This document shows positions 1-64,000 of a stretch of DNA of 64,000 nucleotides, one piece after another. The position numbers and the translations under genes are program-made. Within the stretch, counting starts at the first letter, position 1. Each line of letters begins with the position of its first letter. The notes below the pieces were generated by a model. The model ran no database searches. It was not told the DNA's origin and was given only the letters and a program-made list of their open reading frames with translations. Source of the DNA: a virus; the IMG/VR virus record IMGVR_UViG_3300019124_000001, positions 1 to 64,000 of that record. One strand, written 5' to 3'.

Positions 1-1070
1 CCATCTCCACGTGGTTTGATTTTGATTACACATAAAGCACAACTTGCCGCTTGTGCGCCTTCAGCACGAGCAACGTCATATGATAAGATGTAATCGACAT
101 CTTTTTCTCCACTATGCTTGTTTTCAGTGGTTCTCAGTACACGGCACTTGGTAAGATCATCGAGGTTTACTAAAGAGTTGTCGCTTGAACCAGTCCAAAC
201 GGATTCGTACTCACGTGCAAAACCAAGTGGATTAGTGGTTGGGGCTTCCTTTCTCTCCATAATTTCTTCGATACTTAAATGTCCATGCATACATGGCAAT
301 TCGTATCCAGCACCCATAAAATATGCCGATTTACCTTCTGCCATCAGACCAACTACTTCCATTAGCTTTTCAAAAGCATACGACTGACGAGTGCCAGCGG
401 TAGTTACTATTTGAACGAACTTATGATTTTCGTATGGATCACGAGAGCTTCCCGTTTCGGGGTCACGATACATCGACAAACGATCATCTGCCATTCGAGG
501 TAAAATTACATCGTTGATGACTTCACGTTTCATCTTGTCGTCAACAATTTCCTCAATTGCCCCGCCATTGTTTCGACCACCACGAGCTTGTTCGCTTGCT
601 ACGATAACTTCGATCTTCGAACCATTGCGAAATCTTAAAGTCACGTAATCCTTACCGAACGAACAATTTTCTGCCGCATGAGGGGAGTCTAGTACCAATT
701 CATTTTTCAAAATAGGAAAGTGAGTCCAAATTTTCTCTACATTTTGCTTTGTAATGCTTGCCGCCTGTTCTTTTCCGGGTGCCACCAAGAAAAGAACAGT
801 ACGAGGATACATAATGGCTTTAAGGTACATGGCCAAAATTTGCGTATACGATTTTGCTGTACCGCGTGTAAAGGTCAGGTAGGTGTTCTTATATCTGAAC
901 AACACACGAAGCATGATTCTTTGATAGAAGAAAAGATTAATTGGGCAATCTTCTGTACGAATGAAATCTATAAATCTATCAGGATATGACTTCCAATATT
1001 CGCAATATTTTCGCCAATCATCCAACACCTCTTCAAATGGTCGAATAGTCAAGGTTTGCTCGTCCATCAT
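1..1070 (-). CDS. Terminase large subunit (partial, 3' end outside window)
   Basis: ATP-driven DNA packaging motor of the phage; this is the N-terminal 356 residues and the gene continues beyond the left edge. The frame is open throughout. A Walker A variant TRGTAKS lies at about residues 68-74, a Walker B-like AIEEIVDD at about 171-178, and ILSYDVARAEG near the cut end fits the first acidic residue of the RNase H-like nuclease domain. The ATG overlaps the stop of the upstream zinc protein gene (ATGA), so translation is probably coupled. Assignment as terminase is from motif order and packaging-gene context. Confidence 0.85.
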   Translation of the reverse strand, partial: MMDEQTLTIRPFEEVLDDWRKYCEYWKSYPDRFIDFIRTEDCPINLFFYQRIMLRVLFRYKNTYLTFTRGTAKSYTQILAMYLKAIMYPRTVLFLVAPGKEQAASITKQNVEKIWTHFPILKNELVLDSPHAAENCSFGKDYVTLRFRNGSKIEVIVASEQARGGRNNGGAIEEIVDDKMKREVINDVILPRMADDRLSMYRDPETGSSRDPYENHKFVQIVTTAGTRQSYAFEKLMEVVGLMAEGKSAYFMGAGYELPCMHGHLSIEEIMERKEAPTTNPLGFAREYESVWTGSSDNSLVNLDDLTKCRVLRTTENKHSGEKDVDYILSYDVARAEGAQAASCALCVIKIKPRGD

Positions 1071-1939
1071 TCAACATCACTCACCTTTGGCGTATCATGC
1101 GGTGGTTCGTCTAAAATCTGACGATCAAACAAACGTAGATTGTAATTTAGCATATACTGAATTGTTCTATCTACAATATCTTGATTCTCTTCAATGGGTG
1201 CTGGCTTGATATATCCACGTTTTTCTACTTCTGCGAATATTTGAGAAAACGAACGCACACCTGATAGTTGCGCCCCATCCCGCTTGTCTTTTCCTGCGAA
1301 ACCAGCCATGCCAACCAAGTCTTTTTGCACCGCATTCAAGTCTTTGTAGTCTTTCATTCGATTTTCTCGACGCGCCCTGTCCATTAGGACAATGTTCTGA
1401 CAATATTGAATCAACTGTCGAACGTGCTGTGGTGTTTCAATGGGGTTTGATGTTTTCATGGCATCGTATTCTTGCTCCATTTGCAAGTATTCGAAATCCG
1501 TGAACCCTTCCCCAAATTTTAACTTAATCTCTAAAGGAACGTCTGGAAGTTGTTTTTTGCTTTCGCGCTTTTCCGCACTAAAGTTATCTTGCATAGTTGC
1601 TGTAGCTTCTGGAACTTCATTCATTCCATCGCTATCATCATAAGTCTTATCTTTATATTGTGGCAATGTACTTACTTCTCTCAAATACCATCCAAGAGTT
1701 TCTTTTCCAGCTTGAACACATTCAAACCACTTCTCTTTAATGAATGGTCTGTCGATCTGCCGCAAAACTCTTCTGACGGAAGCTATATCATTTTCATCTA
1801 GCTCCGTTTTTAAACATGCTTTACAAGTATTTACTCGTCCATCTGGAAAGATGGAACTGTTGCTAACAAAGAAGTCGCGAGTTACCGATTTGCTCCTTTG
1901 GCAACGAACACATATTTTCTTTTGCGTTTCTTTTACCAT
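1067..1939 (-). CDS. Zinc-binding protein, putative terminase small subunit
   Basis: 290 residues. An N-terminal zinc-knuckle pattern (CVRC near residue 11 and CKAC near 39) is followed by a mostly helical, charged body. It lies directly upstream of the large terminase with a 4-nt ATGA overlap, the usual position of the DNA-recognition small subunit. That role is inferred from position only; I see no clear small-terminase signature. The start is preceded by AGGAGGGCG. An alternative is a recombination or transcription zinc protein that happens to be cotranscribed. Confidence 0.65.
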   Translation of the reverse strand: MVKETQKKICVRCQRSKSVTRDFFVSNSSIFPDGRVNTCKACLKTELDENDIASVRRVLRQIDRPFIKEKWFECVQAGKETLGWYLREVSTLPQYKDKTYDDSDGMNEVPEATATMQDNFSAEKRESKKQLPDVPLEIKLKFGEGFTDFEYLQMEQEYDAMKTSNPIETPQHVRQLIQYCQNIVLMDRARRENRMKDYKDLNAVQKDLVGMAGFAGKDKRDGAQLSGVRSFSQIFAEVEKRGYIKPAPIEENQDIVDRTIQYMLNYNLRLFDRQILDEPPHDTPKVSDVE

Positions 1940-1979
1940 AAAACGCCCTCCTTCTTAAATAAGAAGAAGTCCAAGTCAA

Positions 1980-2000
1980 CGTCTATCTAGAAGATAGACG
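1980..2000 (-). other. Stem-loop between genes
   Basis: A 9-bp inverted repeat (CGTCTATCT ... AGATAGACG) sits just upstream of the zinc protein gene. On the minus strand no T-run follows, so it is not a normal intrinsic terminator; it may be an RNA processing or stability element. Confidence 0.5.
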
Positions 2001-2016
2001 CTCAAAAGACTTCCTC

Positions 2017-2310
2017 TTATTTGTCATCGAATAGCATGGTTTGAGCTTCATTCAGTTCTTCGAGCTTCTTTTGAATTTCTTCTGTTAAATAAACCTGAAT
2101 GCCGTTCAAGTATCCATCCAAAAAAACTTTCTTTAGACCAACACGAAGCTGATCTTCCGTTGTTACATGTTCTGCGAACATAGCAACCATATCTTCGATG
2201 TATGATTCCGAATCAAATTCTCTTATATCTACACCGACAAGATCATTGTCTTTATCGTGCGCCGTTCCACAAGCAGGACAAGCATTGGATTCGCGATTAA
2301 ATTCAAACAT
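2017..2310 (-). CDS. Small zinc-ribbon-like protein
   Basis: 97 residues beginning MFEFNRES. A single CPACG motif near the start suggests half of a zinc site; the remainder is acidic and helical and ends MLFDDK. I chose the internal ATG at 2310 because GAGGTG lies 10 nt upstream, inside the overlapping end of the 54-residue gene before it (2303-2467). Function not recognised. It is part of a tight leftward operon with the metallophosphoesterase and the terminase genes. Confidence 0.7.
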   Translation of the reverse strand: MFEFNRESNACPACGTAHDKDNDLVGVDIREFDSESYIEDMVAMFAEHVTTEDQLRVGLKKVFLDGYLNGIQVYLTEEIQKKLEELNEAQTMLFDDK

Positions 2311-2467
2311 TTTCACTTTGCACCTCGCTCGAAACCGACTCAAAGATCGGTTGCCCGTCCTTGTCGATCCCCTGAAAAATGTACTTCTTACCGTTTTGAA
2401 TGATCAAGTCGCCATACTTTAGCAACGAAAAGTCTATCGTATTCTGTGCGAATCTGTTTATGAACAT
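2303..2467 (-). CDS. Hypothetical small protein
   Basis: 54 residues (MFINRFAQN...), predicted beta-rich, with no recognised family. It begins 3 nt after the stop of the metallophosphoesterase, with GGTGG just upstream, and overlaps the next gene start by 8 nt. The overlap-and-gap spacing is what supports it as a gene. Confidence 0.65.
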   Translation of the reverse strand: MFINRFAQNTIDFSLLKYGDLIIQNGKKYIFQGIDKDGQPIFESVSSEVQSENV

Positions 2468-2470
2468 TGC

Positions 2471-3730
2471 TTACACCACCTGCAATCCAATCCTCAGTGG
2501 GATGATTTCACCGTCACCAGTTACCACAATCATTACTTGCGAAGCGTCTGTAGCACATGATATTTTTTTCGAATAGCTGTTTCGACCAATAAAACTACCT
2601 ACGCCAACTACCATTCGACCATGATCTGACTCTTCTACCTGATAGCTGTGCAAGTGTCCATACACTAAGCAATCTACAAAATCGTTCGCCATTGAAATGT
2701 AAGCCTTTAAGCGATCACGCTTGTTGCCCTCGTCAAGATGACCATGAACAAACTTCAATTTCTTTCCATTCAATTCAATATTGATTTCCGTACCTGATCT
2801 ATTTTCGAGATACTGGATTCGCTCAACACCGCTTGTATCAATAACTGTCTTAATCATATGATTGATAACGTAGTTAGCATTGTCTGAATCGGCAGAAATG
2901 TCTTTATTGCCATGCATTCTGTCGTGATTTCCGTCAATTGCTTCATAAGTTACGTTTACATGCCCCGACAGGCTCGTCAAGAAGTATAGAATCAATTCGC
3001 CAGCTTTTACAATCTGCTGACTCATGTTAAATTCTACATCATCACGTTGTTTGTCTCTCATGTAAACATGTTCAATCATATCTCCCAAGCCCACCACATG
3101 CACGTCATTGATTTCGAACGCTATACAATGATCAATAATTCGATCTAGGTAGGCATCAATTCTTTTCCGCGCAATTTCATAGTTGTAACTGTTACCAAAC
3201 ACGTTATCAACCAATGCTCCCACATGAAGGTCTGTCAGCGTTACAACAGCCCTGTTCTTCGAATTTTGAATTCGAGTGCCATATGCGTATTCGGGGATTT
3301 TAATTTGAATTTCATCAAGAAGTGCATCGCGTACCGCTTCTGCCGTTACAGCCACATGAGTAAGTTCGCGCTTCGCTCGATTAATTCCATTTAGAATCAA
3401 TTGATTTTCACGGCGTTCGCGATATAAATCTCCCGTCAGTTTTCGAATAGAGTCCAACTTTGAAACTGCCACTTTTTCTGCATGACGTTTTGCCGTATCA
3501 AGTTTTCCAATTTCAGCTTGATATGCTTTCACCATGCAACGATAACTTTCATTTGTGTCAGAATCCCAAAATCCTTCGCTCTCCATACACGCCTGATGCT
3601 CTTTCCAATTGCACTTACGAGATGGAGATGCGTTTTGCAGTTCTAGCTTGATCTCGACAGCCATGTCAAGATGAGCTTTCCCTACTGTGACCTTATCCCC
3701 CATAGAATCAGTATAAGTGCGTACTGTCAT
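2471..3730 (-). CDS. Calcineurin-like metallophosphoesterase
   Basis: 419 residues. The N-terminal 140 residues are helical and Cys-containing. The phosphoesterase core follows with the standard metal motifs in order: TDLHVG (Dx[HL]), GLGDMIEH (GD), GNHD, FVHGH and GHLHS (GHxH). Such phage enzymes are usually Mre11/SbcD-like nucleases or phosphodiesterases in DNA metabolism; the exact substrate cannot be read here. AAGGTG lies 6 nt before the ATG. It heads a run of closely spaced genes leading to the terminase. Confidence 0.88.
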   Translation of the reverse strand: MTVRTYTDSMGDKVTVGKAHLDMAVEIKLELQNASPSRKCNWKEHQACMESEGFWDSDTNESYRCMVKAYQAEIGKLDTAKRHAEKVAVSKLDSIRKLTGDLYRERRENQLILNGINRAKRELTHVAVTAEAVRDALLDEIQIKIPEYAYGTRIQNSKNRAVVTLTDLHVGALVDNVFGNSYNYEIARKRIDAYLDRIIDHCIAFEINDVHVVGLGDMIEHVYMRDKQRDDVEFNMSQQIVKAGELILYFLTSLSGHVNVTYEAIDGNHDRMHGNKDISADSDNANYVINHMIKTVIDTSGVERIQYLENRSGTEINIELNGKKLKFVHGHLDEGNKRDRLKAYISMANDFVDCLVYGHLHSYQVEESDHGRMVVGVGSFIGRNSYSKKISCATDASQVMIVVTGDGEIIPLRIGLQVV

Positions 3731-3740
3731 AAGCTACACC

Positions 3741-3950
3741 TTACTCGTCTTCCGAAGGACGTTCAGAACTTGATTCAACCGCATTTTCGACTTTGATAGA
3801 AATTGAAATCGTCTTACCGACGAACTCTTCTTTTAGAATCGCCAATAGATCATATAGTTCAGATGTTTCATTCTTCGTGTCGATCTCTTCGATCATCATA
3901 TCTTCATGCAGATAGCCTTTTGCGCTAAATGCTTTCGTGAATTTTGCCAT
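3741..3950 (-). CDS. YonK-like small protein
   Basis: 69 residues. The layout KGYLHEDMM ... LLAILKEEF-GKTISISIKVEN resembles, from memory, the SPbeta YonK family: a KGF/Y motif, an acidic segment, an ILxEF-GK motif and a closing beta strand. Function unknown in the family. AGGGAG precedes the start, and it stops 10 nt before the metallophosphoesterase gene. It is one of the few markers linking this genome to SPbeta-type phages. Confidence 0.65.
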   Translation of the reverse strand: MAKFTKAFSAKGYLHEDMMIEEIDTKNETSELYDLLAILKEEFVGKTISISIKVENAVESSSERPSEDE

Positions 3951-3979
3951 TGTCGTTACTCCCTTTTTTTCTCCGAATA

Positions 3980-4339
3980 TTATTTATCGGTAAATCCAGT
4001 TACGACAGTAAATCCAGAATCTTTTACCTGTTGCGAATTTACCCCTTCGTCGATTACACATAGCAAACTGCTACTAGATCCACGTACACTTCTTGCTTGG
4101 GTATCTGAAAAAATATGTTGGTAATTAAATTTATTACGCAACAAAGAAGCTACTTCTCTTCCTTTAACGAAAACCGTTAGACCATGTAGTTTTGCAAAAT
4201 TGATTAACGCAGTTGTTTTTCCAATGCCGCGTGTAAAGCTGGAATCTACCAACACACGCTTGACCGCTCCTTGCGACAACTTTTCATGCAGAACATCTTT
4301 AATGGAATTCAAGTACTTCTCATCTAAAAGTTGAATCAT
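3980..4339 (-). CDS. Small P-loop protein
   Basis: 119 residues starting MIQLLDEKY, with AGGAAGAG upstream. RGIGKTTALINFAK is a Walker A motif and SLLCVIDEGVN a Walker B-like acidic segment, so it is probably a minimal nucleotide-binding protein. It is much shorter than a typical AAA or RecA ATPase, so it may be a packaging or nucleotide-kinase-like fragment or a dedicated regulator. Its start overlaps the preceding gene by 20 nt. Confidence 0.72.
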   Translation of the reverse strand: MIQLLDEKYLNSIKDVLHEKLSQGAVKRVLVDSSFTRGIGKTTALINFAKLHGLTVFVKGREVASLLRNKFNYQHIFSDTQARSVRGSSSSLLCVIDEGVNSQQVKDSGFTVVTGFTDK

Positions 4340-4493
4340 TTTTGAACTCTTCCTTTTTTGAGTTACTTGGTTGAACATCGAAGAACGTCAATGATTCCGT
4401 AATTTTCAAATATGATATAGCGTGTAATATTTGACCAGTTCGTAAATCAATGAACATTACATCTGCTACTTCTCTTTCTCCATATTTAGGCAT
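4320..4493 (-). CDS. Hypothetical small protein
   Basis: 57 residues (MPKYGEREVADVMFIDLRTG...), beta-rich start and charged tail. AGGAG lies 8 nt before the ATG at 4493, which decides the start over a longer reading that would overlap the neighbour. No family recognised. Operonic with the genes on both sides. Confidence 0.65.
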   Translation of the reverse strand: MPKYGEREVADVMFIDLRTGQILHAISYLKITESLTFFDVQPSNSKKEEFKNDSTFR

Positions 4494-4512
4494 TATGTTG
4501 ATCTCCTGTTCT

Positions 4513-4794
4513 CTACTTGCAAACACGTGGTAGAAATACTTCCGCAAAGGTACGACTGTTTGTATCTCCAAAGTAGAACAAATTATGGCATCTTCCACCA
4601 CAACTATGTCCTACATCTTCAAGCACAACATCAATACGTCCACCATCAACAAGCCAAACCTTGCAATAGTCTTTTCCAATAACATATCTTTGAATATTAT
4701 TATTCAACAAGTATGTAATCATATTGGAAATCGTCTGCAATTGATCTTTGCTTGTTGCAACCACCAATGAAATCTTAGGTGATGATTCTGCCAT
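4513..4794 (-). CDS. Hypothetical protein with CGGRC motif
   Basis: 93 residues from MAESSPKISLVV. The alternating hydrophobic start and the GKDYCKVWLVDGG strand suggest an alpha/beta fold, and GHSCGGRCHN may bind metal. The start overlaps the end of the 76-residue gene by 20 nt with only a weak RBS, so translational coupling is likely. Function unknown. Confidence 0.65.
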   Translation of the reverse strand: MAESSPKISLVVATSKDQLQTISNMITYLLNNNIQRYVIGKDYCKVWLVDGGRIDVVLEDVGHSCGGRCHNLFYFGDTNSRTFAEVFLPRVCK

Positions 4795-5005
4795 CTTTAT
4801 CTCGTTCCCATGTGGGCTTGTACAGTCGTGAACCTTTGGTGCGGTCATTTCCTACTACATGAACGCTCTTGACTGTAGCACCAACCATTTTGGCTTCATC
4901 ATGCGCCATTCGTTCTGCAACATGGCGGTGAGTCGCTTCTATTGCAATCGTAAAGTCAAAAGAACGTTTGTCGTCCTGTTTAGTAGCAATCGCATAAAAT
5001 CGCAT
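4775..5005 (-). CDS. Hypothetical protein
   Basis: 76 residues, beta-alpha-beta in appearance (MRFYAIATK... then a helix rich in His and Glu). AAGGAG stands 11 nt before the ATG. It is the first protein gene downstream of the tRNA island and may share its transcript. No family recognised. Confidence 0.7.
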   Translation of the reverse strand: MRFYAIATKQDDKRSFDFTIAIEATHRHVAERMAHDEAKMVGATVKSVHVVGNDRTKGSRLYKPTWERDKDGRIIT

Positions 5006-5071
5006 TGTCCTTGTTTCTCCTTTTTCTCGGTATTGAGACTGAAAATCATTCTCAATGAATAGTCAAAAAAA

Positions 5072-5145
5072 TGGCAGGGGCTACAGGACTCGAACCCGTA
5101 CCAACAGTTTTGGAGACTGTCATGCTACCATTACACCAAGCCCCT
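5072..5145 (-). tRNA. tRNA-Trp (CCA)
   Basis: Complete cloverleaf with a 7-bp acceptor stem AGGGGCT/AGCCCCT, anticodon CCA, discriminator G and encoded CCA. Last tRNA of the leftward island. Confidence 0.95.
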
Positions 5146-5148
5146 AGA

Positions 5149-5227
5149 TGGAGGTATGGAGGGGATTTGAACCCCCGAATGCTGGTTTTGCAGACCAGAG
5201 CGTTAAACCGAACTTCGCCACCACACC
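5149..5227 (-). tRNA. tRNA-Cys (GCA), copy 1
   Basis: Acceptor GGTGTGG/CCATACC, anticodon GCA, discriminator U as expected for Cys, encoded CCA. It is 79 nt because of an enlarged D-arm region. A second Cys tRNA lies at 5696-5771. Confidence 0.9.
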
Positions 5228-5256
5228 TATAGCAAATACATGCAAACAAAATATTT

Positions 5257-5332
5257 TGGTGCGCCCACAGGGATTCGAACCCCGACGAACTGATTAAAAG
5301 TCAGCTATGCTAAACCGTTACATCATGAGCGC
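5257..5332 (-). tRNA. tRNA-Lys (TTT)
   Basis: 76-nt cloverleaf, anticodon loop CTTTTAA, discriminator A, encoded CCA. Confidence 0.95.
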
Positions 5333-5336
5333 AAAG

Positions 5337-5414
5337 TGGTACTGGTGGTTGGATTTGAACCAAACGACCTCACGATTATAAGTCATGCGCTCTAACCTTC
5401 TGAGCTACACCAGC
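5337..5414 (-). tRNA. tRNA-Ile (TAT)
   Basis: 78 nt, anticodon loop CTTATAA gives TAT, which reads AUA directly. Most bacteria read AUA with a lysidine-modified CAT tRNA, so the phage supplies a tRNA that avoids this modification. Encoded CCA, discriminator A. Confidence 0.9.
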
Positions 5415-5424
5415 ACAATACGTG

Positions 5425-5511
5425 TGGTGCGAGTGGAGAGACTCGAACTCTCAATCCATTAAAGGCGACAGATTTTAAGTCTGTTGTGTATGCCAATTCC
5501 ACCACACTCGC
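5425..5511 (-). tRNA. tRNA-Leu (TAA)
   Basis: 87-nt class II tRNA with a long variable arm; acceptor GCGAGTG/CACTCGC, anticodon TAA, encoded CCA. Useful comparison for the abnormal tRNA-Leu (TAG) at 7430. Confidence 0.95.
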
Positions 5512-5517
5512 ATAATA

Positions 5518-5593
5518 TGGAGTGCCGTAGAGGATTCGAACCCCTCTGTATCTGCTTAGAAGGCAGATGCCCTATCCACTAGACCAACGGCAC
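5518..5593 (-). tRNA. tRNA-Arg (TCT)
   Basis: Anticodon loop CTTCTAA, stem TCTGC/GCAGA, acceptor GTGCCGT/ACGGCAC, encoded CCA. The discriminator is U, unusual for Arg. Confidence 0.92.
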
Positions 5594-5695
5594 ATAAAAG
5601 AAGCGACAATAGTTAATATCGTTTCAGGATTAGTTTATCGTCTCCCCTGCGGAGAATGTCGATTGTCGCACACGACATTGCCATTTTAGCACTTT

Positions 5696-5771
5696 TGGAG
5701 CGGGGTACTGGATTCGAACCAATGATCTCTCACGTTGCAGGTGAGCGCGTTAGCCACTTCGCCAACCCCGC
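5696..5771 (-). tRNA. tRNA-Cys (GCA), copy 2
   Basis: Anticodon loop CTGCAAC, acceptor GCGGGGT/ACCCCGC, discriminator U, encoded CCA. Sequence differs from copy 1, so it is not a recent duplication. The 100-nt spacer to tRNA-Arg carries a GCGACAAT/ATTGTCGC inverted repeat. Confidence 0.9.
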
Positions 5772-5855
5772 ATAAAACACATCATCGACACAGAAAAAGA
5801 AGAACATATTTCAGCTTCAGGAGGATGGAATAAATGGTTGTGCCGACGATGCTTT

Positions 5856-5930
5856 TGGCGATGGTAAGGGGAATCGAACCCCTGTCTTTCGGGAGACAGC
5901 CGAATATAATAACCATTATACGATACCACC
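5856..5930 (-). tRNA. tRNA-Asp (GTC)
   Basis: Anticodon stem TTCGG/CCGAA with loop CTGTCTC, discriminator G, encoded CCA. Confidence 0.93.
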
Positions 5931-5935
5931 ATTAA

Positions 5936-6011
5936 TGGTGCCGAAGACAGGATTCGAACCTGCAACCTTTCGCTTACAAGGCGATTGCACTAGCCATTGT
6001 GCTACTTCGGC
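5936..6011 (-). tRNA. tRNA-Thr (TGT)
   Basis: 76-nt cloverleaf with anticodon TGT, acceptor GCCGAAG/CTTCGGC, discriminator A, encoded CCA. Confidence 0.94.
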
Positions 6012-6433
6012 AATAAAACAAGTTGCTAACCAAACAGCCACGTGGCAATCAACAAGGTCAATTCGCTACAACCTGCAAGCCAATCACAGCTTCGCGAAAG
6101 CTGTTTACCGTGGATTTTGTCAAGTTTTCAGACTTGAATCATGATTCTTAATTCAAAAGAATGTAAGAGTCGTGAGCTTCTAACCTTATTAACTTTGAAC
6201 TTTTATCTTTACATCCATATTTGTCTACATTCAACATACTATGAATGTGCTTTTAAATAATTTCCGTAGTATCACGATAAAAGTCATATAACAAGGTTGC
6301 CCATTTAACCCAATGGGCTAGGAAGCGAAGTTCGCTGATTTTCGTCTGATTAGCAACAACACTGTTTATTGGTACAGTGAAACCACTTTACCACTCGCTC
6401 TTGAATTCGTGGCGAAACACCATACGAAAACTA
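6012..6433. other. Spacer inside the tRNA island
   Basis: No complete gene. It contains hairpins (CAGCTTCGCGAAAGCTG near 6087; GCCCATTTAACCCAATGGGC near 6299; CACTGT/ACAGTG near 6360). A minus-strand coding-like frame at about 6430-6245 is interrupted by TAA; see findings. Confidence 0.6.
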
Positions 6434-7105
6434 TTACCCATCAATCTCGATAGTAGTTTGCGTATTTGCAACAACAAGAGCGTAATCAACTTCTGCCTTG
6501 AAGTCTTCGATTTCAGTGCGCAATTTATCAATCATGTCGCGAATACCGAGAGGATCGAGCAAAATCGGTTGGCGTTGTGCAGTATATGCATCAACAGACG
6601 CTTGCTGTTCGGCTGAACGGTGCTTAGTGGCTTCTGTTCCAAAAGAGACACGAACAAAATCCTCAACGTTACGATCTAGCTCTTTTTGCAGAGTTTGCAC
6701 TTTCGAAAGAGCTAATGCATAATCAGACTCCAATTTTGCAAGGAGTGCTTCGTCGTAAGCGATAGAAGAATTCTTGCGCTCCAACGCTTCTGCGATTGTC
6801 ATTTCCTTACCGCCGATTGTGATCTTGCGAAGTTCATATCCGTCACCAGCTTTCACGCCAGCATTCGAGATTACAACAGCAGACTTAATCCGCTTGCGAC
6901 GTTCAATCAAATCAAGTACAGATTGAAGTTTCGACCCTGCGCGTTTAGTGAAATCTTCAACAGAAGTTCCAAAGCGCGGTTCAATCTTTTGAGCAGTACC
7001 AGTGTAGTATGCTACATATGTACCGTCATTGATTGCACGATGAATACGAGCATCAAGAGTTTTCAATTCCACAAGAGCTTGCGTGATAGTCATGGTTTGA
7101 GCCAT
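6434..7105 (-). CDS. Coiled-coil protein, possibly DIP1984/DUF6847-like
   Basis: 223 residues. It opens MTITQALVELKTLDARIHRA, continues with heptad-rich helices (residues 95-160 and 190-215) and lacks Cys. The opening pattern recalls small DIP1984-type proteins, but this is from memory and uncertain. It lies between two tRNA groups. Some phages place structural or virion-associated coiled coils in such positions, but no function can be read from sequence. Confidence 0.75.
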   Translation of the reverse strand: MAQTMTITQALVELKTLDARIHRAINDGTYVAYYTGTAQKIEPRFGTSVEDFTKRAGSKLQSVLDLIERRKRIKSAVVISNAGVKAGDGYELRKITIGGKEMTIAEALERKNSSIAYDEALLAKLESDYALALSKVQTLQKELDRNVEDFVRVSFGTEATKHRSAEQQASVDAYTAQRQPILLDPLGIRDMIDKLRTEIEDFKAEVDYALVVANTQTTIEIDG

Positions 7106-7161
7106 TCTGTTGTAGTCTCCTTTTGTCTCTTCAATTTTTATGATTCAATTTGTACGAATTT

Positions 7162-7238
7162 TGGTCAGGGAGACAGGATTCGAACCTGCGACCGCTCGCT
7201 TCCAAAGCGACTACGCTACCAGACTGCGCCACTCCCTG
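7162..7238 (-). tRNA. tRNA-Pro (TGG)
   Basis: Anticodon loop TTTGGAA, acceptor CAGGGAG/CTCCCTG, discriminator A, encoded CCA. Confidence 0.94.
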
Positions 7239-7272
7239 TTATGAGTCACCATTCTCTTGGTGACAACACATT

Positions 7273-7348
7273 TGGCATCCCCTGATGGAATCGAACCACC
7301 ACTTCGAGATTCGTAGTCTCGCGTCTTCGTCCATTCGACTAAGAGGAT
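7273..7348 (-). tRNA. tRNA-Arg (ACG)
   Basis: Anticodon stem CGAGA/TCTCG, loop CTACGAA, so anticodon ACG (probably deaminated to ICG if the host enzyme acts). Discriminator G, encoded CCA. Confidence 0.93.
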
Positions 7349-7350
7349 AT

Positions 7351-7425
7351 TGGTTACGGAGACGGGATTCGAACCCGTGTCTACAGGGTATGAGCCTGTC
7401 AAGGAAACCACTCCTCCACTCCGTA
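7351..7425 (-). tRNA. tRNA-Met (CAT)
   Basis: Anticodon stem ACAGG/CCTGT lacks the three G-C pairs of an initiator, so elongator Met is preferred. A CAT tRNA could also be lysidine-Ile, but this genome already has TAT and GAT Ile tRNAs. Encoded CCA. Confidence 0.88.
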
Positions 7426-7429
7426 ATAT

Positions 7430-7506
7430 TGGTAGGGGCTAGGAGACTCGAACTCCTAAAACTCTGCTTCTAAGGCAGATACGTATGCCAATTCCGTCAA
7501 GCCCCC
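7430..7506 (-). tRNA. tRNA-Leu (TAG) with short variable loop
   Basis: Anticodon TAG (stem TCTGC/GCAGA). The D arm (GGAATTGGCATACG) is Leu-like, but the variable region is only 5 nt (GTTTT) instead of the long arm of class II tRNAs; total 77 nt. Acceptor GGGGGCT/AGCCCCT, encoded CCA. See findings. Confidence 0.85.
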
Positions 7507-7843
7507 ATGTAATACGAACAGTTGGCAAGCTATTGATCAGATAGCCAGTTGCATCCAACTGCAAGGGAGCTTGTTTACTAGTTACTCCGAACCGCATGAT
7601 GTCACGACATCATGAAACGCTATTGATTCTTTTGGACAATCAACAGGAACCCCTCTGGTACTTCATTTTCATATAGGAACACCAGAATCCCATCTTTGTT
7701 TCTAGCTCAAAGACTAAGGCTGTTGTCCTTCTCGTAGTCAACACACGCTACGTTTTTCAACTAGTATTGGAACGTAGAAACCCGCGACCCTTTCATCCTG
7801 AAGCCAAACGCAATGCTTGACTTCTAAACTACTCGTGATCTCG
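7507..7843. other. Spacer inside the tRNA island
   Basis: No intact gene. It holds an 8-bp hairpin CATGATGT/ACATCATG near 7596-7614 and minus-strand coding-like frames broken by stops (see findings). Possibly gene remnants or structured RNA. Confidence 0.55.
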
Positions 7844-7919
7844 TGGTGACGCATGTGGGAATCGAACCCGACATTAACGACTTGAAAGGCCGTTTTCCTA
7901 ACCATTAGAAGAATGCGCC
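7844..7919 (-). tRNA. tRNA-Glu (TTC)
   Basis: Anticodon stem ACGGC/GTCGT, loop CTTTCAA, acceptor GGCGCAT/ATGCGTC, discriminator A, encoded CCA. Confidence 0.92.
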
Positions 7920-7925
7920 AAAATT

Positions 7926-8004
7926 TGGGGTGATGGACGAGAATCGAACTCGCGACACCTGCGGTCACAACGCAGTATGCGTAACCAACACGCATTCCCA
8001 TCAC
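7926..8004 (-). tRNA. tRNA-His (GTG)
   Basis: Anticodon stem CTGCG/CGCAG with loop TTGTGAC; acceptor GTGATGG/CCATCAC and discriminator C. The base before G1 is U, so the extra G(-1) normally encoded in bacterial tRNA-His is absent. Encoded CCA. Confidence 0.88.
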
Positions 8005-8075
8005 AATCCAACCTACCATTTGCACCTAATCGAAGATGGTAGGCTCGATTGCAAAGGCTTGCGTTTTATCTAACC

Positions 8076-8128
8076 CTTACACTTAGTAAGTGACGATGTA
8101 CCCCTGTTTGTCAGGTGTTTTTCGGCAC
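8076..8128 (-). repeat. 53-bp element, copy A
   Basis: Identical 21-bp and 22-bp ends flank a 10-bp variable core. Two more copies lie at 12896 and 12986. This copy is upstream (minus strand) of tRNA-His and the distal tRNA group. The 21-bp end contains the perfect dyad CACTTA-G-TAAGTG. Candidate phage promoter, operator or structured RNA. Confidence 0.85.
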
Positions 8129-8170
8129 GAAGTTTCAAAATGTTTCAAGTGCTCTGTCAACTGAAAGATA

Positions 8171-8258
8171 TGGCGGAACAGGCGAGATTCGAACTCGCGG
8201 TGGTTTTACCCACGCCTTCTTAGCAGGAAGGTGGTTTAAGCCGCTCACCCACTGTTCC
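8171..8258 (-). tRNA. tRNA-Ser (GCT)
   Basis: 88-nt class II tRNA; anticodon stem CCTTC/GAAGG, loop CTGCTAA, long variable arm, discriminator G, encoded CCA. Confidence 0.94.
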
Positions 8259-8338
8259 AAAAAGATAGGCAGGACGGCATACCCTGCATCTCTGTTGACT
8301 ATTTCTAGCGCGGCAGGAACCTTTCTGCCCTCTATCCA

Positions 8339-8611
8339 TTACGAAACGAACGCTTCGACAGTGCCGTCTTCATAGGTCACAATTTCAAGAATGCCCTTTA
8401 CCATCAATGCCGCTTTTGTGTGTTCATTTTCTGGCGTTTCTTTCGTAGAAAAGCCAACGCCCTCACTAACAGACATGTGGTTCACGTAGTATGTTCGTCC
8501 CTTCGCCTTTACAATCCAAGGTGGGATACTGCTATCTTCATTGTGCTTCTTGTTGAAATGAAAAACAATTCTTGTTTTTTCAATCTATAGCTTATTTAAA
8601 ACCACTTTCAC
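8339..8611 (-). CDS. Small phage protein with in-frame UAG at codon 9
   Basis: A 90-codon frame starts with GTG 7 nt after AAGGAGG and ends in TAA, but codon 9 (8587-8585) is TAG. The rest reads as a convincing protein: KTRIVFHFNKKH, IPPW, GRTYYVNH, FSTKETPENEHTK. From memory this resembles a small conserved phage family with the same motifs. No other in-frame stop occurs. The gene lies 125 nt downstream of a CTA (amber-reading) tRNA on the same strand, so readthrough is a natural explanation. The alternatives are a pseudogene or a rare downstream start such as the ATT right after the TAG. Confidence 0.6.
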
Positions 8612-8652
8612 TGTAGTTCCTCCTTATTTTCATTACCACTTGTGCCAAACAT

Positions 8653-8731
8653 TTTATATCAAAACTTTGCCCATTCTTCTATCTAACTAATGCGCACTTG
8701 CCGTATTGAATGGGCAAAGTTTTGATATAAA
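8653..8731 (-). other. 24-bp perfect hairpin
   Basis: Arms 8653-8676 and 8708-8731 are perfectly complementary (start TTTATATCAAAACTTTGCC) around a 31-nt loop. It lies between the suppressor tRNA and the UAG-containing gene. No poly-U follows on the minus strand, so an RNase III processing site or regulatory RNA hairpin is more likely than a terminator. Confidence 0.8.
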
Positions 8732-8736
8732 TAAAA

Positions 8737-8812
8737 TGGTGCGTCCAGCGGGACTCGAACCCACACCTTCCGCTTTTAGAGAGCGGCGTTCTTCCAATTG
8801 AATTATGGACGC
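8737..8812 (-). tRNA. Suppressor tRNA (anticodon CTA, reads UAG)
   Basis: Well-formed 76-nt cloverleaf: acceptor GCGTCCA/TGGACGC, anticodon stem CCGCT/AGCGG, loop CTCTAAA giving CTA, T stem GTGGG/CCCGC with TTCGAGT loop, discriminator A and encoded CCA. It has a 5-nt variable loop. The amino acid it carries cannot be decided by eye. It would decode UAG, and the adjacent downstream gene contains an in-frame UAG. TAG also ends many genes in this window, so it cannot be a complete reassignment. Confidence 0.88.
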
Positions 8813-8814
8813 AT

Positions 8815-8889
8815 TGGCAACGGGTAAGGGATTCGAACCCTTGCTATCAGAATCAAAGTCTGAGGTGCTTACCATTACACTAACCCGCA
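8815..8889 (-). tRNA. tRNA-Gln (TTG)
   Basis: Anticodon stem TCAGA/TCTGA with loop CTTTGAT. The 1-72 pair is weak (U-U), typical of Gln tRNAs; discriminator G, encoded CCA. Confidence 0.9.
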
Positions 8890-9001
8890 ATATTGTTCAG
8901 GGGTAGGGAAATTGATCGTCACGAAATTCTTCGTACTCTGCCACAATTTCCGAACAAAGAATATTCTTTGTTCGCTTTGCCTTGCCATCCCCGACAGCTT
9001 T

Positions 9002-9077
9002 TGGCTACGTAGGTGGGACTCGAACCCACGACCCCCGCATTAACAGTGCGGTGCTACACCACTTCAGCTTCTACGCA
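9002..9077 (-). tRNA. tRNA-Asn (GTT), copy 1
   Basis: Anticodon stem CCGCA/TGCGG, loop CTGTTAA, acceptor TGCGTAG/CTACGTA, discriminator G, encoded CCA. The upstream spacer has a 24-nt palindrome (CGAACAAAG ... CTTTGTTCG, 8952-8975). Confidence 0.93.
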
Positions 9078-9082
9078 ATAAT

Positions 9083-9156
9083 TGGTGCTTCCTGATAGAT
9101 TCGAACTATCATACCTCGATTATCATTCGAGAGTCCTACCATTGGACGAAGGAAGC
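9083..9156 (-). tRNA. tRNA-Ile (GAT)
   Basis: Anticodon stem CTCGA/TCGAG with loop ATGATAA; acceptor GCTTCCT/AGGAAGC, discriminator A, encoded CCA. Confidence 0.92.
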
Positions 9157-9208
9157 AAAAAGTGGGCATGTTAAATGCCCCAAGAGAAAACACCAAAGGA
9201 GAGAATTA

Positions 9209-9284
9209 TGGTGGAGAAGACGGGATTCGAACCCGCTACCTTTCGCTTGCAAGGCGAATGCTCTACCTATTGAGCTACATCCCC
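9209..9284 (-). tRNA. tRNA-Ala (TGC)
   Basis: Anticodon stem TTCGC/GCGAA, loop CTTGCAA. The acceptor has the Ala identity pair G3-U70 and one U-U mismatch at 6-67; discriminator A, encoded CCA. Confidence 0.92.
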
Positions 9285-9291
9285 ATTGTAT

Positions 9292-9366
9292 TGGTTGGGT
9301 ATAAGGGAATCGAACCCCTTCCTCCAGCTTGTAAGGCTGGCGTACTCCCGTTATACAGAATACCCA
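9292..9366 (-). tRNA. tRNA-Val (TAC)
   Basis: Anticodon stem CCAGC/GCTGG, loop CTTACAA, acceptor TGGGTAT/ATACCCA, discriminator A, encoded CCA. Confidence 0.93.
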
Positions 9367-9399
9367 ATAGAAGCAGGGAGGGAACCTCCCCGCAAGTGA

Positions 9400-9696
9400 T
9401 TAGTTTTGAATCTTGTCTGTCAAAGCGTCAATATTTTTAAAGATTTGTGCGATTTGTTGAAGAGATGCTTTAACCTGACTTTGTGTGTTGTCGATTTGCT
9501 GTTGCATATTCGTAAATTGCATAGCCGCAGATGGATCTTGTGATTGGATAATAGACGCGAACTGTTGCAACGTTTGTTCCACGAAGTCAAATTGTTTCTG
9601 AACAATTTCTGCGTTTTGCAAAAGAGCAACACCAGCTTTTACTTCTGCGTCGATTTGGTCAGCTACACGTGCAGATTTCATACCAAAATTAAACAT
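9400..9696 (-). CDS. Small coiled-coil protein
   Basis: 98 residues, almost entirely helical with Gln-rich heptads (TLQQFASIIQSQD, MQQQIDNTQSQV). No Cys, no signal peptide. AGGGGA lies 9 nt before the ATG. It sits alone between tRNA groups with short intergenic gaps, so it is probably cotranscribed with them. Function unknown; an oligomerising scaffold or virion protein is possible. Confidence 0.75.
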   Translation of the reverse strand: MFNFGMKSARVADQIDAEVKAGVALLQNAEIVQKQFDFVEQTLQQFASIIQSQDPSAAMQFTNMQQQIDNTQSQVKASLQQIAQIFKNIDALTDKIQN

Positions 9697-9737
9697 TATT
9701 GTTATTCCCCTTTTATTCCTATATGGTTTTGATTATA

Positions 9738-9811
9738 TGGCAGGGTTGCAGGATTCGAACCCACATCTCTTCCTTGAACTAAGAAGCATTTTGCCGTTAA
9801 ACTAAAACCCT
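9738..9811 (-). tRNA. Atypical tRNA with 8-nt anticodon loop
   Basis: tRNA-like molecule with normal D arm, TTCGAAT T loop and encoded CCA. With standard arm spacing the anticodon stem is CTTCT/GGAAG around an 8-nt loop TAGTTCAA, and the acceptor has only 6 bp (AGGGTT/AACCCT) before discriminator G. If U33 is forced before the anticodon, the triplet would be TCA (opal). Isotype undetermined. Confidence 0.7.
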
Positions 9812-9812
9812 G

Positions 9813-9887
9813 TGGTGGCTCCCGTTGGTAACGCTCCAACCTCCTTCGCTTTTCAGGCGAATGCTAATCTGTCTCAGCTAGAGAGCC
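9813..9887 (-). tRNA. tRNA-Phe (GAA) with aberrant T loop
   Basis: Anticodon stem TTCGC/GCGAA, loop CTGAAAA, acceptor GGCTCTC/GGGAGCC, encoded CCA. The T loop is AGCGTTA on a perfect GTTGG/CCAAC stem instead of the near-universal TTCRANY. Confidence 0.85.
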
Positions 9888-9890
9888 AAT

Positions 9891-9974
9891 TGGTAGGGAC
9901 AGAGGGACTTGAACCCTCACGCTTAAAGCACTAGTTTTTGAGACTAGCGTGTCTGCCCATTCCACCATGCCCCC
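9891..9974 (-). tRNA. tRNA-Leu (CAA)
   Basis: 84-nt class II tRNA, anticodon stem CTAGT/ACTAG with loop CTCAAAA, long variable arm, encoded CCA. Confidence 0.93.
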
Positions 9975-10074
9975 ATGAATTGCTACGTTATTACTTTTAT
10001 TTCGAAGTTCTAAAGGTAGCCAAACCACTCTTCGGTTCGTTATTTTAGGGCTTAAACGAATCCAAAATTACCGC

Positions 10075-10149
10075 TGGTGTGAACAGAGGGAATCGAACCC
10101 TCGCCGTATGCTTGGCAAGCACAAGTTCTAGCCGTTAAACTATGTCCAC
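10075..10149 (-). tRNA. tRNA-Gly (GCC)
   Basis: Anticodon stem TGTGC/GCATA with loop TTGCCAA, discriminator A, encoded CCA. Confidence 0.92.
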
Positions 10150-10152
10150 AAA

Positions 10153-10230
10153 TGGCTGTCGGGGTTGGACTCGAACCAACATTGCCCTCCGCACAACAAG
10201 CAGAGCGCATTACCATTATGCTACCCAACA
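10153..10230 (-). tRNA. tRNA-Asn (GTT), copy 2
   Basis: Anticodon stem TCTGC/GCGGA with loop TTGTTGT, giving GTT but with G at position 37 rather than A. Acceptor TGTTGGG/CCCGACA, discriminator G, encoded CCA. Less canonical than copy 1. Confidence 0.8.
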
Positions 10231-10388
10231 ATATTTGGATGTCGCTTCAACACAGAGCAATTGTGTGTCAGGGCGCGACATTAGCCCTAGCATATTGCAG
10301 TTGTCTAGAATGCCAGCTATGCCGTGCTGTCGCTTCAACTCAGGCAGTCCATCAAGTGGGCTGTTCGTCCGTATTGTTGAGCATTTTG

Positions 10389-10464
10389 TGGTGCGGAATA
10401 AGGGAATCGAACCCTTGCTTCATGCTTGGAAGGCACACGTCATAGACCATTAGACTAATTCCGC
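10389..10464 (-). tRNA. tRNA-Gly (TCC)
   Basis: Anticodon stem TGTGC/GCATG with loop CTTCCAA, acceptor GCGGAAT/ATTCCGC, encoded CCA. Confidence 0.93.
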
Positions 10465-10467
10465 AAG

Positions 10468-10557
10468 TGGCGGGTAGTGAGGGATTCGAACCCCCATGCC
10501 TGTTACAGCACATTGGTTTTCAAGACCACGCCGTTATAACCATTTCGGTAACTACCC
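10468..10557 (-). tRNA. tRNA-Ser (TGA)
   Basis: 90-nt class II tRNA, loop CTTGAAA giving TGA, acceptor GGGTAGT/ACTACCC, discriminator G, encoded CCA. Confidence 0.92.
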
Positions 10558-10561
10558 ATAT

Positions 10562-10648
10562 TGGTGAAGAGGGAAGGAATCGAACCTCCAAGGCACAAAG
10601 GCACGTGGGTTACAGCCACGCCCGCTTCCACTTACGGTCTACCTCTCC
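10562..10648 (-). tRNA. tRNA-Tyr (GTA)
   Basis: 87-nt class II tRNA, anticodon stem CGTGG/CCACG, loop CTGTAAC, acceptor GGAGAGG/CCTCTTC, discriminator A, encoded CCA. First tRNA of the leftward island. Confidence 0.94.
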
Positions 10649-11101
10649 AAGTTAAAATCGTAGTTGTCAAACAGTTAGCTACACTATTTGTTTAAACGCC
10701 ACAACTACGAAAGACGTTTGGGAACTGGTTTTTGTGTGCGCTGTTGTACACCAGCTACGCAATTGTCGAGGTTTAGCCCTCATTGTGCTACACACTTACC
10801 GCCGTAAAACCATTAAAAGGCGCAGGGTATATTGGGAAATTCCCTCACCGTTTGTCCCATGACCACGCATCTGAAATTGACCGTTCGATCTAAATCAAAT
10901 CGCTGTAGAGTCCTCCATTTCCACCACTACAGCAACAGCGAAGTTCTGGTTCTTCTCATATCGCTATATTTCCTCGTCACAAAACTCAAAAGCCTCCAAC
11001 CAGTAAGGTACTTTTTGTTGTTTCTGCAACTACTTCAACGCAAAAGCCACTCCCACCAATACGGTTTATGTGGTGTTCCCAAAAACGGAAGGACAATTCG
11101 A
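10649..11101. other. Gene-poor spacer
   Basis: No standard gene. On the minus strand a short frame (about 11010-10870) preceded by GGGAGTGG reads coding-like but contains two TAG codons (see findings). CGTAGTTGT/ACAACTACG at 10658-10710 forms a hairpin upstream of the tRNA island. Confidence 0.5.
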
Positions 11102-12403
11102 TCAATCTTCAAGTAACTTTGCCATTTCAGCAGTTTCACTACGCTCTGTCTTATCAAGTGTGACAAGACCAAAGCGCATATTCCCCTTTAGGCGAATTAG
11201 TGACTTCAAACCACTGTTCATATCGAAAGTATAGTTATCGGTCTGCTTAATGTCTCCGTTCAACCAAAGCTCAGAACCTTGACCAACGCGACCAAGCAAC
11301 AGTTGAACATGGTCTTTCGTGTTGTTTTGAACTTCTGTTACATAAATAATCGCATTCTTAATGTCGCGACCACGCAACGTGCCAAGATGTTGCAATTCGA
11401 TCTTTCTTTTGTCGTAAAGCATTTTAAGCCCTTCGACGCCACCAACATGGTCTGCGAGGGGCATTGCAAATTCAATCAACTTGTCAAACAAATCGCCTTT
11501 ACGAAAACCAAGCTCTTTTGTGTCCTTAACTTCAATATTGTTACGAACCCAAACGATCTTATCGAATTTATTTCGTTCAAGTAGGTTAATTGCATGGGAC
11601 AACATTACATAATCTTTTCCAACACCAAAAGTACCAAAGCAACCTTTTACAGTGATGGTGGGGTCTTGCAACAGATCAAACAAAGCGTCTTGCTTATGAT
11701 TGATTGGCTCGACTTCTCCCATAAATTTACTTTTGATTTTGCTGAACGAAAGTTTGGCAAGCATTTCTCCGTCCCAACGATGCTTCGCACCACGAACCAA
11801 CTCATATGCAATCGGTTCGCCAGTTTCTTGATCAAACTCGGTTGGTTTTGAAGTGTCCCAAACAAACAAGTATTCGTTCCGAACCAGACCTAGTGGATTG
11901 TAACCGCCAATCTTGTATTCATCTTTCACGGCGTAAAGTTCTTTATAGAACTCTCGATCTTCTTTCTTCGACATGTCAATGAAGACATCTCGAACTCCAC
12001 CATAAACATCTTCTGGAACAGCTAACTCCCAACCTTTTAGGTGAGGAATATTGTATGCTTTGGCTTTTCGAATTAACAGAAGGTCGTTGGATATTAGACC
12101 ATAACCGTTCACTACGCAAGCCTGTATGATCATATTATCCACGTAACCAGCATCAAATCTGTCGTTCAGGTCAAATTTATAATCTGCCAAGTCATACTCG
12201 AATAAGCCCTCGTTTGCGTCAAGGAAGCGAATTACCTTACGTGCGCGGTAAGCGAGAGAAGCATTACGACTAATCGTATGCTTCTCCAACTCGCGCAATA
12301 CGTGCGATAGAATTACAGGCTTCCCATATTCAGCTTCAAGGGAATGTACTACCTGAATGTGTTCAAGTAGTACATTGGTATCGACTACCCACCGCAGTTC
12401 CAT
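11102..12403 (-). CDS. PIN-PhoH protein (PhoH2-like)
   Basis: 433 residues. An N-terminal PIN nuclease domain carries the acidic residues in VVDTNVL, RELEKH, YVDNMI and SNDLL. From about residue 250 a PhoH ATPase domain follows with Walker A-like GTFGVGKD and a Walker B-like IIYVTEVQN, where the usual D-E pair reads T-E. PhoH2 proteins are RNA helicase/nuclease fusions, and PhoH is common in large phages with unclear function. It starts 16 nt after HU without a clear RBS, so coupling to HU is likely. Confidence 0.88.
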   Translation of the reverse strand: MELRWVVDTNVLLEHIQVVHSLEAEYGKPVILSHVLRELEKHTISRNASLAYRARKVIRFLDANEGLFEYDLADYKFDLNDRFDAGYVDNMIIQACVVNGYGLISNDLLLIRKAKAYNIPHLKGWELAVPEDVYGGVRDVFIDMSKKEDREFYKELYAVKDEYKIGGYNPLGLVRNEYLFVWDTSKPTEFDQETGEPIAYELVRGAKHRWDGEMLAKLSFSKIKSKFMGEVEPINHKQDALFDLLQDPTITVKGCFGTFGVGKDYVMLSHAINLLERNKFDKIVWVRNNIEVKDTKELGFRKGDLFDKLIEFAMPLADHVGGVEGLKMLYDKRKIELQHLGTLRGRDIKNAIIYVTEVQNNTKDHVQLLLGRVGQGSELWLNGDIKQTDNYTFDMNSGLKSLIRLKGNMRFGLVTLDKTERSETAEMAKLLED

Positions 12404-12419
12404 CGTATGGAACCGCTAA

Positions 12420-12797
12420 TTATGCTTTTGCTTTACGTGCCGCTTTTTCAGCTTCACGTTTAGCAAGAATTGCAGAAGCAACTTCGTGAGACGGCATTTC
12501 TACGTTGTTAGACGGAGAGAAACCGTAGTTGACAGACGGAGCGATTTCAAGTGCTTCGCCAGTCTTCGGGTTGCGTCCAGTACGACCAGCACGAGTACGC
12601 AGTTCATAAGAACCAAAGTTAACAATTTTTACATCGTTGCCAAGCGCCATGTGAGCCTTAACCGCAGAAGTGTAAGCGTCAACCGCAAGTCCAGTTAGTT
12701 TTTGTGTTACACGAATATCTAGACCTGCTTCTTTTGCCAGTTCTGCAAAAATAGGGGTCATGTCTTTTACGAGTGCGTCTTTGTTGATAGATGCCAT
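12420..12797 (-). CDS. HU-family DNA-binding protein
   Basis: 125 residues. The HU/IHF core includes NFGSYELRTRAGRTGRNPKTGE, with a Lys/Ala-rich C-terminal tail (AKREAEKAARKAKA) that makes it longer than the usual 90. It bends or compacts DNA and may act in phage chromatin, replication or packaging. A GGAG RBS precedes the ATG. The upstream region holds a palindrome (GTTGGGAACTTCCCAAC, 12850-12866) and two copies of the 53-bp element, so dedicated regulation is likely. Confidence 0.93.
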   Translation of the reverse strand: MASINKDALVKDMTPIFAELAKEAGLDIRVTQKLTGLAVDAYTSAVKAHMALGNDVKIVNFGSYELRTRAGRTGRNPKTGEALEIAPSVNYGFSPSNNVEMPSHEVASAILAKREAEKAARKAKA

Positions 12798-12849
12798 TGT
12801 TTTCTTTTTCTCCTTTTGTCCCGTTGGACTATAAATTTAATGTATTTTC

Positions 12850-12866
12850 GTTGGGAAGTTCCCAAC
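12850..12866. promoter_or_regulatory. 17-bp palindrome upstream of HU
   Basis: GTTGGGAA-C-TTCCCAAC is a perfect dyad 54-70 bp before the HU start. It may be an operator or a leader hairpin. Confidence 0.6.
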
Positions 12867-12895
12867 CGATTTCTTTAAGTTCAATAAAACTGAAC

Positions 12896-12948
12896 CTTAC
12901 ACTTAGTAAGTGACGATCACCCGTACTTTGTCAGGTGTTTTTCGGCAC
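12896..12948 (-). repeat. 53-bp element, copy B
   Basis: Same ends as copies A and C, with core TCACCCGTAC. Its start is exactly 90 bp from that of copy C and it lies about 100 bp upstream of HU on the minus strand. Confidence 0.85.
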
Positions 12949-12985
12949 TCAATTTTGTACTCTCGCGGTTCATGTTTTATCGAAC

Positions 12986-13038
12986 CTTACACTTAGTAAG
13001 TGACGACAAAGGGTTCTTTGTCAGGTGTTTTTCGGCAC
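12986..13038 (-). repeat. 53-bp element, copy C
   Basis: Core CAAAGGGTTC. Together with the conserved GAC/GTC ends the core can form a 7-bp stem (GACAAAG/CTTTGTC). Flanked on the right by GAAGTT as in copy A. Confidence 0.85.
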
Positions 13039-13067
13039 GAAGTTAAATGTACACAGAAAACAAAAAA

Positions 13068-13092
13068 GAGAGGGGCTTTTTGGCTCCTCTCC
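13068..13092 (-). terminator. Intrinsic terminator (leftward)
   Basis: On the minus strand GAGAGGAGCC and GCCCCTCTC pair around AAAAA and are followed by TTTTTTG, ending the transcript of the sigma-like gene pair. Confidence 0.8.
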
Positions 13093-13100
13093 AATGGTGT

Positions 13101-13490
13101 CTATTGATTTAGTTCGTCTGCATCTTCGGAAATACCGAGGCGAACTTTTTCTTCTGCTGACATTGCTCCAAAGTGAATCTCCTTTTGGCGACCTTTTTTC
13201 ATCCATCTTGTCTTATCTACAGACAAAATCTCTTTATCTTCTTTACCTTTTTGGCTTTCGTCTTTCGTCCAAACTAAATAGTCACTAATTACTTCCAATG
13301 CTACTGCTGTCTTAATATTGTTCCAATAGCGTCGAAAATAATCGCCCCACTCTGTCAAAATCCCATCCACGACCTTCTTCTTGGCTTCGATGTCCAAAGT
13401 CTTATCTAGCCTAACCTCTTTGCCATCGGGCAGAATGAGTTTCATATACGGTTTATCTTTTGCTTTATCTGAATTTTGAGTGTTGTTCAT
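13101..13490 (-). CDS. Hypothetical protein cotranscribed with sigma-like factor
   Basis: 129 residues from MNNTQNSDKAKDK. Mixed alpha/beta with a central aromatic stretch (WGDYFRRYWNNIK). The ATG overlaps the stop of the sigma-like gene (ATGA) and AGGAG lies 8 nt upstream, so the pair is translationally coupled. It could be a partner or antagonist of that factor, but this is inference from linkage alone. Confidence 0.75.
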   Translation of the reverse strand: MNNTQNSDKAKDKPYMKLILPDGKEVRLDKTLDIEAKKKVVDGILTEWGDYFRRYWNNIKTAVALEVISDYLVWTKDESQKGKEDKEILSVDKTRWMKKGRQKEIHFGAMSAEEKVRLGISEDADELNQ

Positions 13491-14056
13491 TGTTGTTCTC
13501 CTGCCTTCTTTTCTAGTCTTTCTTTTGATTCGCATTCGCGACACTTCTTATAGAAGATATCTTTGTTTTTGCGTTTACGAAAATATTTCTCTGCGAGAGG
13601 CAAATTTCGCTTGCAATTACCGTTGCAGACTTGCCATTTTACCTTTTTATTACGTGCTGTAAATGCCGCCATGCTCCAAATGTCCATGTTCGCTCTGACA
13701 ATTCGTGCATACATTTTTTCCAAGGCTTCACTTACCGATTGCTTAGTAATATCCAAAGAAATTGCAATTTCTTCCATCGTCCACCCTCTGCTAATCATGT
13801 CTATCATTCGCAGTTGGTTTTCGCTAAATTCGCAAAACTTGATACAACGATCAATATCAGAATATAGCGCAATAAGTTCTTGATTTAGGTCATTCTCAAC
13901 GCCAGCGACATATGGACTGCGCTCAATCACAAGGTCGAAACAGGGATCGAGTTTGTCCCTGTTTTCGATTAGTTCCTTTACCATTTCGGGTTCCGTTAAA
14001 ACGATTCGTTCATACGGACGCTCTTTTTTGTGAATATCAATTTGCACTGCTCCCAA
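13487..14056 (-). CDS. Sigma-70 region-4-like regulator with zinc site
   Basis: 189 residues. The central segment SENQLRMIDMISRGWTMEEIAISLDITKQSVSEALEKM, described here by its ends at about residues 78-118, is a classic sigma region 4/LuxR-type helix-turn-helix. A C-terminal CNGNC ... CRECE arrangement could bind zinc. The TTG start has AGGAGGGG 6 nt upstream. It probably programmes phage transcription, and the 53-bp element is a candidate target, but there is no direct evidence for that link. Region 2 of a full sigma factor is not evident. Confidence 0.75.
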   Translation of the reverse strand: MGAVQIDIHKKERPYERIVLTEPEMVKELIENRDKLDPCFDLVIERSPYVAGVENDLNQELIALYSDIDRCIKFCEFSENQLRMIDMISRGWTMEEIAISLDITKQSVSEALEKMYARIVRANMDIWSMAAFTARNKKVKWQVCNGNCKRNLPLAEKYFRKRKNKDIFYKKCRECESKERLEKKAGEQQ

Positions 14057-14095
14057 TGATGTCCCCTCCTGTTTCTTCTATTATATCATACATAG

Positions 14096-16408
14096 TTATT
14101 GTTTGTGCAACACAAAATTTTCTAGTAATTCTGGTAAAAAAGTGTTTCGTTTTGCTGATTTGTTTTGATCTACAGCATAGATCAATGCATTCAACTCCAC
14201 AATCAATACACACGTTTTTACAGCACGCGTCAAAGCTGTGTACACCAATTGACGAGAGAGTAATTTGAATGCCGAATAATCCATTGCAAACAGCACGATT
14301 TCGAACTGCGAACCCTGCACTCGGTGCACAGTTAGCGCATAAGCAAGTTCAATTTGCGACATTTGTTCAGCCGTATACTTAACCGTACCAGTCCCAACAA
14401 ATTCAATAAGTACATAGCTTTCTTTCTTGTCGGGGTCAACGTGTACTTTGGTAATTGTCCCAAGAGTACCATTGAATACCATATCATCGTAATTGTTTCC
14501 GTTTTGAATAACTTTGTCTCCTTCGCGGAAATCATATTTATTACGAGTAATGTAAGGCTTACTCATGTCGTTAAACACTTTTTGAAGCTCCAAATTTAAC
14601 TCTCTGGTGCAGTTTTTTCCTCGTTCTTTCAATGGCGTAATTACTTGGAAGTCCATGATTGAAACCTTGTTCTTCACGATGAAGTTCTGATAGAACGAAA
14701 TACTATATTTCATCACCGTTTTAAACACATCTTCCGCTGTTTCGTATGGACGGAAATGCAAGTCCTTCAATTCGCCAATAACGCGATTTCCGTAGTCGTT
14801 TCGAACCGCAAACTGAACCCCTTCGCGCACTAAATTCGCCGTTGATAGAATGCCAGACATTTGAGCCTGACGGTGAACCTGCGTCAAAGTAACTGTCGGA
14901 AACTTCTGACTATCAATCAGGTCTTTAAACAAGTTGCCAGCGCCAATAGGTTCAAGCTGTTCGGTGTCTCCAAGCATAATGAAGATCGCGTTATCTGGCA
15001 ATGCCTGAATCAAACTGTTACCAATCGGTACGTTGATCATAGAAAATTCATCACCGATAACTACATCTTCCTGCAAAGGATTTTCTGCACAATAGAAAAA
15101 ACCGCCTGTGCGCGGTTCATAACCAAGCATCCTGTGAATTGTTGATGCTTCCAAGCCAGTCGATTCATTGATGCGCTGTGCGGCTTTGCCAGATAATGCA
15201 CACGCTTTATACAATAAAGGTCGATCACTAGCCAGATTCAAGACACGAATAATACCTTTGAGAATCGTCGTTTTACCCGTACCAGCTTTACCATGAATAA
15301 TCAGCACTTTGTAGTTGCAAGCATAGACAATCGCCGTTCTCTGTTCGTCTGTGAATTTAAATCCCTGTTCTTCCTCCACCTTTTCAATCAGCTTATCAAT
15401 ATCGTCAGATTGAATTGGATGTTTTCTGGACAACAGATCGAACAATTTCTCTTTGATCCGAAATTCGCTACGGAACAAATAATACAATCCAATTCGACCT
15501 TTGTCTAAAATGTATTTTTGATTCTGCTGTTCAGTTCTCCCATATTCGCCAAGCCAAGCGTCAATCTTTTCAATCCCAATACCCAACAATTCGTTAGCCC
15601 TGTTCAACAACTTGTCAATATACATCCATGTGTGTCCGTCATTAGTAGATTCTTCGAGAATATACTTAATACAAGCGTCGATACGGAACGACGAATCGGG
15701 AGCTACACCCATTTTAAGTGCATATTGGTCACATTTTTTAAACCCAATACCATCAACTTGCGTCAAAATGTAAGGATTTTCTTTAACCTTTTGCATCAAA
15801 ATTCCTGCACTTCCATAGTGTCCAATCAGTTTGGATACCATGTTATAGTTCAGACCATATTGGCTCAATTCAGCCAACGCTTCTGCCATTTCGATGCTTG
15901 CAAGCACCTTTTCGCGCACTCGTTTATACGTTGTTTCTCCGAATCCACGAATACGATTATATTCCAACGTATCGTCACGGAACATTTGCAAAACATCTTG
16001 CCCGTCATACACTTCGTAGATAGCTTGTACTTGCAGTTCGGTTAGAATTGTTGACAAGTATGCCCTCTGCGTATCAACAGATGTCGGCAATTCTGTGTTC
16101 ATGCGAATTAATTCATACCCAATTCCCCATTTAGGATCACGTACTTCTTTTACAAAAACCTTGTAGTAACTTCGCTCCTGCAATGGTGGCATTACTCCTT
16201 TAAGGGAAATGTTTCCATATGCGTTAAGTTTTACTTTTGTGGTATCCGATGGCAGACAGCCGTAGATACCGAAATTTCTATCGTTATCGTAAAAGAGTTG
16301 GCGAACTACTTGTACTTCAAGTTCGATTTCTTCATCCGAAACTTCGGCTTCTCTTTCACTTCCCGACTCGTATACATAGTTATCGTTTGTCAAAATGTCT
16401 TCGAACAC
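14096..16408 (-). CDS. RecD2-like helicase
   Basis: About 770 residues, superfamily 1 helicase. Helix-hairpin-helix repeats in the N-terminal half (LIGHYGSAG, VDGIGFKKCDQ) precede the motor: Walker A GKAGTGKTT, motif Ia ALSGKAAQRI, GDEFSM, GDTEQLEPIG and VHRQAQ. The C-terminal UvrD-like segment has VHRVQGSQFE and YTALTRA. RecD2 acts in DNA repair and replication; the phage copy probably serves replication or recombination. I start at the GTG at 16408 because AGGAG lies 9 nt upstream and the promoter -10 overlaps the earlier ATG at 16453. Confidence 0.9.
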   Translation of the reverse strand: MFEDILTNDNYVYESGSEREAEVSDEEIELEVQVVRQLFYDNDRNFGIYGCLPSDTTKVKLNAYGNISLKGVMPPLQERSYYKVFVKEVRDPKWGIGYELIRMNTELPTSVDTQRAYLSTILTELQVQAIYEVYDGQDVLQMFRDDTLEYNRIRGFGETTYKRVREKVLASIEMAEALAELSQYGLNYNMVSKLIGHYGSAGILMQKVKENPYILTQVDGIGFKKCDQYALKMGVAPDSSFRIDACIKYILEESTNDGHTWMYIDKLLNRANELLGIGIEKIDAWLGEYGRTEQQNQKYILDKGRIGLYYLFRSEFRIKEKLFDLLSRKHPIQSDDIDKLIEKVEEEQGFKFTDEQRTAIVYACNYKVLIIHGKAGTGKTTILKGIIRVLNLASDRPLLYKACALSGKAAQRINESTGLEASTIHRMLGYEPRTGGFFYCAENPLQEDVVIGDEFSMINVPIGNSLIQALPDNAIFIMLGDTEQLEPIGAGNLFKDLIDSQKFPTVTLTQVHRQAQMSGILSTANLVREGVQFAVRNDYGNRVIGELKDLHFRPYETAEDVFKTVMKYSISFYQNFIVKNKVSIMDFQVITPLKERGKNCTRELNLELQKVFNDMSKPYITRNKYDFREGDKVIQNGNNYDDMVFNGTLGTITKVHVDPDKKESYVLIEFVGTGTVKYTAEQMSQIELAYALTVHRVQGSQFEIVLFAMDYSAFKLLSRQLVYTALTRAVKTCVLIVELNALIYAVDQNKSAKRNTFLPELLENFVLHKQ

Positions 16409-16439
16409 TTGTTTCCTCTCCTTCTGCTGTTGTACTCCT

Positions 16440-16469
16440 ATCTTACCAGACATAGTTGTTGTTTGTCAA
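16440..16469 (-). promoter_or_regulatory. Promoter of the helicase gene
   Basis: TTGACA, 18 bp, TAAGAT on the minus strand. The spacer AACAACAACTATGTCTGG matches promoters at 24733 and 63742, suggesting a shared regulator. Confidence 0.75.
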
Positions 16470-16496
16470 CATCTATTTATTTGCAACGTATCATAG

Positions 16497-16619
16497 AAAT
16501 CGAAAAAGGGTAACTATTTGCTACTAACAGAAAAAATGTTTATATTATATAGTTTTATATATAATATATTATAACTATATATATTCTATTATTGGCAAAG
16601 AGTTACCCTTTTTCGATTT
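16497..16619. repeat. Long inverted-repeat element 1
   Basis: Arms 16497-16520 and 16596-16619 match at 23 of 24 positions around an AT-only centre. Each arm carries the dyad AAAGNGTNACNCTTT (one arm with a change). An inverted copy of the whole element lies at 63800-63911. See findings. Confidence 0.85.
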
Positions 16620-16635
16620 GTATGAATTTGAACAC

Positions 16636-16667
16636 AAAAAGAGTCTATCGGATGACAGACTCTTTTT
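16636..16667 (-). terminator. Terminator after TubZ
   Basis: AAAAAGAGTCT ... AGACTCTTTTT hairpin with T/A tails on both sides, immediately downstream of tubZ; could act in both directions. Confidence 0.85.
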
Positions 16668-16675
16668 GTGATACG

Positions 16676-17806
16676 CTATTTACGCTTGTATTTATTAAGC
16701 ACATCGCTTGCCGTTCGTCCGCTGGATTTCTTGTTTGAGCGTATCATATCTTCGATACTATTTGCAGATGATTTATACCTAACATCTTCTTCCTCGTTGA
16801 AGATCAATGCTATTTTGTCATTGCTTTCTTGGATAATCTGGTCAATTTTCCCCATTCGTTCGGAATTCCAAGCTAATCCAGACAATATTGTCAGCAGTTG
16901 ACCATCCGATTCATCGTAACCGCCATCAAAAAGGTCGATAGGCATACCAAGTTCGAATTTGCTGAAAATAAGTTGGGGGTCGATGAACTTTAACATAGAG
17001 GGGTCGCCATCAAAAACAATTCCAGCGTTTACCACTTTTTTGTATTCGACAGGTGTGAACACGGTGTTTTTCCAAGAATTTTGCACAGAATTTGCAACAC
17101 CTTCTCTCGAAAGGTCGATTTTTCCATGATTCATTTTCGCAATTCCGAGTTCAGATATGGTACACACGCCTTTTGTATTGAAAATCGTTCGCAAATCTGT
17201 GCGGTCGAAGTTGCCAACCTTTGATTGTTTCGTCGTGTAGGATAAAATCCTGTCAAGTAATTGCAGTGCCTTTGCATTAGTCTGTTGGTACAGTTCATCT
17301 TTACCGATATTTGGAAACATATTACGCATTGCTTGATTGTCAATCGGCAAAATAGCACACTGCAATTGCGCCAGTTCTTCCGATGTCTTGCTAGAGTTCA
17401 TTTGTGGTACAACCAATTCTTGCAAGTCAGGCAAAATTGGCATTGCGACGAACGTTTTTTCGGGCATTTCATTTGAACACATCTCGATCAACATGGGACT
17501 GATACCTGAGCCAGTACCTCCACCTGTCGAAAAAGCTACAAACACGATTTCAATAGACGGCTGATTCAGGTTTTGCTTGATGAAGTCTACAACTTCTTGG
17601 TATTGATTGGCAAAAATATCCTGAGCTTCATTGCGGTTGTGACCAACGCCTTCTGAACCAATTAAACGAAACTTGGATTTGACATTTTTCAAGCCATTCA
17701 ACTCATTTTGAGACGTATTTACCGCTACAGATGGAATCCCAAACACTCTTGTTGCAAGATCAGCGATATTTCCACCAGCGCCACCGTTGCCTACGACTGC
17801 AAACAT
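16676..17806 (-). CDS. tubZ: TubZ-like tubulin/FtsZ GTPase
   Basis: 376 residues. The tubulin signature FSTGGGTGSG (about residues 90-99) and the N-terminal GNGGAGGN nucleotide-binding loop identify the FtsZ/TubZ superfamily. The C-terminus is basic (SGRTASDVLNKYKRK), as in TubZ tails that contact TubR. Known TubZ proteins segregate plasmids and plasmid-like phages by treadmilling filaments. The gene directly follows a TubR-like gene with no gap, supporting a partition role. A phage-spindle (PhuZ-like) role is the alternative. Confidence 0.88.
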   Translation of the reverse strand: MFAVVGNGGAGGNIADLATRVFGIPSVAVNTSQNELNGLKNVKSKFRLIGSEGVGHNRNEAQDIFANQYQEVVDFIKQNLNQPSIEIVFVAFSTGGGTGSGISPMLIEMCSNEMPEKTFVAMPILPDLQELVVPQMNSSKTSEELAQLQCAILPIDNQAMRNMFPNIGKDELYQQTNAKALQLLDRILSYTTKQSKVGNFDRTDLRTIFNTKGVCTISELGIAKMNHGKIDLSREGVANSVQNSWKNTVFTPVEYKKVVNAGIVFDGDPSMLKFIDPQLIFSKFELGMPIDLFDGGYDESDGQLLTILSGLAWNSERMGKIDQIIQESNDKIALIFNEEEDVRYKSSANSIEDMIRSNKKSSGRTASDVLNKYKRK

Positions 17807-18091
17807 TTATTCCAACTCCTTTTCAAGTGCTTGTTGGACTGCTGTAATACCATAACCTGTAATGAACAGGCTTTTCTTGCTGTTGTCTCTGACGACTTCG
17901 ACAAAATTCAAGGCTTCCAGACGATAAATTTGTTCTCTGAATTTCGCTATAGACAATTCGGTCTTTTCGCGAAGATCATCGTGGTTCATTGCTTTGAATT
18001 TTGCGTCAATTCCTTCATCATTCAATATTACAAGGATAGCAAGGGACTCTAGCGACAATAGAGATACTACTTTGCCGAAGTATTCGTTAAT
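17807..18091 (-). CDS. tubR: TubR-like winged-helix DNA-binding protein
   Basis: Small helix-rich protein (SLESLAILVILNDEG ... LSIAKFREQIYRLEALNFVEVV) with a winged-helix layout and the size of TubR. Its stop abuts the tubZ start. The first conventional start is TTG at 18058 with no RBS, whereas GGAGGGAG lies 9 nt before an in-frame ATT at 18091; that start adds an N-terminal helix (NEYFGKVVSL). An ATT start would be a way to keep expression low. TubR binds centromere repeats, which may be the AT-rich 18110-18205 segment. Confidence 0.75.
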   Translation of the reverse strand: MNEYFGKVVSLLSLESLAILVILNDEGIDAKFKAMNHDDLREKTELSIAKFREQIYRLEALNFVEVVRDNSKKSLFITGYGITAVQQALEKELE

Positions 18092-18109
18092 TTTTGTTCA
18101 CTCCCTCCT

Positions 18110-18205
18110 CTGATTTGCTTTGATACTTATATATATGGCGATATATCTCCGCATATTCCTGAATATGAAAATATTTTTCTGTATATAATTGTATATATAC
18201 ATATA
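18110..18205. promoter_or_regulatory. AT-rich leader of tubRZ, candidate tubC
   Basis: About 95 bp rich in ATAT words (ATATATCTCC, GCATATTCC, GAATATGAAAATA) immediately upstream of tubR. In known systems the centromere lies upstream of tubR; I cannot define exact iterons by eye. Confidence 0.45.
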
Positions 18206-18208
18206 AAA

Positions 18209-18229
18209 AGGAGCCATGCGCGGCTCCTT
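18209..18229 (-). terminator. Intrinsic terminator
   Basis: GGAGCC ... GGCTCC hairpin followed on the minus strand by TTTTTA, just after the 68-residue gene and before the tubRZ leader. Confidence 0.85.
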
Positions 18230-18231
18230 GG

Positions 18232-18438
18232 TTAACGGTTCAAATATATTTGCCGAAGTGTTGGCGGCGATTCATGCAGTGCCCACAAAATTCTGTTAAC
18301 GTGTTGTTCGTGCGTATGACATCCGTAAAATGTCAGTTGCATCCGTTCGTTAATTTTTAAAATTGTTTCGTGATCGCTTTCCATTAATGCTTTATGTGCT
18401 TCATCTCTGCTCATCGACTTCAAAATGCTTAACTCCAT
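18232..18438 (-). CDS. Hypothetical small protein
   Basis: 68 residues, helical, His-rich middle (GCHTHEQHVNRIL). AAGGAG is 8 nt upstream within the end of the previous gene, whose TAA directly abuts this ATG. Function unknown. Confidence 0.75.
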   Translation of the reverse strand: MELSILKSMSRDEAHKALMESDHETILKINERMQLTFYGCHTHEQHVNRILWALHESPPTLRQIYLNR

Positions 18439-18675
18439 TTACCATGTCTCCTTCGGATTATATTCGATAACTTGATCTTTTACGATTTTTCCTTGCAAGG
18501 CTTTATTGACTAGCGATTCGTCTGCAATGTCGATCAGATCGCCAGTTGTCAGGGAAATCACTTGAACTGCGCCATTCGAAACGCTAACGACTTTGTATTC
18601 GCCTGTGTAGGATTTGGCTTGATATGCGGCGAAAGAAATAGAACCAATAACAAGCAGAAGAAGCATTTTTTTCAT
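18439..18675 (-). CDS. Small exported or membrane-anchored protein
   Basis: 78 residues with an N-terminal signal or anchor (MKKMLLLLVIGSISFAAY), then a beta-rich extracytoplasmic part (YKVVSVSNGAVQVISLTTGDLIDIAD). First gene of a two-gene operon. A phage surface or superinfection role is possible but unproven. Confidence 0.78.
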   Translation of the reverse strand: MKKMLLLLVIGSISFAAYQAKSYTGEYKVVSVSNGAVQVISLTTGDLIDIADESLVNKALQGKIVKDQVIEYNPKETW

Positions 18676-18742
18676 TCAAACTCCACACCTTTCGTTTGTT
18701 CTTGCTACATCATATGCATGAATATCCGCGCTTAGAACTAGA

Positions 18743-18879
18743 GATACCGAGATACCGCACTCCCCTCCCCTGCCGCCCCAAGCGGCTATTTCGGTATCTT
18801 GGTATCTTTGCTTTAGTAAGAAAAACGCTAAGAGTGGAGGGTTAACGCCGAGAGGGGAGGATAGAGATACCGAGATACC
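18743..18879. repeat. Tandem GATACC repeats
   Basis: Three pairs of GATACC at 18743/18751, 18793/18801 (inverted) and 18866/18874, each pair with an 8-bp period. They lie between the leftward operon and the rightward RHH gene, as expected of an operator for a ribbon-helix-helix protein. Confidence 0.75.
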
Positions 18880-18960
18880 ACATAATAGTACATTCATTAA
18901 CAAATGTCATATATTTAGAATTATGTGCATATTAATAGAAGTATCAAGGAGGTGTTGGAC

Positions 18961-19269
18961 GTGGCTGGCAGACGAAACTCCGCATTCCCAAAACAAGCAC
19001 AGATCAACAGGCAGGAGGAGCAAGAGGTACATGAAATGATGTTGCGCATGAATTCGAAACTCAACACGTATCTCGAATACTGGAAAATGAGAACAGGAGT
19101 AGACAAAAGCCAAATGATTCGTCTTTTGATTTTTCTTGCGCCGCACAATAAGTTGTTCAATCAAATTATGGAAAGTTTCACTAAACCAGAAAGAAAGGGA
19201 ATCGTTTATATTCACCAATGGAACGACGATGAGGATGACTTGTGGATGAAGCTGAATGCAGGGAGGTAA
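18961..19269 (+). CDS. Ribbon-helix-helix-like DNA-binding protein
   Basis: 102 residues from a GTG with AAGGAGG 7 nt upstream. The segment RMNSKLNTYLEYWKMRTG followed by DKSQMIRLLIFLAP fits a beta strand plus two helices of an Arc/Omega-type RHH fold. The N-terminus is basic and the C-terminus acidic. Tandem GATACC repeats lie directly upstream, so autoregulation is likely. It might also regulate partition genes on the other side. Confidence 0.7.
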   Translation: MAGRRNSAFPKQAQINRQEEQEVHEMMLRMNSKLNTYLEYWKMRTGVDKSQMIRLLIFLAPHNKLFNQIMESFTKPERKGIVYIHQWNDDEDDLWMKLNAGR

Positions 19270-19273
19270 ACAC

Positions 19274-19537
19274 ATGGAAGGTATCTCGTTTACCGATACT
19301 CTATTAAGTGTTGTTGCTTTAGGTGTTATGGTGTTCGTTTTCTTCGCTGACCTATTTGATAGCGCCAAGCCTAGAAATCATCAAATGTACACTGAGATCA
19401 TCGAAGATGACGAAGAATATTCTGACATGGAAAAGATTCGTCAACGTTGGAGAATGGAACAGAAAGTTAAGAAATTAAATCAGCAAGCAAGAATGGCAAG
19501 GAAGGCATTGAAAACAATGGAAAGCGAAGATTTTTAA
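19274..19537 (+). CDS. Small membrane protein with cytoplasmic coiled coil
   Basis: 87 residues. One transmembrane segment (LLSVVALGVMVFVFFADLF) is followed by a charged helix with coiled-coil character (IRQRWRMEQKVKKLNQQARMARKAL). Start chosen at the ATG preceded by GGGAGGT. It overlaps no gene and is followed by a terminator. Function unknown. Confidence 0.78.
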   Translation: MEGISFTDTLLSVVALGVMVFVFFADLFDSAKPRNHQMYTEIIEDDEEYSDMEKIRQRWRMEQKVKKLNQQARMARKALKTMESEDF

Positions 19538-19539
19538 CA

Positions 19540-19563
19540 CCTCATTTAATGGGGTGTTATTTT
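19540..19563 (+). terminator. Intrinsic terminator
   Basis: CACCTCATTTAATGGGGTG hairpin followed by TTATTTTT. Confidence 0.85.
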
Positions 19564-19642
19564 TGTTCCTCGGCTTGACAGCATTGTTATCTTGTGTCAT
19601 AATAAGTTTAGATATTAGGTACAAAACCTAGGGGGTGTGACC

Positions 19643-20680
19643 ATGCAAGTACGAGAGCAAAACAATGTAACACCGATGCGCGATTACAGATTGCAGGATG
19701 ATATTCAATCGTGGTTTAATCGTTTAAGTGAAGAATCTTCCAACACAAGAACCAACTACGAACGTTCAGTACGATTCTTCTTCGAAGTCTTGTTGAACAA
19801 GAGCTTGGAACATCTTACTCTGACAGATATTCAGATCAGACGAGTCGATCTTGATAACTTTGTTACTAAGATGTCAAACATGAAAAAGGCACGTGGAGAA
19901 GGTACATATAGCACTACCACTGTGAATCAGACTGTAGATCGCGTTTCTGCATTCTACAAATACCTTGCGACAAACGAATATCCTGTCAATCCTGCAATCT
20001 TCCATAAGGCTGGAAGAAAAGAAAGAGATGCAGAAAAGCATCCTATTCTTACATGGGAACAAGTAGAGCGGATCATGGACATCGTTAGAGGCTATGATGA
20101 GAACGGCGAAACGTTCGCTCTTTTGATCGAAACGGCTGTCAAGACTTGTTTCAGGAAGGAAGCACTTTTGAGTTTGACGCTTCAAAACTTTAAGAGGTTG
20201 AACGAAAATTTGTGGATTGCAAAAGTCTACGACAAGGGCGAGTGGAACGAGAAGCCTGTCAAGCGAGGACTGTATGAACGGCTCGTTGAGCATCACCACA
20301 AGACGCAAGACCCCACAGGTAGGCTGTTCACCGTGTCGTCAGATCAAGTGCAGACGATGGTCGAAAGAGTGCGTAAGGATGCGGGGTTCCATTTCGTCTT
20401 CCACTCCTTTAAGAAGGCTGGTATGCTAGAAGTTAGCAACATCACAGGTGGAGACATCAAGGCAATTCAAGAGATGGGAAACCACAAAGATGCTACTACC
20501 CCCATCGAATACTATATGGAGTTCAACAAGGACTGGGAGAACCACCCTGCCCTACAGATCGGTGAAGCGTTAGACTTGTCTGTATTTGATTCTTTAGACA
20601 AAGTACAATTGCTCGAACTGATCAAGAAGTCTGAACGAGCCATCCAAATGCGTCTACTGAATACTCTGAAAAATAACTAA
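19643..20680 (+). CDS. Tyrosine-recombinase-fold protein
   Basis: 345 residues. An N-terminal SAM-like core-binding domain (TNYERSVRFFFEVL, about 30-110) is followed by a catalytic-type domain. The family boxes are present but altered: CFRKEALLSL (Arg I), FHSFKKAG where HxxR reads HxxK, MGNHKDATTPIEYYM around the second His and the Tyr. SPbeta YopR, the lysogeny regulator, is a recombinase-fold protein without activity, so this may be either an integrase or such a repressor. Own promoter-like TTGACA at 19575 and own terminator. Confidence 0.82.
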   Translation: MQVREQNNVTPMRDYRLQDDIQSWFNRLSEESSNTRTNYERSVRFFFEVLLNKSLEHLTLTDIQIRRVDLDNFVTKMSNMKKARGEGTYSTTTVNQTVDRVSAFYKYLATNEYPVNPAIFHKAGRKERDAEKHPILTWEQVERIMDIVRGYDENGETFALLIETAVKTCFRKEALLSLTLQNFKRLNENLWIAKVYDKGEWNEKPVKRGLYERLVEHHHKTQDPTGRLFTVSSDQVQTMVERVRKDAGFHFVFHSFKKAGMLEVSNITGGDIKAIQEMGNHKDATTPIEYYMEFNKDWENHPALQIGEALDLSVFDSLDKVQLLELIKKSERAIQMRLLNTLKNN

Positions 20681-20682
20681 CA

Positions 20683-20715
20683 AAGAAACCCCCGCTGATT
20701 AGCGGGGGTTTCTTT
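20683..20715 (+). terminator. Strong intrinsic terminator
   Basis: AAAGAAACCCCCGCTGATTAGCGGGGGTTTC: perfect 12-bp stem with T-rich end, right after the recombinase-like gene. Confidence 0.92.
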
Positions 20716-20729
20716 GTGTTGTCGGAACT

Positions 20730-20822
20730 GTCGAAGAGTGGGTTAGCAGACAGACGCGAATCCCAAATTCATCAGCGATTGGACTTGAGGTTAAAGCATT
20801 CTGATGTCGCTCCTGTCTGCTA
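20730..20822. other. Structured segment closed by TTAGCAGACAG repeat
   Basis: TTAGCAGACAG (about 20743) and its complement CTGTCTGCTAA (about 20812) close a 60-nt loop with further internal pairing (CATCAG, GCATTCTGATG). No credible reading frame. Candidate structured RNA of unknown strand. Confidence 0.5.
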
Positions 20823-20869
20823 AATGTATTATGTCCAAATAGCGGCTTTATATACATGGACAAAAAAAT

Positions 20870-20891
20870 CCCCTCGCTTCTAGCCGAGGGG
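20870..20891 (-). terminator. Intrinsic terminator (leftward)
   Basis: CCCCTCG ... CGAGGGG stem followed on the minus strand by ATTTTTTT. Confidence 0.9.
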
Positions 20892-20998
20892 TATGGCAAT
20901 TTCATGCCAATGATAGAATTGTGGTTAAAATAAGACATACATATTCAGAGCTTACACACTTGGATTTTGTCTTAATAGACAAGGTGTGCTTGACATTA
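20870..20998 (-). ncRNA. Candidate small RNA (leftward)
   Basis: A minus-strand promoter (TTGACA, 17 bp, TAAATT at 21026-20998) is followed by about 120 nt without a gene but with hairpins (TTGTCTATTAAGACAA, TGGCATGAAATTGCCA). It ends at a strong terminator (CCCCTCGGCTAGAAGCGAGGGG then TTTTTTT). It lies between the recombinase-like gene and the initiator-like operon. Confidence 0.6.
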
Positions 20999-21026
20999 AT
21001 TTATCATTGATCGGATGAATTGTCAA
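20998..21026 (-). promoter_or_regulatory. Promoter of the candidate small RNA
   Basis: TTGACA, 17-bp spacer, TAAATT on the minus strand; overlaps the 3' end of the HTH gene. Confidence 0.55.
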
Positions 21027-21817
21027 CTGGCAATACGATAAATATTAGCTTCTCGTTCGTCGGCTGGTGCATCAACTAAATATGGCTTGTGTTCAACACG
21101 TAAATATGATTTACCTGATAAAACACGTTTGCCGTCAACGTAACGCCAGCCTTCAAGAGCGGCTATGTACTTTTGTATTGTCCTTTCGCCAACCCCTGTT
21201 TCCTGCTCCAACACCTTGTATGATGCTTGATATCCATCCTTAAATATGTCAATGCGGTGTTTTATATAGGCATACAAATAGAAGCCCATTGTTCCTAAAG
21301 CGCTATCCTTCATCATTTCATTGAATAGCGAAAAGCGAATTGCGTGGGTGTTTTCAAATTCATAGAACGTGCCATTAAGTATGCTTTCATCCCTAGATTC
21401 ATTGTCCCTGTGAAAGCATCTAAGAGGACGTTTAACTTTGAAATTTCGCATATTTACAGGGATAATGTATTCATCCTTTAGTTCAGACACAGTTGTGAAT
21501 TCAATCAAATTGTCCTCATCAAATCTAGGGAAAACAGGAAAGTCTGTTGTGGTTTCGGTATAGCCCATTTTATCAAGAGTTCCATTCTTTTTGAATAACT
21601 TCTTGATTTTGCTGTTTTCTGGAGAGTAGCCAAGAAAAGATATGATTTTATCCTGAGTCATGATGTTTTCTGGCGTTATGGCGAAAAGGCAGTATCTATA
21701 AAGATAGGACACGTAGTAGTAATACGAGTATGCCAGTGCTACCTGTGTAGATACGGGCAGTTCTTTTTGAAGGTCTTTAAATATTTCGTTGGGCATTAGA
21801 ATCGAATCGGAGGACAC
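21023..21817 (-). CDS. HTH protein, possible replication initiator
   Basis: About 264 residues. An N-terminal Tyr-rich helical part (ALAYSYYYYVSYLYRY) and a late helix-turn-helix (YKVLEQETGVGERTIQKYIAAL, from about residue 202) recall winged-helix replication initiators of plasmids and phages. GTG at 21817 is favoured because GGAGG lies 10 nt upstream; the alternative TTG at 21826 is too close to the RBS and overlaps the previous stop. Proximity to the non-coding AT-rich block at 23-24 kb supports, but does not prove, a replication role. Confidence 0.7.
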   Translation of the reverse strand: MSSDSILMPNEIFKDLQKELPVSTQVALAYSYYYYVSYLYRYCLFAITPENIMTQDKIISFLGYSPENSKIKKLFKKNGTLDKMGYTETTTDFPVFPRFDEDNLIEFTTVSELKDEYIIPVNMRNFKVKRPLRCFHRDNESRDESILNGTFYEFENTHAIRFSLFNEMMKDSALGTMGFYLYAYIKHRIDIFKDGYQASYKVLEQETGVGERTIQKYIAALEGWRYVDGKRVLSGKSYLRVEHKPYLVDAPADEREANIYRIAS

Positions 21818-21822
21818 GCCAA

Positions 21823-22155
21823 TCAATCCTCCACGGCAATTTCGTAGAAGATTTGTGATTTTGTGTCTGCAAACATAAAATCACCTGCCAAATACTGTTG
21901 CATGGTACGACAATAATTCTTCGTGGCTTCGCGCATCTCTTCGATGTTTTCGATTGCGTGGATGTCGTCCAACGTGTTTTCATGTTCGGACAACATAGCT
22001 TCCATTTCGAGGTACATTTTTCTGTTGCTTGATTCTCCACCGTTGGAAGATGAATCTTTTAGAGTCCTAATTCTGTCGTTGTACGCTCGAAGAAGTTCCA
22101 TGCTGATACGTTGTAAAAAGTCTCGTTCATGGTTGATTTTCATTGCTGATGCCAC
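21823..22155 (-). CDS. Hypothetical helical protein cotranscribed with HTH gene
   Basis: 110 residues, helical and charged. GTG start with GAGAGGGG 9 nt upstream. Its TGA overlaps the start region of the HTH gene. Upstream lies one copy of the GGGTAACT operator dyad (22190). Function unknown, perhaps a copy-number or initiator partner. Confidence 0.75.
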   Translation of the reverse strand: MASAMKINHERDFLQRISMELLRAYNDRIRTLKDSSSNGGESSNRKMYLEMEAMLSEHENTLDDIHAIENIEEMREATKNYCRTMQQYLAGDFMFADTKSQIFYEIAVED

Positions 22156-22186
22156 TGGTATATTCCCCTCTCTTTTAGCCGACCCT

Positions 22187-22210
22187 AAAAGGGTAACTAT
22201 TTGCTACTAG
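22187..22210. promoter_or_regulatory. GGGTAACT operator between divergent genes
   Basis: AAAGGGTAACTATTTGCTAC matches the arms of the elements at 16.5 and 63.8 kb. It sits between the leftward HTH operon and a rightward small gene, overlapping the expected leftward promoter (TATACT at 22208-22213). Confidence 0.7.
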
Positions 22211-22262
22211 TATATCACCGAGTGAAGGGATATGCAAGCACATTTTTGAAAGAAGGTGCAAA

Positions 22263-22478
22263 ATGGAACAGGTGACACCAGAAGAAGAACGCAAAGCAAA
22301 AAAACTTTTGCTGATTGAGGTGTTGCAGGAGTTAGGTTACGAGATACCGCATGATGGATATTATGGACATTTGCCATCGTGGGTAAACAAGAAGGCACAC
22401 ATAATAACAAATGCTAGGTATGATTACTTCAGGAGGTGTTACCGCATTAAAACGCTCTTAGGTAAATATCACAATTGA
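22263..22478 (+). CDS. Hypothetical small protein
   Basis: 71 residues, helical and basic at the C-terminus (YDYFRRCYRIKTLLGKYHN). GAAGGTG is 5 nt before the ATG. Divergent from the HTH operon. No family recognised. Confidence 0.7.
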   Translation: MEQVTPEEERKAKKLLLIEVLQELGYEIPHDGYYGHLPSWVNKKAHIITNARYDYFRRCYRIKTLLGKYHN

Positions 22479-22568
22479 AATATCGGTATTGACACAATTG
22501 CTTAAAAATGTTATTATTTTATATAGAACATGAATGGAAACAAAAATAAATTTATGGTGGTGCAGAAG

Positions 22569-22679
22569 ATGTCAGTATATGATTACGTTGTTTCAGTAAT
22601 GGGGTTTTTGACGATTGCTTGGTTATGCTGGTGTCACTGGAATGGGCTTTTTGATGGTGATACCAATACGAACGGATAA
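22569..22679 (+). CDS. Tiny membrane peptide
   Basis: 36 residues with one hydrophobic segment (YVVSVMGFLTIAWLCWC). Preceded by GGTGG and a promoter-like TTGACA (22490) with TATTAT (22514-22519). An in-frame ATG 15 nt upstream is an alternative start. Confidence 0.55.
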   Translation: MSVYDYVVSVMGFLTIAWLCWCHWNGLFDGDTNTNG

Positions 22680-22704
22680 GATTGTTTGAGAGGATGTGTT
22701 TTCG

Positions 22705-22818
22705 ATGCAACTCTGGATGCCGCTCTCTCAGAGCGAAACCATTGTAGTAGCCTATGTTGTTCTTTTCATGTTTTTGGGGACACTAACAGCTATACGCAGA
22801 ATCAGTGATCGTCGTTAA
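22705..22818 (+). CDS. Tiny membrane peptide
   Basis: 37 residues, one membrane helix (IVVAYVVLFMFLGTLTAI) and a basic end (RRISDRR). GAGAGG lies about 10 nt upstream. It is followed by a GGACGT/ACGTCC hairpin with six Ts. Likely cotranscribed with the preceding peptide. Confidence 0.55.
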   Translation: MQLWMPLSQSETIVVAYVVLFMFLGTLTAIRRISDRR

Positions 22819-22837
22819 TAAGTTACAACATTTAATG

Positions 22838-22872
22838 TGGACGTTTAGGTCAACGATCTTACGTCCTTTTTT
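22838..22872 (+). terminator. Intrinsic terminator
   Basis: GGACGTTTAGG ... CTTACGTCC hairpin followed by TTTTTTC. Confidence 0.75.
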
Positions 22873-22987
22873 CATGCACCCTTGTTTAATCTGTCGATTG
22901 AGAAAATGCTTGTTTTTGGTAAAGTGATAAGGGTTTTACGATAGCAAATTCGATAACAAGGATAGTCGATTTTGGAGGTAGAGATTG

Positions 22988-23068
22988 ATGTCGGTCGATT
23001 TGGGTTCGCGGTCGCGGGAAGGGTGTGCTAGGGGGATTTGTCAGAAAATTCTGACATTTAAAGGTTAA
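22988..23068 (+). CDS. Possible 26-residue peptide
   Basis: ATG preceded by TGGAGGTAGAGATTG; basic, Cys-containing product. It overlaps a TGTCAGAA/TTCTGACA dyad. Weak evidence: only the RBS supports it. Confidence 0.3.
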   Translation: MSVDLGSRSREGCARGICQKILTFKG

Positions 23069-23113
23069 AACCACCCCCCTACCCCTGCCCTAATATCCCT
23101 AGTTATTAGGCGG

Positions 23114-23377
23114 CTGTCAACCTAGCACAGATCAATGTGTTTGTCAAGAGGAATGTGTGTTCTATCTGATCATTGATAGTCATTATCAATTGACCTACCA
23201 ACACGACACTAAACACTTGACATATGAGCCATTGTGTGATAGTGATATCGGTACTAGTAACACAGATCGCAGGGCTTGACACCCCACACCAGCCTATCAG
23301 CCCATCACTCTCATCAATCATCACCTACCACAACCGTAGCCACTTGTCAACCTATCTACAAATCAGCTACTTGTCAA
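23114..23377. repeat. Cluster of TTGTCAA/TTGACA words
   Basis: Seven related words in 260 bp on both strands (23115, 23141, 23189, 23216, 23275, 23343, 23370), several as CTTGTCAA or CTTGACA, without matching -10 boxes. Resembles an iteron array next to the G-poor tract. Confidence 0.55.
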
Positions 23378-23400
23378 GCACCATAATCCCTACTGCTATT

Positions 23401-24000
23401 TCCTTATTTAAACATATCGCTCCCAAATGTAAACATCTATTCATCAACATTGTTATCGAACATTCCTTAATATATCTTATATATCTCTACCCTATCTATT
23501 TGTGTCTACTACAATAAGTAATAATATTATATTAATTATCTCCTTATCTATCACCATTCACAATTATTATATCTTACTTTAATAGAACATATACGCATAC
23601 ATTAATACATACTACATAATAGCATACTTACTTATATTACTAATATTCATGCTATCTATCATCATATTATATTTACATATACTAATATATTCACAAATAC
23701 TATTAACTTATATCTATTCATACACACTATCACCTACTATTATATATGTGATTAATAAATATAATTGCATAAGTCCATTTACTTATTATAGTACACCTTA
23801 TAGCATTAAACAGTAATATGCACTTATATTTATTAATATAGCATACCATTCTTTGCTTATTATATAATTAATGATTTGCTACCCATACAATTATCATATA
23901 ATCATCCATTAGTAAATACTTACTAATATTATAATACAACATACAAATAAACACTAACTCACACTTACTAATTAATAATAGTCAGAAAATTACGTGTATT
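23401..24000. other. AT-rich, strongly G-depleted tract
   Basis: No genes. In 23521-23760 I count 6 G in 240 bases on the plus strand while C is frequent. Candidate origin, unwinding element or segregation site; see findings. Confidence 0.8.
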
Positions 24001-24310
24001 CAACAACATGTTGAAAATGAGAGCTATCAGACCTTCTAAAAGCCCTCTATTTGCCCTTATACGCTGTTTTACCCCCTTTCTGGTACAACCTATTTCAGAT
24101 CGAAAGAAACAGCCCTTAGAAACGAATTTTAAACTTTATGCAGAATCCTATGCAACTATTCAACCGATTATTTCCCAAAATAGAGCACTTGACAGAATAT
24201 CAAAGACTTGTTCCGCCTTATATATCAAGGCTTCCCGGAATTGTTTGTGGGAAATAAACAATTCTGCGCATTGCATATTCTGCATACGTATTCATAGCTA
24301 TTAAACTTAA
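24000..24310. repeat. Non-coding module, copy 1
   Basis: Begins TTCAACAACATGTTGAAAA, then CTTCTAAAAGCCCTCTATTTG, GTTTTACCCC, CCCTTAGAA and later TGCGCATTGCATATTCTGCA. Related sequence at 24440-24600 and 38360-38640. No reading frame is shared, so the conservation is non-coding. Confidence 0.65.
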
Positions 24311-24439
24311 ACGTCGAAAATTGCCTATTGACAACTATCATATGAGTATGTTACCATTAAGAGTTAGACTTTGATTGCCAATCATTAATATTGTTAATTT
24401 CTCACTTACGTTACCATACTAAAGAAACAATTCAGACAA

Positions 24440-24600
24440 TTGCGTGTATTCAACAATGTGTTGAAAAATGATCGTTTTGACGAATGCGACACCTTCTATA
24501 AGCCCTCTATTTGGCTCTGTATTGCGTTTTACCCCTTCTCAGCTATAGCCTATTTGGGAATCAAAAACAAAGCCCTTAGAAGGCAAATGTATAAAAATCC
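24440..24600. repeat. Non-coding module, copy 2
   Basis: Starts GCGTGTATTCAACAATGTG and shares CTTCTATAAGCCCTCTATTTG, GTTTTACCCC and CCCTTAGAAGG with copy 1 in the same order. Confidence 0.65.
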
Positions 24601-24732
24601 ATATTTGACAAACTGATAATTGTGTGAAACCCTTGATATTGCTAGGTTTTCTAGTGCTTGACAAATATCAATATTCATGCATCATCTTCATATATGCATC
24701 ATTAATGCATAAAGATGCAATAGAGGGGCATA

Positions 24733-24762
24733 TTGACAAACGACAACTATGTATGATATAAT
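24733..24762 (+). promoter_or_regulatory. Strong promoter with shared spacer motif
   Basis: TTGACA, 18 bp, TATAAT; spacer AACGACAACTATGTATGA is shared with other promoters. It faces a minus-strand promoter 115 bp away. Confidence 0.75.
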
Positions 24763-24876
24763 TGTCTGTTATGCATTAATCAGAGTTAAACAAACCACGC
24801 GAAGCGATTCATATTCGTTTAATTAGCTATTTTCTCCTTTATTAAGGAAAAATTAAACACTTGAATCATGTGCGCG

Positions 24877-24906
24877 ATTATATCATACAATAATATCGCT
24901 TGTCAA
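24877..24906 (-). promoter_or_regulatory. Convergent leftward promoter
   Basis: TTGACA, 18 bp, TATAAT on the minus strand; ends in the same GTATGATATAAT as the rightward promoter at 24733. Confidence 0.7.
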
Positions 24907-24995
24907 GAATTTTCTTGTCAGTACATACGTTCTTGTACTCGTACACAGTGTATTATATGAAGCGAAAAATTTTTCCAGTAATTAATCAAAACCTA

Positions 24996-25024
24996 TTGAC
25001 AGATTGCAAATTTGATTGTTACTA
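24996..25024 (+). promoter_or_regulatory. Promoter
   Basis: TTGACA, 17 bp, TTACTA followed by the conserved start region TCAAGATGCACCA, driving the 110-residue gene. Confidence 0.75.
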
Positions 25025-25073
25025 TCAAGATGCACCACAAAACACGCCGAACGGCAAAAGGAGACAATTACAT

Positions 25074-25406
25074 ATGGAAATCACACTCGATAAGTTCAAA
25101 GAAGTCAGCAACGTTATTGCCAATGTAGAACAATGGTTAGAGCTTGGCGGTGACAATCGTAAATGGGCAATCGAAGCTATCAAGACATTGGAAGCAGTCG
25201 GTTTTGTCCGCAATCGAGACAAAGAACGACTGTTCGAACGAACAGCTATTCTAGACTACAATGCGACACTCGTTCACGAGATCAAGGGCAAGACGTTCTA
25301 TCTTGGTTCAAAACATCAAATCTCGTTTACGGTTCAAATCTCTCAACTGCCAGACATGACATTTACAATGTCTTCCAGTGAGAACAATCCGTTCCCAAGA
25401 GCCTAA
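25074..25406 (+). CDS. Hypothetical protein
   Basis: 110 residues. A helical N-terminal half (LDKFKEVSNVIANVEQWLEL) and a beta-rich C-terminal half. The start is the ATG in AGGAGACAATTACATATG, which shows the shared leader box of this region. First of the long rightward series of small genes. No family recognised. Confidence 0.8.
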   Translation: MEITLDKFKEVSNVIANVEQWLELGGDNRKWAIEAIKTLEAVGFVRNRDKERLFERTAILDYNATLVHEIKGKTFYLGSKHQISFTVQISQLPDMTFTMSSSENNPFPRA

Positions 25407-25408
25407 CA

Positions 25409-25431
25409 GCCGTCCTAATGGGCGGTTTTTC
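25409..25431 (+). terminator. Intrinsic terminator
   Basis: GCCGTCCTAATGGGCGG followed by TTTTTC. Confidence 0.75.
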
Positions 25432-25474
25432 TTTGTGTACAATTATCTGAAAATTGCGTCTGTTCATCGAAGTG

Positions 25475-25504
25475 TTGACAATTCTTAGCTTCATCTTGTA
25501 TTAT
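25475..25504 (+). promoter_or_regulatory. Promoter
   Basis: TTGACA, 18 bp, TATTAT; preceded by TCGAAGTG, a degenerate form of the regional TCAACA dyad. Confidence 0.75.
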
Positions 25505-25554
25505 CAAGATGCAAGACAACGAAAACACGCCGCAAGGCATAGGAGGAATTACAT

Positions 25555-25935
25555 ATGATGAACAACCAAGAACAAAACCAAGTTCGCGCAATGTCTCTGA
25601 TCGGGCGCACGATGAACATTCAACCGAAAGATCAAACGAAAATCATCAAAAATGTTCGCCTGATCGACGTAAAAGCCCCAAATGTCGTGTTTCAATACGA
25701 AAGCGGCGACAAACAAGGCGAAACGTTCGAACTAGAAGCAAATTCGTTCCTGTGGGAAGCACTGAACAGCAAAGAGGAAGGAGAAATCTGGCACCACGAA
25801 TCTACCAAGAATCAACTCTTGGAAGCATACGGTGATGAAGTGCCTGACAGAGTAAGGGATTTTGTTGCTGAACACATCGACAAACCACTGAAAGAACTGT
25901 ACGCAATCGTTGAAGCGCGAAGCAAAGAGCAATAA
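25555..25935 (+). CDS. Hypothetical acidic protein
   Basis: 126 residues, beta strands in the first half (KNVRLIDVKAPNVVFQY) and charged helices after residue 85. RBS AGGAGG with the AATTACAT box between it and the ATG. Followed without a new promoter by a 55-residue gene. Function unknown. Confidence 0.8.
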   Translation: MMNNQEQNQVRAMSLIGRTMNIQPKDQTKIIKNVRLIDVKAPNVVFQYESGDKQGETFELEANSFLWEALNSKEEGEIWHHESTKNQLLEAYGDEVPDRVRDFVAEHIDKPLKELYAIVEARSKEQ

Positions 25936-26058
25936 GCCGTCCTAGCGGCTCAAAACAGCCCTTTAAGCTAGGAGCGTCTACCCCGAAAGGGGTAGGGTAG
26001 GGTATATCCCTAAAACATCACAGAAAGCCCGCTAGGGGCTTTAGGAGGTCAATTACAT

Positions 26059-26226
26059 ATGGAACTAACGATCAAGTTGGAAGGTCAAATTTTGGAAATT
26101 CACCAAGGGGAACAAAAATTGATCACTGCTACGGTGTGGAGTGCTTCAACAGTTGAGGAGTTGAAAACCGATCCTCAAAAGCTCCTGACATATGCTAGTG
26201 CGGTTTTGGAAGAAAACCGAGAATAA
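26059..26226 (+). CDS. Hypothetical small protein
   Basis: 55 residues (MELTIKLEGQILEIHQGEQ...), two strands and a helix. AGGAGG plus AATTACAT precede the ATG. There is no promoter box after the previous gene, only a CCCCGAAAGGGG hairpin, so readthrough or processing is likely. Confidence 0.75.
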   Translation: MELTIKLEGQILEIHQGEQKLITATVWSASTVEELKTDPQKLLTYASAVLEENRE

Positions 26227-26235
26227 ACAGCATCG

Positions 26236-26259
26236 ACCGCCAGTTTTTGGCGGTTTTTA
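26236..26259 (+). terminator. Intrinsic terminator
   Basis: ACCGCCAGTTTTTGGCGGT followed by TTTTA. Confidence 0.85.
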
Positions 26260-26273
26260 TTTTCAACACAGTG

Positions 26274-26303
26274 TTGACAACGCTTCAAAAACTATGATAT
26301 TAT
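26274..26303 (+). promoter_or_regulatory. Promoter with TCAACA dyad
   Basis: TTGACA, 18 bp, TATTAT; TCAACACAGTGTTGA dyad covers the -35 box. Confidence 0.8.
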
Positions 26304-26358
26304 CAAGATGCACCACAAATCAAATAAAAGCCTAGCGGCTTATAGGAGGTAATTACAT

Positions 26359-26781
26359 ATGAAAATCAAATTTAATCATCAGGGCGACCAAATCAATGAC
26401 GTTTGGGTTTGGTTGACGAACGATGAAATGGATAAATTTGGGCGCAAACAAGAACTTTGCGTGGAAAACCTTTTCGGAGTGGATTCGCACATGCCGAAAG
26501 ATGGAGCTTATGAAACCATGATAACCCTTGGTACGTTTGGCGGTAAAAAGCCTTGCATCGTGTATCATGTCACTGTTAAGCGTAGCAAAATTCATCCTGA
26601 AAACTGTTTTGTGGAGTACGAACTTTTGACCAAGCACATGCATGGTAGCGACGAACGTGTAAGCATGAGCCATGTAAAAAAATATGAGTTCTATTGCAAG
26701 TTCACGCAACGCCGCAATACTCTTGAAAAGTTCATTCGTAAGCTGATTAAAGACGGTCATATGAACTTCTTCACCAAGTAA
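26359..26781 (+). CDS. Hypothetical basic protein
   Basis: 140 residues, beta-rich with many Lys/His; ends in a basic helix (RRNTLEKFIRKLIKDGHMNFF). RBS AGGAGG with AATTACAT before the ATG. Flanked by its own promoter and terminator, so it is a monocistronic unit. Unknown function; a nucleic-acid-binding role is plausible from charge only. Confidence 0.8.
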   Translation: MKIKFNHQGDQINDVWVWLTNDEMDKFGRKQELCVENLFGVDSHMPKDGAYETMITLGTFGGKKPCIVYHVTVKRSKIHPENCFVEYELLTKHMHGSDERVSMSHVKKYEFYCKFTQRRNTLEKFIRKLIKDGHMNFFTK

Positions 26782-26803
26782 ACCACCCATATGGGTGGTT
26801 TTT
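26781..26803 (+). terminator. Intrinsic terminator
   Basis: AACCACCCATATGGGTGGTT followed by TTTG; begins within the stop codon. Confidence 0.88.
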
Positions 26804-26827
26804 GTTATGTAAGATACAAAATAATGC

Positions 26828-26856
26828 TTGACATATCATCAAAAAGGGCGTAATAT
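26828..26856 (+). promoter_or_regulatory. Promoter
   Basis: TTGACA, 17 bp, TAATAT, then the common ATCAAG start region. Confidence 0.78.
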
Positions 26857-26913
26857 CAAGAGTAGCAAGACAAACAACGAAAACACGCCGCAAGGCATAG
26901 GAGGAATTACATA

Positions 26914-27324
26914 ATGATCAAGCAATACACTTACAGCGAAAATCAAGTTAAAGCGGGCAAGCTGTTGAACAAGCTCTATCCGCTCAACAATCATCCGATG
27001 CATGAAGTCAGAGCGGAAGTCAAGCGACTGGTAGGAATTGCGGTTGCGAATGGCGGTTCGTTCAAAGTTGTAAATGATACGCTCCAAATTCGCTACTGTG
27101 GGTTCGACTTCGAAGTAAAAAGCGTAAACGGTATTTGCAAAGTTTACTTCGATGAAGAAGACTTTTTCTCCAAAGAAGAAAGTGAAGCGATCTACAGAAG
27201 CGAAATGAAAGCCGAATACGGTTGGTTGCACCGCGCCGAAAGTTCAGGCGAACGCCTTGACCCGCATGGATACGAAATCGAACGTCAAATGTGGGACATC
27301 GACCCACAAATCTCCTGCCACTAG
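26914..27324 (+). CDS. Hypothetical protein
   Basis: 136 residues, alpha/beta with an acidic linker (YFDEEDFFSKEESEAIY). Leader AGGAGGAATTACATA immediately before the ATG. The TAG stop is in the loop of its terminator (CTCCTGCCACTAGGCAGGAG). Function unknown. Confidence 0.8.
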   Translation: MIKQYTYSENQVKAGKLLNKLYPLNNHPMHEVRAEVKRLVGIAVANGGSFKVVNDTLQIRYCGFDFEVKSVNGICKVYFDEEDFFSKEESEAIYRSEMKAEYGWLHRAESSGERLDPHGYEIERQMWDIDPQISCH

Positions 27325-27337
27325 GCAGGAGATTTTT
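27312..27337 (+). terminator. Terminator containing the stop codon
   Basis: CTCCTGCCACTAGGCAGGAG with TTTTTA after it; the UAG of the upstream gene is in the loop. Confidence 0.88.
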
Positions 27338-27351
27338 ATTTCAACAAAGTG

Positions 27352-27380
27352 TTGACTTATGCTTTTGTAGCGAGTAAAAT
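27352..27380 (+). promoter_or_regulatory. Promoter with TCAACA dyad
   Basis: TTGACT, 17 bp, TAAAAT; dyad TCAACAAAGTGTTGA. Confidence 0.78.
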
Positions 27381-27426
27381 AATACTTGTAAGGCAATCAC
27401 ATCAAACAAGTGAAGGGGTAATGAAA

Positions 27427-27732
27427 ATGAAAACAAGCCTCAAACATGGTAATGCTATCGCTCGTCGTCTTTACAATGTTGTAAGAAAAGGAGAGCCACA
27501 ACTTGTGCCCGCTGTACAGGCTATTGTAAAAGAAACTTTCACGAATGGGAAATTGGTGTTAGAAGAAAAGCAAAGCGTACTGTTCGTACAAAGCGATACG
27601 GCTGGTTTGGCAGATGTTGGGTTTCTCCTAACGGGAGAGGTTTTCGAACCTATCGGTTTGTCGATAGACAAAAAGACTATAGGCAAATACTTTGAGATCA
27701 AAGGACAGGGCAAGGTAAAACAGTGGAAGTAA
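27427..27732 (+). CDS. Hypothetical protein
   Basis: 101 residues from MKTSLKHGN. A basic helical start is followed by a beta-rich domain ending KVKQWK. The second of two in-frame ATGs is chosen because AAGGGG is 8 nt upstream. Cotranscribed with the next gene, since the 41-nt gap has only a leader box and RBS. Confidence 0.78.
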   Translation: MKTSLKHGNAIARRLYNVVRKGEPQLVPAVQAIVKETFTNGKLVLEEKQSVLFVQSDTAGLADVGFLLTGEVFEPIGLSIDKKTIGKYFEIKGQGKVKQWK

Positions 27733-27773
27733 GATGGCATTAATTACATAGCGCGTAGCGCAAGGGGGAAATT

Positions 27774-28067
27774 ATGATGGCTGTTAAAATCAACGAACAA
27801 GGTAAGAAAGAAGCAAGCGTCCGTCATTGCGGAACAATAATCACCTTCACTGAAGGTGAAGGTGCAACAGTCGATCATGCTGAAGGATTTGAGAAACCGA
27901 AATTTGTTGGCTTTCTTCTCTACAAGGGAATCAATTGGGAAACTGGTCAGTTTGAAACCGATATGGGCATCTATCAGATGAAGTATCCTAACCTTATGCC
28001 TGAACTGCGTGAGCTTGTTAGAAAGTACGAATATGAGGTATGCGGTCATACGAACACCTCCAAATAA
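27774..28067 (+). CDS. Hypothetical protein
   Basis: 97 residues (MMAVKINEQGKKEASVRHCG), beta-rich with two Cys. AAGGGGGAAATT precedes the ATG pair. The leader has the inverted GCGCGTAGCGC seen in other units. Function unknown. Confidence 0.78.
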   Translation: MMAVKINEQGKKEASVRHCGTIITFTEGEGATVDHAEGFEKPKFVGFLLYKGINWETGQFETDMGIYQMKYPNLMPELRELVRKYEYEVCGHTNTSK

Positions 28068-28089
28068 ACCACCCGAAAGGGTGGTTTTT
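28067..28089 (+). terminator. Intrinsic terminator
   Basis: ACCACCCGAAAGGGTGGT followed by TTTTC. Confidence 0.88.
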
Positions 28090-28093
28090 CTTA

Positions 28094-28121
28094 TTGACAT
28101 GAACGTTTGCGCGTGTTACTA
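28094..28121 (+). promoter_or_regulatory. Promoter
   Basis: TTGACA, 16 bp, TTACTA; starts 5 bp after the terminator T-run of the previous unit. Confidence 0.72.
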
Positions 28122-28169
28122 TCAAGACGTACCAATTACATAGCGCAACGGCGCATGGAGGTTATCAAC

Positions 28170-28712
28170 ATGGGCAAGCAGTTTACAACCTACACCAAAA
28201 AGCAGTTTTACTTCTTCTTGATTCAAACCATGAAAGAGCTTAAAATGTACGGCAAGTGCTTGGAAGTCACTGAACAATTCCCCGATACGTGGGAAGCGGT
28301 GTATAGCATCCCCACTCGAAACAAATCGGTTGACATCGTGGTTTACTCCTCAGTAGACCTTCGCACCCAACGCACACGCGATAAGGGCGCAGACATGGTT
28401 AGAATCGTACTTCGGTGGAAAACGAAAGACGGTTTCATGTACAAGCGCATTGCACACCGTGAAAGACTTGTGACGCTGTTCGCGAACGTCAAAAAGAGCA
28501 TAGCGGACGCAAACGAAAAGGCGTTCGGTCTGAAGTGGAACGAGTTCCAGCCCATGACGGACTACAAGCCGCAAGAAACGCCGCAAGCACCGCAAGAGGA
28601 GCAAGAGGAGCAACAACCCGAAACGCCACTCACACCGTTTGAAAAGCACTTGGAAGACATGGCGTACACATGGGAAGCACAACGCGCATACGAACAAGGT
28701 CACATCTACTAA
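28170..28712 (+). CDS. Hypothetical protein with Pro/Gln/Glu-rich linker
   Basis: 180 residues. A compact alpha/beta domain (1-130) with aromatic helices is followed by a low-complexity linker rich in P, Q and E (about 133-158) and a short C-terminal helix. GGAGG lies 8 nt before the ATG. The linker suggests a protein-interaction tail. No family recognised. Confidence 0.8.
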   Translation: MGKQFTTYTKKQFYFFLIQTMKELKMYGKCLEVTEQFPDTWEAVYSIPTRNKSVDIVVYSSVDLRTQRTRDKGADMVRIVLRWKTKDGFMYKRIAHRERLVTLFANVKKSIADANEKAFGLKWNEFQPMTDYKPQETPQAPQEEQEEQQPETPLTPFEKHLEDMAYTWEAQRAYEQGHIY

Positions 28713-28864
28713 GCCACCCGTTCGGGTGGTTTTCTTTTGCCCACAGAAGCCCCTAGAATCCTCTGTAAGCGTTTCTGTGTGTTGGTAGGTACATTGGGTA
28801 TGCCTAGACGGAAAGACGGCTCTAAGAGCCATACAGGAGCTTGGTAGAGGTTTTCAATTGTCTG

Positions 28865-28893
28865 TTGACAATTGATATTGAATCATGTACTAT
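28865..28893 (+). promoter_or_regulatory. Promoter in CAATTG dyad
   Basis: TTGACA, 17 bp, TACTAT; CAATTGTCTGTTGACAATTG makes an 8-bp hairpin over the -35. Confidence 0.78.
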
Positions 28894-28940
28894 AAAAGAG
28901 CATCAATTACATATCTTGAAAACAATTGGAGGGCTGTCAA

Positions 28941-29240
28941 TTGAAAATCGTTGAGAAGCAATTGAAGATCGTTGGGGTTCACTCTAAAGCAATGCGGGAC
29001 TATTGTTACAAAGAGGGGAGCGTTGTTCCTCATCATCTTGCACAAGCACTTTCTGCTAACATGTCAAACATGCAGAATGCGGTAGAAAACTGCGACAAAG
29101 ATTGGGCTAGAGAGCTACAAAATGAAAGATTTTATCTTTACATCGAAGCGCGAAAGCTATTCGGTTTGAATATGAGCCAAATGAATTGGCTATTGTGGGA
29201 AGAATTTAAGCATGAAATCACTGACTTTAAAGTCCGATAA
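28941..29240 (+). CDS. Hypothetical helical protein
   Basis: 99 residues from a TTG with GGAGGG 6 nt upstream. Mostly helical with repeated VHSK/AMRDY and MSQMNWLLWEEF segments. Followed by a possible 32-codon gene. Function unknown. Confidence 0.75.
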   Translation: MKIVEKQLKIVGVHSKAMRDYCYKEGSVVPHHLAQALSANMSNMQNAVENCDKDWARELQNERFYLYIEARKLFGLNMSQMNWLLWEEFKHEITDFKVR

Positions 29241-29258
29241 TAGGGGGTGCAACAGAGG

Positions 29259-29357
29259 TTGACACGCTCTCAACAAATGGCAATCATAGCACGGATGCAA
29301 CGACAACAGGCGATGAAATGCCTACTAGTTGTAGGTAAAATATCATTGAAGAAGTAA
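29259..29357 (+). CDS. Possible 32-residue peptide
   Basis: TTG start after TAGGGGGTGCAACAGAGG; basic Gln/Arg-rich helix then a hydrophobic end (CLLVVGKISLKK). The stop abuts a terminator. The only support is RBS-like spacing and position. Confidence 0.4.
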   Translation: MTRSQQMAIIARMQRQQAMKCLLVVGKISLKK

Positions 29358-29379
29358 CCGCCCGTTTTGGCGGTTTTTC
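29357..29379 (+). terminator. Intrinsic terminator
   Basis: ACCGCCCGTTTTGGCGGT followed by TTTTC. Confidence 0.85.
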
Positions 29380-29393
29380 TTTTCAATTGCTTG

Positions 29394-29422
29394 TTGACTA
29401 TTATCTAAAAATATGTTATGAT
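29394..29422 (+). promoter_or_regulatory. Promoter of a non-coding transcript
   Basis: TTGACT, 17 bp, TATGAT; downstream 200 nt have no gene but contain the GCGGTGAAGC hairpin motif. Confidence 0.7.
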
Positions 29423-29423
29423 A

Positions 29424-29590
29424 GAAGCACGAGCGGTGGCAAGGCAAGTGTCGAATGGGAGGGATGCTCACTAACTTTAATGCGGTGAAGCATCAAACGA
29501 ACAATTCTGAATAGTCGGTTTTCTCTTGCCAAAGGGGTAGTAGGGGAGAACGTCCAAAACGGCTTAGAAGGGAAGATAGAAGCCTTAGAG
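29424..29590 (+). ncRNA. Candidate non-coding RNA
   Basis: Transcribed from the 29394 promoter; no frame with an RBS. Contains CTTTAATGCGGTGAAGCATC (29475-29494), complementary GGCAAGGCAAG/CTTGCC segments and GGCTTAGAAGGG. Related layouts occur at 33000-33130 and 33690-33780. Confidence 0.5.
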
Positions 29591-29618
29591 TTGACATTAT
29601 CGAATATTCAATTTCCTG

Positions 29619-29647
29619 TTGACACATGGAAAAAATCGCGATACTAT
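29619..29647 (+). promoter_or_regulatory. Promoter
   Basis: TTGACA, 17 bp, TACTAT; preceded by TTCAATTTCCTG. Confidence 0.78.
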
Positions 29648-29692
29648 CAAGATGTACCAAACATCAAACATGCCACTATTTGGGGGATTGTC

Positions 29693-29890
29693 ATGGAAAA
29701 GAAAAATCCTTATCTTGAGAAGAAACTATGGTCATTTCATGATGTTTATGGTTCTGTTATGAAACCAAAAACAGAACTAATTTTAATGGCGAAAGCAATA
29801 GGTTTGAAAGGTTATAGCAAAAAGAGTCAAAACGAATTAACTTGGTTAATTCTGGATGAATTAAAAAAGCAAGGCAAATATACTGGATGA
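29693..29890 (+). CDS. SAP-like small protein
   Basis: 65 residues. The C-terminal part (KPKTELILMAKAIGLKGYSK then KSQNELTWLILDELKK) looks like a SAP or Rho-N-type helix-extended-helix motif, which usually binds nucleic acid. The ATG is chosen for GGGGGATTGTC upstream. Own promoter. Confidence 0.65.
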   Translation: MEKKNPYLEKKLWSFHDVYGSVMKPKTELILMAKAIGLKGYSKKSQNELTWLILDELKKQGKYTG

Positions 29891-29927
29891 CTAGCGTAAA
29901 TTGCTAGTCATTTTTTTCAATTACCTG

Positions 29928-29956
29928 TTGACAGTTCATATTTTGTTTGATACTAT
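29928..29956 (+). promoter_or_regulatory. Promoter
   Basis: TTGACA, 17 bp, TACTAT; upstream TTCAATTACC. Confidence 0.8.
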
Positions 29957-30009
29957 CAAGATGTACCAAACATCAAACATGCCAAACGGCAAACAGGAGG
30001 AATTACATA

Positions 30010-30417
30010 ATGACTTGGCTAGCGTCTACGAAAGTCCAAGCGGGGAATCATATCATGGTGAAAGGTGCAGACGGCACAAAGGAAGCCGAAGTTCTGCATG
30101 TCGAGATCGAAAATCAATTCGTAACCTACTTTACTGAATCAGGTTATGCAGAAGTGTCCGTTGATCAGCTTATCTGCGTTTCTCCCTATGATACGCTAAT
30201 GGGGATCGAAAGGGATATTGTGAAGTATGATGAAAACGCGCCACGATTCGCAAAACGGACGTATCCGCTGAAAGATGCAAAATATGTCTGTCAAGTTGGT
30301 GACATCTACCGAACGCAATTAGATGGCGATTATTGGGAAGTTCTGGAAGTGATTAGTCAACATGAAATCAACGATACCCAAGAAATCGTTCAAACGCTGA
30401 GAGTGAAAAAGTTCTAG
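30010..30417 (+). CDS. Hypothetical beta-rich protein
   Basis: 135 residues with alternating strands (EVLHVEIENQFVTYF, EIVQTLRVKKF); resembles a small barrel, perhaps two SH3-like halves. Leader ACAGGAGGAATTACATA before the ATG; TAG stop then terminator. Function unknown. Confidence 0.8.
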   Translation: MTWLASTKVQAGNHIMVKGADGTKEAEVLHVEIENQFVTYFTESGYAEVSVDQLICVSPYDTLMGIERDIVKYDENAPRFAKRTYPLKDAKYVCQVGDIYRTQLDGDYWEVLEVISQHEINDTQEIVQTLRVKKF

Positions 30418-30423
30418 CAACAA

Positions 30424-30452
30424 AAACCACCCTTTTGGGTGGTTTGTCTTTT
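30424..30452 (+). terminator. Intrinsic terminator
   Basis: AACCACCCTTTTGGGTGGTT followed by TGTCTTTT. Confidence 0.82.
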
Positions 30453-30492
30453 ATTTCAAATAAACAGAATATTGCGTCTATTCAACAAGTTG

Positions 30493-30521
30493 TTGACAGA
30501 TTTTAGAATATGAGGTATTAT
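30493..30521 (+). promoter_or_regulatory. Promoter with TCAACA dyad
   Basis: TTGACA, 17 bp, TATTAT; perfect dyad TCAACAAGTTGTTGA at the -35. Confidence 0.8.
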
Positions 30522-30587
30522 TTTAATCAAGAGGTTGGCACACCTCGAACCAATTACATAGCGCGTCACGCGCAAGGAGGAATTTAA

Positions 30588-30962
30588 ATGTCTAACTCTG
30601 TTCGCTTCTACTTCTATACTGTCGATGGTCAACCGATTGAGACTAATCTCAGCAATCTTCCGATGTCTGGATGCTATGCGTCGATAGTTGTGAAGGTCGA
30701 AGGAGTTTGGAAGAAGAAACTTTGGAAAACCAAAAAAGGAAAAACGCTCTTTGGTCGCACGGAAATCAGAGTGTTTAAATCTCATAGCAGTTATGACTCG
30801 ATTTCTATCACCGCAGATACTTTTGGGCACGATACGGTTATTGTAAAAGAGTGGAGTCCAGTAGAAACCGAATGGTTCGTGTTAACCAGACTGCAAGAAG
30901 GAGAAAGTTATGCTGATCGAGTAATTTTCGAAGGTGAACACGTAGCGGTTCATTTGAACTAG
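30588..30962 (+). CDS. Hypothetical protein
   Basis: 124 residues, beta-rich with a basic loop (WKKKLWKTKKGKTLFG). CAAGGAGG is 8 nt before the ATG; leader contains GCGCGTCACGCGC and AATTACAT. TAG stop in front of a terminator. Function unknown. Confidence 0.8.
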   Translation: MSNSVRFYFYTVDGQPIETNLSNLPMSGCYASIVVKVEGVWKKKLWKTKKGKTLFGRTEIRVFKSHSSYDSISITADTFGHDTVIVKEWSPVETEWFVLTRLQEGESYADRVIFEGEHVAVHLN

Positions 30963-31025
30963 CCCTAGTGGGCTAGTTTTCTTTTTGGAGTAATAAACTG
31001 AATATTTCGTAAATTCAACATAGTG

Positions 31026-31054
31026 TTGACATGTGTTCTGTGTTCCTGTATTCT
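31026..31054 (+). promoter_or_regulatory. Promoter with TCAACA dyad
   Basis: TTGACA, 17 bp, TATTCT; dyad TCAACATAGTGTTGA. Confidence 0.8.
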
Positions 31055-31108
31055 TGTATCAAGAAATACATTACATAGTCGCAAATGGCGACAAGGAGAC
31101 GATACGAC

Positions 31109-31585
31109 ATGAAATACTTTGCTGGAATCACTACGATGGAAGAACTGAAGAAGGCTTACAAGCGTTTGGCAAAGAAATACCATCCTGACTTGAACGATCA
31201 GAATACAACCGCAATCATGGCAGAAATCAACACCGAATACGAGCGGATGGTTGAAATCTTCCAAATGGGTGGAGCGACCAACGCAAATGCTTTTGACGGA
31301 TTCCGTGAATTCATCATGAAACTGCTGAAAGTCTTGGAGGATGTGGAAGACGTGACCGTCGAAATTTGCGGTTCGTGGGTGTGGGTGACTGGAAACACAA
31401 AACCCCATAAGGATAAGCTGAATAAGACAACGGGAGTTGGTATGCAGTACGCAAGCAAGAAACGCGCTTGGTACTGGTATGAAGGCGAATATGTCAAGAA
31501 ATCCCGAAAAAATTACAACATGGAAGAGATTCGCGAAATGCACGGTTCGCACGTGATTAAAGAACAAAAAGCGCTCACCGCATAG
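31109..31585 (+). CDS. J-domain (DnaJ-like) protein
   Basis: 158 residues. Residues 1-55 form a J domain (MEELKKAYKRLAKKYHPDLN) with the HPD tripeptide that stimulates DnaK/Hsp70. The rest is a compact domain with WVWVTGNT and AWYWYEGEYVKKS. Phage J-proteins redirect host Hsp70. Start chosen at the ATG with AAGGAG 10 nt upstream. Own promoter. Confidence 0.85.
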   Translation: MKYFAGITTMEELKKAYKRLAKKYHPDLNDQNTTAIMAEINTEYERMVEIFQMGGATNANAFDGFREFIMKLLKVLEDVEDVTVEICGSWVWVTGNTKPHKDKLNKTTGVGMQYASKKRAWYWYEGEYVKKSRKNYNMEEIREMHGSHVIKEQKALTA

Positions 31586-31726
31586 GTGGGCGTTTTTATT
31601 TGCTTAGACAAGCCCCTAGAAGCCCGCATGAGCGGTTTTCGTAGATCGCAAAGGGTGATGGATATGTTTGTACTAAAAACCGCCTAGAGAGGCGTATAGA
31701 GGCGCAAAATAATTTTCAATTGCCTG

Positions 31727-31755
31727 TTGACATATGGGCGAATGTCCTGTATTAT
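31727..31755 (+). promoter_or_regulatory. Promoter
   Basis: TTGACA, 17 bp, TATTAT; upstream TTCAATTGCC. Confidence 0.8.
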
Positions 31756-31815
31756 ATGTATCAAGAGGTACGAAACACAAAAACTTGTCGCAAGGCGAAA
31801 GGGGTTAATTACATA

Positions 31816-32079
31816 ATGGAAATTCGTCAAAAGCTCATCGAAGGAATTCGTGAAATCGTGGTATACTTTAAATTAAATTTAGGGCTTGACGCGAAGCACA
31901 ACATGAGGGTTTGCGATAACTTCATGGAACAGTTGAATGGAGCGCTTCAACTAATCAAGTCTCTAGGATACGGAAAGGATGATGAAATTGCATTTGAATT
32001 AAATGAAGCAAGATACTTGATCTACAACAAGCGTCTCGAATTTCAGGATGAACTAAAAAATCTTTCTGATTCAAGATAG
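31816..32079 (+). CDS. Hypothetical helical protein
   Basis: 87 residues, all-helical (MEIRQKLIEGIREIVVYFKL...). AAAGGGG and AATTACATA precede the ATG. Followed by a very strong terminator. Function unknown. Confidence 0.78.
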   Translation: MEIRQKLIEGIREIVVYFKLNLGLDAKHNMRVCDNFMEQLNGALQLIKSLGYGKDDEIAFELNEARYLIYNKRLEFQDELKNLSDSR

Positions 32080-32085
32080 AAAACA

Positions 32086-32130
32086 AAACAAGAGCGCTTC
32101 ATGTGCAAATGTGAAGCGCTCTTGTTTTTC
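32086..32130 (+). terminator. Strong intrinsic terminator
   Basis: AACAAGAGCGCTTCA ... TGAAGCGCTCTTGTTTTT; 15-bp stem. Confidence 0.92.
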
Positions 32131-32192
32131 GTAATATCAATTAAAAACGAACTGACAGAATTGCATAAAAATTATGTGTATTCAATATAACG

Positions 32193-32221
32193 TTGACTAT
32201 GTTGCTTCTAATGTATAGAAT
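32193..32221 (+). promoter_or_regulatory. Promoter
   Basis: TTGACT, 17 bp, TAGAAT; upstream TTCAATATAACG. Confidence 0.72.
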
Positions 32222-32268
32222 ATTAATCAAGAGATGGACTTACATTCAACGAGAAAAGAGGAGTGCAA

Positions 32269-32466
32269 ATGAGCTACCTTGCAAAGCGGATGGAAAGACA
32301 TCGGCTGGTTCAAAACAGTCTGTATGATGAAATGCAAGCAAATTTCAAGTCTATCAAGCATCTTTTAAAACCTGAGCAAGTTGAAATGTGGGAGAACTGC
32401 GCTTCCGAAAAAGAAGAGAAGCGCATGTATGCCGAATTTATTGAACCATTATTGCATCAAGATTGA
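32269..32466 (+). CDS. Hypothetical helical protein
   Basis: 65 residues (MSYLAKRMERHRLVQNS...), charged helices. GAGGAG lies 8 nt upstream of the second possible start, which is why the GTG two codons earlier is rejected. Function unknown. Confidence 0.72.
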   Translation: MSYLAKRMERHRLVQNSLYDEMQANFKSIKHLLKPEQVEMWENCASEKEEKRMYAEFIEPLLHQD

Positions 32467-32484
32467 TTGCATAGTTCTTGCCTA

Positions 32485-32513
32485 TTGACAGAGTTGCTTA
32501 TCACTGTTATAAT
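32485..32513 (+). promoter_or_regulatory. Promoter
   Basis: TTGACA, 17 bp, TATAAT; consensus boxes. Confidence 0.82.
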
Positions 32514-32546
32514 GACTAAAGATTCAATTACATAGGAGGTTTTGGC

Positions 32547-32858
32547 ATGATCATTCTGCACTCGTACAATGCAAAAGAAAACGGTGAAATCGTTACAAAG
32601 TGGGTTCTCTTCAAAACTAAGAACGCGAACTACACAAAGTCGATTATCGAGAAAGTCCGTGACTATCTGGCGAAACACGTTCATCCGAAATACAAAGAGA
32701 TGTCCGATGTAGCCATTAAAAATGGCTACACGATCAAGTATGACGACGAATGTCTCAAATTGGATAAATATGGCGGTGAAGAGTGGTACGAACTGCGTGA
32801 CAGAACATCCTTTTGTCTCAAAGAAACAAGGCATGTGACCATCGTAAATATTGACTAA
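32547..32858 (+). CDS. Hypothetical basic protein
   Basis: 103 residues, alpha/beta with Lys-rich helices (FKTKNANYTKSIIEKVRDYLAKH). AGGAGG 7 nt before the ATG. Followed by a 27-codon peptide gene. Function unknown. Confidence 0.8.
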   Translation: MIILHSYNAKENGEIVTKWVLFKTKNANYTKSIIEKVRDYLAKHVHPKYKEMSDVAIKNGYTIKYDDECLKLDKYGGEEWYELRDRTSFCLKETRHVTIVNID

Positions 32859-32890
32859 CAAAACAACCACTCCACAGGAGGAGTCGCACA

Positions 32891-32974
32891 TTGAACGTGA
32901 TAAACAAGCGTAAAACGTGGTTTGATCGAGTTACGCGAAAGATCAGAAATACAGTCAAGAAAGCCATCCATTGA
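32891..32974 (+). CDS. 27-residue basic peptide
   Basis: TTG start after AGGAGGAGTCGCACA; product NVINKRKTWFDRVTRKIRN... is strongly basic and amphipathic. The TGA stop sits in the loop of a GAAAGCCATC/GATGGCTTTC terminator, an arrangement repeated in the region. Confidence 0.6.
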   Translation: MNVINKRKTWFDRVTRKIRNTVKKAIH

Positions 32975-32999
32975 GATGGCTTTCTTTTGATCAAGTCAA

Positions 33000-33180
33000 T
33001 TTATTGCGGTGAAGCACTGAACTACAAATAGGCAGAATTATTTGCATAGTCAGTTTTTTTCACTGCAAGGGGATAGTGTGGGTGTTCGTCCAAATACTCA
33101 TATAAGGGCAAATAGAAGCCTTAGCGGGCAGGTTCGCAACAGGAGATCGAATGGAAATGTACGCAAGCAACTTAGAAATT
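33000..33180 (+). other. Non-coding segment with GCGGTGAAGC motif
   Basis: No gene. Has TTGCGGTGAAGCACTGAAC, GGGGATAGTGTGGGTG and GAAGCCTTAGCGGGC words like the 29.45-kb transcript. Probably a related non-coding RNA. Confidence 0.45.
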
Positions 33181-33264
33181 TTCTGTTGACATATTATTCA
33201 TATTCATTTATTATGATAGCTAAGAGGAGGATTTTCCTCAACAATTACATAGGGAGAGATTAAA

Positions 33265-33627
33265 ATGAAAGATCGCAAGGTTTATCCTGCCGAACACTTC
33301 GCTAATTCGGTAGTAGTGGAATACCAAGATAATGATGTCCTTTTTTCTGTGGTCAAGCGGAACGATGGAACCGCAAGTGTGCTAAACCTGTTTGGTGGAA
33401 GCATCGACAGCAAATGTGCACTTGTACAGCGATTCTTCCAAGAGTTTCCAGAAGTTTGGAAGCTCACAAACCAAGTTCACAATGTTAGTGAACTAAAGGC
33501 ATGTTATAAAGCTGGATTGCGGTATCACTCACAAGAGTCGAATTGTCCGTTTAATCTTTCGGAAACGGTTGCTCTTGTCAAAGCACATGAAGTGCCTAGC
33601 GTAAAAATGATCTGGAAACGCTCCTAA
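33265..33627 (+). CDS. Hypothetical protein
   Basis: 120 residues. Beta hairpin start (NSVVVEYQDNDVLFSVVKRNDG), central helix, three Cys. GGGAGAG 7 nt before the ATG; a TTGACA box at 33186 lies upstream. Function unknown. Confidence 0.8.
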   Translation: MKDRKVYPAEHFANSVVVEYQDNDVLFSVVKRNDGTASVLNLFGGSIDSKCALVQRFFQEFPEVWKLTNQVHNVSELKACYKAGLRYHSQESNCPFNLSETVALVKAHEVPSVKMIWKRS

Positions 33628-33786
33628 ATGGGGCGTTTTTCAATTTTCTGTTGACATATCTTCCGCAACGTGTTATATTCAAGATACGAGAGGTGTCCAA
33701 CGAATTCGGGGGAAGAAAGGCAGGGATGCGCTCTCGCTTTAGCGAAGTAAAGCGTAGAAGTTGCGTCGAGCTTTTTCAATTGCTTG

Positions 33787-33815
33787 TTGACACATGGAGT
33801 TTTTGATGGTATTCT
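33787..33815 (+). promoter_or_regulatory. Promoter
   Basis: TTGACA, 17 bp, TATTCT; upstream TTCAATTGCTTG. Confidence 0.8.
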
Positions 33816-33878
33816 TATATCAAGAGGTGAAACTACCTTACTCAATACGCGTCATAAGCGCATAGGAGGAATTACATA

Positions 33879-34307
33879 ATGAACCGCTTCAACCGCTATC
33901 AACTGAAACCGCTTGGAAAATCTGTTCACCATCGTCAAATCATCGGAAAGGTCAATTATCACGGATTTCACACGTTTGTTGATGTATACAGCACTTTGGC
34001 AGGCGAAGAAATGCATGAAGTTTCTGGCAAAGTGCTTGTAATTAAGTTCAAAGGTTCTGAAGAAACTAGGGAAACCATCGTGCATGGTGGTTACACTTCA
34101 GACGGAAGACGGGTAGCGTTCTGCCATCAAAAAACGGTTGCACCAGAAGACATGGAATATTGGCTGAACCTGACTTGCGAAACAGAAGAAGAAAGAGAGG
34201 GGGAGCGCAAGAGGATAGAGGAGTTCCGCAAAAACCCTGAAACGTATGCGACACTGATTGACGCGAATGGATATGAATATATCCGTATTGAAGATACTAC
34301 CCTTTAG
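33879..34307 (+). CDS. Hypothetical protein
   Basis: 142 residues, beta-rich core and a Glu/Arg-rich helix (ETEEEREGERKRIEEFRK). Leader AGGAGGAATTACATA. The TAG stop lies inside the terminator hairpin (GATACTACCCTTTAGGGTAGTATC). Function unknown. Confidence 0.8.
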   Translation: MNRFNRYQLKPLGKSVHHRQIIGKVNYHGFHTFVDVYSTLAGEEMHEVSGKVLVIKFKGSEETRETIVHGGYTSDGRRVAFCHQKTVAPEDMEYWLNLTCETEEEREGERKRIEEFRKNPETYATLIDANGYEYIRIEDTTL

Positions 34308-34321
34308 GGTAGTATCTTTTT
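34293..34321 (+). terminator. Terminator containing the stop codon
   Basis: GATACTACCC-TTTA-GGGTAGTATC followed by TTTTT; the UAG ends in the loop. Confidence 0.9.
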
Positions 34322-34467
34322 ATATGGCTTAAATCCAACATTCGCGCTATGGCTTCTATCTGGTCATGTGCGGCGTTTTGGTGGCTCTAGGCTATATTCG
34401 TATTGGGTTGACTAGAAAAGCGCCTTACAAGCCAAAATAGAAGGTCAAAAATATTTTCAATTAACTG

Positions 34468-34496
34468 TTGACACTTATGGTTGCACATGGTATATT
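34468..34496 (+). promoter_or_regulatory. Promoter
   Basis: TTGACA, 17 bp, TATATT; upstream TTCAATTAACTG. Confidence 0.8.
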
Positions 34497-34547
34497 GTTT
34501 TCAGGGGCAGATAAGCCCGAAACAATTACATAATCGGAGGGGTTCAA

Positions 34548-34880
34548 ATGGCAACACTTATCGTAAATCCTGACAACACTCGTATGCGCCGTGTGGAGAG
34601 TCATCAGCCGTTTCTGGCTGATTTGGACGAAATGCGCAAGTATGGCGTAAAAGCGTTCGTCCTGTCGTGGCTGATCGCACACTTCGATCATAGTGGCGAA
34701 AATATGAGAGATTTTCATTGGACAAAGTTGGGCGAAGAAACGGAAGTTCTTAACTGTCAGGGCTTCTATGAATGGGACGAACGATTTACTTTGTCTTACG
34801 TGGCTCTGACCATCGACGGATTCTTGATCGCCGTCATGCAAGACGCAAACGACGATGAAGTTAAATACCAAATCAACTAA
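34548..34880 (+). CDS. Hypothetical protein
   Basis: 110 residues with mixed alpha/beta and an acidic end (VMQDANDDEVKYQIN). CGGAGGGG precedes the ATG. Own promoter and a strong terminator. Function unknown. Confidence 0.8.
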   Translation: MATLIVNPDNTRMRRVESHQPFLADLDEMRKYGVKAFVLSWLIAHFDHSGENMRDFHWTKLGEETEVLNCQGFYEWDERFTLSYVALTIDGFLIAVMQDANDDEVKYQIN

Positions 34881-34916
34881 AGTTAAGCGGTGGGGAAACT
34901 CACCGCTTAACTTTTT
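34881..34916 (+). terminator. Strong intrinsic terminator
   Basis: AAAGTTAAGCGGTG ... CACCGCTTAACTTTTT; 14-bp stem. Confidence 0.92.
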
Positions 34917-34947
34917 ATGGATGCTACGAAAAACTTTTAACATAGTG

Positions 34948-34976
34948 TTGACAGTGTGTTCTATTGGTGTTATATT
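34948..34976 (+). promoter_or_regulatory. Promoter with dyad
   Basis: TTGACA, 17 bp, TATATT; TTAACATAGTGTTGA at the -35. Confidence 0.8.
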
Positions 34977-35032
34977 ATAGATAAGACGACAGCACAAAAC
35001 ATGCGCAACGAGCGCAAAGGAGAGAATTACAT

Positions 35033-35296
35033 ATGACGGAACACGAAAAGAAATACAGCGAAATTGTCGAAGCGGTGGGTTTGAATAATCTGATTCCTCT
35101 TATCCCTGCAACGAAAGAAGAAGTGCAAGATGCGCTCTCATGTAACTGTTATTTAAACAACATTCCTCTTCAAAGTTGGGACATGCAACACTTCAATGTT
35201 CTCAGATTGACTAAACGAGCAGGATATCAGGATAATTCGTTATCGTTTACGGTATGCGTTCTGAAACAAGCGGCTAGAATGTGGGCAAAATCATAG
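35033..35296 (+). CDS. Hypothetical protein
   Basis: 87 residues (MTEHEKKYSEIVEAVGLNNLI...), helical, two Cys. AGGAGAGAATTACAT before the ATG. Function unknown. Confidence 0.78.
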   Translation: MTEHEKKYSEIVEAVGLNNLIPLIPATKEEVQDALSCNCYLNNIPLQSWDMQHFNVLRLTKRAGYQDNSLSFTVCVLKQAARMWAKS

Positions 35297-35374
35297 TATT
35301 TTATAACCCTGTATCTCTACAGGGTTCTTTTTAACTGAGCAGTTATCTGAATATTCCGTGTATTCAATTGATTG

Positions 35375-35403
35375 TTGACTTTCTTTTCCGTATCCTGTAG
35401 TAT
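35375..35403 (+). promoter_or_regulatory. Promoter
   Basis: TTGACT, 17 bp, TAGTAT; upstream TTCAATTGATTG. Confidence 0.75.
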
Positions 35404-35454
35404 TATGTTTGTAAGAGAACAACACGCGCATAGCGCAAAAGGAGACAATTACAT

Positions 35455-35883
35455 ATGGCAAACGCTTACTACGAACTGAAACAGAAACATCAGGCAGAAG
35501 TAAACAACTTCCCGATGGTGTTTGCATTTAGCAAACAACAGTTTGCGGAAGCAATGGAGAAACTTGGGTTGACGGAAGCCGACACTGACAAAATCTATTC
35601 TATCGGTGGCGGTGGATTCATTCGCAAATCTGATTCGGATGCATTTGGTGAAATGTTTAAACGCCACGCCAAGGAAATGCAGGAAGCCGTTGACGCTGAC
35701 AGCACAGGAGATGGATTCGTATTTGACATGTTCAACTACGAATTAGCTAATCATGAATATGTCTTGACATATGATGTTCAGCCCGCTCTCGACGCTTTAG
35801 ACCTCACCATAGAACAGGTCAACACAGACCCGAAACTCAAACATGCTCTCGAAAAAGCATGTAAAGCACAATTTGAAGTATAG
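35455..35883 (+). CDS. DUF7659-like protein
   Basis: 142 residues. The pattern YYELKQKHQAEVNNFPMVFA, followed by a helix and DTDKIYSIGGGGFIRKSD, matches from memory a conserved phage/plasmid family of unknown function (DUF7659), including the start and the GGGFIRKxD motif. AGGAGACAATTACAT precedes the ATG. Own promoter. Confidence 0.7.
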   Translation: MANAYYELKQKHQAEVNNFPMVFAFSKQQFAEAMEKLGLTEADTDKIYSIGGGGFIRKSDSDAFGEMFKRHAKEMQEAVDADSTGDGFVFDMFNYELANHEYVLTYDVQPALDALDLTIEQVNTDPKLKHALEKACKAQFEV

Positions 35884-35961
35884 CAAGCACATAAACCCAT
35901 AGCAATATGGGGTTTGTGCTATATATTAATTATCAGAAAATTTTGTATATTCAATTGGGTG

Positions 35962-35990
35962 TTGACATTACCTTACATCTCATGTAATAT
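35962..35990 (+). promoter_or_regulatory. Promoter
   Basis: TTGACA, 17 bp, TAATAT; upstream TTCAATTGGGTG. Confidence 0.8.
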
Positions 35991-36044
35991 AAGACTTGTA
36001 AGGCAAATCAATTACATAGTGCGAAGCACACAGGAGGAGCCAAA

Positions 36045-36335
36045 ATGAACAACACGAAAACCATCTTCAATACCGATGAAACCTTTGTCTATCAGATCGT
36101 TGTTGATGGTAAGGAAACGAAATACTACAAAGGTGTTCATGACCTGTTCGAAAACTGCGGTTTCCGTTTGACGGGTGTAAATCAGTCTCAAAGCACACGC
36201 GAAGAACTGCAACGGCAACCGAAATTCAGCGGGTTAATTGGTCCGATGTGGAACGGCTATCATGAACTTGAAGGTGTTAAGTATCCCTGCATTAGATACG
36301 AATGCCCGAAAGAATATGCTACCTATGCAAACTAA
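36045..36335 (+). CDS. Hypothetical protein
   Basis: 96 residues, beta-rich start (TFVYQIVVDGKETKYYKG) and three Cys. AGGAGG 8 nt before the ATG; leader shares GACTTGTAAGGCAAATCAAT with the next unit, so the two 5' regions are duplicated. Function unknown. Confidence 0.78.
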   Translation: MNNTKTIFNTDETFVYQIVVDGKETKYYKGVHDLFENCGFRLTGVNQSQSTREELQRQPKFSGLIGPMWNGYHELEGVKYPCIRYECPKEYATYAN

Positions 36336-36401
36336 AGCAGGGCTTCCCCTGCTTTTTCTAATTTGTCAATTTACTGAAAATTCCGCGAATCCAATTTACT
36401 G

Positions 36402-36430
36402 TTGATATTATATCTATCTGCCTGTATTAT
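36402..36430 (+). promoter_or_regulatory. Promoter
   Basis: TTGATA, 17 bp, TATTAT; upstream TCCAATTTACTG. Confidence 0.75.
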
Positions 36431-36473
36431 AAGACTTGTAAGGCAAATCAATTACATAGGGAGATGGAAGAAC

Positions 36474-36803
36474 ATGGCACAAAACTTTGAGTACCTTTGC
36501 AGTACGCCTGTAGAAGAGGATTGCGCACAAGTAGGGGAGGAAAATTATGAGCAACGCGCAAAACGCGAATGTCGTGCCCTCATTGGTCAACTTATACGGA
36601 TGTACGGCGAACCGCCTGAAGGTGTGACGCTGGTCACTAAGGGGTTCCCGCACGATTTTGGGACGTATTACGAAGTTATCGTTAATTTCGACGATGCGAA
36701 CAGGAAACAAACTGCATACGCTTGTATGCTGGTTGACGGGCTTCCTGACCTTTGGGACGAGCAAGCAAGGGAAGAGTTAGGGCTGAACGAGAAAACGGCT
36801 TAG
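36474..36803 (+). CDS. Hypothetical protein
   Basis: 109 residues, Cys- and Glu-rich N-terminus, alpha/beta core (EVIVNFDDANRKQTAYACML). GGAGATGGAAGAAC before the ATG. TAG stop; followed by GGCTTAGAAGGG, a word recurring after genes in this region. Confidence 0.78.
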   Translation: MAQNFEYLCSTPVEEDCAQVGEENYEQRAKRECRALIGQLIRMYGEPPEGVTLVTKGFPHDFGTYYEVIVNFDDANRKQTAYACMLVDGLPDLWDEQAREELGLNEKTA

Positions 36804-36853
36804 AAGGGCAAATAGACGGGGTGAAAGCCCCGTTTTTGTTTTTCAATTGCATA

Positions 36854-36882
36854 TTGACACGTTTAGAATAGTGGTGTAATAT
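36854..36882 (+). promoter_or_regulatory. Promoter
   Basis: TTGACA, 17 bp, TAATAT; upstream TTCAATTGCATA. Confidence 0.8.
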
Positions 36883-36922
36883 ATTAGATGTAAGCGACAA
36901 TTACATAAGGAGATGGGGAAAC

Positions 36923-37429
36923 ATGAGAATTGAACCGTTCCAACAAACCGTAAACAACTCGCAAACGTTGAGTGTAGGAAGCAAATTCAACGTTAAGCTG
37001 TACGAGAAGGATACTGTAAACGTCTGGAAGGTAGAAACCATCGAAAGTGTTTCCGTGATGGGAGATAAAACCACTGTGACTGGCAAAGCGTCATTCGTTG
37101 AACAGGTCGAATTGCGTTCTTTGATGGACTTGTTACACGAAACTCAATCTGGCTTGTTCTTCCGAACAGTCGGAAAATGGAGGTTGCGCGAAACAATTAC
37201 GGGCTTTCTTGTAGTCGAACACGAAACGAAGGGCGAATACGGGTTTATGAGTCAAAAAGTAGAATGGAAGGGCAAGACTTTTGACAAGCTACCCAATGCT
37301 GTTCGTGCAGTGATTCAAGAGTGGTGGGAACTGAAAAACCCGCGCTACGAAACCCGCCCTCTTTTGGACGGGAAACAGATGGCAAGTATGCATTCAAACC
37401 TCAATGAATCTGGTCGTTACAAGATATAG
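36923..37429 (+). CDS. Hypothetical protein
   Basis: 168 residues, beta-rich throughout (VGSKFNVKLYEKDTVNVWKV, EYGFMSQKVEWKGKTFDKL). AAGGAGATGGGG precedes the ATG. Followed by a strong terminator. No family recognised. Confidence 0.8.
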   Translation: MRIEPFQQTVNNSQTLSVGSKFNVKLYEKDTVNVWKVETIESVSVMGDKTTVTGKASFVEQVELRSLMDLLHETQSGLFFRTVGKWRLRETITGFLVVEHETKGEYGFMSQKVEWKGKTFDKLPNAVRAVIQEWWELKNPRYETRPLLDGKQMASMHSNLNESGRYKI

Positions 37430-37465
37430 CGAAACATCTGATGGGTGAATATGGATTAATTGAAA

Positions 37466-37510
37466 ACAAACAACAAAAACAGGGTATTGTCTGCCCTGTT
37501 TTTGTTGTTG
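37466..37510 (+). terminator. Strong intrinsic terminator
   Basis: AACAAAAACAGGG ... CCCTGTTTTTGTTGTT; long stem overlapping a following TTGACA. Confidence 0.88.
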
Positions 37511-37519
37511 ACAATTCCA

Positions 37520-37541
37520 CTTTAGTACGGTGAAGCGTCTA
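37520..37541 (+). repeat. CGGTGAAGCG hairpin motif
   Basis: CTTTAGTACGGTGAAGCGTC, one of at least eight copies in non-coding gaps of this region. Confidence 0.65.
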
Positions 37542-37777
37542 ATCATTGAATAGTGCTATAGGACTAGTATTAAAGTCATGTTGTCGTCTACAGGCTCTAG
37601 GAGCCATTTTAAGCGATTTTACCCCTTATCTGGTATAATCCTATTCGGATGATGTGAAACGCCATTCTGGTGGCATTCTAAGGGCTGTGTTTTTGTTGGT
37701 GTTCCTGTTAGAATGGGGTTGCAAACGCAAGACACTAGATTATAATAAGGATATAGACTGATAAGGTGGTGTTTCGT

Positions 37778-37933
37778 ATGGAGATCACAACAAATTGCTT
37801 GGGGCAAGTGTGGGTAAAGTGTGTTCGTGACTATTATGTTGGTAAACTTCGTACAATGAAGAAAGATGAATTTTATTTAATCCATCTTTCAACTGCAAAA
37901 ATGCTACAAGCTCAAGGGTTTGTTGAAATCTAA
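37778..37933 (+). CDS. Hypothetical small protein
   Basis: 51 residues (MEITTNCLGQVWVKCVRDYY...). AAGGTGG is 7 nt before the ATG and a TATAAT-like box lies at 37739-37746. Resembles a small beta-then-helix protein; function unknown. Confidence 0.65.
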   Translation: MEITTNCLGQVWVKCVRDYYVGKLRTMKKDEFYLIHLSTAKMLQAQGFVEI

Positions 37934-38808
37934 ATAATTACATATTAAGCAGACGTAAATAAATGCGTCTGCTTAATTCATGTTAATAATTATCAGATAA
38001 TTGCGAAGAATTAGAATAGTTTCTTTGCTACGGCGAAGCGGCGATACTGCGTACTTTAGAACGGTGAAGCGTTAGTCTTTCGAACAGTGAAGCGGCATAG
38101 CAGGGAAATCACGGAATATGCAGAATAGACTGACATATTTGACAATTCTAACTATAATTGAGATCGCCGCTTGCAAAATATGCATTTAACTTCAGATGAA
38201 ATCACTGTTTTATCCAACGTTGAACAGGTGGGGACATTGACATAAGACATCTTTAATAATAACTTAAATCAACAATAATTGAATAAATGTTAATCATATT
38301 GATAAGGAATCTCTAATCTTAGGATACAAACACTGAATATTCTGAATTTTATGAATAGAAGAACTTTTCAACAGGGTGTTGAAAAATGGCATTTTTCCAC
38401 TAGGAAACTTTTTGTCGAATCGCTTCTAAAGCCCCTAGAATGTCCGTAGAGACGTGCAATACGTTGCCCATATATTCCCCTTGGCACCCTCCAAAAAATC
38501 GTTTGTACGGGAAATTTCCCGAATATGCAATAACGTATTCATTCTGAGCAATTCTGATAATTCGAGAAGGCTTGATACGTCTAGGTTTTATACCCCCGCA
38601 GGGTATATGATGCGCATTGCATATTCTGCATAATATGCAACGTGTGGGAAATATTTGACTATATAGTACAAATGAGAGGGCTTGACATAAATATTTTTTT
38701 GTGCATTATTCAACATAGTGTTGACAAATGAATTTCTGCTGACCAATCATTGACCGAGCATCCCTTTTATGGTATGTTAATCTAGATAAAACAATCGGAG
38801 GGATTAAA
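37934..38808. other. 875-bp non-coding block
   Basis: No gene. Contains three GTGAAGCG motifs (38023, 38054, 38077), a third copy of the non-coding module (38360-38640) and repeated ATATGCA/TGCATAT words. Possibly a replication or regulatory site. Confidence 0.6.
38360..38640. repeat. Non-coding module, copy 3
   Basis: TTCAACAGGGTGTTGAAAAA, CTTCTAAAGCCCCTAGAA and TGCGCATTGCATATTCTGCA occur in the same order as in the 24.0-kb copy. Confidence 0.6.
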
Positions 38809-39243
38809 ATGAAATCTTACTTCACTAAACTTAATAATCGACTGAAAGCGCGTGACAACAATTATCATCTATTGTTAATTATCGAATGTTTTGTAATACT
38901 TACATTTGTAATAAATGTGATTTTAGGTGATATGATGTTTATTTTATTTCAAGGAATCCTGCTGTTAATAATGAGAGAGTTAAGACAGAATTTAACTAGA
39001 TCGTGGCAGGAGTTACAACTTTATAGATTACATATTAATAGGAAAATAATTATTCACTTAGAAGAGTTAATAGAGATAGAAAAATGGACAGTAAGAGGAA
39101 TGCAGACAGTGATTCAAGTCAGAGTTTATAGAGCAATACAAAATGAAATAAGGAAGGAAACTGAAGAAATTAGGGAATCTCTTGAGGCGTATGAAGTGGA
39201 TTTATCTAAAGAAGCAATAGTCGGACAATTTAAAGATGCTTGA
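38809..39243 (+). CDS. Membrane protein with charged C-terminal helix
   Basis: 144 residues. Two adjacent membrane helices (LLLIIECFVILTFVINVIL and MMFILFQGILLLIM) precede a long charged helical domain (LEELIEIEKWTVRGMQTVI). AT-richer than neighbours. CGGAGGG 7 nt before the ATG. A superinfection-exclusion or membrane-anchoring role is possible; not recognised. Confidence 0.78.
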   Translation: MKSYFTKLNNRLKARDNNYHLLLIIECFVILTFVINVILGDMMFILFQGILLLIMRELRQNLTRSWQELQLYRLHINRKIIIHLEELIEIEKWTVRGMQTVIQVRVYRAIQNEIRKETEEIRESLEAYEVDLSKEAIVGQFKDA

Positions 39244-39389
39244 CATCCCTGTCAATATATGATAAGATTTTGTCAGTATCACCCGATTCCTAATTTGAAC
39301 GACACAAAATGTGTCGGGCTGTAGGCTATGCGCTTACAGCTTTCTTTTTGTGTAAAAATTTTAGAAAATTCTGTATATTCAACAGAGTG

Positions 39390-39418
39390 TTGACACTTGT
39401 ATTCAAATGTTGTATACT
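39390..39418 (+). promoter_or_regulatory. Promoter with TCAACA dyad
   Basis: TTGACA, 17 bp, TATACT; dyad TCAACAGAGTGTTGA. Confidence 0.82.
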
Positions 39419-39470
39419 CGTTTTAGTGGCAGATATACCACGACAACAATTACATAATGGAGGGTTCATA

Positions 39471-39791
39471 ATGACTGTGTTTACGAATGACCTGACTGTT
39501 TTGCAAGGCGAAGACCTATTTAAGCAGTGCCTGAAAGAAGCATGGTACACCTCTCATCGTGGACAGGTTGGAGAGTTCGATAATCTCGATAAGCAGGATA
39601 TTGCAAGCGTCCTATTTAAAGCTCTGCACGAGCTTGACTTGATCAAAGAAGGCGAATTGGACAACATGCACCACATGAGCCGTAAAGCGTATAAACGCAA
39701 GCTGGAAGCCTTCTTGGTGCGTTGGGCAAAATACTGCGACAATCCAGACGATGCGGACATGTACAAAGAATTCCTCGAAACCACCGAATAG
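39471..39791 (+). CDS. Hypothetical helical protein
   Basis: 106 residues, helical (VLFKALHELDLIKEGELDNM, KAYKRKLEAFLVRWAKYC). GGAGGG 8 nt before the ATG; TAG stop within the start of a terminator (CCACCGAATAGGTGG). Function unknown. Confidence 0.8.
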   Translation: MTVFTNDLTVLQGEDLFKQCLKEAWYTSHRGQVGEFDNLDKQDIASVLFKALHELDLIKEGELDNMHHMSRKAYKRKLEAFLVRWAKYCDNPDDADMYKEFLETTE

Positions 39792-39876
39792 GTGGTTTTT
39801 CTTTTTAATAAGGTATTGATATAATTTTAAAAATATGCTATAATTAAGAAAAGTCGTAATTACATAGGGGGAAAAG

Positions 39877-40278
39877 ATGAATTATCAGCGTCATATGTGC
39901 ACATGCGGAAAAAGACCTGTACGCTACAAAGGACTATGCAATCCTTGTTATCGCGCACAACAAATTAAGGCGAAGCGACAAAAGCAAAAAGAGGAGGAAA
40001 TTAAAAGTACTTTTGAGATCGCCCAACAGCTTTTAGATCAATGGGAAAAAGAAATGAGAGAGTCAGTTAGAGAGGGAGGAAGATATGTTCACTATCCGTC
40101 TCAAACGAAGTTGGTACAGATGATATGGGACGAGCTAAATGAAGAAGTAAAACGCCTAACGGTAGCGGTTTTGCAAAGCAGGAAGGTACATGTCGATGGG
40201 AGAGATATATTGAATCGCATAAAAGAAAGAATTGAAAATCCATCGAATCGCACAAGCATGGAAGAACAGCTAAAATAG
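39877..40278 (+). CDS. Zinc-finger-like protein
   Basis: 133 residues. N-terminal Cys cluster CTCGKRPVRYKGLCNPCYR looks like a four-Cys zinc site, similar to small phage zinc proteins; the rest is a basic helical tail. GGGGGAAAAG precedes the ATG. A related finger is in the gene at 46868. TAG stop. Confidence 0.75.
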   Translation: MNYQRHMCTCGKRPVRYKGLCNPCYRAQQIKAKRQKQKEEEIKSTFEIAQQLLDQWEKEMRESVREGGRYVHYPSQTKLVQMIWDELNEEVKRLTVAVLQSRKVHVDGRDILNRIKERIENPSNRTSMEEQLK

Positions 40279-40292
40279 CTGTTCTTTTTCTA

Positions 40293-40321
40293 TTGACACA
40301 CAACGCGTGACATGATATATT
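40293..40321 (+). promoter_or_regulatory. Promoter
   Basis: TTGACA at 40293 with TATATT at 40316-40321, 17-bp spacing. Confidence 0.75.
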
Positions 40322-40358
40322 GAATATAGAGATTCAATTACATATCAGGAGGGTTATT

Positions 40359-40721
40359 ATGAGCCGCAATAAGCCAAGAATCAAACATTATGGTGATGGA
40401 ATCACCCGCAATGCCGTTAAATCGTTTGCCCGCATGTTGCCAAAAATGGGCAATATCACGGTTGTACGTGGAGAGTTTGACAACAGTCGCAAATGGTATC
40501 GAGTTCGTTTCATTAACGACATGGGTCATCAGTTCGTTTTTCACGGATTCGCATGGTGGTTTGGAGGAGAAGGCCCGAACGGACTTGTAAAATGCCTGAT
40601 CTCGTTAGGGTTCGAGTACGAACAAGTGAAGTGGTTAATGGGGCGCGAGTGGGCAGGAGATAATCACATGCCAAATTGCTGGAAGCTGGAAGTGCCACAC
40701 GCCCTAGGGGTGAAAGCATGA
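40359..40721 (+). CDS. Hypothetical basic protein
   Basis: 120 residues; basic, aromatic-rich (HQFVFHGFAWWFGGEG, YEQVKWLMGREWAG). AGGAGGG 7 nt before the ATG. Stop TGA overlaps the next ATG (ATGA). Function unknown. Confidence 0.8.
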   Translation: MSRNKPRIKHYGDGITRNAVKSFARMLPKMGNITVVRGEFDNSRKWYRVRFINDMGHQFVFHGFAWWFGGEGPNGLVKCLISLGFEYEQVKWLMGREWAGDNHMPNCWKLEVPHALGVKA

Positions 40722-40912
40722 AAGAAGCAATCTTAGGAAAGTATACATTTACTTTCCGTGGCAAGAATGGTAATGTACAAACCATCGAAATACCCGCATT
40801 CGTTGAACATCAAGCATATATGTATGCACGTGATCTAGCAGAACAATTAATGTTCTACTGGGAATGCGAGGTAAGTTATGAACGAAACTTACTGATACAA
40901 AATCGCTCCTAA
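40718..40912 (+). CDS. Hypothetical small protein
   Basis: 64 residues (MKEAILGKYTFTFRGKNG...), beta hairpin plus helix. Translationally coupled to the previous gene. Ends at a terminator (AATCGCTCCTAATTGGGGCGATT). Confidence 0.75.
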   Translation: MKEAILGKYTFTFRGKNGNVQTIEIPAFVEHQAYMYARDLAEQLMFYWECEVSYERNLLIQNRS

Positions 40913-41005
40913 TTGGGGCGATTTTCTTTTTGTTCTTATCTGTTGACAGTGTTACTTATGACTGCTATAATAATAATAGATTCAATTACATAGGGGGAAA
41001 TACTA

Positions 41006-41320
41006 ATGGAAGATACAGAAATTGTATTGATCAAGACGAATGCAGATATCAAGATACGAGAAAATCAACCGTTTATCTATGAAAATATTAAATACATCTG
41101 TAAACGGATCATCACATTGACCTTCGAAGAGTCAGCGCGTTTTCGTATCCAGTTGGAAGTGTCAGCGATTCGCTTAGAAGGCGAGGTTTGTCCGCACTGC
41201 CCAATGCCTATTTATGGAAGCCAACAGGCATTGAGACACAATGGACAAGTGATGCACCTGAAGTGCGCAATTGAATCAGGAGACTTTGAAAGAATACGAA
41301 AAGAAGCAAGCCCCCAATAA
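41006..41320 (+). CDS. Putative zinc-binding protein
   Basis: 104 residues with CPHC, then His and Cys in QALRHNGQVMHLKC, giving a CCHC-type zinc pattern near the C-terminus. GGGGGAAA precedes the ATG; consensus TTGACA/TATAAT promoter at 40943-40972. Function unknown. Confidence 0.75.
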   Translation: MEDTEIVLIKTNADIKIRENQPFIYENIKYICKRIITLTFEESARFRIQLEVSAIRLEGEVCPHCPMPIYGSQQALRHNGQVMHLKCAIESGDFERIRKEASPQ

Positions 41321-41494
41321 GGGGGCTTTTGTTTGTTGACAATAGATGATTTTTCAATTGCTTGTTGCAAACAAAAAAGCAATGAGCGCTGAAAAAAGTT
41401 GTTGACTGTCACTTTCATCCATGTTATACTAAAAGTGTCGAAAGGGATAAACACTAATCGACAAAAAATTACATATGAAAAGGTGGAATTATTA

Positions 41495-41896
41495 ATGTGC
41501 CAAGTTTGTGTAAATACTGTCCGCGAAAACATGAAGGGCGCTATCGAAGTGATCGGGAATCGAAAGTTGCCACTGCTGGAAGTGCGGCGCAAGCCAGCCG
41601 CCGCTATAACTACTTTCGGTTTGGAAGTCGGCTTCGAAGTTGAGCACTCTGTCAAAGAAGCGGAAGTCGTCAGCTTCTATGTTGCGGGAAACATTTTTCA
41701 TGTCGCTGAAATGGAAGACGGAAACGTTCTGATTCAGGACGAGTTGGAAATTGTAGACCGCAAAAATACGGTTGAATGGTTCTTGAATCGCCCCGAAGAA
41801 TGTTTTTGCTACAAGTGCCTGCTCTGCTCCGTAATCGTCGAAATATACAAGGAAGTCAAGGAATCGGCAGATCAAACACCACAAGTTGTAAATTAA
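41495..41896 (+). CDS. Cys-rich hypothetical protein
   Basis: 133 residues with CQVC at the start and CFCYKCLLC near the end, possibly a split zinc site around a beta-rich core. AAGGTGG 8 nt before the ATG; leader AATTACATA. Promoter TTGACT/TATACT at 41401-41429. Confidence 0.75.
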   Translation: MCQVCVNTVRENMKGAIEVIGNRKLPLLEVRRKPAAAITTFGLEVGFEVEHSVKEAEVVSFYVAGNIFHVAEMEDGNVLIQDELEIVDRKNTVEWFLNRPEECFCYKCLLCSVIVEIYKEVKESADQTPQVVN

Positions 41897-42020
41897 TCCG
41901 TAACGCCCTACTAAAGTAGGGCGTTTTTCATTTCCTCGGACAAACGAAAACTATGTCTTGACAAATTGTTCTGAATGATGTATATTATCAAATATCAAGA
42001 TATAGCTAGGAGGAAAAGCC

Positions 42021-42203
42021 TTGACATCTCAAAATATTGCCGTACTTTATAGAAAAGAGCGCAAAATCAAGCGTGACATTCGTCGTAAAAAACGCCGTGA
42101 AACAATAAGGCAACGATTGGAAGAATGCGGAAGAATGTTGCTGTGGGTAGGTGTATTCTATGTAATGATTGTTCTGTACAAAATGGCAACTGATTTTCAA
42201 TAA
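42021..42203 (+). CDS. Small basic membrane protein
   Basis: 60 residues: extremely basic N-terminus (RKERKIKRDIRRKKRRETIRQ, written here as residues 10-30) then one membrane helix (MLLWVGVFYVMIVLY). TTG start with AGGAGG 8 nt upstream. Could anchor to the membrane and touch nucleic acid; unknown. Confidence 0.72.
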   Translation: MTSQNIAVLYRKERKIKRDIRRKKRRETIRQRLEECGRMLLWVGVFYVMIVLYKMATDFQ

Positions 42204-42287
42204 CCTGTTGACTTTTGTACGCACTAGTAGTATTATATAGACAGAGGAAAACAACATTTTGCATCAATTACATAGGGGGTTTTGCAA

Positions 42288-42356
42288 ATGCAAACCATTA
42301 AGGCTCTATTCGTGGAGCCAGAAAAGTTCTCCAAGGTTGTAGAAATCGACATATGA
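42288..42356 (+). CDS. 22-residue peptide resembling DUF3846 N-terminus
   Basis: MQTIKALFVEPEKFSKVVEI resembles the first strand and loop of DUF3846 proteins (KAL-VEP motif), but stops at TGA after 22 codons. Full leader, promoter and AGGGGG RBS remain. Likely a truncated remnant or a leader peptide. Confidence 0.55.
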   Translation: MQTIKALFVEPEKFSKVVEIDI

Positions 42357-42486
42357 GGACGAAGATAGTCAACGGGGGAAGTGACACATATGTCATCTCC
42401 CCCGTTTGAATTTTTGTTGTTGACACAGAAGAGGAAGTCATGTTATACTATAAACAACGATTAGCAAACGACTAGAGGTGAACACG

Positions 42487-42867
42487 ATGGAAGCAGTAGC
42501 CAGAACACATAACGTTGTACCAATGCCGCGCTACGACTATATGCGCGGGGATATTTATATGGTAGACCTTAACATTGACTCACACGGCAGGGAGCAACGG
42601 GGCTATCGTCCCTGTGTAATCGTCTCCAACAATATAGGAAACAAGTTCTCTCCAATTGTAACCGTTATTCCCATCACGTCCAGCAAAAAGGACTTTAAAT
42701 GTCATGTGCCAGTAGTATCTGAAGCTCTGGATAAAGATAGCGTTGTTACCTGTGAGCAGGTCAAGACCGTCGATAAAACACGACTTAAAAATAGAATTGG
42801 TCGATTGACTTCTAGTGAAATGGAAGCAGTTGACATGACGCTGAAAATGAGCTTAGGATTGAGTTAA
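42487..42867 (+). CDS. MazF/PemK-like toxin
   Basis: 126 residues. The PemK-like barrel is clear: RGDIYMVDL, QRGYRPCVIVSNN, SPIVTVIPITS, VVTCEQVKTVDKTRL and a final helix. Known relatives are endoribonucleases cutting mRNA. No antitoxin gene (MazE-like) is adjacent; the only small gene upstream is the 22-codon DUF3846-like fragment. A solitary MazF may serve host shut-off. ATG at 42487 chosen because AGAGGTG lies upstream. Confidence 0.88.
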   Translation: MEAVARTHNVVPMPRYDYMRGDIYMVDLNIDSHGREQRGYRPCVIVSNNIGNKFSPIVTVIPITSSKKDFKCHVPVVSEALDKDSVVTCEQVKTVDKTRLKNRIGRLTSSEMEAVDMTLKMSLGLS

Positions 42868-43004
42868 TAGAAACGATCTAACCACCCCTTGGGTGGTTTT
42901 TTTGTGCACACTTCATTCAATTGCCTGTTGACAATATGAGTGTTGACGTGATATTCTTATATCAAGAGATGAGTAGTTCGTTACAAAGAGGAGGAATTAC
43001 ATAA

Positions 43005-44252
43005 ATGGAAATGACAGCGGTTGTAACCCGTAAAAATTTGGAATCTCTGGAAGAAAAGATCAACAAATGGAATAAGCGCTCCAAGAAGACGGGTGTATCT
43101 CCAATTGTGCTGAAGGTTCTGGAATCGTGGGTAGAACCTAAAGAGCGCAAGGTGGAAGGCGAAACAGTGACTTATTTAATTCACTGGCGAAAAATCGTAT
43201 TGAATGGCGAACGACCGCAAATCAAAGGGTACCGATTCGTAAGCGCGATTGAACATCTGACCGAAGGTGCAAACATCCTCCGTACTATCGAAGGCGAGGA
43301 GGTTCCAGCGCATTACCGCACGGCACGTGGAAACTGCGATCATTGCAAAATCAATCGTTATCGAAAGCATACGGTAATTATTCAGAAAGCGGAAACAGGC
43401 GAATACATCCAGATCGGAAAGTCTTGTCTGTCAGACTTTCTTCCAAATCAGAATGTCGAAGAGGTAGCCAAATACTTCGAATACCTGTCCACCCTCTCTG
43501 ATGAGCTAAGACGGGTGGATGGCGGCGAACCTGACGAAGACGATGGTTATGAAAGCGGAATGGGTGGAGGTGGAAAACGTGAGTTCTATTTACCAGATTT
43601 CCTAACGGTGTGCGCCGAATTGGTTTTGCGAGGTGGCTACACAAAAGCATCAAAAGAAGGATACGATTTTCGATTGTCAACAGGCGATAGGGCATGGAAC
43701 TTTTTGGTAGATAAGAGCGACTACAACAAGCCTTCTAAAGACCCGTTGGAAATTACAAAGTTTAATCCTCTTAACAAAGAAATGAGTCAAGAGTTCGGTG
43801 AAAGGGTTCTTAAATGGGTGTTAACGCTTGACGGTAATAATGACTTGAGCGAATATGAACACAACATTTTGACAATCGCTAAATACCAAGCTGTAGAATG
43901 GAAGAACCGAAACATAGCGGCTTCCATGTTTGCCGCATATCAACGGGCGCAAGATCGACTGCAAGATATGAAAGAGGAGGATAGAAAGGCGAACACAAGC
44001 GAACACATCGGACAACCGAAAGAACGAATTGCAATCAAAAATGCTAAAGTAGTTAAGATCGTTAAAAACGAAGGAACCTATGGAGTAAGTCACATTCACA
44101 CAATTGAGGACGAGAAGGGTAATGTGTTCGTATGGTTCTGCACAGGGATTCCATTGGAGGAGGGTGCTATATACGATGAACTAAGGGGCACAGTCAAAAA
44201 GCATGTCGAGTTTAGGGGTATAAAACAAACCGTGCTATCAAGAGTCTCTTAG
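43005..44252 (+). CDS. Large zinc-containing phage protein
   Basis: 415 residues, by far the largest gene of its neighbourhood. NCDHCKINRYRKHT and IGKSCLSDFL give a C-x2-C ... C arrangement around residues 107-140, a pattern seen in conserved phage proteins of unknown role. An acidic-glycine linker (DGGEPDEDDGYESGMGGGGK) separates the N- and C-terminal domains. AGGAGGAATTACATA leader. Possibly a host transcription or translation effector; not recognised further. Confidence 0.8.
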   Translation: MEMTAVVTRKNLESLEEKINKWNKRSKKTGVSPIVLKVLESWVEPKERKVEGETVTYLIHWRKIVLNGERPQIKGYRFVSAIEHLTEGANILRTIEGEEVPAHYRTARGNCDHCKINRYRKHTVIIQKAETGEYIQIGKSCLSDFLPNQNVEEVAKYFEYLSTLSDELRRVDGGEPDEDDGYESGMGGGGKREFYLPDFLTVCAELVLRGGYTKASKEGYDFRLSTGDRAWNFLVDKSDYNKPSKDPLEITKFNPLNKEMSQEFGERVLKWVLTLDGNNDLSEYEHNILTIAKYQAVEWKNRNIAASMFAAYQRAQDRLQDMKEEDRKANTSEHIGQPKERIAIKNAKVVKIVKNEGTYGVSHIHTIEDEKGNVFVWFCTGIPLEEGAIYDELRGTVKKHVEFRGIKQTVLSRVS

Positions 44253-44408
44253 AACTACCTTAACAGGTAGTTCTTTTTGTCTTATTTTGTCGATAAGTAT
44301 ATTCGCGAAATTGCTTGAAAACCGTTGACTAATGTTTGCATATGGTATATACTAGCATTGTAAGGAGTTTACGGATAACAAAAGACTAATAAATGGAGGG
44401 TTTACAAA

Positions 44409-44861
44409 ATGAAAAAATTCGTGGCTGGTCTGATCGTTGGTGTGCTGATGATGTGCGGCAACTCTGCATTTGCAAGCTCCATCGTCAAAGAGCTTCAGAT
44501 TGTTGTTGATGGTTCCGATAAGACGATTCATTCGATGGAGTACGATGATCGAAACTTCGTGGCTATTCGCGATATTGTTTCGGCAACTGGCGGCAATGTT
44601 AGAGTAGAAAACGGCAAGATCAATGTACTGACTGGCAAGTTCATCAATGACATGGTAGGGAAACAAGTTAGAGTCAAGGTCAAGCAAGATGTAAACGGCT
44701 TTGATGTGGATACAAGCCAAGTATACACCGTAACCAATATCAACAACTTTAACGCAATTTATGGGAACTTCCCCACAAACTATTGGAAGGGCGCAACAGC
44801 GTTCATCACTGTTGGAAACAAACACTTGCTAAACCCTTTCGATGTTGAAATGGTGAAGTAA
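44409..44861 (+). CDS. Secreted protein with stalk/copper amine oxidase-like domain
   Basis: 150 residues. A signal peptide (MKKFVAGLIVGVLMMCGNSAFA) is followed by a segment typical of copper amine oxidase N-like domains (FVAIRDIVSATGGNVRVENGKINV), which bind cell-wall or surface components in Firmicutes. The remainder is beta-rich (VGKQVRVKVKQDV). GGAGGG RBS. An exported phage effector is unusual among the tiny cytoplasmic neighbours. Confidence 0.8.
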   Translation: MKKFVAGLIVGVLMMCGNSAFASSIVKELQIVVDGSDKTIHSMEYDDRNFVAIRDIVSATGGNVRVENGKINVLTGKFINDMVGKQVRVKVKQDVNGFDVDTSQVYTVTNINNFNAIYGNFPTNYWKGATAFITVGNKHLLNPFDVEMVK

Positions 44862-44868
44862 AATACAT

Positions 44869-44902
44869 CTAAACAAAAACCACCTTCGTCGGGTGGTTTT
44901 TT
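44869..44902 (+). terminator. Intrinsic terminator
   Basis: AAACCACCTTCGTCGGGTGGTTT followed by TTTTG. Confidence 0.85.
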
Positions 44903-45345
44903 TGTTTGGATGTAAGTGATAGGAGTAGCTTGCAGGACATCCTCTGTGGCGCTCTCGTTGATATGTGTGATCGTTTCTACGGCTGTTTGATAGCCTAGCG
45001 CATACTCACGAGTTTTGGGCGATATGCTGAACCTAAAACGCTATAAGATGTTATTGACTGCTGTTTTATTATGTGTTAGCATTGATATGCGGTAAGGGTT
45101 TCATCATATAGCCCCATATGTGGCGCATAATGGGGCAACAATTATTTGGATGGTGTTAATGTTGTTTAACACTAAAACACCAAGAATACGAAGGGCATAA
45201 AATACTTGAACATCTAAATAATACCTTAGAATACATTAATTCTATGTAAATCAACGGTAGCCTTGTCTCATTTTGTAGTTGACAACCATACCGAATTTTG
45301 GTAAGATGAAAGTAGAAACGCATTACATAGTGGAGGGAGAATCAT
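44903..45345. other. 440-bp gap
   Basis: No convincing gene. It contains CCCCATATGTGGCGCATAATGGGG and TGTTAATGTTGTTTAACA hairpins and the promoter (TTGACA 45278, TAAGAT 45301) of the following gene. Confidence 0.55.
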
Positions 45346-45504
45346 TTGCACATGCAAGCCAAAATCATTAACGAAAATCTCTTTCGTCTGCCCATCGGTA
45401 TGGTACTAGAAGTTGAGTCCTATGATTCCGTAGCTGTTTACTGTGAACACGAAGGCAAAACCCTTCTCTTCATCAGAGACGAAGAAGTCGAATTAAAGGG
45501 GTGA
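45346..45504 (+). CDS. Hypothetical small protein
   Basis: 52 residues, beta-rich (RLPIGMVLEVESYDSVAVYC). TTG start with GGAGGG 8 nt upstream, better placed than the ATG two codons later. Closely followed by the 131-residue gene. Confidence 0.7.
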   Translation: MHMQAKIINENLFRLPIGMVLEVESYDSVAVYCEHEGKTLLFIRDEEVELKG

Positions 45505-45509
45505 AGTTA

Positions 45510-45905
45510 ATGAGCATTGAAGAACGCTACTTTAGGTGCTATGACCGAGAGGGCAATCTTGTGGGTATCGTTGGGGGCTTTACAATTTACGATGCTATCC
45601 ATCAACTTCAACCGCAACCTTGGGGAACGTTTGCTTCTGTTGTTGAAATTGATATTTCAAAACTAGAATCTTTAAGCCCCATGACCATCTTCAATTCAAC
45701 ACAAGACCAAATGATAAATGCACTTAACACGACTGGCATGATTGTGCTGAAAGGCGACGACAATCGTGTTATGGTTTATCGTGGTGTAAAAAAGTTTCAA
45801 GTAGTTGGGAGAGACTTTCGAATTACTCACCAAACGACCGAACAAGCAGTAGAATGTGCTGTTGCTAAGATGCAGGGCAATTTGGAGTGGAAAGCCGTCC
45901 AATAG
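45510..45905 (+). CDS. Hypothetical protein
   Basis: 131 residues, alpha/beta (MSIEERYFRCYDREGNLVGI...). AAAGGGGTG precedes the ATG, overlapping the previous stop region. TAG stop then terminator. Function unknown. Confidence 0.78.
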   Translation: MSIEERYFRCYDREGNLVGIVGGFTIYDAIHQLQPQPWGTFASVVEIDISKLESLSPMTIFNSTQDQMINALNTTGMIVLKGDDNRVMVYRGVKKFQVVGRDFRITHQTTEQAVECAVAKMQGNLEWKAVQ

Positions 45906-46027
45906 TGTAACAGTAGCCACCCACAAAAAGGGTGGTTATATTTTTGTATCAGGGTGTTGACATGTGTCGATAATTGTCCTATAATTTTGGGTAGTAGGAC
46001 AAATTACATAAGACAAGGAGAATGAAT

Positions 46028-46558
46028 GTGTTCAAAGGTATCATCAATGCAATTGACGGATTGACCAACCAATTAGCCGAGTTTAACAAACTCGAAAGAG
46101 AAAGGAGAGCCGCCGACCAAAGGAATTTTGAAGTTTTGAAAGAAACTATAGAATCTCAACAGCGCCAAATCGACCTCCTTAACTTCCAGTTGAAAGAGAT
46201 TAAAGCTGGAATTAACAATCCGCAAGTTTTGGAGGTTTTTAGTAACCAAAAAATACAAGATCAACAAGATCAGAAAGAGCATCAAAAAAGCAAGTACGAA
46301 TGGGTTCACGTCCCCACGAATCGCAGAGGGGACATTATGTGGTCTTCTAGCGATATGACGAGAGAACAAGTCGAAAATCAGGTCTTATACGAACTAGAAG
46401 CGATTCATGGAGTAGATATTTCTTTGGGGAGAAACTTGGATACCAGTCTCTATACTCAGATCAAGTCTCACAACAAGGGGATATCTTGGGGCGAGATCGT
46501 TGAACGTGCACGTCAAAATGCTATCAAAGTCGAAACAGTGTCGGTGATTCAAGAATGA
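46028..46558 (+). CDS. Coiled-coil protein
   Basis: 176 residues. A long coiled coil (about residues 12-85, rich in E, R, Q) precedes a C-terminal globular segment (YEWVHVPTNRRGDIMW...). GTG chosen because AAGGAG lies 7 nt upstream. Its TGA overlaps the ATG of the AP2-like gene. Promoter TTGACA/TATAAT at 45957-45985. Confidence 0.78.
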   Translation: MFKGIINAIDGLTNQLAEFNKLERERRAADQRNFEVLKETIESQQRQIDLLNFQLKEIKAGINNPQVLEVFSNQKIQDQQDQKEHQKSKYEWVHVPTNRRGDIMWSSSDMTREQVENQVLYELEAIHGVDISLGRNLDTSLYTQIKSHNKGISWGEIVERARQNAIKVETVSVIQE

Positions 46559-46815
46559 ACAACTTGAAAGGAAAAAAGTTTGGAAGATTAACCGTTCTTT
46601 CGAAAGGAGAAGGGAAGTCATTCTGGAAGTGTGAATGCAAATGTGGCAACATTGTTACCGTGAGAAGCGACAATCTGCGAAGCGGCAGAAGTCAAAGTTG
46701 TGGATGCTTACGTAAACGATCAAGAACTGGCAATGTCTTAATTGTTGAGCGAGATGAAGATGAAATACCCACAGTGTTACAAATGGATGGACGCAAATAT
46801 CGGTTAGTGAATTGA
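46555..46815 (+). CDS. AP2-like zinc DNA-binding domain protein
   Basis: 86 residues. KGKKFGRLTVLSKGEGKSFW, CECKCGN, then RSGRSQSCGCL is the small domain found attached to phage HNH endonucleases and also alone; it binds DNA. No nuclease domain is present, so it may be a stand-alone regulator. Translationally coupled to the coiled-coil gene. A longer relative is at 60923. Confidence 0.8.
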   Translation: MNNLKGKKFGRLTVLSKGEGKSFWKCECKCGNIVTVRSDNLRSGRSQSCGCLRKRSRTGNVLIVERDEDEIPTVLQMDGRKYRLVN

Positions 46816-46867
46816 GCGAAATTACTTAGCATGACTCATGACATCATGTTAATGGAGGGTTCATTCC

Positions 46868-47173
46868 TTGAATGTTGAAGCAGACAACTCTAAAAGCGTA
46901 GCACAGCTTAAAGAGGAATTGCAACAGCTAGTGCTATTGCTTGCTTCAAAAGATGTAACCAGAAAGGAAATTGTTGACCTTGCAAGAGGTGCATACAACA
47001 AAGGGAACTGTTCAGTCGATGGTTGCGAAAGACCTGCCCGAACAGGTGGTTTATGTAGCGCTTGCTATCAATATTTTAGAAGGCACGGAACACTAGTTCG
47101 TATTCGCAGACGAGCTTCGAATCGTTCTGTAGGAACGTGCCCACATAAAACAAATAAGGGGATGAAAATATGA
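46868..47173 (+). CDS. Zinc-finger protein
   Basis: 101 residues. C-terminal CSVDGCERPARTGGLCSACY is a typical phage CxxxxC-x9-CxxC-like finger often near HNH or sigma-like proteins. TTG start after GGAGGG. Overlaps the next membrane peptide gene by ATGA. Confidence 0.78.
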   Translation: MNVEADNSKSVAQLKEELQQLVLLLASKDVTRKEIVDLARGAYNKGNCSVDGCERPARTGGLCSACYQYFRRHGTLVRIRRRASNRSVGTCPHKTNKGMKI

Positions 47174-47274
47174 CCAAGAAGCAGGACTGGATACTTACAG
47201 CTATAACACTGCTGGCACTACTCGTTGTCGTTGGCTTGGAAGTTCGCCATCAAATCATAACCTTTTACAGCTAA
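47170..47274 (+). CDS. Tiny membrane peptide
   Basis: 34 residues with one membrane helix (WILTAITLLALLVVVGLEV). Starts inside the previous stop (ATGA). Stop lies 2 nt before a terminator-promoter fusion. Confidence 0.65.
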   Translation: MTKKQDWILTAITLLALLVVVGLEVRHQIITFYS

Positions 47275-47276
47275 AG

Positions 47277-47324
47277 AAAATCCTCCAATTGCGAATTGAC
47301 AATTGGAGGATTTTCTTGTATACT
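47277..47324 (+). promoter_or_regulatory. Terminator-promoter fusion 1
   Basis: Hairpin AAAATCCTCCAATTG/CAATTGGAGGATTTT; TTGACA (47296) is in the loop and start of the 3' arm, and TATACT (47319) follows 17 bp later, after the T-run. Confidence 0.85.
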
Positions 47325-47357
47325 AAAAATAGATCAATTACATAAAGGTGTGATGAC

Positions 47358-47585
47358 GTGACACGAGAAGAGTTTTTGGAGTCTAGAGGATGGAAACTAA
47401 CCTTCGATGCACCAACAATGAAAAAGTGGGACTTATTTACTGAATTCACGCATTATGAACTCTATGCTCACTTTCCAGACGATGGCGATAAGCCTTATTG
47501 CAACCTGTATTACACGTCTGGCGACGATTGCTTCGTGTTCTCGTGGCGAAATATGAAATCAATGATCGAGAAGTTGACAACATAA
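47358..47585 (+). CDS. Hypothetical protein
   Basis: 75 residues from a GTG after AAGGTGTGATGAC (MTREEFLESRGWKLTFDAPT...). Aromatic alpha/beta protein. Served by fusion promoter 1. Function unknown. Confidence 0.75.
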   Translation: MTREEFLESRGWKLTFDAPTMKKWDLFTEFTHYELYAHFPDDGDKPYCNLYYTSGDDCFVFSWRNMKSMIEKLTT

Positions 47586-47598
47586 GGAGGAAATGCTT

Positions 47599-47805
47599 TT
47601 GCATAAACACACTCGAAAGCATATCATGCGCGTAGCAAAATGGATTTCCATGATTTCGTTTTTCGCATTTCTATTGACTACTGGCATTATAATCTATTTC
47701 GACAACACGACAAATAAATTCTTGGAACTCGTATTCATGTTATCAATAGGAATATGTTGGTGGAGTGCGTCAATTTACGATACAAATGCAATGCAAAAAG
47801 ATTGA
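47599..47805 (+). CDS. Two-helix membrane protein
   Basis: 68 residues: basic start, then two membrane helices (MISFFAFLLTTGIIIYF and LVFMLSIGICWWSASIY). TTG chosen since AGGAGG is 8 nt upstream. Follows the previous gene by 13 nt. Function unknown. Confidence 0.72.
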   Translation: MHKHTRKHIMRVAKWISMISFFAFLLTTGIIIYFDNTTNKFLELVFMLSIGICWWSASIYDTNAMQKD

Positions 47806-47900
47806 TGCAAATGCGGTTATATAGAAGGAAGTGTAGTCAATATGTTGTTGACATATTGTTAGCTCTATGCTAAAATTAATGCAAGGAGGTGAGTTCGACA

Positions 47901-48131
47901 ATGTACATCACTGTAGTTAAAGGAATATTGACAGGTCGAATCGGAAGCGATTCGACGAACAGAGCCACGGATAAGGTTCATGTAGTTGCTAGAAGTGGTA
48001 ATGAGACTGTGTGCGGAATTAAACTCAAAAACAGCAAATCTCTAGGATTTCCAGAGATAGCAGAATCGAAAGAGGTAAATTGCAAGCGCTGTAAATCGTC
48101 TTACTATGGAGACTTGGCAATAGAGATTTAA
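47901..48131 (+). CDS. Hypothetical protein
   Basis: 76 residues, beta-rich with a CKRC motif near the end. AAGGAGG 11 nt upstream; promoter TTGACA/TAAAAT at 47848-47876. Function unknown; possibly a small zinc protein. Confidence 0.72.
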   Translation: MYITVVKGILTGRIGSDSTNRATDKVHVVARSGNETVCGIKLKNSKSLGFPEIAESKEVNCKRCKSSYYGDLAIEI

Positions 48132-48172
48132 TGCTAAGTTATCTACGAATTACATAATCGGGAGGTTATTAT

Positions 48173-48430
48173 ATGGGCAGTATGAAGTTTAATGAGGAAT
48201 GTTGCTGTCAAGAAGAACCGAAGTCAATCGGAAGATACGAGGGCATCAATCGCACATTTTTCATCTATGCAAAATCGAATGAAGGCACATTTGGAGCCAT
48301 TCTCGTAGGCGCAAGTTACGAAGAAGCGGAATGGCTCCAATGGAGCCTGTCTGAAGCTGGTAAGAGCGTATGCGCTGACAATGGTAGAGACGATGAAATG
48401 ATTTACGAAGACGAAATCGTTTGGACTTAA
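48173..48430 (+). CDS. Hypothetical protein
   Basis: 85 residues, CCC near the N-terminus and an acidic end (NGRDDEMIYEDEIVWT). GGGAGG 7 nt before the ATG; leader AATTACATA. Stop TAA overlaps fusion element 2. Confidence 0.75.
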   Translation: MGSMKFNEECCCQEEPKSIGRYEGINRTFFIYAKSNEGTFGAILVGASYEEAEWLQWSLSEAGKSVCADNGRDDEMIYEDEIVWT

Positions 48431-48480
48431 AACAAAATGTGGCATTGTCTATTGACAATTGCCACATTTTGTTTTATAAT
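48429..48480 (+). promoter_or_regulatory. Terminator-promoter fusion 2
   Basis: AAAACAAAATGTGGCA/TGCCACATTTTGTTTT hairpin. TTGACA (48452), 17 bp, TATAAT (48475); the 3' arm is the promoter spacer. Confidence 0.88.
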
Positions 48481-48518
48481 AATGGTAGATCGAATTACAT
48501 AATGAGAGGGCAGATATT

Positions 48519-48719
48519 ATGTCTTGGAAAAATGAGAAGCAAAATTATATTAATCTTGGAGGAGGTAACGGTTGGAAAGAAATTAAACTCTGTCCTTTAA
48601 TTTTCGAAAAAGCTCTCTCTGAAGAGGAAGTTGAATTGTTTTGGTCTTTCGTAAAAAGGGTTCAACAGAAGGAAGCAGAAATCTATGGCGATGATTCAGA
48701 AGGCTATGGATATCTGTAA
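48519..48719 (+). CDS. Hypothetical acidic protein
   Basis: 66 residues (MSWKNEKQNYINLGGG...), helical and acidic C-terminus. GAGAGGG upstream. First of several genes read from fusion promoter 2. Confidence 0.75.
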   Translation: MSWKNEKQNYINLGGGNGWKEIKLCPLIFEKALSEEEVELFWSFVKRVQQKEAEIYGDDSEGYGYL

Positions 48720-48757
48720 ATGAAATGTTGGTTTTATTTAGAAAGGGAGTTGATGTT

Positions 48758-48904
48758 ATGTGGTACTGGAAAGCAAAAACAAAGGATGGTCAAGAGTTGT
48801 GTGGTCATTGTGAAGATTATAACGGCGCTTTAGATACTTGTTTGGCAGAAAATCCACAATACAAAGATGAGGACATTATTCAAATTGAAGTTTTGGAAGA
48901 CTAA
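48758..48904 (+). CDS. Hypothetical small protein
   Basis: 48 residues (MWYWKAKTKDGQELCGHCED...). Beta hairpin, CGHC motif, then a helix and an acidic strand. AAAGGGAG 8 nt before the ATG. Resembles in layout the proteins at 49602 and 50529 (short KxW/KxD hairpin proteins). Confidence 0.68.
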   Translation: MWYWKAKTKDGQELCGHCEDYNGALDTCLAENPQYKDEDIIQIEVLED

Positions 48905-48940
48905 ATGAAACGTTGATTTCATAATAAAGGAGGGATATTG

Positions 48941-49123
48941 ATGTTTACGCTATTCGAGGTGGATGGAGCAAGCAAGTGGTATAGAACTGACGATGATATT
49001 TACAATGTCCTCGAACGACAAGATGGAGTATTCTTAATTTACAAATTGCGAGAAAATGAATACATCTATACAGGAATTAAATATCACTCGTTGCAAGAAT
49101 GCGAAAATGCAATAAAAGGTTAG
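48941..49123 (+). CDS. Hypothetical small protein
   Basis: 60 residues with strands (MFTLFEVDGASKWYRTDDDI, FLIYKLRENEYIY). AAGGAGGG before the ATG. Part of the same operon. Confidence 0.72.
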   Translation: MFTLFEVDGASKWYRTDDDIYNVLERQDGVFLIYKLRENEYIYTGIKYHSLQECENAIKG

Positions 49124-49149
49124 ATTCGCAGAAAGGAGGTGGGTGCAAA

Positions 49150-49332
49150 ATGATCGCATTATCTTTCATTGTGTATTTGGCATCGCTGTACTTTGGTTAC
49201 AAACTAATGAAAACGGATAGCAATAAAATACTTAACCAAAAGGATAAAATACTTATTTCTATATGGTTTACTATATTCATCGTATCTCAGGTTATTTGGA
49301 TCGGAGGAGTCATGAATGCAATTATGTCGTAA
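49150..49332 (+). CDS. Two-helix membrane protein
   Basis: 60 residues; membrane helices MIALSFIVYLASLYFGY and ISIWFTIFIVSQVIWIG with a Lys-rich loop between. AAAGGAGGTG 8 nt upstream decides the start. Function unknown. Confidence 0.75.
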   Translation: MIALSFIVYLASLYFGYKLMKTDSNKILNQKDKILISIWFTIFIVSQVIWIGGVMNAIMS

Positions 49333-49374
49333 ATAAAATTTTACTTCTATAAATACGAAAGGAGTTGAAGTGCA

Positions 49375-49581
49375 ATGTTAAATAGTTTTACTGATAGTAA
49401 AAATCAAAAAGGCACCATTGGATCAAAAGTTTGTCATTGGATGACATTTGGCAAACCCAATGCAGAAGTGAAGGGTGTTATTAGAATTTATAAACGTGGC
49501 AAGGCTGGAACTATGCTTCTGCTGGAAGGAGATCGGACAACGGTTCCAGCAAAGAGTTACACGATTATTAATAAATTTTAG
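49375..49581 (+). CDS. Hypothetical basic protein
   Basis: 68 residues, beta-rich and basic (GVIRIYKRGKAGTMLLLEGD). AAGGAG 9 nt before the ATG. No family recognised. Confidence 0.72.
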   Translation: MLNSFTDSKNQKGTIGSKVCHWMTFGKPNAEVKGVIRIYKRGKAGTMLLLEGDRTTVPAKSYTIINKF

Positions 49582-49601
49582 TTTCGCAAGGAGTTTTTAA
49601 A

Positions 49602-49778
49602 GTGGAGAAAAGAAAACGAACATTATGGTGGAAGGCAATTGACAGCAAAGGGGTTACTATCGACCTCTGTATAGCCGAAAACAAAAAAATTGCTGAATAC
49701 GCATTCAAAAGAGCATCAAAGAAGTTTGTAGACAAATACGTTGACTGGAAGGATACCGTGATTCTTTATGAAGATTAA
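49602..49778 (+). CDS. Hypothetical small basic protein
   Basis: 58 residues from a GTG with CAAGGAG upstream (MEKRKRTLWWKAIDSKGVTI...). The last segment (DTVILYED) parallels the end of the 48758 protein, so the two may be related. Confidence 0.68.
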   Translation: MEKRKRTLWWKAIDSKGVTIDLCIAENKKIAEYAFKRASKKFVDKYVDWKDTVILYED

Positions 49779-49808
49779 TTTAATTCAATAAAAGGGAGTG
49801 TTTGGAAT

Positions 49809-50051
49809 ATGAACAAGTGGACTTTGCGTGATGAACTTATGTGGGCAGGATACAGCTTCGGAGAAGCTACTAGGCTCATCTTGAACGGCAATGTATCAAT
49901 CAACGAAGTGAAATGCAAAAAACCTAAGCAGGAAGTGATCGACGGTAACTTAATTTGGGTAGACAAAAGAAACAAGGTCATTCGACTGACAAATGGAAGA
50001 AAGGTTAAACCCAAGTCCCAACATGAGTCTTGGGTTTCAAGATACATCTAA
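49809..50051 (+). CDS. S4-like small protein
   Basis: 80 residues. FGEATRLILNGNVSINEVKC followed by KKPKQEVIDGNLIWV fits an S4-type RNA-binding fold (helix, R-x2-I-x2-G-x-V-x-N/V motif). AAAGGGAG precedes the ATG. May modulate translation; inference from fold only. Confidence 0.65.
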   Translation: MNKWTLRDELMWAGYSFGEATRLILNGNVSINEVKCKKPKQEVIDGNLIWVDKRNKVIRLTNGRKVKPKSQHESWVSRYI

Positions 50052-50053
50052 GG

Positions 50054-50416
50054 ATGAAACGGAAAATTAATTTATATCTGGACGATCTTCGAGATTGTCC
50101 GCAAGGGTTTGTGGTTGCTAGGAATATCGAAGATGCAATTCGAATATTAAAAGAGTACGAAGTTGACATTCTGACACTTGACCATGACTTAGGAGAGGAC
50201 GAAAACGGAAACCTTCTACCCTCTGGCTATGATCTCGTGAAATACATGTGCGAAAACGGGCTTCGTGCCAACAAAATCTACATGCATACCGATAATAGTG
50301 TAGGTCGTGAAAATATGTATCAAACGTTGCTTGGGGCGCAAAGAAGAGGTTTTATTGATGAAGATATTGAAATTTATTATTATCCCATCACTAAAAACGT
50401 TTACACTGGCTACTGA
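50054..50416 (+). CDS. Cyclic-phosphate-receiver (cREC)-like protein
   Basis: 120 residues. INLYLDDLRDCPQGFVVARN, ILTLDHDLGEDENGN and MHTDNSVGRENM match the cREC family: DD-R motif, LDHDLG motif and H-x-N-x2-GR-NM motif. These receiver-like domains are proposed in the literature to bind cyclic or 2'-phosphate nucleotide products in conflict systems. The ATG lies 2 nt after the S4-like gene stop, so the two are coupled. Confidence 0.78.
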   Translation: MKRKINLYLDDLRDCPQGFVVARNIEDAIRILKEYEVDILTLDHDLGEDENGNLLPSGYDLVKYMCENGLRANKIYMHTDNSVGRENMYQTLLGAQRRGFIDEDIEIYYYPITKNVYTGY

Positions 50417-50446
50417 TTCGGAAGAAATGAAGGTAATAAAGTTTTA

Positions 50447-50496
50447 ACAAATAACGGATATTGTCAATTGACAATATCCGTTATTTGTTATATACT
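50447..50496 (+). promoter_or_regulatory. Terminator-promoter fusion 3
   Basis: ACAAATAACGGATATTGTC hairpin with AATT loop; TTGACA (50468), 17 bp, TATACT (50491). Confidence 0.88.
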
Positions 50497-50528
50497 AGAA
50501 CTATCAACTTAAAAAGGGGGTGAGTTAA

Positions 50529-50705
50529 ATGAAATTTTACAAATCTGATAGAGACGGCAAAATATATGTTAAGTATGATGGCGAATGGTATGTCAGAGGT
50601 GACAACAACATCTGGCATCAAACACTTCTGCCATCTAGCATTGTCGCATTAGAAGATGACGAAGATTTTAAAGCTGATTTTGAAAAATTCATTTATTCTA
50701 ATTAA
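50529..50705 (+). CDS. Hypothetical small protein
   Basis: 58 residues (MKFYKSDRDGKIYVKYDGEW...), beta hairpin then acidic tail. AAGGGGGTG 7 nt before the ATG. Driven by fusion promoter 3. Confidence 0.72.
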   Translation: MKFYKSDRDGKIYVKYDGEWYVRGDNNIWHQTLLPSSIVALEDDEDFKADFEKFIYSN

Positions 50706-50728
50706 TCATGCATTTGGAGGTGAATTAA

Positions 50729-50935
50729 ATGTGGGACAAATTCTTCGATGAAGAAACGAGCGAAAAAATAGAAGGTCTGAAACGCGCAATTGGCGACTGC
50801 TATTTCCGCATAGCTACTCATCCTGACAACGAAGAGTATCGTCAGCAACAACTAGAGATGGCGAATAAGTACGGCAAGCAGTTGCAGGATGTTATCGAAA
50901 GTTTTCTTAGGAACATAAAAACAGCAAACGACTAA
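50729..50935 (+). CDS. Hypothetical helical protein
   Basis: 68 residues, helical (SEKIEGLKRAIGDCYFRIA). GGAGGTG 7 nt before the ATG. Stop 2 nt before fusion element 4. Confidence 0.75.
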   Translation: MWDKFFDEETSEKIEGLKRAIGDCYFRIATHPDNEEYRQQQLEMANKYGKQLQDVIESFLRNIKTAND

Positions 50936-50936
50936 C

Positions 50937-50987
50937 AATAAATCCTCTCAATTGTTTGTTGACAATTGAGAGGATTTATTGTATAAT
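50937..50987 (+). promoter_or_regulatory. Terminator-promoter fusion 4
   Basis: AATAAATCCTCTCAATTG and complementary arm; TTGACA (50959), 17 bp, TATAAT (50982). Confidence 0.88.
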
Positions 50988-51010
50988 TGAATTAGAAAGG
51001 AGGTGCAAAA

Positions 51011-51571
51011 ATGCAGAAAGTTGTATCCGAAATCTCAATTCGCGAAGTATCATTGTTCCTTGGCGATAGAATCAAAGAGATTCGTTCTGAACAGGAAAAG
51101 AGATACGCAAACAACTTTATGGCAAAAGCGATTGGCATGAACAGGGAGACATTGCGCCTAAAGCTGATCGGAGACAGAGAGTTGTATACATACGAATTGG
51201 AAAAGATCGCAAAGTTGTTTAACGTTTCCGTTGATCGAATCTTAGGTACTGACTTACAACAGAAGTACAGATTTCTTTACAACTTCATGAAAAACAACCC
51301 TCTTATTACTGTGTCTCTTGCGCAAGAGTTGGTCAGAGATGCAGTAGGAAGAACAGAACGATTGTTCGCAATGTTTAATTTGACAACATGCTACTACTTA
51401 AATAGCAACTACAATGAAGTGTCTACATGCTTCTTTGATATTCAGAAAATCGTAGGTAATGACGAACATGCTGAATACTTAGGACACTACTACAAGGAGT
51501 TCGTCTCCTCTTTGTTTGCTGGAAACCTGAATTTCTATCAGGTTGCATTAGACATCAGTACACTTAAATAG
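51011..51571 (+). CDS. HTH regulator with helical-repeat C-terminus
   Basis: 186 residues. Residues 10-75 form a Cro/CI-type HTH (NNFMAKAIGMNRETLRLKLI then ELEKIAKLFNVSVDRIL); residues 85-186 are helices resembling TPR-like repeats. The layout recalls shortened AimR/Rap-type peptide-sensing regulators, but at half the AimR length and with no obvious signal-peptide gene after it. AAGGAGGTG RBS. Could control the early dyad operators. Confidence 0.72.
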   Translation: MQKVVSEISIREVSLFLGDRIKEIRSEQEKRYANNFMAKAIGMNRETLRLKLIGDRELYTYELEKIAKLFNVSVDRILGTDLQQKYRFLYNFMKNNPLITVSLAQELVRDAVGRTERLFAMFNLTTCYYLNSNYNEVSTCFFDIQKIVGNDEHAEYLGHYYKEFVSSLFAGNLNFYQVALDISTLK

Positions 51572-51608
51572 TAATTCATGTTCAATTACATAGAAACGGA
51601 GCGAAGAC

Positions 51609-51932
51609 ATGCCAAAAAGAACAACTCCACAATGGCACTACCCAACACCTGAAGGTTGGCACTACAATCCTACGTTCGGGGTGTTTCAAAAGTGCCACGA
51701 TAAACGATTCGTCTACATTACCCGCATGATCGGATTTTACATGCTTCAAATCTACGACAGAGGACGCACCATTGGTCACTGTGGTTTGGAAGCCAGAAGT
51801 CGAAAACGTGATTTTGACGCACTTGTAAAACTAGGAGAAGAGTGGTTGGAGAAGTATGGAGACGGAAAGCCCTATGATGTCAAGGAGGGCGAACTGTTTT
51901 CTCTGTGGAGTGGTAATTGGTATATCGACTAA
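51609..51932 (+). CDS. Hypothetical protein
   Basis: 107 residues, aromatic-rich (PQWHYPTPEGWHYNPTFGVF), alpha/beta. AACGGAG precedes the ATG; AATTACATAG leader box but no clear separate promoter, so it follows the HTH gene. Function unknown. Confidence 0.78.
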   Translation: MPKRTTPQWHYPTPEGWHYNPTFGVFQKCHDKRFVYITRMIGFYMLQIYDRGRTIGHCGLEARSRKRDFDALVKLGEEWLEKYGDGKPYDVKEGELFSLWSGNWYID

Positions 51933-51964
51933 GGGGGCGATATTATGAAAGGAGGTGAATAGCT

Positions 51965-52480
51965 TTGATCTTTTGGACTGTCCAACGCAAGCAAGCATGG
52001 GAACAGTTTCAGCTAAATGGTACGATGAGCGGCAACAGGTCTTTTATGGACGATTGGTGGGCAACTAAGTATCAATGGATGATGGAGCAAATGCGTAAGC
52101 GTATTAAAGGTTATGGTGGGAAATACCCTGTTTGGGTATGGACTGAAAGACCAGACCTAAGACAAAGTGCGCTCTTGTCGCGTGGCACGGAAGGAGTTCT
52201 TTTAAAATTGGAACTTCCTCCCGAAAAAGTTTTATTGTCAGATTTTGACGCATGGCATATCGTTCTCAATGAAGGATATGTGGGCTTGTCTGAACAAGAA
52301 TTAGACTTATACTATAATGACAAAGAAACTCCAATTACAGCACAAGAATCTTGGGAGAGAATCTTTGACCTTCAGGCTGTAAGATGGGATTCCGAATGTG
52401 GTGAATATCAGACACAAGGAGTTGTTGAAGAAATTAAATTGTCTCAAGTATTACATGTGAAACCTTTTATAGCTCGATAA
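51965..52480 (+). CDS. DUF3841 protein
   Basis: 171 residues. IFWTVQRKQAWEQFQLNG, KYQWMMEQMRKRI, KYPVWVWTERPDLRQSALLS and EKVLLSDFDAWHIVLNEGYV match the DUF3841 family in order, full length. Function unknown in the family; it is common in phages and mobile elements. TTG start after AAAGGAGG. Confidence 0.85.
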   Translation: MIFWTVQRKQAWEQFQLNGTMSGNRSFMDDWWATKYQWMMEQMRKRIKGYGGKYPVWVWTERPDLRQSALLSRGTEGVLLKLELPPEKVLLSDFDAWHIVLNEGYVGLSEQELDLYYNDKETPITAQESWERIFDLQAVRWDSECGEYQTQGVVEEIKLSQVLHVKPFIAR

Positions 52481-52532
52481 TAGCAAAAACCGTGCAATTC
52501 TTGTTGACAAGTTGCACGGTTTTTGCTATTAT
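52479..52532 (+). promoter_or_regulatory. Terminator-promoter fusion 5
   Basis: AATAGCAAAAACCGTGCAA with complementary 3' arm; TTGACA (52504), 17 bp, TATTAT (52527). The DUF3841 stop is in the 5' arm. Confidence 0.88.
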
Positions 52533-52568
52533 TTAAATGCAAGATAATTACATATTGGAGGTATGAGA

Positions 52569-52976
52569 ATGCTTCAAATTGGTACAAAAGAAGATCAGAT
52601 GGGTGACATTTTGTTTGGCTTCAGTCACTACAATCGCTCTTGGTTCAGAATGGACAATCACAATTGGAAAGACGAGGTGATGCTTAGGCTCTATAAATCT
52701 GACGGAAGTGTCGTTGGAGAAATGGCTATGCGTTGGTATGTTGTGGAGGGCAAGTTGTCGGCTCGATTGGAAGTCTACCATGATGCATGGCATGTATTAC
52801 CACGAATCGGCAAGCTGATAGAAAAACTTGCAACGCTTCACAAAAAAGGAATTGATCCCGAAGAGTTTTGCGAATTACTGAAAGAATGCGGCTTCGAAGA
52901 TTTAACATTGACCAAAAAGCCTGATTTAAGGAGGATTGAAAATGCTTTATCGAATAACCCTTACAACCAAGGATGA
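52569..52976 (+). CDS. Hypothetical protein
   Basis: 135 residues, beta-rich N-half (ILFGFSHYNRSWFRMDNH) and helical C-half (RIGKLIEKLATLHKKGI). Second ATG chosen since GGAGGT lies 9 nt upstream. Overlaps the next gene by 35 nt. Confidence 0.75.
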   Translation: MLQIGTKEDQMGDILFGFSHYNRSWFRMDNHNWKDEVMLRLYKSDGSVVGEMAMRWYVVEGKLSARLEVYHDAWHVLPRIGKLIEKLATLHKKGIDPEEFCELLKECGFEDLTLTKKPDLRRIENALSNNPYNQG

Positions 52977-53202
52977 TGAACGGTTGGTAGTCATCAAGAA
53001 ACAATTAGGGAGATATGCAACCGATGTAGCTGTATATCACGGATTCTTGGCTACGCCTGTAGCGATTTACGATAACCACAGAGACGATCTCGACATGGGG
53101 AAATACGAAGTAACCAAACAACAGTTCGTCAGGATTTTAAAAAACGCAAGCGAACAAGGGATATTGAACAAGGTTCCAAAGAAACAAGAAACCACCCAAT
53201 AA
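52942..53202 (+). CDS. Hypothetical protein
   Basis: 86 residues (MLYRITLTTKDDERLVVIKK...), alpha/beta. AAGGAGG 7 nt upstream inside the preceding gene. Ends at a CCACCCAATAATTTTGGGTGG terminator. Function unknown. Confidence 0.75.
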   Translation: MLYRITLTTKDDERLVVIKKQLGRYATDVAVYHGFLATPVAIYDNHRDDLDMGKYEVTKQQFVRILKNASEQGILNKVPKKQETTQ

Positions 53203-53293
53203 TTTTGGGTGGTTTTTCAATTACCTGTTGACAAATTAGATGTCAGGTGCTATGATATATACAAGAGGTTAATCGAAAACAGGAGTGATGATG

Positions 53294-53974
53294 ATGGGTA
53301 AAGTTAATTTCAGCAGAATTATCAACAAATACGGATTCGCTGGTATGATCGCAAACATGCGCAAAGGCGTACAAGTCGCTTACAATGAAGCGGTCAAGAC
53401 TGGCGATTACGATGCATTCGCAAGATTTCAAGGCATGACGGAATACACTCTAGAAGAAATGAATGCAACCGTGAACGAGATGCGAAGAAAAGAACGGGAA
53501 GCTGGCGAAGCATATAGCATTTCCGATGAAGAACTGAAGTTGATGGACGATCTTCGGAGGGATATTCAAACGATGGCATCTGAACTGTACAACAAAAATG
53601 AAAAATCCGTACAGATTGTACCACTTCGCAATCCTCCGAAAGAGAAGAAAAAACTGCAAGAAGGTGCTGATCGTTGGGATGTTTCTGACGATAAAGATAG
53701 ACTCAATATCATCATCAAGAAAAATGATATTGAAGTACACAAAATCAGCTACAACTTCACCAGTCAAAAGTTCATTGGTTCTGGCATTGACCCGATGAAT
53801 ATGCCACTACAAGTTCGCACACGTATAGAAGCGTTGGTCAAAGGGCTGATGCCCTACGCAGAGAAGTATCAGGATAAAATGGACGCAATGAACTATGGTC
53901 GTCCGATGGGTGGCATTGGTCACGATTATCCTGATGATGATGACGATTGCCCGATTGGTGGCTTCCATCACTAA
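53294..53974 (+). CDS. Hypothetical protein with acidic C-terminus
   Basis: 226 residues. Helical first half with coiled-coil stretches (EMNATVNEMRRKEREAGEAY), a beta segment (RLNIIIKKNDIEVHKISYN) and an acidic end (DYPDDDDDCPIGGFHH). ATG with AGGAG 8 nt upstream. An acidic tail can mimic DNA; inference only. Confidence 0.78.
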   Translation: MGKVNFSRIINKYGFAGMIANMRKGVQVAYNEAVKTGDYDAFARFQGMTEYTLEEMNATVNEMRRKEREAGEAYSISDEELKLMDDLRRDIQTMASELYNKNEKSVQIVPLRNPPKEKKKLQEGADRWDVSDDKDRLNIIIKKNDIEVHKISYNFTSQKFIGSGIDPMNMPLQVRTRIEALVKGLMPYAEKYQDKMDAMNYGRPMGGIGHDYPDDDDDCPIGGFHH

Positions 53975-54021
53975 CAATGTAGACGATGGGTTTAACCCCA
54001 TCGTTTTTTACTAATATAATG

Positions 54022-54045
54022 CTTTAGTGCGGTGAAGCGTTAGTC
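54022..54045 (+). repeat. CGGTGAAGCG hairpin motif
   Basis: CTTTAGTGCGGTGAAGCGTT, between terminator and next promoter. Confidence 0.65.
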
Positions 54046-54154
54046 CGATAAATTAATTTAGAATGTTTCCGATATTCATTTGCCTGTTGACATATTGGCT
54101 ACTTATTGATATACTTGAAATAGAAGGCAAGTCAATATTACATAGGTGGTGGAT

Positions 54155-54331
54155 AAGTTGGGAAGAGAGGTTGTGTTTTTAGGTGGTATAAGGGGAATTG
54201 TTAACCGCAACATGCGAACCGTTTGTGTTTATTGGGACAAGGGTTTGGGAATCCCATCCTCCGTGTACACGACCGAACGGTTTGAGCAAATGCTGGAAGA
54301 AGGCAAAATCACGAAGGGCGGGATTAAGTAA
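54155..54331 (+). CDS. Hypothetical small protein
   Basis: 58 residues, beta-rich (REVVFLGGIRGIVNRNMRTV), SH3-like appearance. TTG with AGGTGG 8 nt upstream; its TAA overlaps the next ATG (TAATG). Confidence 0.72.
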   Translation, partial: KLGREVVFLGGIRGIVNRNMRTVCVYWDKGLGIPSSVYTTERFEQMLEEGKITKGGIK

Positions 54332-54639
54332 TGGAATGGATTCGTGTAAACGCAAGTAAGCTATTTGTTGAGTACGATGGTTATCCCTCATGGGATCTTT
54401 TGAGTCTTGATACTCAAAAAGGCGAAGCTGTTATTCGACGAATGGACGATGTGCTAACGGTTTCAATTGCTGACACGAAATTTAGTTTAGCAATAAATGC
54501 TGATCATCTGGAAACACCAAAAATGCACGGATGTCCGTTGTGCGGTCAAATCATCACAAAACAATGGCGCGAACACTACCTGATCCCACGTGAAGAAAAA
54601 CGTATGTCAAAGCACCAAGAGGAGTCTAATAAATGTTAG
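54331..54639 (+). CDS. Hypothetical protein with CPLC motif
   Basis: 102 residues, beta-rich with CPLCGQIITKQWREHY late, a possible half zinc site. Coupled start. Ends with TAG that overlaps the next gene. Function unknown. Confidence 0.75.
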   Translation: MEWIRVNASKLFVEYDGYPSWDLLSLDTQKGEAVIRRMDDVLTVSIADTKFSLAINADHLETPKMHGCPLCGQIITKQWREHYLIPREEKRMSKHQEESNKC

Positions 54640-54896
54640 GTAGACTCATTCGTCCTGCTGGATTATCTGAGCTTGAATGGAAGGTGCGTCAGGCAAGACA
54701 AAGGTACGCTGGAAAGACGATAGCCGTAATCACTAAAGCTGATGGTCTTTCACAGTTAAAATTCATTGCCAAGTTGAAGGTAAATGAAATTGAAGCAGAT
54801 CAACACCTTAAAGAAGTATTGGTTCGCGTGTCACCCGTGGTTGGCATTGGTGAACAGGCGATCAAGCTATCTGACTTCGAACGAATGATGCTATAA
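54633..54896 (+). CDS. Hypothetical basic protein
   Basis: 87 residues (LSELEWKVRQARQRYAGKTI, VSPVVGIGEQAIKLSDFE). AAGAGGAG upstream; overlaps the previous stop. Ends directly at a strong bidirectional terminator. Confidence 0.78.
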   Translation: MLGRLIRPAGLSELEWKVRQARQRYAGKTIAVITKADGLSQLKFIAKLKVNEIEADQHLKEVLVRVSPVVGIGEQAIKLSDFERMML

Positions 54897-54937
54897 ACTA
54901 AAGCCCTAGCAAATATTTGCTAGGGCTTTAGTTTATA
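54894..54937. terminator. Bidirectional terminator
   Basis: TAAACTAAAGCCCTAGCAAA and its complement make a 20-bp stem, with T-rich tails for both strands. It can end the rightward operon and the leftward RNA from 55.2 kb. Confidence 0.88.
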
Positions 54938-54956
54938 GTGTGTATTTAAATAAGAC

Positions 54957-55222
54957 AAATAGCAAACATCCCAACTTTAGAGATGTTTGCTATTTGTCAA
55001 ATAATTATGAACTTGACAGAGAGCCTATCTATTTAGTTCGATACCTCTCCACAGAAGCCCCCGCGCTCTGTTCCGTACTGGTCGCTGTCCAAGCGGCTCT
55101 CTGTCAAAGAGTAGGTGAGAAGTGGATAAAGCAAAGGGACACAACCCACCCGCTCAGTATCAGGTCGCACAGGGGAATACTGTCTGCTTTTTTATCGCAA
55201 CAGCATTGTACGTCCCTGACAA
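54957..55222 (-). ncRNA. Candidate structured leftward RNA
   Basis: About 260 nt from a strong minus-strand promoter. Two domains: AGGGAC/GTCCCT closing the 5' part, and TTGACAGAGAGCC/GGCTCTCTGTCAA (13 bp) closing the 3' part (55013-55111). It ends at a CAAATAGCAAACATC/GATGTTTGCTATTTG hairpin. GC content is higher than the surroundings. No credible reading frame with an RBS. The family is not recognised. Confidence 0.7.
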
Positions 55223-55227
55223 CTATT

Positions 55228-55256
55228 ATAATACTATAAAAATTAATGTATGTCAA
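55228..55256 (-). promoter_or_regulatory. Promoter of the leftward RNA
   Basis: TTGACA, 17 bp, TATTAT on the minus strand, the only clear leftward promoter between 25 and 63 kb. Confidence 0.78.
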
Positions 55257-55363
55257 TAGGTTTGCCAATGTTTTAATTTTCTGACTATTCAATTGCATGT
55301 TGCTTATTAGTGTGTATTGAGGTATAATGAAAACAAGGCGAACAAAGGGGAGCGAACAATAAA

Positions 55364-55720
55364 ATGAATAGATGGCATTCAATTAAATTCTCATGTGGTC
55401 ATGAAAGCACATTTATAAATCTCGATGTTGTCAACAAGTGGGAACACAGATTTGTAAATGGACAAACGCTTTGCTATAATTGTCGAATCGAAAACAATAG
55501 AATCCAAGTGTTAGAACAAGACATCTATCTAGTTGTCGAACAATACGCAACACAACGCATTCACTTGAGTTGTAGTTTGAAAGACAATGAAGAAATTAGA
55601 AAGAAAGGGGATTTCGCTTACTATCTCAATCATGATAAAGGTACGAGCATAGTCCCTTATCATTGGTTAGTAAATGAAGCATTAAGATTTAAGAAATTAT
55701 TACATAGGAGGAATGATTAA
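55364..55720 (+). CDS. Putative zinc-binding protein
   Basis: 118 residues. FSCGHESTF and LCYNCRIEN near residues 10-45 give a C-H ... C-x2-C zinc pattern; the remainder is helical. GGGGAGCGAACAATAAA precedes the ATG. A 31-codon gene follows. Confidence 0.75.
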   Translation: MNRWHSIKFSCGHESTFINLDVVNKWEHRFVNGQTLCYNCRIENNRIQVLEQDIYLVVEQYATQRIHLSCSLKDNEEIRKKGDFAYYLNHDKGTSIVPYHWLVNEALRFKKLLHRRND

Positions 55721-55722
55721 AG

Positions 55723-55818
55723 ATGAAATTTGGAGAAGATTTCGTAATGGAAGATGGAAATATTTTGTTGGTGGAAAAAAGAAGTGAATTTTGGGAAAAC
55801 TGGATTCCGAAAAGATAA
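55723..55818 (+). CDS. 31-residue peptide
   Basis: MKFGEDFVMEDGNILLVEKR... follows AGGAGGAATGATTAAAG; acidic then basic. The previous stop lies just upstream. Supported by RBS and operon position. Confidence 0.55.
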   Translation: MKFGEDFVMEDGNILLVEKRSEFWENWIPKR

Positions 55819-55844
55819 AGCAGAAACAATACAAACAAAATCAG

Positions 55845-55880
55845 GATTAAGAAGATAGGTATTATAAGTACCTATCTTTT
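55845..55880 (+). terminator. Intrinsic terminator
   Basis: AAGATAGGTA ... TACCTATCTTTTTTATT hairpin. Confidence 0.88.
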
Positions 55881-56046
55881 TTATTTCATTTCCTATTAAA
55901 TAGATTGTTATTTCGATTTATCCATTTTTATATTAGATGAAATAACAGTTTTATCTATACGAATGTTCAACACAGTGTTGACACTAGTTAGAGTTGGTGT
56001 TATACTGTATATAGAAGGTAAGAATTATGAAAAGGAGGATAAATGG

Positions 56047-56634
56047 ATGTATAGCAACAAACAACTTGAACAGGCGACACATAAGATGGGACAGACTGGA
56101 ATTTCCATCTTGAACAGCATCTTTTGGTCTACGGCGTTGAATGGTGTTGCAACTCGCAGTCCGAATCGAAAGCTGGAACTGATGCTGAAGACTGCAATGT
56201 TCGTCGAAACTGGCGAAAGCTCTATTGAAGTTCAACGTTTTGAAAAATGGTTTTATAATGGGGTAGCTCCGCAACGCGTTTGCGATGCCATGCTGAAAAT
56301 TACCGACTACCTATCCCAAGTGTTTCCGACTCCATGCAAAATACGTGCGCTCGACATCGTGCCGCTTTATATGACGGCAAGCAAAGCGATCTATCACGGC
56401 ATTTCTGCTGATGCTTTTCGTAGCATCGTAACGGAATTTTTGTCGTTCAAACGTAGTGTTTCGGCTAAGGTTTCAAAAATGCCAAACAAAGATATCTTGC
56501 AATCGTACTGGATTAATTACACTGAAGCCAGCAAGCAAGGTACGAACCGACAAGAGAAAGTTGACGCTCGAATCATTGCCATGTGGCAATTCCTCTTCAA
56601 TGTGTATAAACATATGGAAGATTGGCGAAAATAG
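56047..56634 (+). CDS. Hypothetical helical protein
   Basis: 195 residues, mostly helical (GQTGISILNSIFWSTALNGV, GVAPQRVCDAMLKITDYLSQ). Second ATG chosen for GGAGG 8 nt upstream. Dyad promoter TCAACACAGTGTTGACA at 55969-56003. TAG stop. No family recognised. Confidence 0.8.
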   Translation: MYSNKQLEQATHKMGQTGISILNSIFWSTALNGVATRSPNRKLELMLKTAMFVETGESSIEVQRFEKWFYNGVAPQRVCDAMLKITDYLSQVFPTPCKIRALDIVPLYMTASKAIYHGISADAFRSIVTEFLSFKRSVSAKVSKMPNKDILQSYWINYTEASKQGTNRQEKVDARIIAMWQFLFNVYKHMEDWRK

Positions 56635-56722
56635 TTTCAACAGGGTGTTGACGAATGCGTCTCGCCATGATATACTGTAAACAGAAAGCAGGAATTACAT
56701 AAGAAAAGGAGAGTGGACAAAA

Positions 56723-57730
56723 GTGGGTGAAATGTCTCCCCGAAAGCAAGAGTTGCTAATCGTAACCGATAATTCGCGGTTGACACAAGTCGAAAACGAT
56801 GGTAATATGGAATCAACCAATAAATCCCAACAAGGAGGTATTCAAATGGATACTGCAAAAGGAACGGAAATTGTAAACGAAGAAACCGAAACGAAAGAAG
56901 GTGCTGAACCGCTAGTTGATGCAATCAACGAACCTCATATCGAAAACAACGAACCGAATGACGATGATGCACCTGTTATGATGGAGAAGTTCGGAATCGA
57001 GGAGGAGGAGTTGGAACAGGTAAAAGTGAAACTACCGGAAATCCCCGATTGCGGTATCTGTCTTATCCCGAAAGAAGATGCTGTTGTTCGCTCCGCAGTC
57101 GATATTAAACATTTCCCCCATTGGGAAGGAAAGCTGGTTTGCGACGAGTGTCGCCAGAAGGCACATCTCGAACAGGCGCGAGAAGCCAACAAGCAGAAAG
57201 CAGAAGATATGGCGGCATCCGATGCGGAACAGTACGCCAAAGGTATGCGTTGGCGCTACGAATACCGTCTCGTTTCGGAAGACGGCACAGAAGACCAAAC
57301 CGTCATTCAGTACAACAAGGTAAAGCTCCAAAAAAAGCAAGTCAAACAGCACTGCGACCGCTTGGTGAAAATTCACAAAGAATCTGGATTCGTTGCGGCT
57401 GAAATGAAACAGGAAGTTAAACTTTCTGCACCGCCGAAAAAGGATGTCTCCAAACCAACTGACGAAAACAACAAGCTACCCGTTTCTTCATCTCGTCAAG
57501 CGAAACCATACGTGCCGAACAAAGAGGAAGACGAGCGCAAGCGCTCTATGGGTTATCCGCACAAGTATGTCTTCAAAATCGACAACATCTACAAAGATCA
57601 ATATGCGGCAACTGTTCTGAAAGAAACGACTATCCAGACGCTGAAGAAATCCTATGCGCGTATCTATAAAGCGCAAAACGAAATCACTGTGGAATACTTC
57701 GACCTGAATAAAGAGGAAGTTACGGCGTAA
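56723..57730 (+). CDS. Zinc-containing protein with nested start and internal promoter
   Basis: 335 residues from GTG. An acidic N-terminal region (about 45-100) precedes a zinc pattern CGICLIPKED ... LVCDECRQKA and a basic C-terminal domain with a repeated YxYR(L/V)xxxG-type segment. Inside the first 120 nt are a second promoter (TTGACA 56789, TAATAT 56812) and a second RBS (AAGGAGG) before an in-frame ATG at 56846, so two protein forms (335 and 294 residues) are likely. Confidence 0.78.
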   Translation: MGEMSPRKQELLIVTDNSRLTQVENDGNMESTNKSQQGGIQMDTAKGTEIVNEETETKEGAEPLVDAINEPHIENNEPNDDDAPVMMEKFGIEEEELEQVKVKLPEIPDCGICLIPKEDAVVRSAVDIKHFPHWEGKLVCDECRQKAHLEQAREANKQKAEDMAASDAEQYAKGMRWRYEYRLVSEDGTEDQTVIQYNKVKLQKKQVKQHCDRLVKIHKESGFVAAEMKQEVKLSAPPKKDVSKPTDENNKLPVSSSRQAKPYVPNKEEDERKRSMGYPHKYVFKIDNIYKDQYAATVLKETTIQTLKKSYARIYKAQNEITVEYFDLNKEEVTA

Positions 57731-57731
57731 G

Positions 57732-57762
57732 CAGATTGCGGGGATCATCCCCGTTTTTTGCT
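57732..57762 (+). terminator. Intrinsic terminator
   Basis: GCGGGGATCATCCCCG followed by TTTTTTG. Confidence 0.85.
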
Positions 57763-57771
57763 TATGGTTTA

Positions 57772-57793
57772 CTTTAGCGCAGTGAAGCGTCTA
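57772..57793 (+). repeat. CGGTGAAGCG-type motif
   Basis: CTTTAGCGCAGTGAAGCGTC, again between a terminator and the next promoter. Confidence 0.6.
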
Positions 57794-57918
57794 TGTAATA
57801 AATACATTTCTTTGCAAAAACATTCAACTACCTGTTGACATTTTGCCCTCATTTTGGTAAGATGTAGTCATAGGGCAGTTACATAGTCCAAAACAAAAGC
57901 GATAGGTGGTGACAAAGC

Positions 57919-58179
57919 ATGAATATTCCGACAATCGAAGAACCGACTTTCGGAGATGACGTGTTTTTCGGACTTGCAAAAGCATTCACGTTTTTGCACA
58001 ACGAAAAGAAAGTGGTCATCTCTGAAACAGAATACGGTGAACACTGGATGAAAATCGCTAACACCGTATTACATGCCCTCAATAATCAGTTGTTCGAATA
58101 CATGTTCAATGGGTACAGCGTCCAAGTGCGCAACTGCGAATGGGCAACATCTGTACAATTAGAACCAAAATTCGATTAG
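57919..58179 (+). CDS. Hypothetical protein
   Basis: 86 residues, helical (FFGLAKAFTFLHNEKKVVIS). AGGTGGTGACAAAGC before the ATG; promoter TTGACA/TAAGAT at 57835-57863. Function unknown. Confidence 0.78.
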   Translation: MNIPTIEEPTFGDDVFFGLAKAFTFLHNEKKVVISETEYGEHWMKIANTVLHALNNQLFEYMFNGYSVQVRNCEWATSVQLEPKFD

Positions 58180-58353
58180 AGGAGCGTATAGAATCCCCTA
58201 AAATGGTCAACAATGATACTACCAAAGAAAAACACGAATCAATCGTAAAAAGTTATTGACTGTTACATCTGAACATGCTACAATAAAGACAACAGCAAGA
58301 GAGACACAACAAACGGCTACATAGCCAAATAAACCCATAGGAGGTTCCACAAA

Positions 58354-59811
58354 ATGTCTATGAAAAATCGTGTACCGAAAACCTTCACCATCAAACAACT
58401 GTATTCCCTCTATCAGAAGGGGTATCTGATCATCCCTGAAGACTACCAACGTCGCTACGTGTGGGGTGACTTGAAATCCCATAAGGCTGGCAACGAACTG
58501 CAATCCAACCTGATTCACACCACTCTGATGGATGAACTGGTTCCGCAAATCATCCTGAAAGAAGAGGAAGTTCCACACCCGAAAGCAGAAACTGACGAAC
58601 GTTACAAAGGGAAGACCGTCATTATCTTCTACGTCATGGACGGTCAACAACGTTGCAAAACGTGGTTCGACTTCATTGAAAACGGCTACTACCTCCGTCA
58701 GCAAACCGCTCCCGTCGATGCCGACATGTTCCCCGATATCGAGGACGAACGTATCGAATACAGCCTGTGGTTGGCTGAAAACCTCAATATCATCGACGAA
58801 GAAGCTATTGAGGACGCAGAAGGCGATTACGTCATTTCTATCGCTGGCAAATACTTCGAAACTCTGCACAACGAAATGAAGGAAGCAATCATGGCTTATG
58901 ACGTTTCGGCACAAGTACTTCGCAACCTGACAAAGAAAGCCGAACGCCGTATCTTCTCTCGACTGAATACTGGCGTAAAGCTGACCGAAATCGAACGTCT
59001 CCGCTCCAACGGTGGGCACGTTACCGAATTGGCTGGCAGAATCGCTGACCTTCCCTTCTTCGCAATGGACGAAGCTGGTAAGGGAAAGGTTGCGGCTCTC
59101 TCCGCAAAACAAAACAATCGCTTCATCAACTTTGAATTGATCATTCAAATGCTGATGATTCTGCAAGAGGGCGGAAATCCAGATGCAGATGGCGGCGTGA
59201 CGGGTGTAGCAATTGGCGCGAAGGATTACAACTCGTGGGTGGAAATCTACGCTGAACGCGAACTTCCGCAAGCGCTGAAGGAACGTGCGTTCAATGTGGT
59301 TGAATACCTTGGCAAAGCGTTTACAGAACGCGAATCTTACCTCAACAAAACGGCTATCTCATCCATGACGCTTGTGGCAGAACGCGCCATGAATGATGGT
59401 ATGGAGCCAGAACATTTCGCTTATATCATGCATCACTTCTTCCACAATATGCCTGCGGGCTACGTATCGGGCAAGAGCAACAAAACTGCCGACAAAGGTT
59501 CCGTTAAGAAGCGTTTAGACGCTATGAACGCCTTCTATGAGGAACACAAGGGCAACAAAAAGCCGTATGTTGCACCGTCTGAGCGCAAGCGTCTGTCGAA
59601 GATGACAACCGTCCACAACCCGTCCATATCCATGCTTTCCGATCTGCTCATGAAAGAACGCGAAGCAAAGGCAGAAGAGGAGCGCCGCAAGCAGGAAGAG
59701 TATGAAAAGAACCGCTTGCGCTCTAGTGGCGAAGCTGAAGACCAAGTGCAAGACGAAACCGAACAAGCGCAAGGCGAAGTTGAAGATAAAGCCGAAACTG
59801 TCCAATCCTGA
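58354..59811 (+). CDS. DUF262-family protein
   Basis: 485 residues. The N-terminal DUF262 (ParB/GmrS-like) core has IPEDYQRRYVW, YVMDGQQRCKTWFDF and RIFSRLNTGVKLTEIERLR, with the DGQQR nucleotide-binding motif. The C-terminal 100 residues are charged and low-complexity, and the HNH-like half of GmrSD enzymes is not evident. DUF262 proteins act in modification-dependent restriction and its relatives; in a phage it may attack host or competitor DNA or act as a decoy. AGGAGG RBS; own promoter. Confidence 0.85.
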   Translation: MSMKNRVPKTFTIKQLYSLYQKGYLIIPEDYQRRYVWGDLKSHKAGNELQSNLIHTTLMDELVPQIILKEEEVPHPKAETDERYKGKTVIIFYVMDGQQRCKTWFDFIENGYYLRQQTAPVDADMFPDIEDERIEYSLWLAENLNIIDEEAIEDAEGDYVISIAGKYFETLHNEMKEAIMAYDVSAQVLRNLTKKAERRIFSRLNTGVKLTEIERLRSNGGHVTELAGRIADLPFFAMDEAGKGKVAALSAKQNNRFINFELIIQMLMILQEGGNPDADGGVTGVAIGAKDYNSWVEIYAERELPQALKERAFNVVEYLGKAFTERESYLNKTAISSMTLVAERAMNDGMEPEHFAYIMHHFFHNMPAGYVSGKSNKTADKGSVKKRLDAMNAFYEEHKGNKKPYVAPSERKRLSKMTTVHNPSISMLSDLLMKEREAKAEEERRKQEEYEKNRLRSSGEAEDQVQDETEQAQGEVEDKAETVQS

Positions 59812-59812
59812 C

Positions 59813-59850
59813 AAAAAAGAGGAGACAATCGTCTCCTCTTTTTTGTTTGC
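59813..59850 (+). terminator. Intrinsic terminator
   Basis: AAAAAAGAGGAGAC ... GTCTCCTCTTTTTTG; can act in both directions. Confidence 0.9.
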
Positions 59851-59987
59851 CTTTGGTGGTTCGCGACAAACAACAACTTTTTCATTTGCATGTTGACATC
59901 AATGTCGAATATTGGTATGATGATAGTAGATCGAGGGAAACCTAAGATCAAGTAACACATTACCTAAAGATAGGAGAATGCGGCAAT

Positions 59988-60755
59988 ATGAAATGGGCAA
60001 CGGCAACACCGAACACCGAAAGAAAGGGGAATGGATTGAAAACATCAGTCCACCCTGACCAACTGCACAACAAGTCCAAAGCAATGACAGAGAAGTACCG
60101 CAACGGAATGGAGGTACAAGCAAAACCGACAGTTACGGTAGACCTTCTTGGCACTTTCTGGAAGACTGAAGATGGTCTGTCTGGTTTGGTGTACGAAAAT
60201 CTGATCATGCAAAACAAGGAGCTTAGTCTGGCTATTCCTACCATGATTGAAAAAGGACTTTATATCACTTTAAAAATTGTTCGTTATAATAAGTTAGGTG
60301 ATGGTAAAGTTGGGTTTGAAGTGGTCTATAACGAAGCGACCAAGAAGACCATTCATGATGCAAGTGGTGATATGACACCGTATGAATTCAAAGTTCACGC
60401 AGACCCTGTGAACACTGCAATCACCCCCGCAACTCTTTCTAAAACGTCACAGGAGGAGGTTCAAGCAGAAGCGCAGGAAGTAGCCGCAGTCCGCACTTTA
60501 GAAGCCATACAGGAGCCTACAGAGGGAATTCAGGCAAAGCGGCAAGTCGAATATCTCGATATGAAGCAGTTTATCGAGACAAAACTTGGCGAACCGCTTT
60601 CTTCAACTGCACAACAGTTGTTAGCAAAGGTGGTAGATGAATCTAACATGTTCAAACTCTTCCTTGCTACCCAAGAGGGAATTGAGCAAAAGGACGATAA
60701 GGGATTGCAATTGATCGCAATGATCAAGGTTTTATATGACGCTAAACTATCCTAA
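59988..60755 (+). CDS. Hypothetical protein
   Basis: 255 residues. A beta-rich N-terminal domain (VTVDLLGTFWKTEDGLSGLV ... FEVVYNEATKKTIHD), a Glu/Ala/Thr-rich linker (about 150-185) and a helical C-terminal domain. AGGAGAATGCGGCAAT upstream. Promoter TTGACA/TATGAT at 59893-59921. No family recognised. Confidence 0.78.
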   Translation: MKWATATPNTERKGNGLKTSVHPDQLHNKSKAMTEKYRNGMEVQAKPTVTVDLLGTFWKTEDGLSGLVYENLIMQNKELSLAIPTMIEKGLYITLKIVRYNKLGDGKVGFEVVYNEATKKTIHDASGDMTPYEFKVHADPVNTAITPATLSKTSQEEVQAEAQEVAAVRTLEAIQEPTEGIQAKRQVEYLDMKQFIETKLGEPLSSTAQQLLAKVVDESNMFKLFLATQEGIEQKDDKGLQLIAMIKVLYDAKLS

Positions 60756-60922
60756 ATAGAAGGAGAGAGACGGTGATTATTGCTGTCTTTTTCTTTTTAT
60801 TTAGGATAGGAGAAACGCGCACATCCGAATAGGTCACAATTAATTTCTAAAAATATCTTGACCCCGGCCTAGTATTATGTTAGTATAAAAATAGAATCTG
60901 GAACAAGGAGGAAGCGAATGGA

Positions 60923-61537
60923 ATGGAGCAACACGAAATGACAGATAATCCGCAGGATAGACAGAAGCCTAGACGTGGCACACCTCCTCTAGACATTACT
61001 GGACAAAAATTTGGGATGTTGAAGGCTGTCAGGCGAACAAACGAGAGATTACATAATGTCTACCTCTGGATTTGCGTCTGTGATTGCGGAAGAGAGAATG
61101 TTATAGCTAAGGTTAGTGACCTGACCAAAGGAAAGAAGACGCATTGTGGATGCATGGCAATTAGTAAAAACGAACGCCTTCCAGAGATTGGCAATATGGT
61201 TTCCGCAGAACGTCCACTTTTTTCAGGTAAAAACTTCACTAGCATCTTAGAACAAGACCCGAATCGAAATCAAACAGTTGCAGAATTGTTGTGGCACCTA
61301 ATGGGTGTTGATAAGAAGACTGTCGCCAAAGAGATGGGTTGTTCGGTATCCACTCTTGAATCACTGTTGCGAAACGAAATCGAATCTATGAAGAAGGAGG
61401 AAAAGTTACGGTCTGAACTATCGCGCATTATGGGAGGGCTATCCGACACATTCTTAATGTCGAGCATTCGTGGTTCCAGAACAGTAGCTATTCTTGACGC
61501 AATTATGCCTAAAGGGACTAGTTTCAAAATCGAATAA
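60923..61537 (+). CDS. AP2-like DNA-binding protein with C-terminal HTH
   Basis: 204 residues. Residues 15-75 hold the AP2-like/HNH-associated zinc domain (DITGQKFGMLKAVRRTNE, CVCDCGRENVI, KKTHCGCMA). Residues 115-150 look like a helix-turn-helix (VDKKTVAKEMGCSVSTLESL). No nuclease motif, so a transcription regulator is likely. AAGGAGG RBS; a first out-of-frame ATG at 60918 is ignored. Confidence 0.8.
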   Translation: MEQHEMTDNPQDRQKPRRGTPPLDITGQKFGMLKAVRRTNERLHNVYLWICVCDCGRENVIAKVSDLTKGKKTHCGCMAISKNERLPEIGNMVSAERPLFSGKNFTSILEQDPNRNQTVAELLWHLMGVDKKTVAKEMGCSVSTLESLLRNEIESMKKEEKLRSELSRIMGGLSDTFLMSSIRGSRTVAILDAIMPKGTSFKIE

Positions 61538-61552
61538 CGGGGGGTAGAGGGT

Positions 61553-61945
61553 ATGGACTTTATAAAAAAGCGGTTGCCTGATGTAGCCACTTTTGACTTT
61601 ACGACGAATGAAGTTGAACTTCTGGCGAGATCGTATGTTATCGAGAAGGTAGGAGTAGAACTTGTGTTCGATGTCTACAGTCAACTGATCAACGAACAGA
61701 ATCAGGTTTATGCATTCGGGTTGAACATCGTAAACTTCGATTCGCTGACAGAGGAGCAGATTGCCAAGATTTTGTCTATCGGATTGGATAGCACTACCCC
61801 TGTCAAGAATTTTGACGAAATATTCGATGCATTGTATCCGAATCACCTTGGCTTTGATATCATTGAAGACGAGATGGAGTCCAAGGGGTTTAATATCCTG
61901 CTTCGAATGATGTACAGTGATTGGCAGAACCTTATCAAAAGCTAG
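61553..61945 (+). CDS. Hypothetical protein
   Basis: 130 residues, alpha/beta, acidic. GGGGGGTAGAGGGT before the ATG; 15 nt after the AP2-like gene, so cotranscribed. TAG stop lies in the terminator hairpin (GCTAGGGGAAACCCTAGC). Function unknown. Confidence 0.78.
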   Translation: MDFIKKRLPDVATFDFTTNEVELLARSYVIEKVGVELVFDVYSQLINEQNQVYAFGLNIVNFDSLTEEQIAKILSIGLDSTTPVKNFDEIFDALYPNHLGFDIIEDEMESKGFNILLRMMYSDWQNLIKS

Positions 61946-61972
61946 GGGAAACCCTAGCTTTTTTTGTTGACA
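61940..61972 (+). terminator. Terminator containing the stop codon
   Basis: AGCTAGGGGAAACCCTAGCT followed by TTTTTTG; the TAG is in the 5' arm. Confidence 0.9.
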
Positions 61973-62081
61973 ACAGTTCAAAATCGTGTTATTAAGAATA
62001 CTATTCTTATTCAATTGCCTGTTGACTTTTGTGATTGTAGATGATATGATGTTTATAGATCAAACGAAAGGAGAATTGCAT

Positions 62082-62414
62082 ATGAGCGAACGTCAGAAAA
62101 AACGCCGTGTCAAGATCAAACCATATAATCAAGGTACGGCATATCAATCGCAATGCCAATGTTGTGGAGGTGTGCGCAAGTTCTACGGTGGACTTTACAA
62201 GACCAACGATGACAAGCGCCGTTGTTGTGACGAATCAAGCATGGCAGAGGATGATTATTGGGATAGCGTGGCACATGACGCTGATGCAAGCTATCACTAC
62301 TACATGGAGCGGGATGCCGCAAAGTGGGGAATTACCTACAAGAACCCATACAACGAATGCTCTAGGTGCCGTGGAGGTGGTTGTCCACAGTGTGAACCAC
62401 GCCGCTTTTTATAG
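62082..62414 (+). CDS. Cys-rich zinc protein
   Basis: 110 residues with CQCCGG, RRCCDE and CSRCRGGGCPQC clusters, enough Cys for two zinc sites, and a Tyr-rich middle. Basic N-terminus. AAGGAGAATTGCAT before the ATG; promoter TTGACT/TATGAT at 62021-62049. Likely nucleic-acid binding; family not recognised. Confidence 0.78.
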   Translation: MSERQKKRRVKIKPYNQGTAYQSQCQCCGGVRKFYGGLYKTNDDKRRCCDESSMAEDDYWDSVAHDADASYHYYMERDAAKWGITYKNPYNECSRCRGGGCPQCEPRRFL

Positions 62415-62416
62415 GC

Positions 62417-62455
62417 AACTGCAAACTCCGCTAAATACGGGGTTTGCAGTTTTTC
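62417..62455 (+). terminator. Intrinsic terminator
   Basis: AACTGCAAACTCCG ... CGGGGTTTGCAGTTTTTC hairpin. Confidence 0.88.
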
Positions 62456-62566
62456 GATAATTGTCTGAAAATTCTGAACAAGTAATTTATGGTATACTTT
62501 GATTGACTTTTGTCTATAATGATGATATATTAGATGTAGAAACACAATCACAAAAGGAGGTTGCAT

Positions 62567-63670
62567 ATGAACCTGACCGAACAGACAAATATGAATGGCA
62601 ACTTGTTCGAAACCATTATTACTGGCAATATGGTGAAACTCATTCACAATGTCAGTAAGCACATGAATGAACCGTTTCTAAACAGCGCAAAACTCTATAA
62701 TCAAGGCAAAACGCTGTTCGCTGTAATCGCTGACAAAACAAATGCTGTATACTTGAACCTTGGAGATACTATGGTTCATGGAGAAGACTTCGAGTTTCTT
62801 CTTCCTCTGTCATTATTCAAGCGATTGGGAAAGAGGGCTGATGCTACATTCCGCTTCGGCAACAGCGTCAACAAAGGGCATATCGCCATGTTTGCAGAGG
62901 GCAATTGGGAACATCTGCTTACGCATGACGTGACGGATTTCCCTGAAATCAAGGATGTCGTTTCAGAAAAATACGAAGTCGTCACTGCTGGATACACGGA
63001 AGCCCTTGTCAGCGCCGTGAAATTCGCTGGACGCGAACGCATCGTGACGGCAATTAATGGCATCCATCATAATGCTGGCATGATCGAAGCGACTGACGGA
63101 AATCGGATTTATCGCCACACGGATGTGTTCAATGCTGACGTGTTCGAAATGCCGTTTTTGGTTGATGCAAGTACGGCTCTTTTGTTAGACACGTTGACAA
63201 AGGGCGAAGCTGTGGCAACTACAGTTGACTATGAAAATTGCATTCTGAAATACGAAGGGAATCGGCATACGCTGGTGGCAAAATTTCGACAAGTAGCGTA
63301 TCCAGATTTCGACAGCATTATTCCGAAAAACGGGTTTACTGGCAATCTGACGGTGAATCGCCGCAACCTTCTCGATGCACTAAACGGCGTTGAGGGGGCG
63401 GTAGAATTAAGGATGTCGCAAGCGGCGCAAACACTTGAAATCTACTACGACAAAAATGGTGAAGTCAAGAGGGACATTATTGATTGTGTGTACATCTCTC
63501 TTAAATCGTCATTTAACAATCAAGTAGTTGTGGACGCAAATCACATCGTTGACATGTTAAAAACATCTCACTTAAACGACATTGAAATCCAACTGTCTGG
63601 CAATCACGGGGCAATGATCGTTGACGTGGAAACGAGCTTTTTCCTGATTTTCCCTGTCATGAGAGGATAG
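62567..63670 (+). CDS. dnaN: DnaN-like sliding clamp
   Basis: 367 residues, the usual length of a bacterial beta clamp. Three clamp-like domains with recognisable marks: MIEATDGNRIYRHT (equivalent of the ATDSHR loop), VAYPDFDSIIPK (PDY-x3-IP motif) and the C-terminal FLIFPVMRG matching the P-M-R end. It tethers DNA polymerase and is the clearest replication protein in the right part of the window. ATG chosen with AGGAGG 6 nt upstream. Confidence 0.88.
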   Translation: MNLTEQTNMNGNLFETIITGNMVKLIHNVSKHMNEPFLNSAKLYNQGKTLFAVIADKTNAVYLNLGDTMVHGEDFEFLLPLSLFKRLGKRADATFRFGNSVNKGHIAMFAEGNWEHLLTHDVTDFPEIKDVVSEKYEVVTAGYTEALVSAVKFAGRERIVTAINGIHHNAGMIEATDGNRIYRHTDVFNADVFEMPFLVDASTALLLDTLTKGEAVATTVDYENCILKYEGNRHTLVAKFRQVAYPDFDSIIPKNGFTGNLTVNRRNLLDALNGVEGAVELRMSQAAQTLEIYYDKNGEVKRDIIDCVYISLKSSFNNQVVVDANHIVDMLKTSHLNDIEIQLSGNHGAMIVDVETSFFLIFPVMRG

Positions 63671-63706
63671 CAGGTTCTATCCTCTCCCCTAAACAGGGGT
63701 TTTCTC
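63671..63706 (+). terminator. Intrinsic terminator
   Basis: GGATAG/CTATCC then CCCCTAAACAGGGGTTTTC hairpins just after the clamp gene. Confidence 0.75.
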
Positions 63707-63741
63707 TAGTGTAATGGAAAAGAATGCACAAATCAAGACTT

Positions 63742-63772
63742 GACTACAAACGACAACTATGTATATTTGTCA
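63742..63772 (+). promoter_or_regulatory. Promoter-like site with ACAACTATGTA motif
   Basis: TTGACTACAAACGACAACTATGTATATTTG repeats the spacer word seen at 24733 and 16440. The -10 is unclear. Confidence 0.5.
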
Positions 63773-63799
63773 GGTCGAGGAATTAGATCAAATTCATAC

Positions 63800-63911
63800 A
63801 AATCGAAAAAGGGTAACTCTTTGCCAATAATAGAATATATGTTTAAATATATTTATTTAATATATATAACGTATTTTCTATTAGTAGCAAAGAGTTACCC
63901 TTTTTCGATTT
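63800..63911. repeat. Long inverted-repeat element 2
   Basis: Perfect 24-bp arms (63800-63823, 63888-63911) around an AT-rich centre. Its left half plus flank is the reverse complement of the right half of element 1 over about 50 bp, so the two elements are inverted relative to each other. Confidence 0.88.
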
Positions 63912-63931
63912 AGAACTATAGGAGTGATTAA

Positions 63932-64000
63932 GTGAAACACTCACAGAATAAAAGGGGGATTTCTTTAGAAGGTGCTATAGCATTAACAATTATCGCATTT
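63932..64000 (+). CDS. Start of a membrane or pilin-like protein (partial)
   Basis: GTG with AGGAG 8 nt upstream; MKHSQNKRGISLEGAIALTI runs into a hydrophobic helix and the window edge. The R-G-x-S-L-E-x-A pattern resembles TadE-type or pseudopilin N-termini. Only 23 residues are visible. Confidence 0.55.
   Translation, partial: MKHSQNKRGISLEGAIALTIIAF

What the first reader, a model, noticed from the sequence alone, without database searches (positions are those of the whole stretch)
54957..55256. Leftward structured RNA inside the rightward gene array
A strong minus-strand promoter, two base-paired domains (the larger closed by 13 perfect pairs, TTGACAGAGAGCC), relatively high GC and terminators on the left make a self-contained RNA gene of about 260 nt. 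No tRNA, RNase P, tmRNA or intron signature is evident. It may regulate by antisense pairing or bind a host protein, as 6S RNA does.
Basis: partly seen in the sequence, partly recalled or inferred. Interest (0 to 1): 0.7.

Follow-up and report, generated by a model that had tools for sequence, protein, structure and literature searches.

The report
Orphan leftward phage small RNA gene
A large Bacillales-type phage appears to carry, pointing against all its neighbours, a small self-contained RNA gene with no known relatives; it most likely works as an antisense regulator of protein synthesis, but nobody has yet shown that it is made.

Summary
In the 467-nt gap 54897-55363 of a 163.8-kb phage record lies a leftward unit: promoter TTGACA-17-TATTAT (55256-55228), three hairpins (55221-55158, 55155-55110, 55107-55013, the last closed by 13 perfect pairs) and a 19-pair terminator hairpin (54998-54954), giving about 270 nt. 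The fold beats dinucleotide shuffles; for the first two hairpins only on the minus strand (z -4.5 against 0.0). The promoter is of the same type as the window's 30 strong rightward promoters; only one other strong leftward promoter exists. A real RNA gene is likely (about 0.8), although no transcript data exist.

It matches no Rfam family (not 6S, tRNA, tmRNA, RNase P or intron). I found no homologue in IMG/VR scans, INPHARED, PLSDB, sixteen phage records, or about 1,100 bacterial genomes, so the structure has no covariation support.

Two UCCC motifs lie unpaired (0.2% of shuffles), the known seed of Gram-positive sRNAs that block Shine-Dalgarno sequences, such as phage-borne SprD. I therefore favour a trans-acting antisense sRNA, but target prediction within the phage was no better than chance. 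It is an orphan member of a known kind: phage-encoded sRNAs.

The parts
55228..55256 (-). Promoter of the RNA gene: -35 TTGACA 55256-55251, 17-nt spacer, -10 TATTAT 55233-55228; inferred start about 55222-55219
   Evidence: 11/12 match, same TTGACA-17 type as the rightward array promoters; no transcript data
55158..55221 (-). Hairpin 1 (64 nt), with unpaired UCCCC bulge at 55176-55172
   Evidence: -25.4 kcal/mol, z about -5.4 on the minus strand, -0.7 on the plus strand
55110..55155 (-). Hairpin 2, with a 15-nt unpaired loop UCCCUUUGCUUUAUC at 55139-55125
   Evidence: z about -3; loop unpaired with probability near 1
55013..55107 (-). Hairpin 3: 13 perfect pairs (55107-55095 with 55025-55013) closing a 69-nt GC-rich loop domain of uncertain fold
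   Evidence: the stem is far beyond chance; the interior is not (z +0.95)
54944..54998 (-). Leftward intrinsic terminator: 19-pair hairpin 54998-54954 plus T-rich tail
   Evidence: the U-tract is weak
54891..54938 (.). Palindromic terminator shared by the rightward gene 54633-54896 and, as back-up, the leftward RNA
55300..55328 (+). Divergent promoter (TTGCTT-17-TATAAT, 9/12) of the next rightward gene 55364-55720

Best explanation
A stand-alone, leftward phage gene for a small non-coding RNA of about 270 nt: three hairpins and an intrinsic terminator, with its own sigma-A-type promoter, set back-to-back with the rightward gene 55364-55720. Most likely it is a trans-acting antisense sRNA of the Gram-positive UCCC type: unpaired UCCC/CCCUUUG segments in hairpins 1 and 2 would pair with G-rich Shine-Dalgarno regions of host or phage mRNAs and block translation. 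Shown at sequence level: promoter, hairpins, strand bias of the fold, terminators, absence of a known family. Inferred: transcription, 5' and 3' ends, antisense action, targets.
For: Promoter of the phage's own array type, perfect TTGACA and 17-nt spacing, at the 5' edge of the structured core. Full RNA -106.5 against -73.8 kcal/mol for shuffles, z -7.0; hairpins 1+2 z -4.5 on the minus strand and 0.0 on the plus strand. Terminators. No credible ORF on either strand. Both UCCC motifs of the core are unpaired; 2 of 1000 dinucleotide shuffles have two or more. UCCC loops are established seeds of Gram-positive sRNAs acting on Shine-Dalgarno sequences (PMC3861533, PMC4132741).
Against: No homologue and hence no covariation. 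No expression data. The UCCC test was chosen after seeing the sequence. Predicted pairing with 354 start regions of this phage is no better than shuffled controls (28 matches against 26.7 +/- 14.4). About one promoter this good per strand is expected by chance in 64 kb.
Confidence: 0.45

Rival explanations
1. A real leftward RNA, but one that acts by binding a protein or the ribosome (sponge, decoy or scaffold) through the 13-bp stem and its large GC-rich loop, not by antisense pairing.
For: The 13-bp perfect stem holding a 69-nt GC-rich loop is the most conspicuous and least explained part. GGGG in that loop is unpaired and could contact the unpaired UCCCC of hairpin 1. No antisense target stands out.
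Against: No match to 6S or any other protein-binding RNA family. The loop interior folds no better than chance.
Confidence: 0.27
2. No stable functional RNA: the promoter-like site, inverted repeat and terminators are intergenic sequence (DNA-level site, relic of an inserted element, or noise).
For: No conservation anywhere. The 13-bp repeat folds on both strands (z -3.15 and -4.0). About one promoter this good is expected per strand per 64 kb by chance. Strand differences in folding energy as large as here occur in 1.3% of 114-nt windows.
Against: The promoter sits exactly at the 5' edge of a minus-strand-specific fold and opposite two terminators. No target-site duplication at the 13-bp repeat and no second copy in the phage genome.
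Confidence: 0.18
3. A cis-acting antisense RNA or type I antitoxin that controls the neighbouring genes.
For: Related phages of the SPbeta kind carry type I toxin-antitoxin RNAs (PMC5848175, abstract). Loop 2 is complementary over 7 Watson-Crick pairs to the RBS of the adjacent gene (CCCUUUG 55138-55132 with CAAAGGG 55343-55349).
Against: Terminators separate the RNA from gene 54633-54896, so there is no overlap with a coding sequence. No toxin-like ORF with an RBS overlaps it. 28 of 354 start regions match loop 2 as well, the same as for shuffled loops.
Confidence: 0.1

Closest known systems
SprD of a Staphylococcus aureus converting phage, and other UCCC-type Gram-positive sRNAs (Rsa family, RNAIII loops, LhrC, FsrA)
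   Same: Phage-borne (SprD), several hairpins, C-rich unpaired loops, intrinsic terminator; loop pairing with a ribosome binding site is the proposed action (PMC3861533, PMC4132741).
   Different: No sequence similarity detected; no target shown here; the 13-bp-closed 69-nt loop domain is not described for them in the passages read.
Type I antitoxin RNAs of SPbeta (SR4, SR6)
   Same: Small RNA of a phage distantly related to this one, transcribed against its neighbours.
   Different: No overlapping toxin gene here.
6S RNA
   Different: No covariance-model match and a different architecture.

Membership tests
6S RNA | Match to the Rfam covariance model | tested here: not met
   No match at gathering or at E up to 10
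6S RNA | Single long hairpin with a large central bubble that mimics an open promoter | tested here: not met
   Three separate hairpins predicted
UCCC-type Gram-positive trans-acting sRNA | Accessible UCCC/C-rich segments in loops or single strands | tested here: met
   Two unpaired UCCC; 0.2% of shuffles; predicted structure only
UCCC-type Gram-positive trans-acting sRNA | Own promoter and intrinsic terminator | tested here: met
   Consensus matches; not shown by experiment
UCCC-type Gram-positive trans-acting sRNA | Complementarity to ribosome binding sites of target mRNAs | tested here: inconclusive
   Matches exist in the phage but no more than for shuffled loops; the host is unknown
UCCC-type Gram-positive trans-acting sRNA | Detected transcript during infection or lysogeny | not testable with these tools
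   No transcriptome for this uncultivated phage
Type I antitoxin RNA | Overlap with, or complementarity to, a small toxin gene | tested here: not met
   No small ORF with an RBS overlaps on either strand
tRNA, tmRNA, RNase P RNA, group I/II intron, ribozyme | Match to the Rfam or ARAGORN model | tested here: not met
   No match in 55000-55230

The most novel reading that the evidence does not exclude
The first known example of a phage RNA class with its own biochemical role: a 13-bp-closed, GC-rich large-loop domain, perhaps tied by a UCCCC-GGGG contact to the first hairpin, that captures a host protein or the ribosome during takeover; its relatives would simply be unsampled.
Probability: 0.12. 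Interest if true: 0.7.

Novelty: new member of a known kind. Interest (0 to 1): 0.3.

Why it matters
If transcribed, it is one more case of a large phage carrying a dedicated regulatory RNA against the direction of its gene array, and it offers a tractable test of whether phages of Gram-positive hosts use UCCC-seeded sRNAs to reprogram translation. Because it has no relatives, it matters only once expression is shown.

Tried and rejected
(1) Rfam at gathering and at E up to 10: only terminator-hairpin look-alikes (rli61, Spot 42) and a 12-bit plus-strand DUF805b match.

(2) BLASTN, distant mode, in INPHARED and PLSDB: only fragments covering at most 16% of the query, E 0.1 or worse among the rows listed.

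(3) Exact core patterns in IMG/VR and GTDB genomes: three chance 18-mer hits (the R1 model matches only those 21 nt in two of the contigs and nothing in the third); the other patterns gave none.

(4) Single-sequence covariance model R1 against Sundance and the rest of this phage, 12 IMG/VR records, four large Firmicutes phages, and 295 family-level and 398 class-level genomes. The best hit, 25 bits, lies antisense within a 298-aa ORF that looks like a protein gene, and its interior does not align. A one-sequence model is insensitive to distant homologues, and no positive control existed.

(5) Mobile-element reading of the 13-bp repeat: no second copy, no target duplication.

(6) Coding on either strand: the long ORFs lack an RBS, run through the terminator, or run through the promoter. 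A 4-codon ORF (AUG CUG UUG CGA UAA) behind AGGG inside hairpin 1 was noted but is not convincing.

(7) Antisense targets in the phage: nothing beyond shuffled controls except one marginal duplex at 73673, which falls inside a predicted coding ORF.

One sliding z-score scan timed out (its partial output was used).

Full report
What was checked. The window is the first 64 kb of a 163,787-bp IMG/VR virus record. Its DNA polymerase is about 50% identical to that of Brevibacillus phage Sundance (134 kb, with several genes named after SPbeta/SPBc2) and to those on a 141-kb Paenibacillus alvei plasmid and a 141-kb P. agilis contig. It encodes a tubulin-family protein, an integrase and a PhoH-like protein, 29 tRNAs, a skipping-rope RNA and a pistol ribozyme. 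It is therefore a Bacillales-type, possibly plasmid-forming phage (inference) without close relatives in any collection searched.

The locus. Gene 54633-54896 (+) ends at 54896, and gene 55364-55720 (+) starts at 55364 with its own promoter at 55300-55328 (TTGCTT-17-TATAAT). The 467-nt gap holds a palindromic terminator (54891-54938), a leftward terminator (54998-54954), a structured GC-rich core (55010-55221) and a leftward promoter (55256-55228). The unit is self-contained. With a start 6-9 nt after the -10 box and an end in the U-tract, the RNA is about 270 nt.

Is it more than chance? The window has 30 rightward promoters with at least 11/12 consensus and 16-18 nt spacing, against about 1 expected; leftward there are two, against about 1 expected. 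One of the two is this one, with the same perfect TTGACA and 17-nt spacing as most array promoters, and it lies at the 5' edge of the structured core. The 13-bp perfect inverted repeat is expected 0.13 times per 64 kb, 0.017 times at its GC content. The 54954-55221 RNA folds at -106.5 against -73.8 kcal/mol for shuffles (z -7.0). Without the terminator hairpin z is -3.05; hairpin 1 alone -5.4; hairpins 1+2 -4.5. On the plus strand hairpin 1 gives -0.7 and hairpins 1+2 give 0.0. The fold thus belongs to the strand on which the promoter lies. Caution: the raw energy difference between strands is matched by 1.3% of 114-nt windows, and hairpin 3, being perfectly paired at its base, cannot tell the strands apart.

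What it is not. No Rfam family matches the core. No credible ORF exists, so it is not a type I toxin mRNA, and no toxin gene overlaps it.

Relatives. None were found. Protein-level scans of two neighbours in IMG/VR found nothing. A covariance model from this one sequence found only itself in Sundance and this phage, and nothing in 12 IMG/VR records or four other large Firmicutes phages. Among 295 Paenibacillaceae-level and 398 class-level genomes it found only chance hits. DNA searches of order- and genus-level genomes gave at best fragments of about 26 nt. The RNA is an orphan, so the structure has no covariation support, and a single-sequence model can miss distant homologues.

How it may work. 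Both UCCC motifs of the core are unpaired, in the bulge of hairpin 1 and the loop of hairpin 2 (unpaired probability near 1 for the C runs). Only 2 of 1000 dinucleotide shuffles have two unpaired UCCC; the motif was chosen after seeing the sequence. Accessible UCCC is a recurrent seed of Gram-positive sRNAs that block Shine-Dalgarno sequences (PMC3861533, PMC4132741), and SprD is a phage-borne example acting by hairpin-loop pairing (PMC3861533). Loop 2 is complementary over 7 Watson-Crick pairs to the RBS of the adjacent gene at 55343-55349, but 28 of 354 start regions in this phage have such matches and shuffled loops give the same number, so this identifies no target. The mechanism is therefore an inference from motif and anatomy. 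A protein-binding role through the 13-bp-closed loop domain remains the main rival.

Verdict. A genuine leftward sRNA gene is likely (about 0.8) and its antisense mechanism plausible (0.45 for the whole statement). As a kind of thing it is ordinary: phages are known to encode sRNAs (review PMC12197685). As a sequence it is new and unrelated to anything held here.

Noticed in passing
window 25066-56693 (+): The motif AATTACATA occurs 35 times on the plus strand and never on the minus strand, between array promoters and the ribosome binding site: a shared 5' leader element of the rightward early genes. The leftward RNA lacks it.
   Followed up: partly
window 23999, 24449, 26262, 27340, 30481, 31014, 38367, 38709, 39378, 55966, 56636, 57823: Operator-like palindrome TTCAACAnnnTGTTGA, in several cases overlapping the -35 box of an array promoter; possibly a repressor site.
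   Followed up: partly
window 47296, 48452, 50468, 50959, 52504: Terminator-promoter fusions: the 3' arm of a hairpin just upstream forms the -35 and spacer of the next promoter, and the T-run leads into the -10 box.
   Followed up: no
window 24733-24906: Two strong promoters face each other (24733 + and 24906 -) and share TGTATGATATAAT; the transcripts would overlap. Possible antisense control region.
   Followed up: no
window 23000-24900: A 1.9-kb stretch without convincing genes, poor in G on the plus strand, with two related elements of about 140 nt (near 24000-24130 and 24445-24590) whose minus strand folds better; possibly an origin or RNA elements.
   Followed up: partly
window 16497-16619 and 63800-63911: The same inverted repeat (AAATCGAAAAAGGGTAACT, 19-25 bp arms) occurs at two distant places.
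   Followed up: no
window 5072-10648 (-): 29 tRNA genes including predicted CTA (called Pyl) and TCA (called SeC) anticodons, which may be amber and opal suppressors, with a skipping-rope RNA at 8261-8339.
   Followed up: no
window 25935-26002 (+): Pistol self-cleaving ribozyme between two rightward early genes (Rfam RF02679, 60 bits).
   Followed up: no
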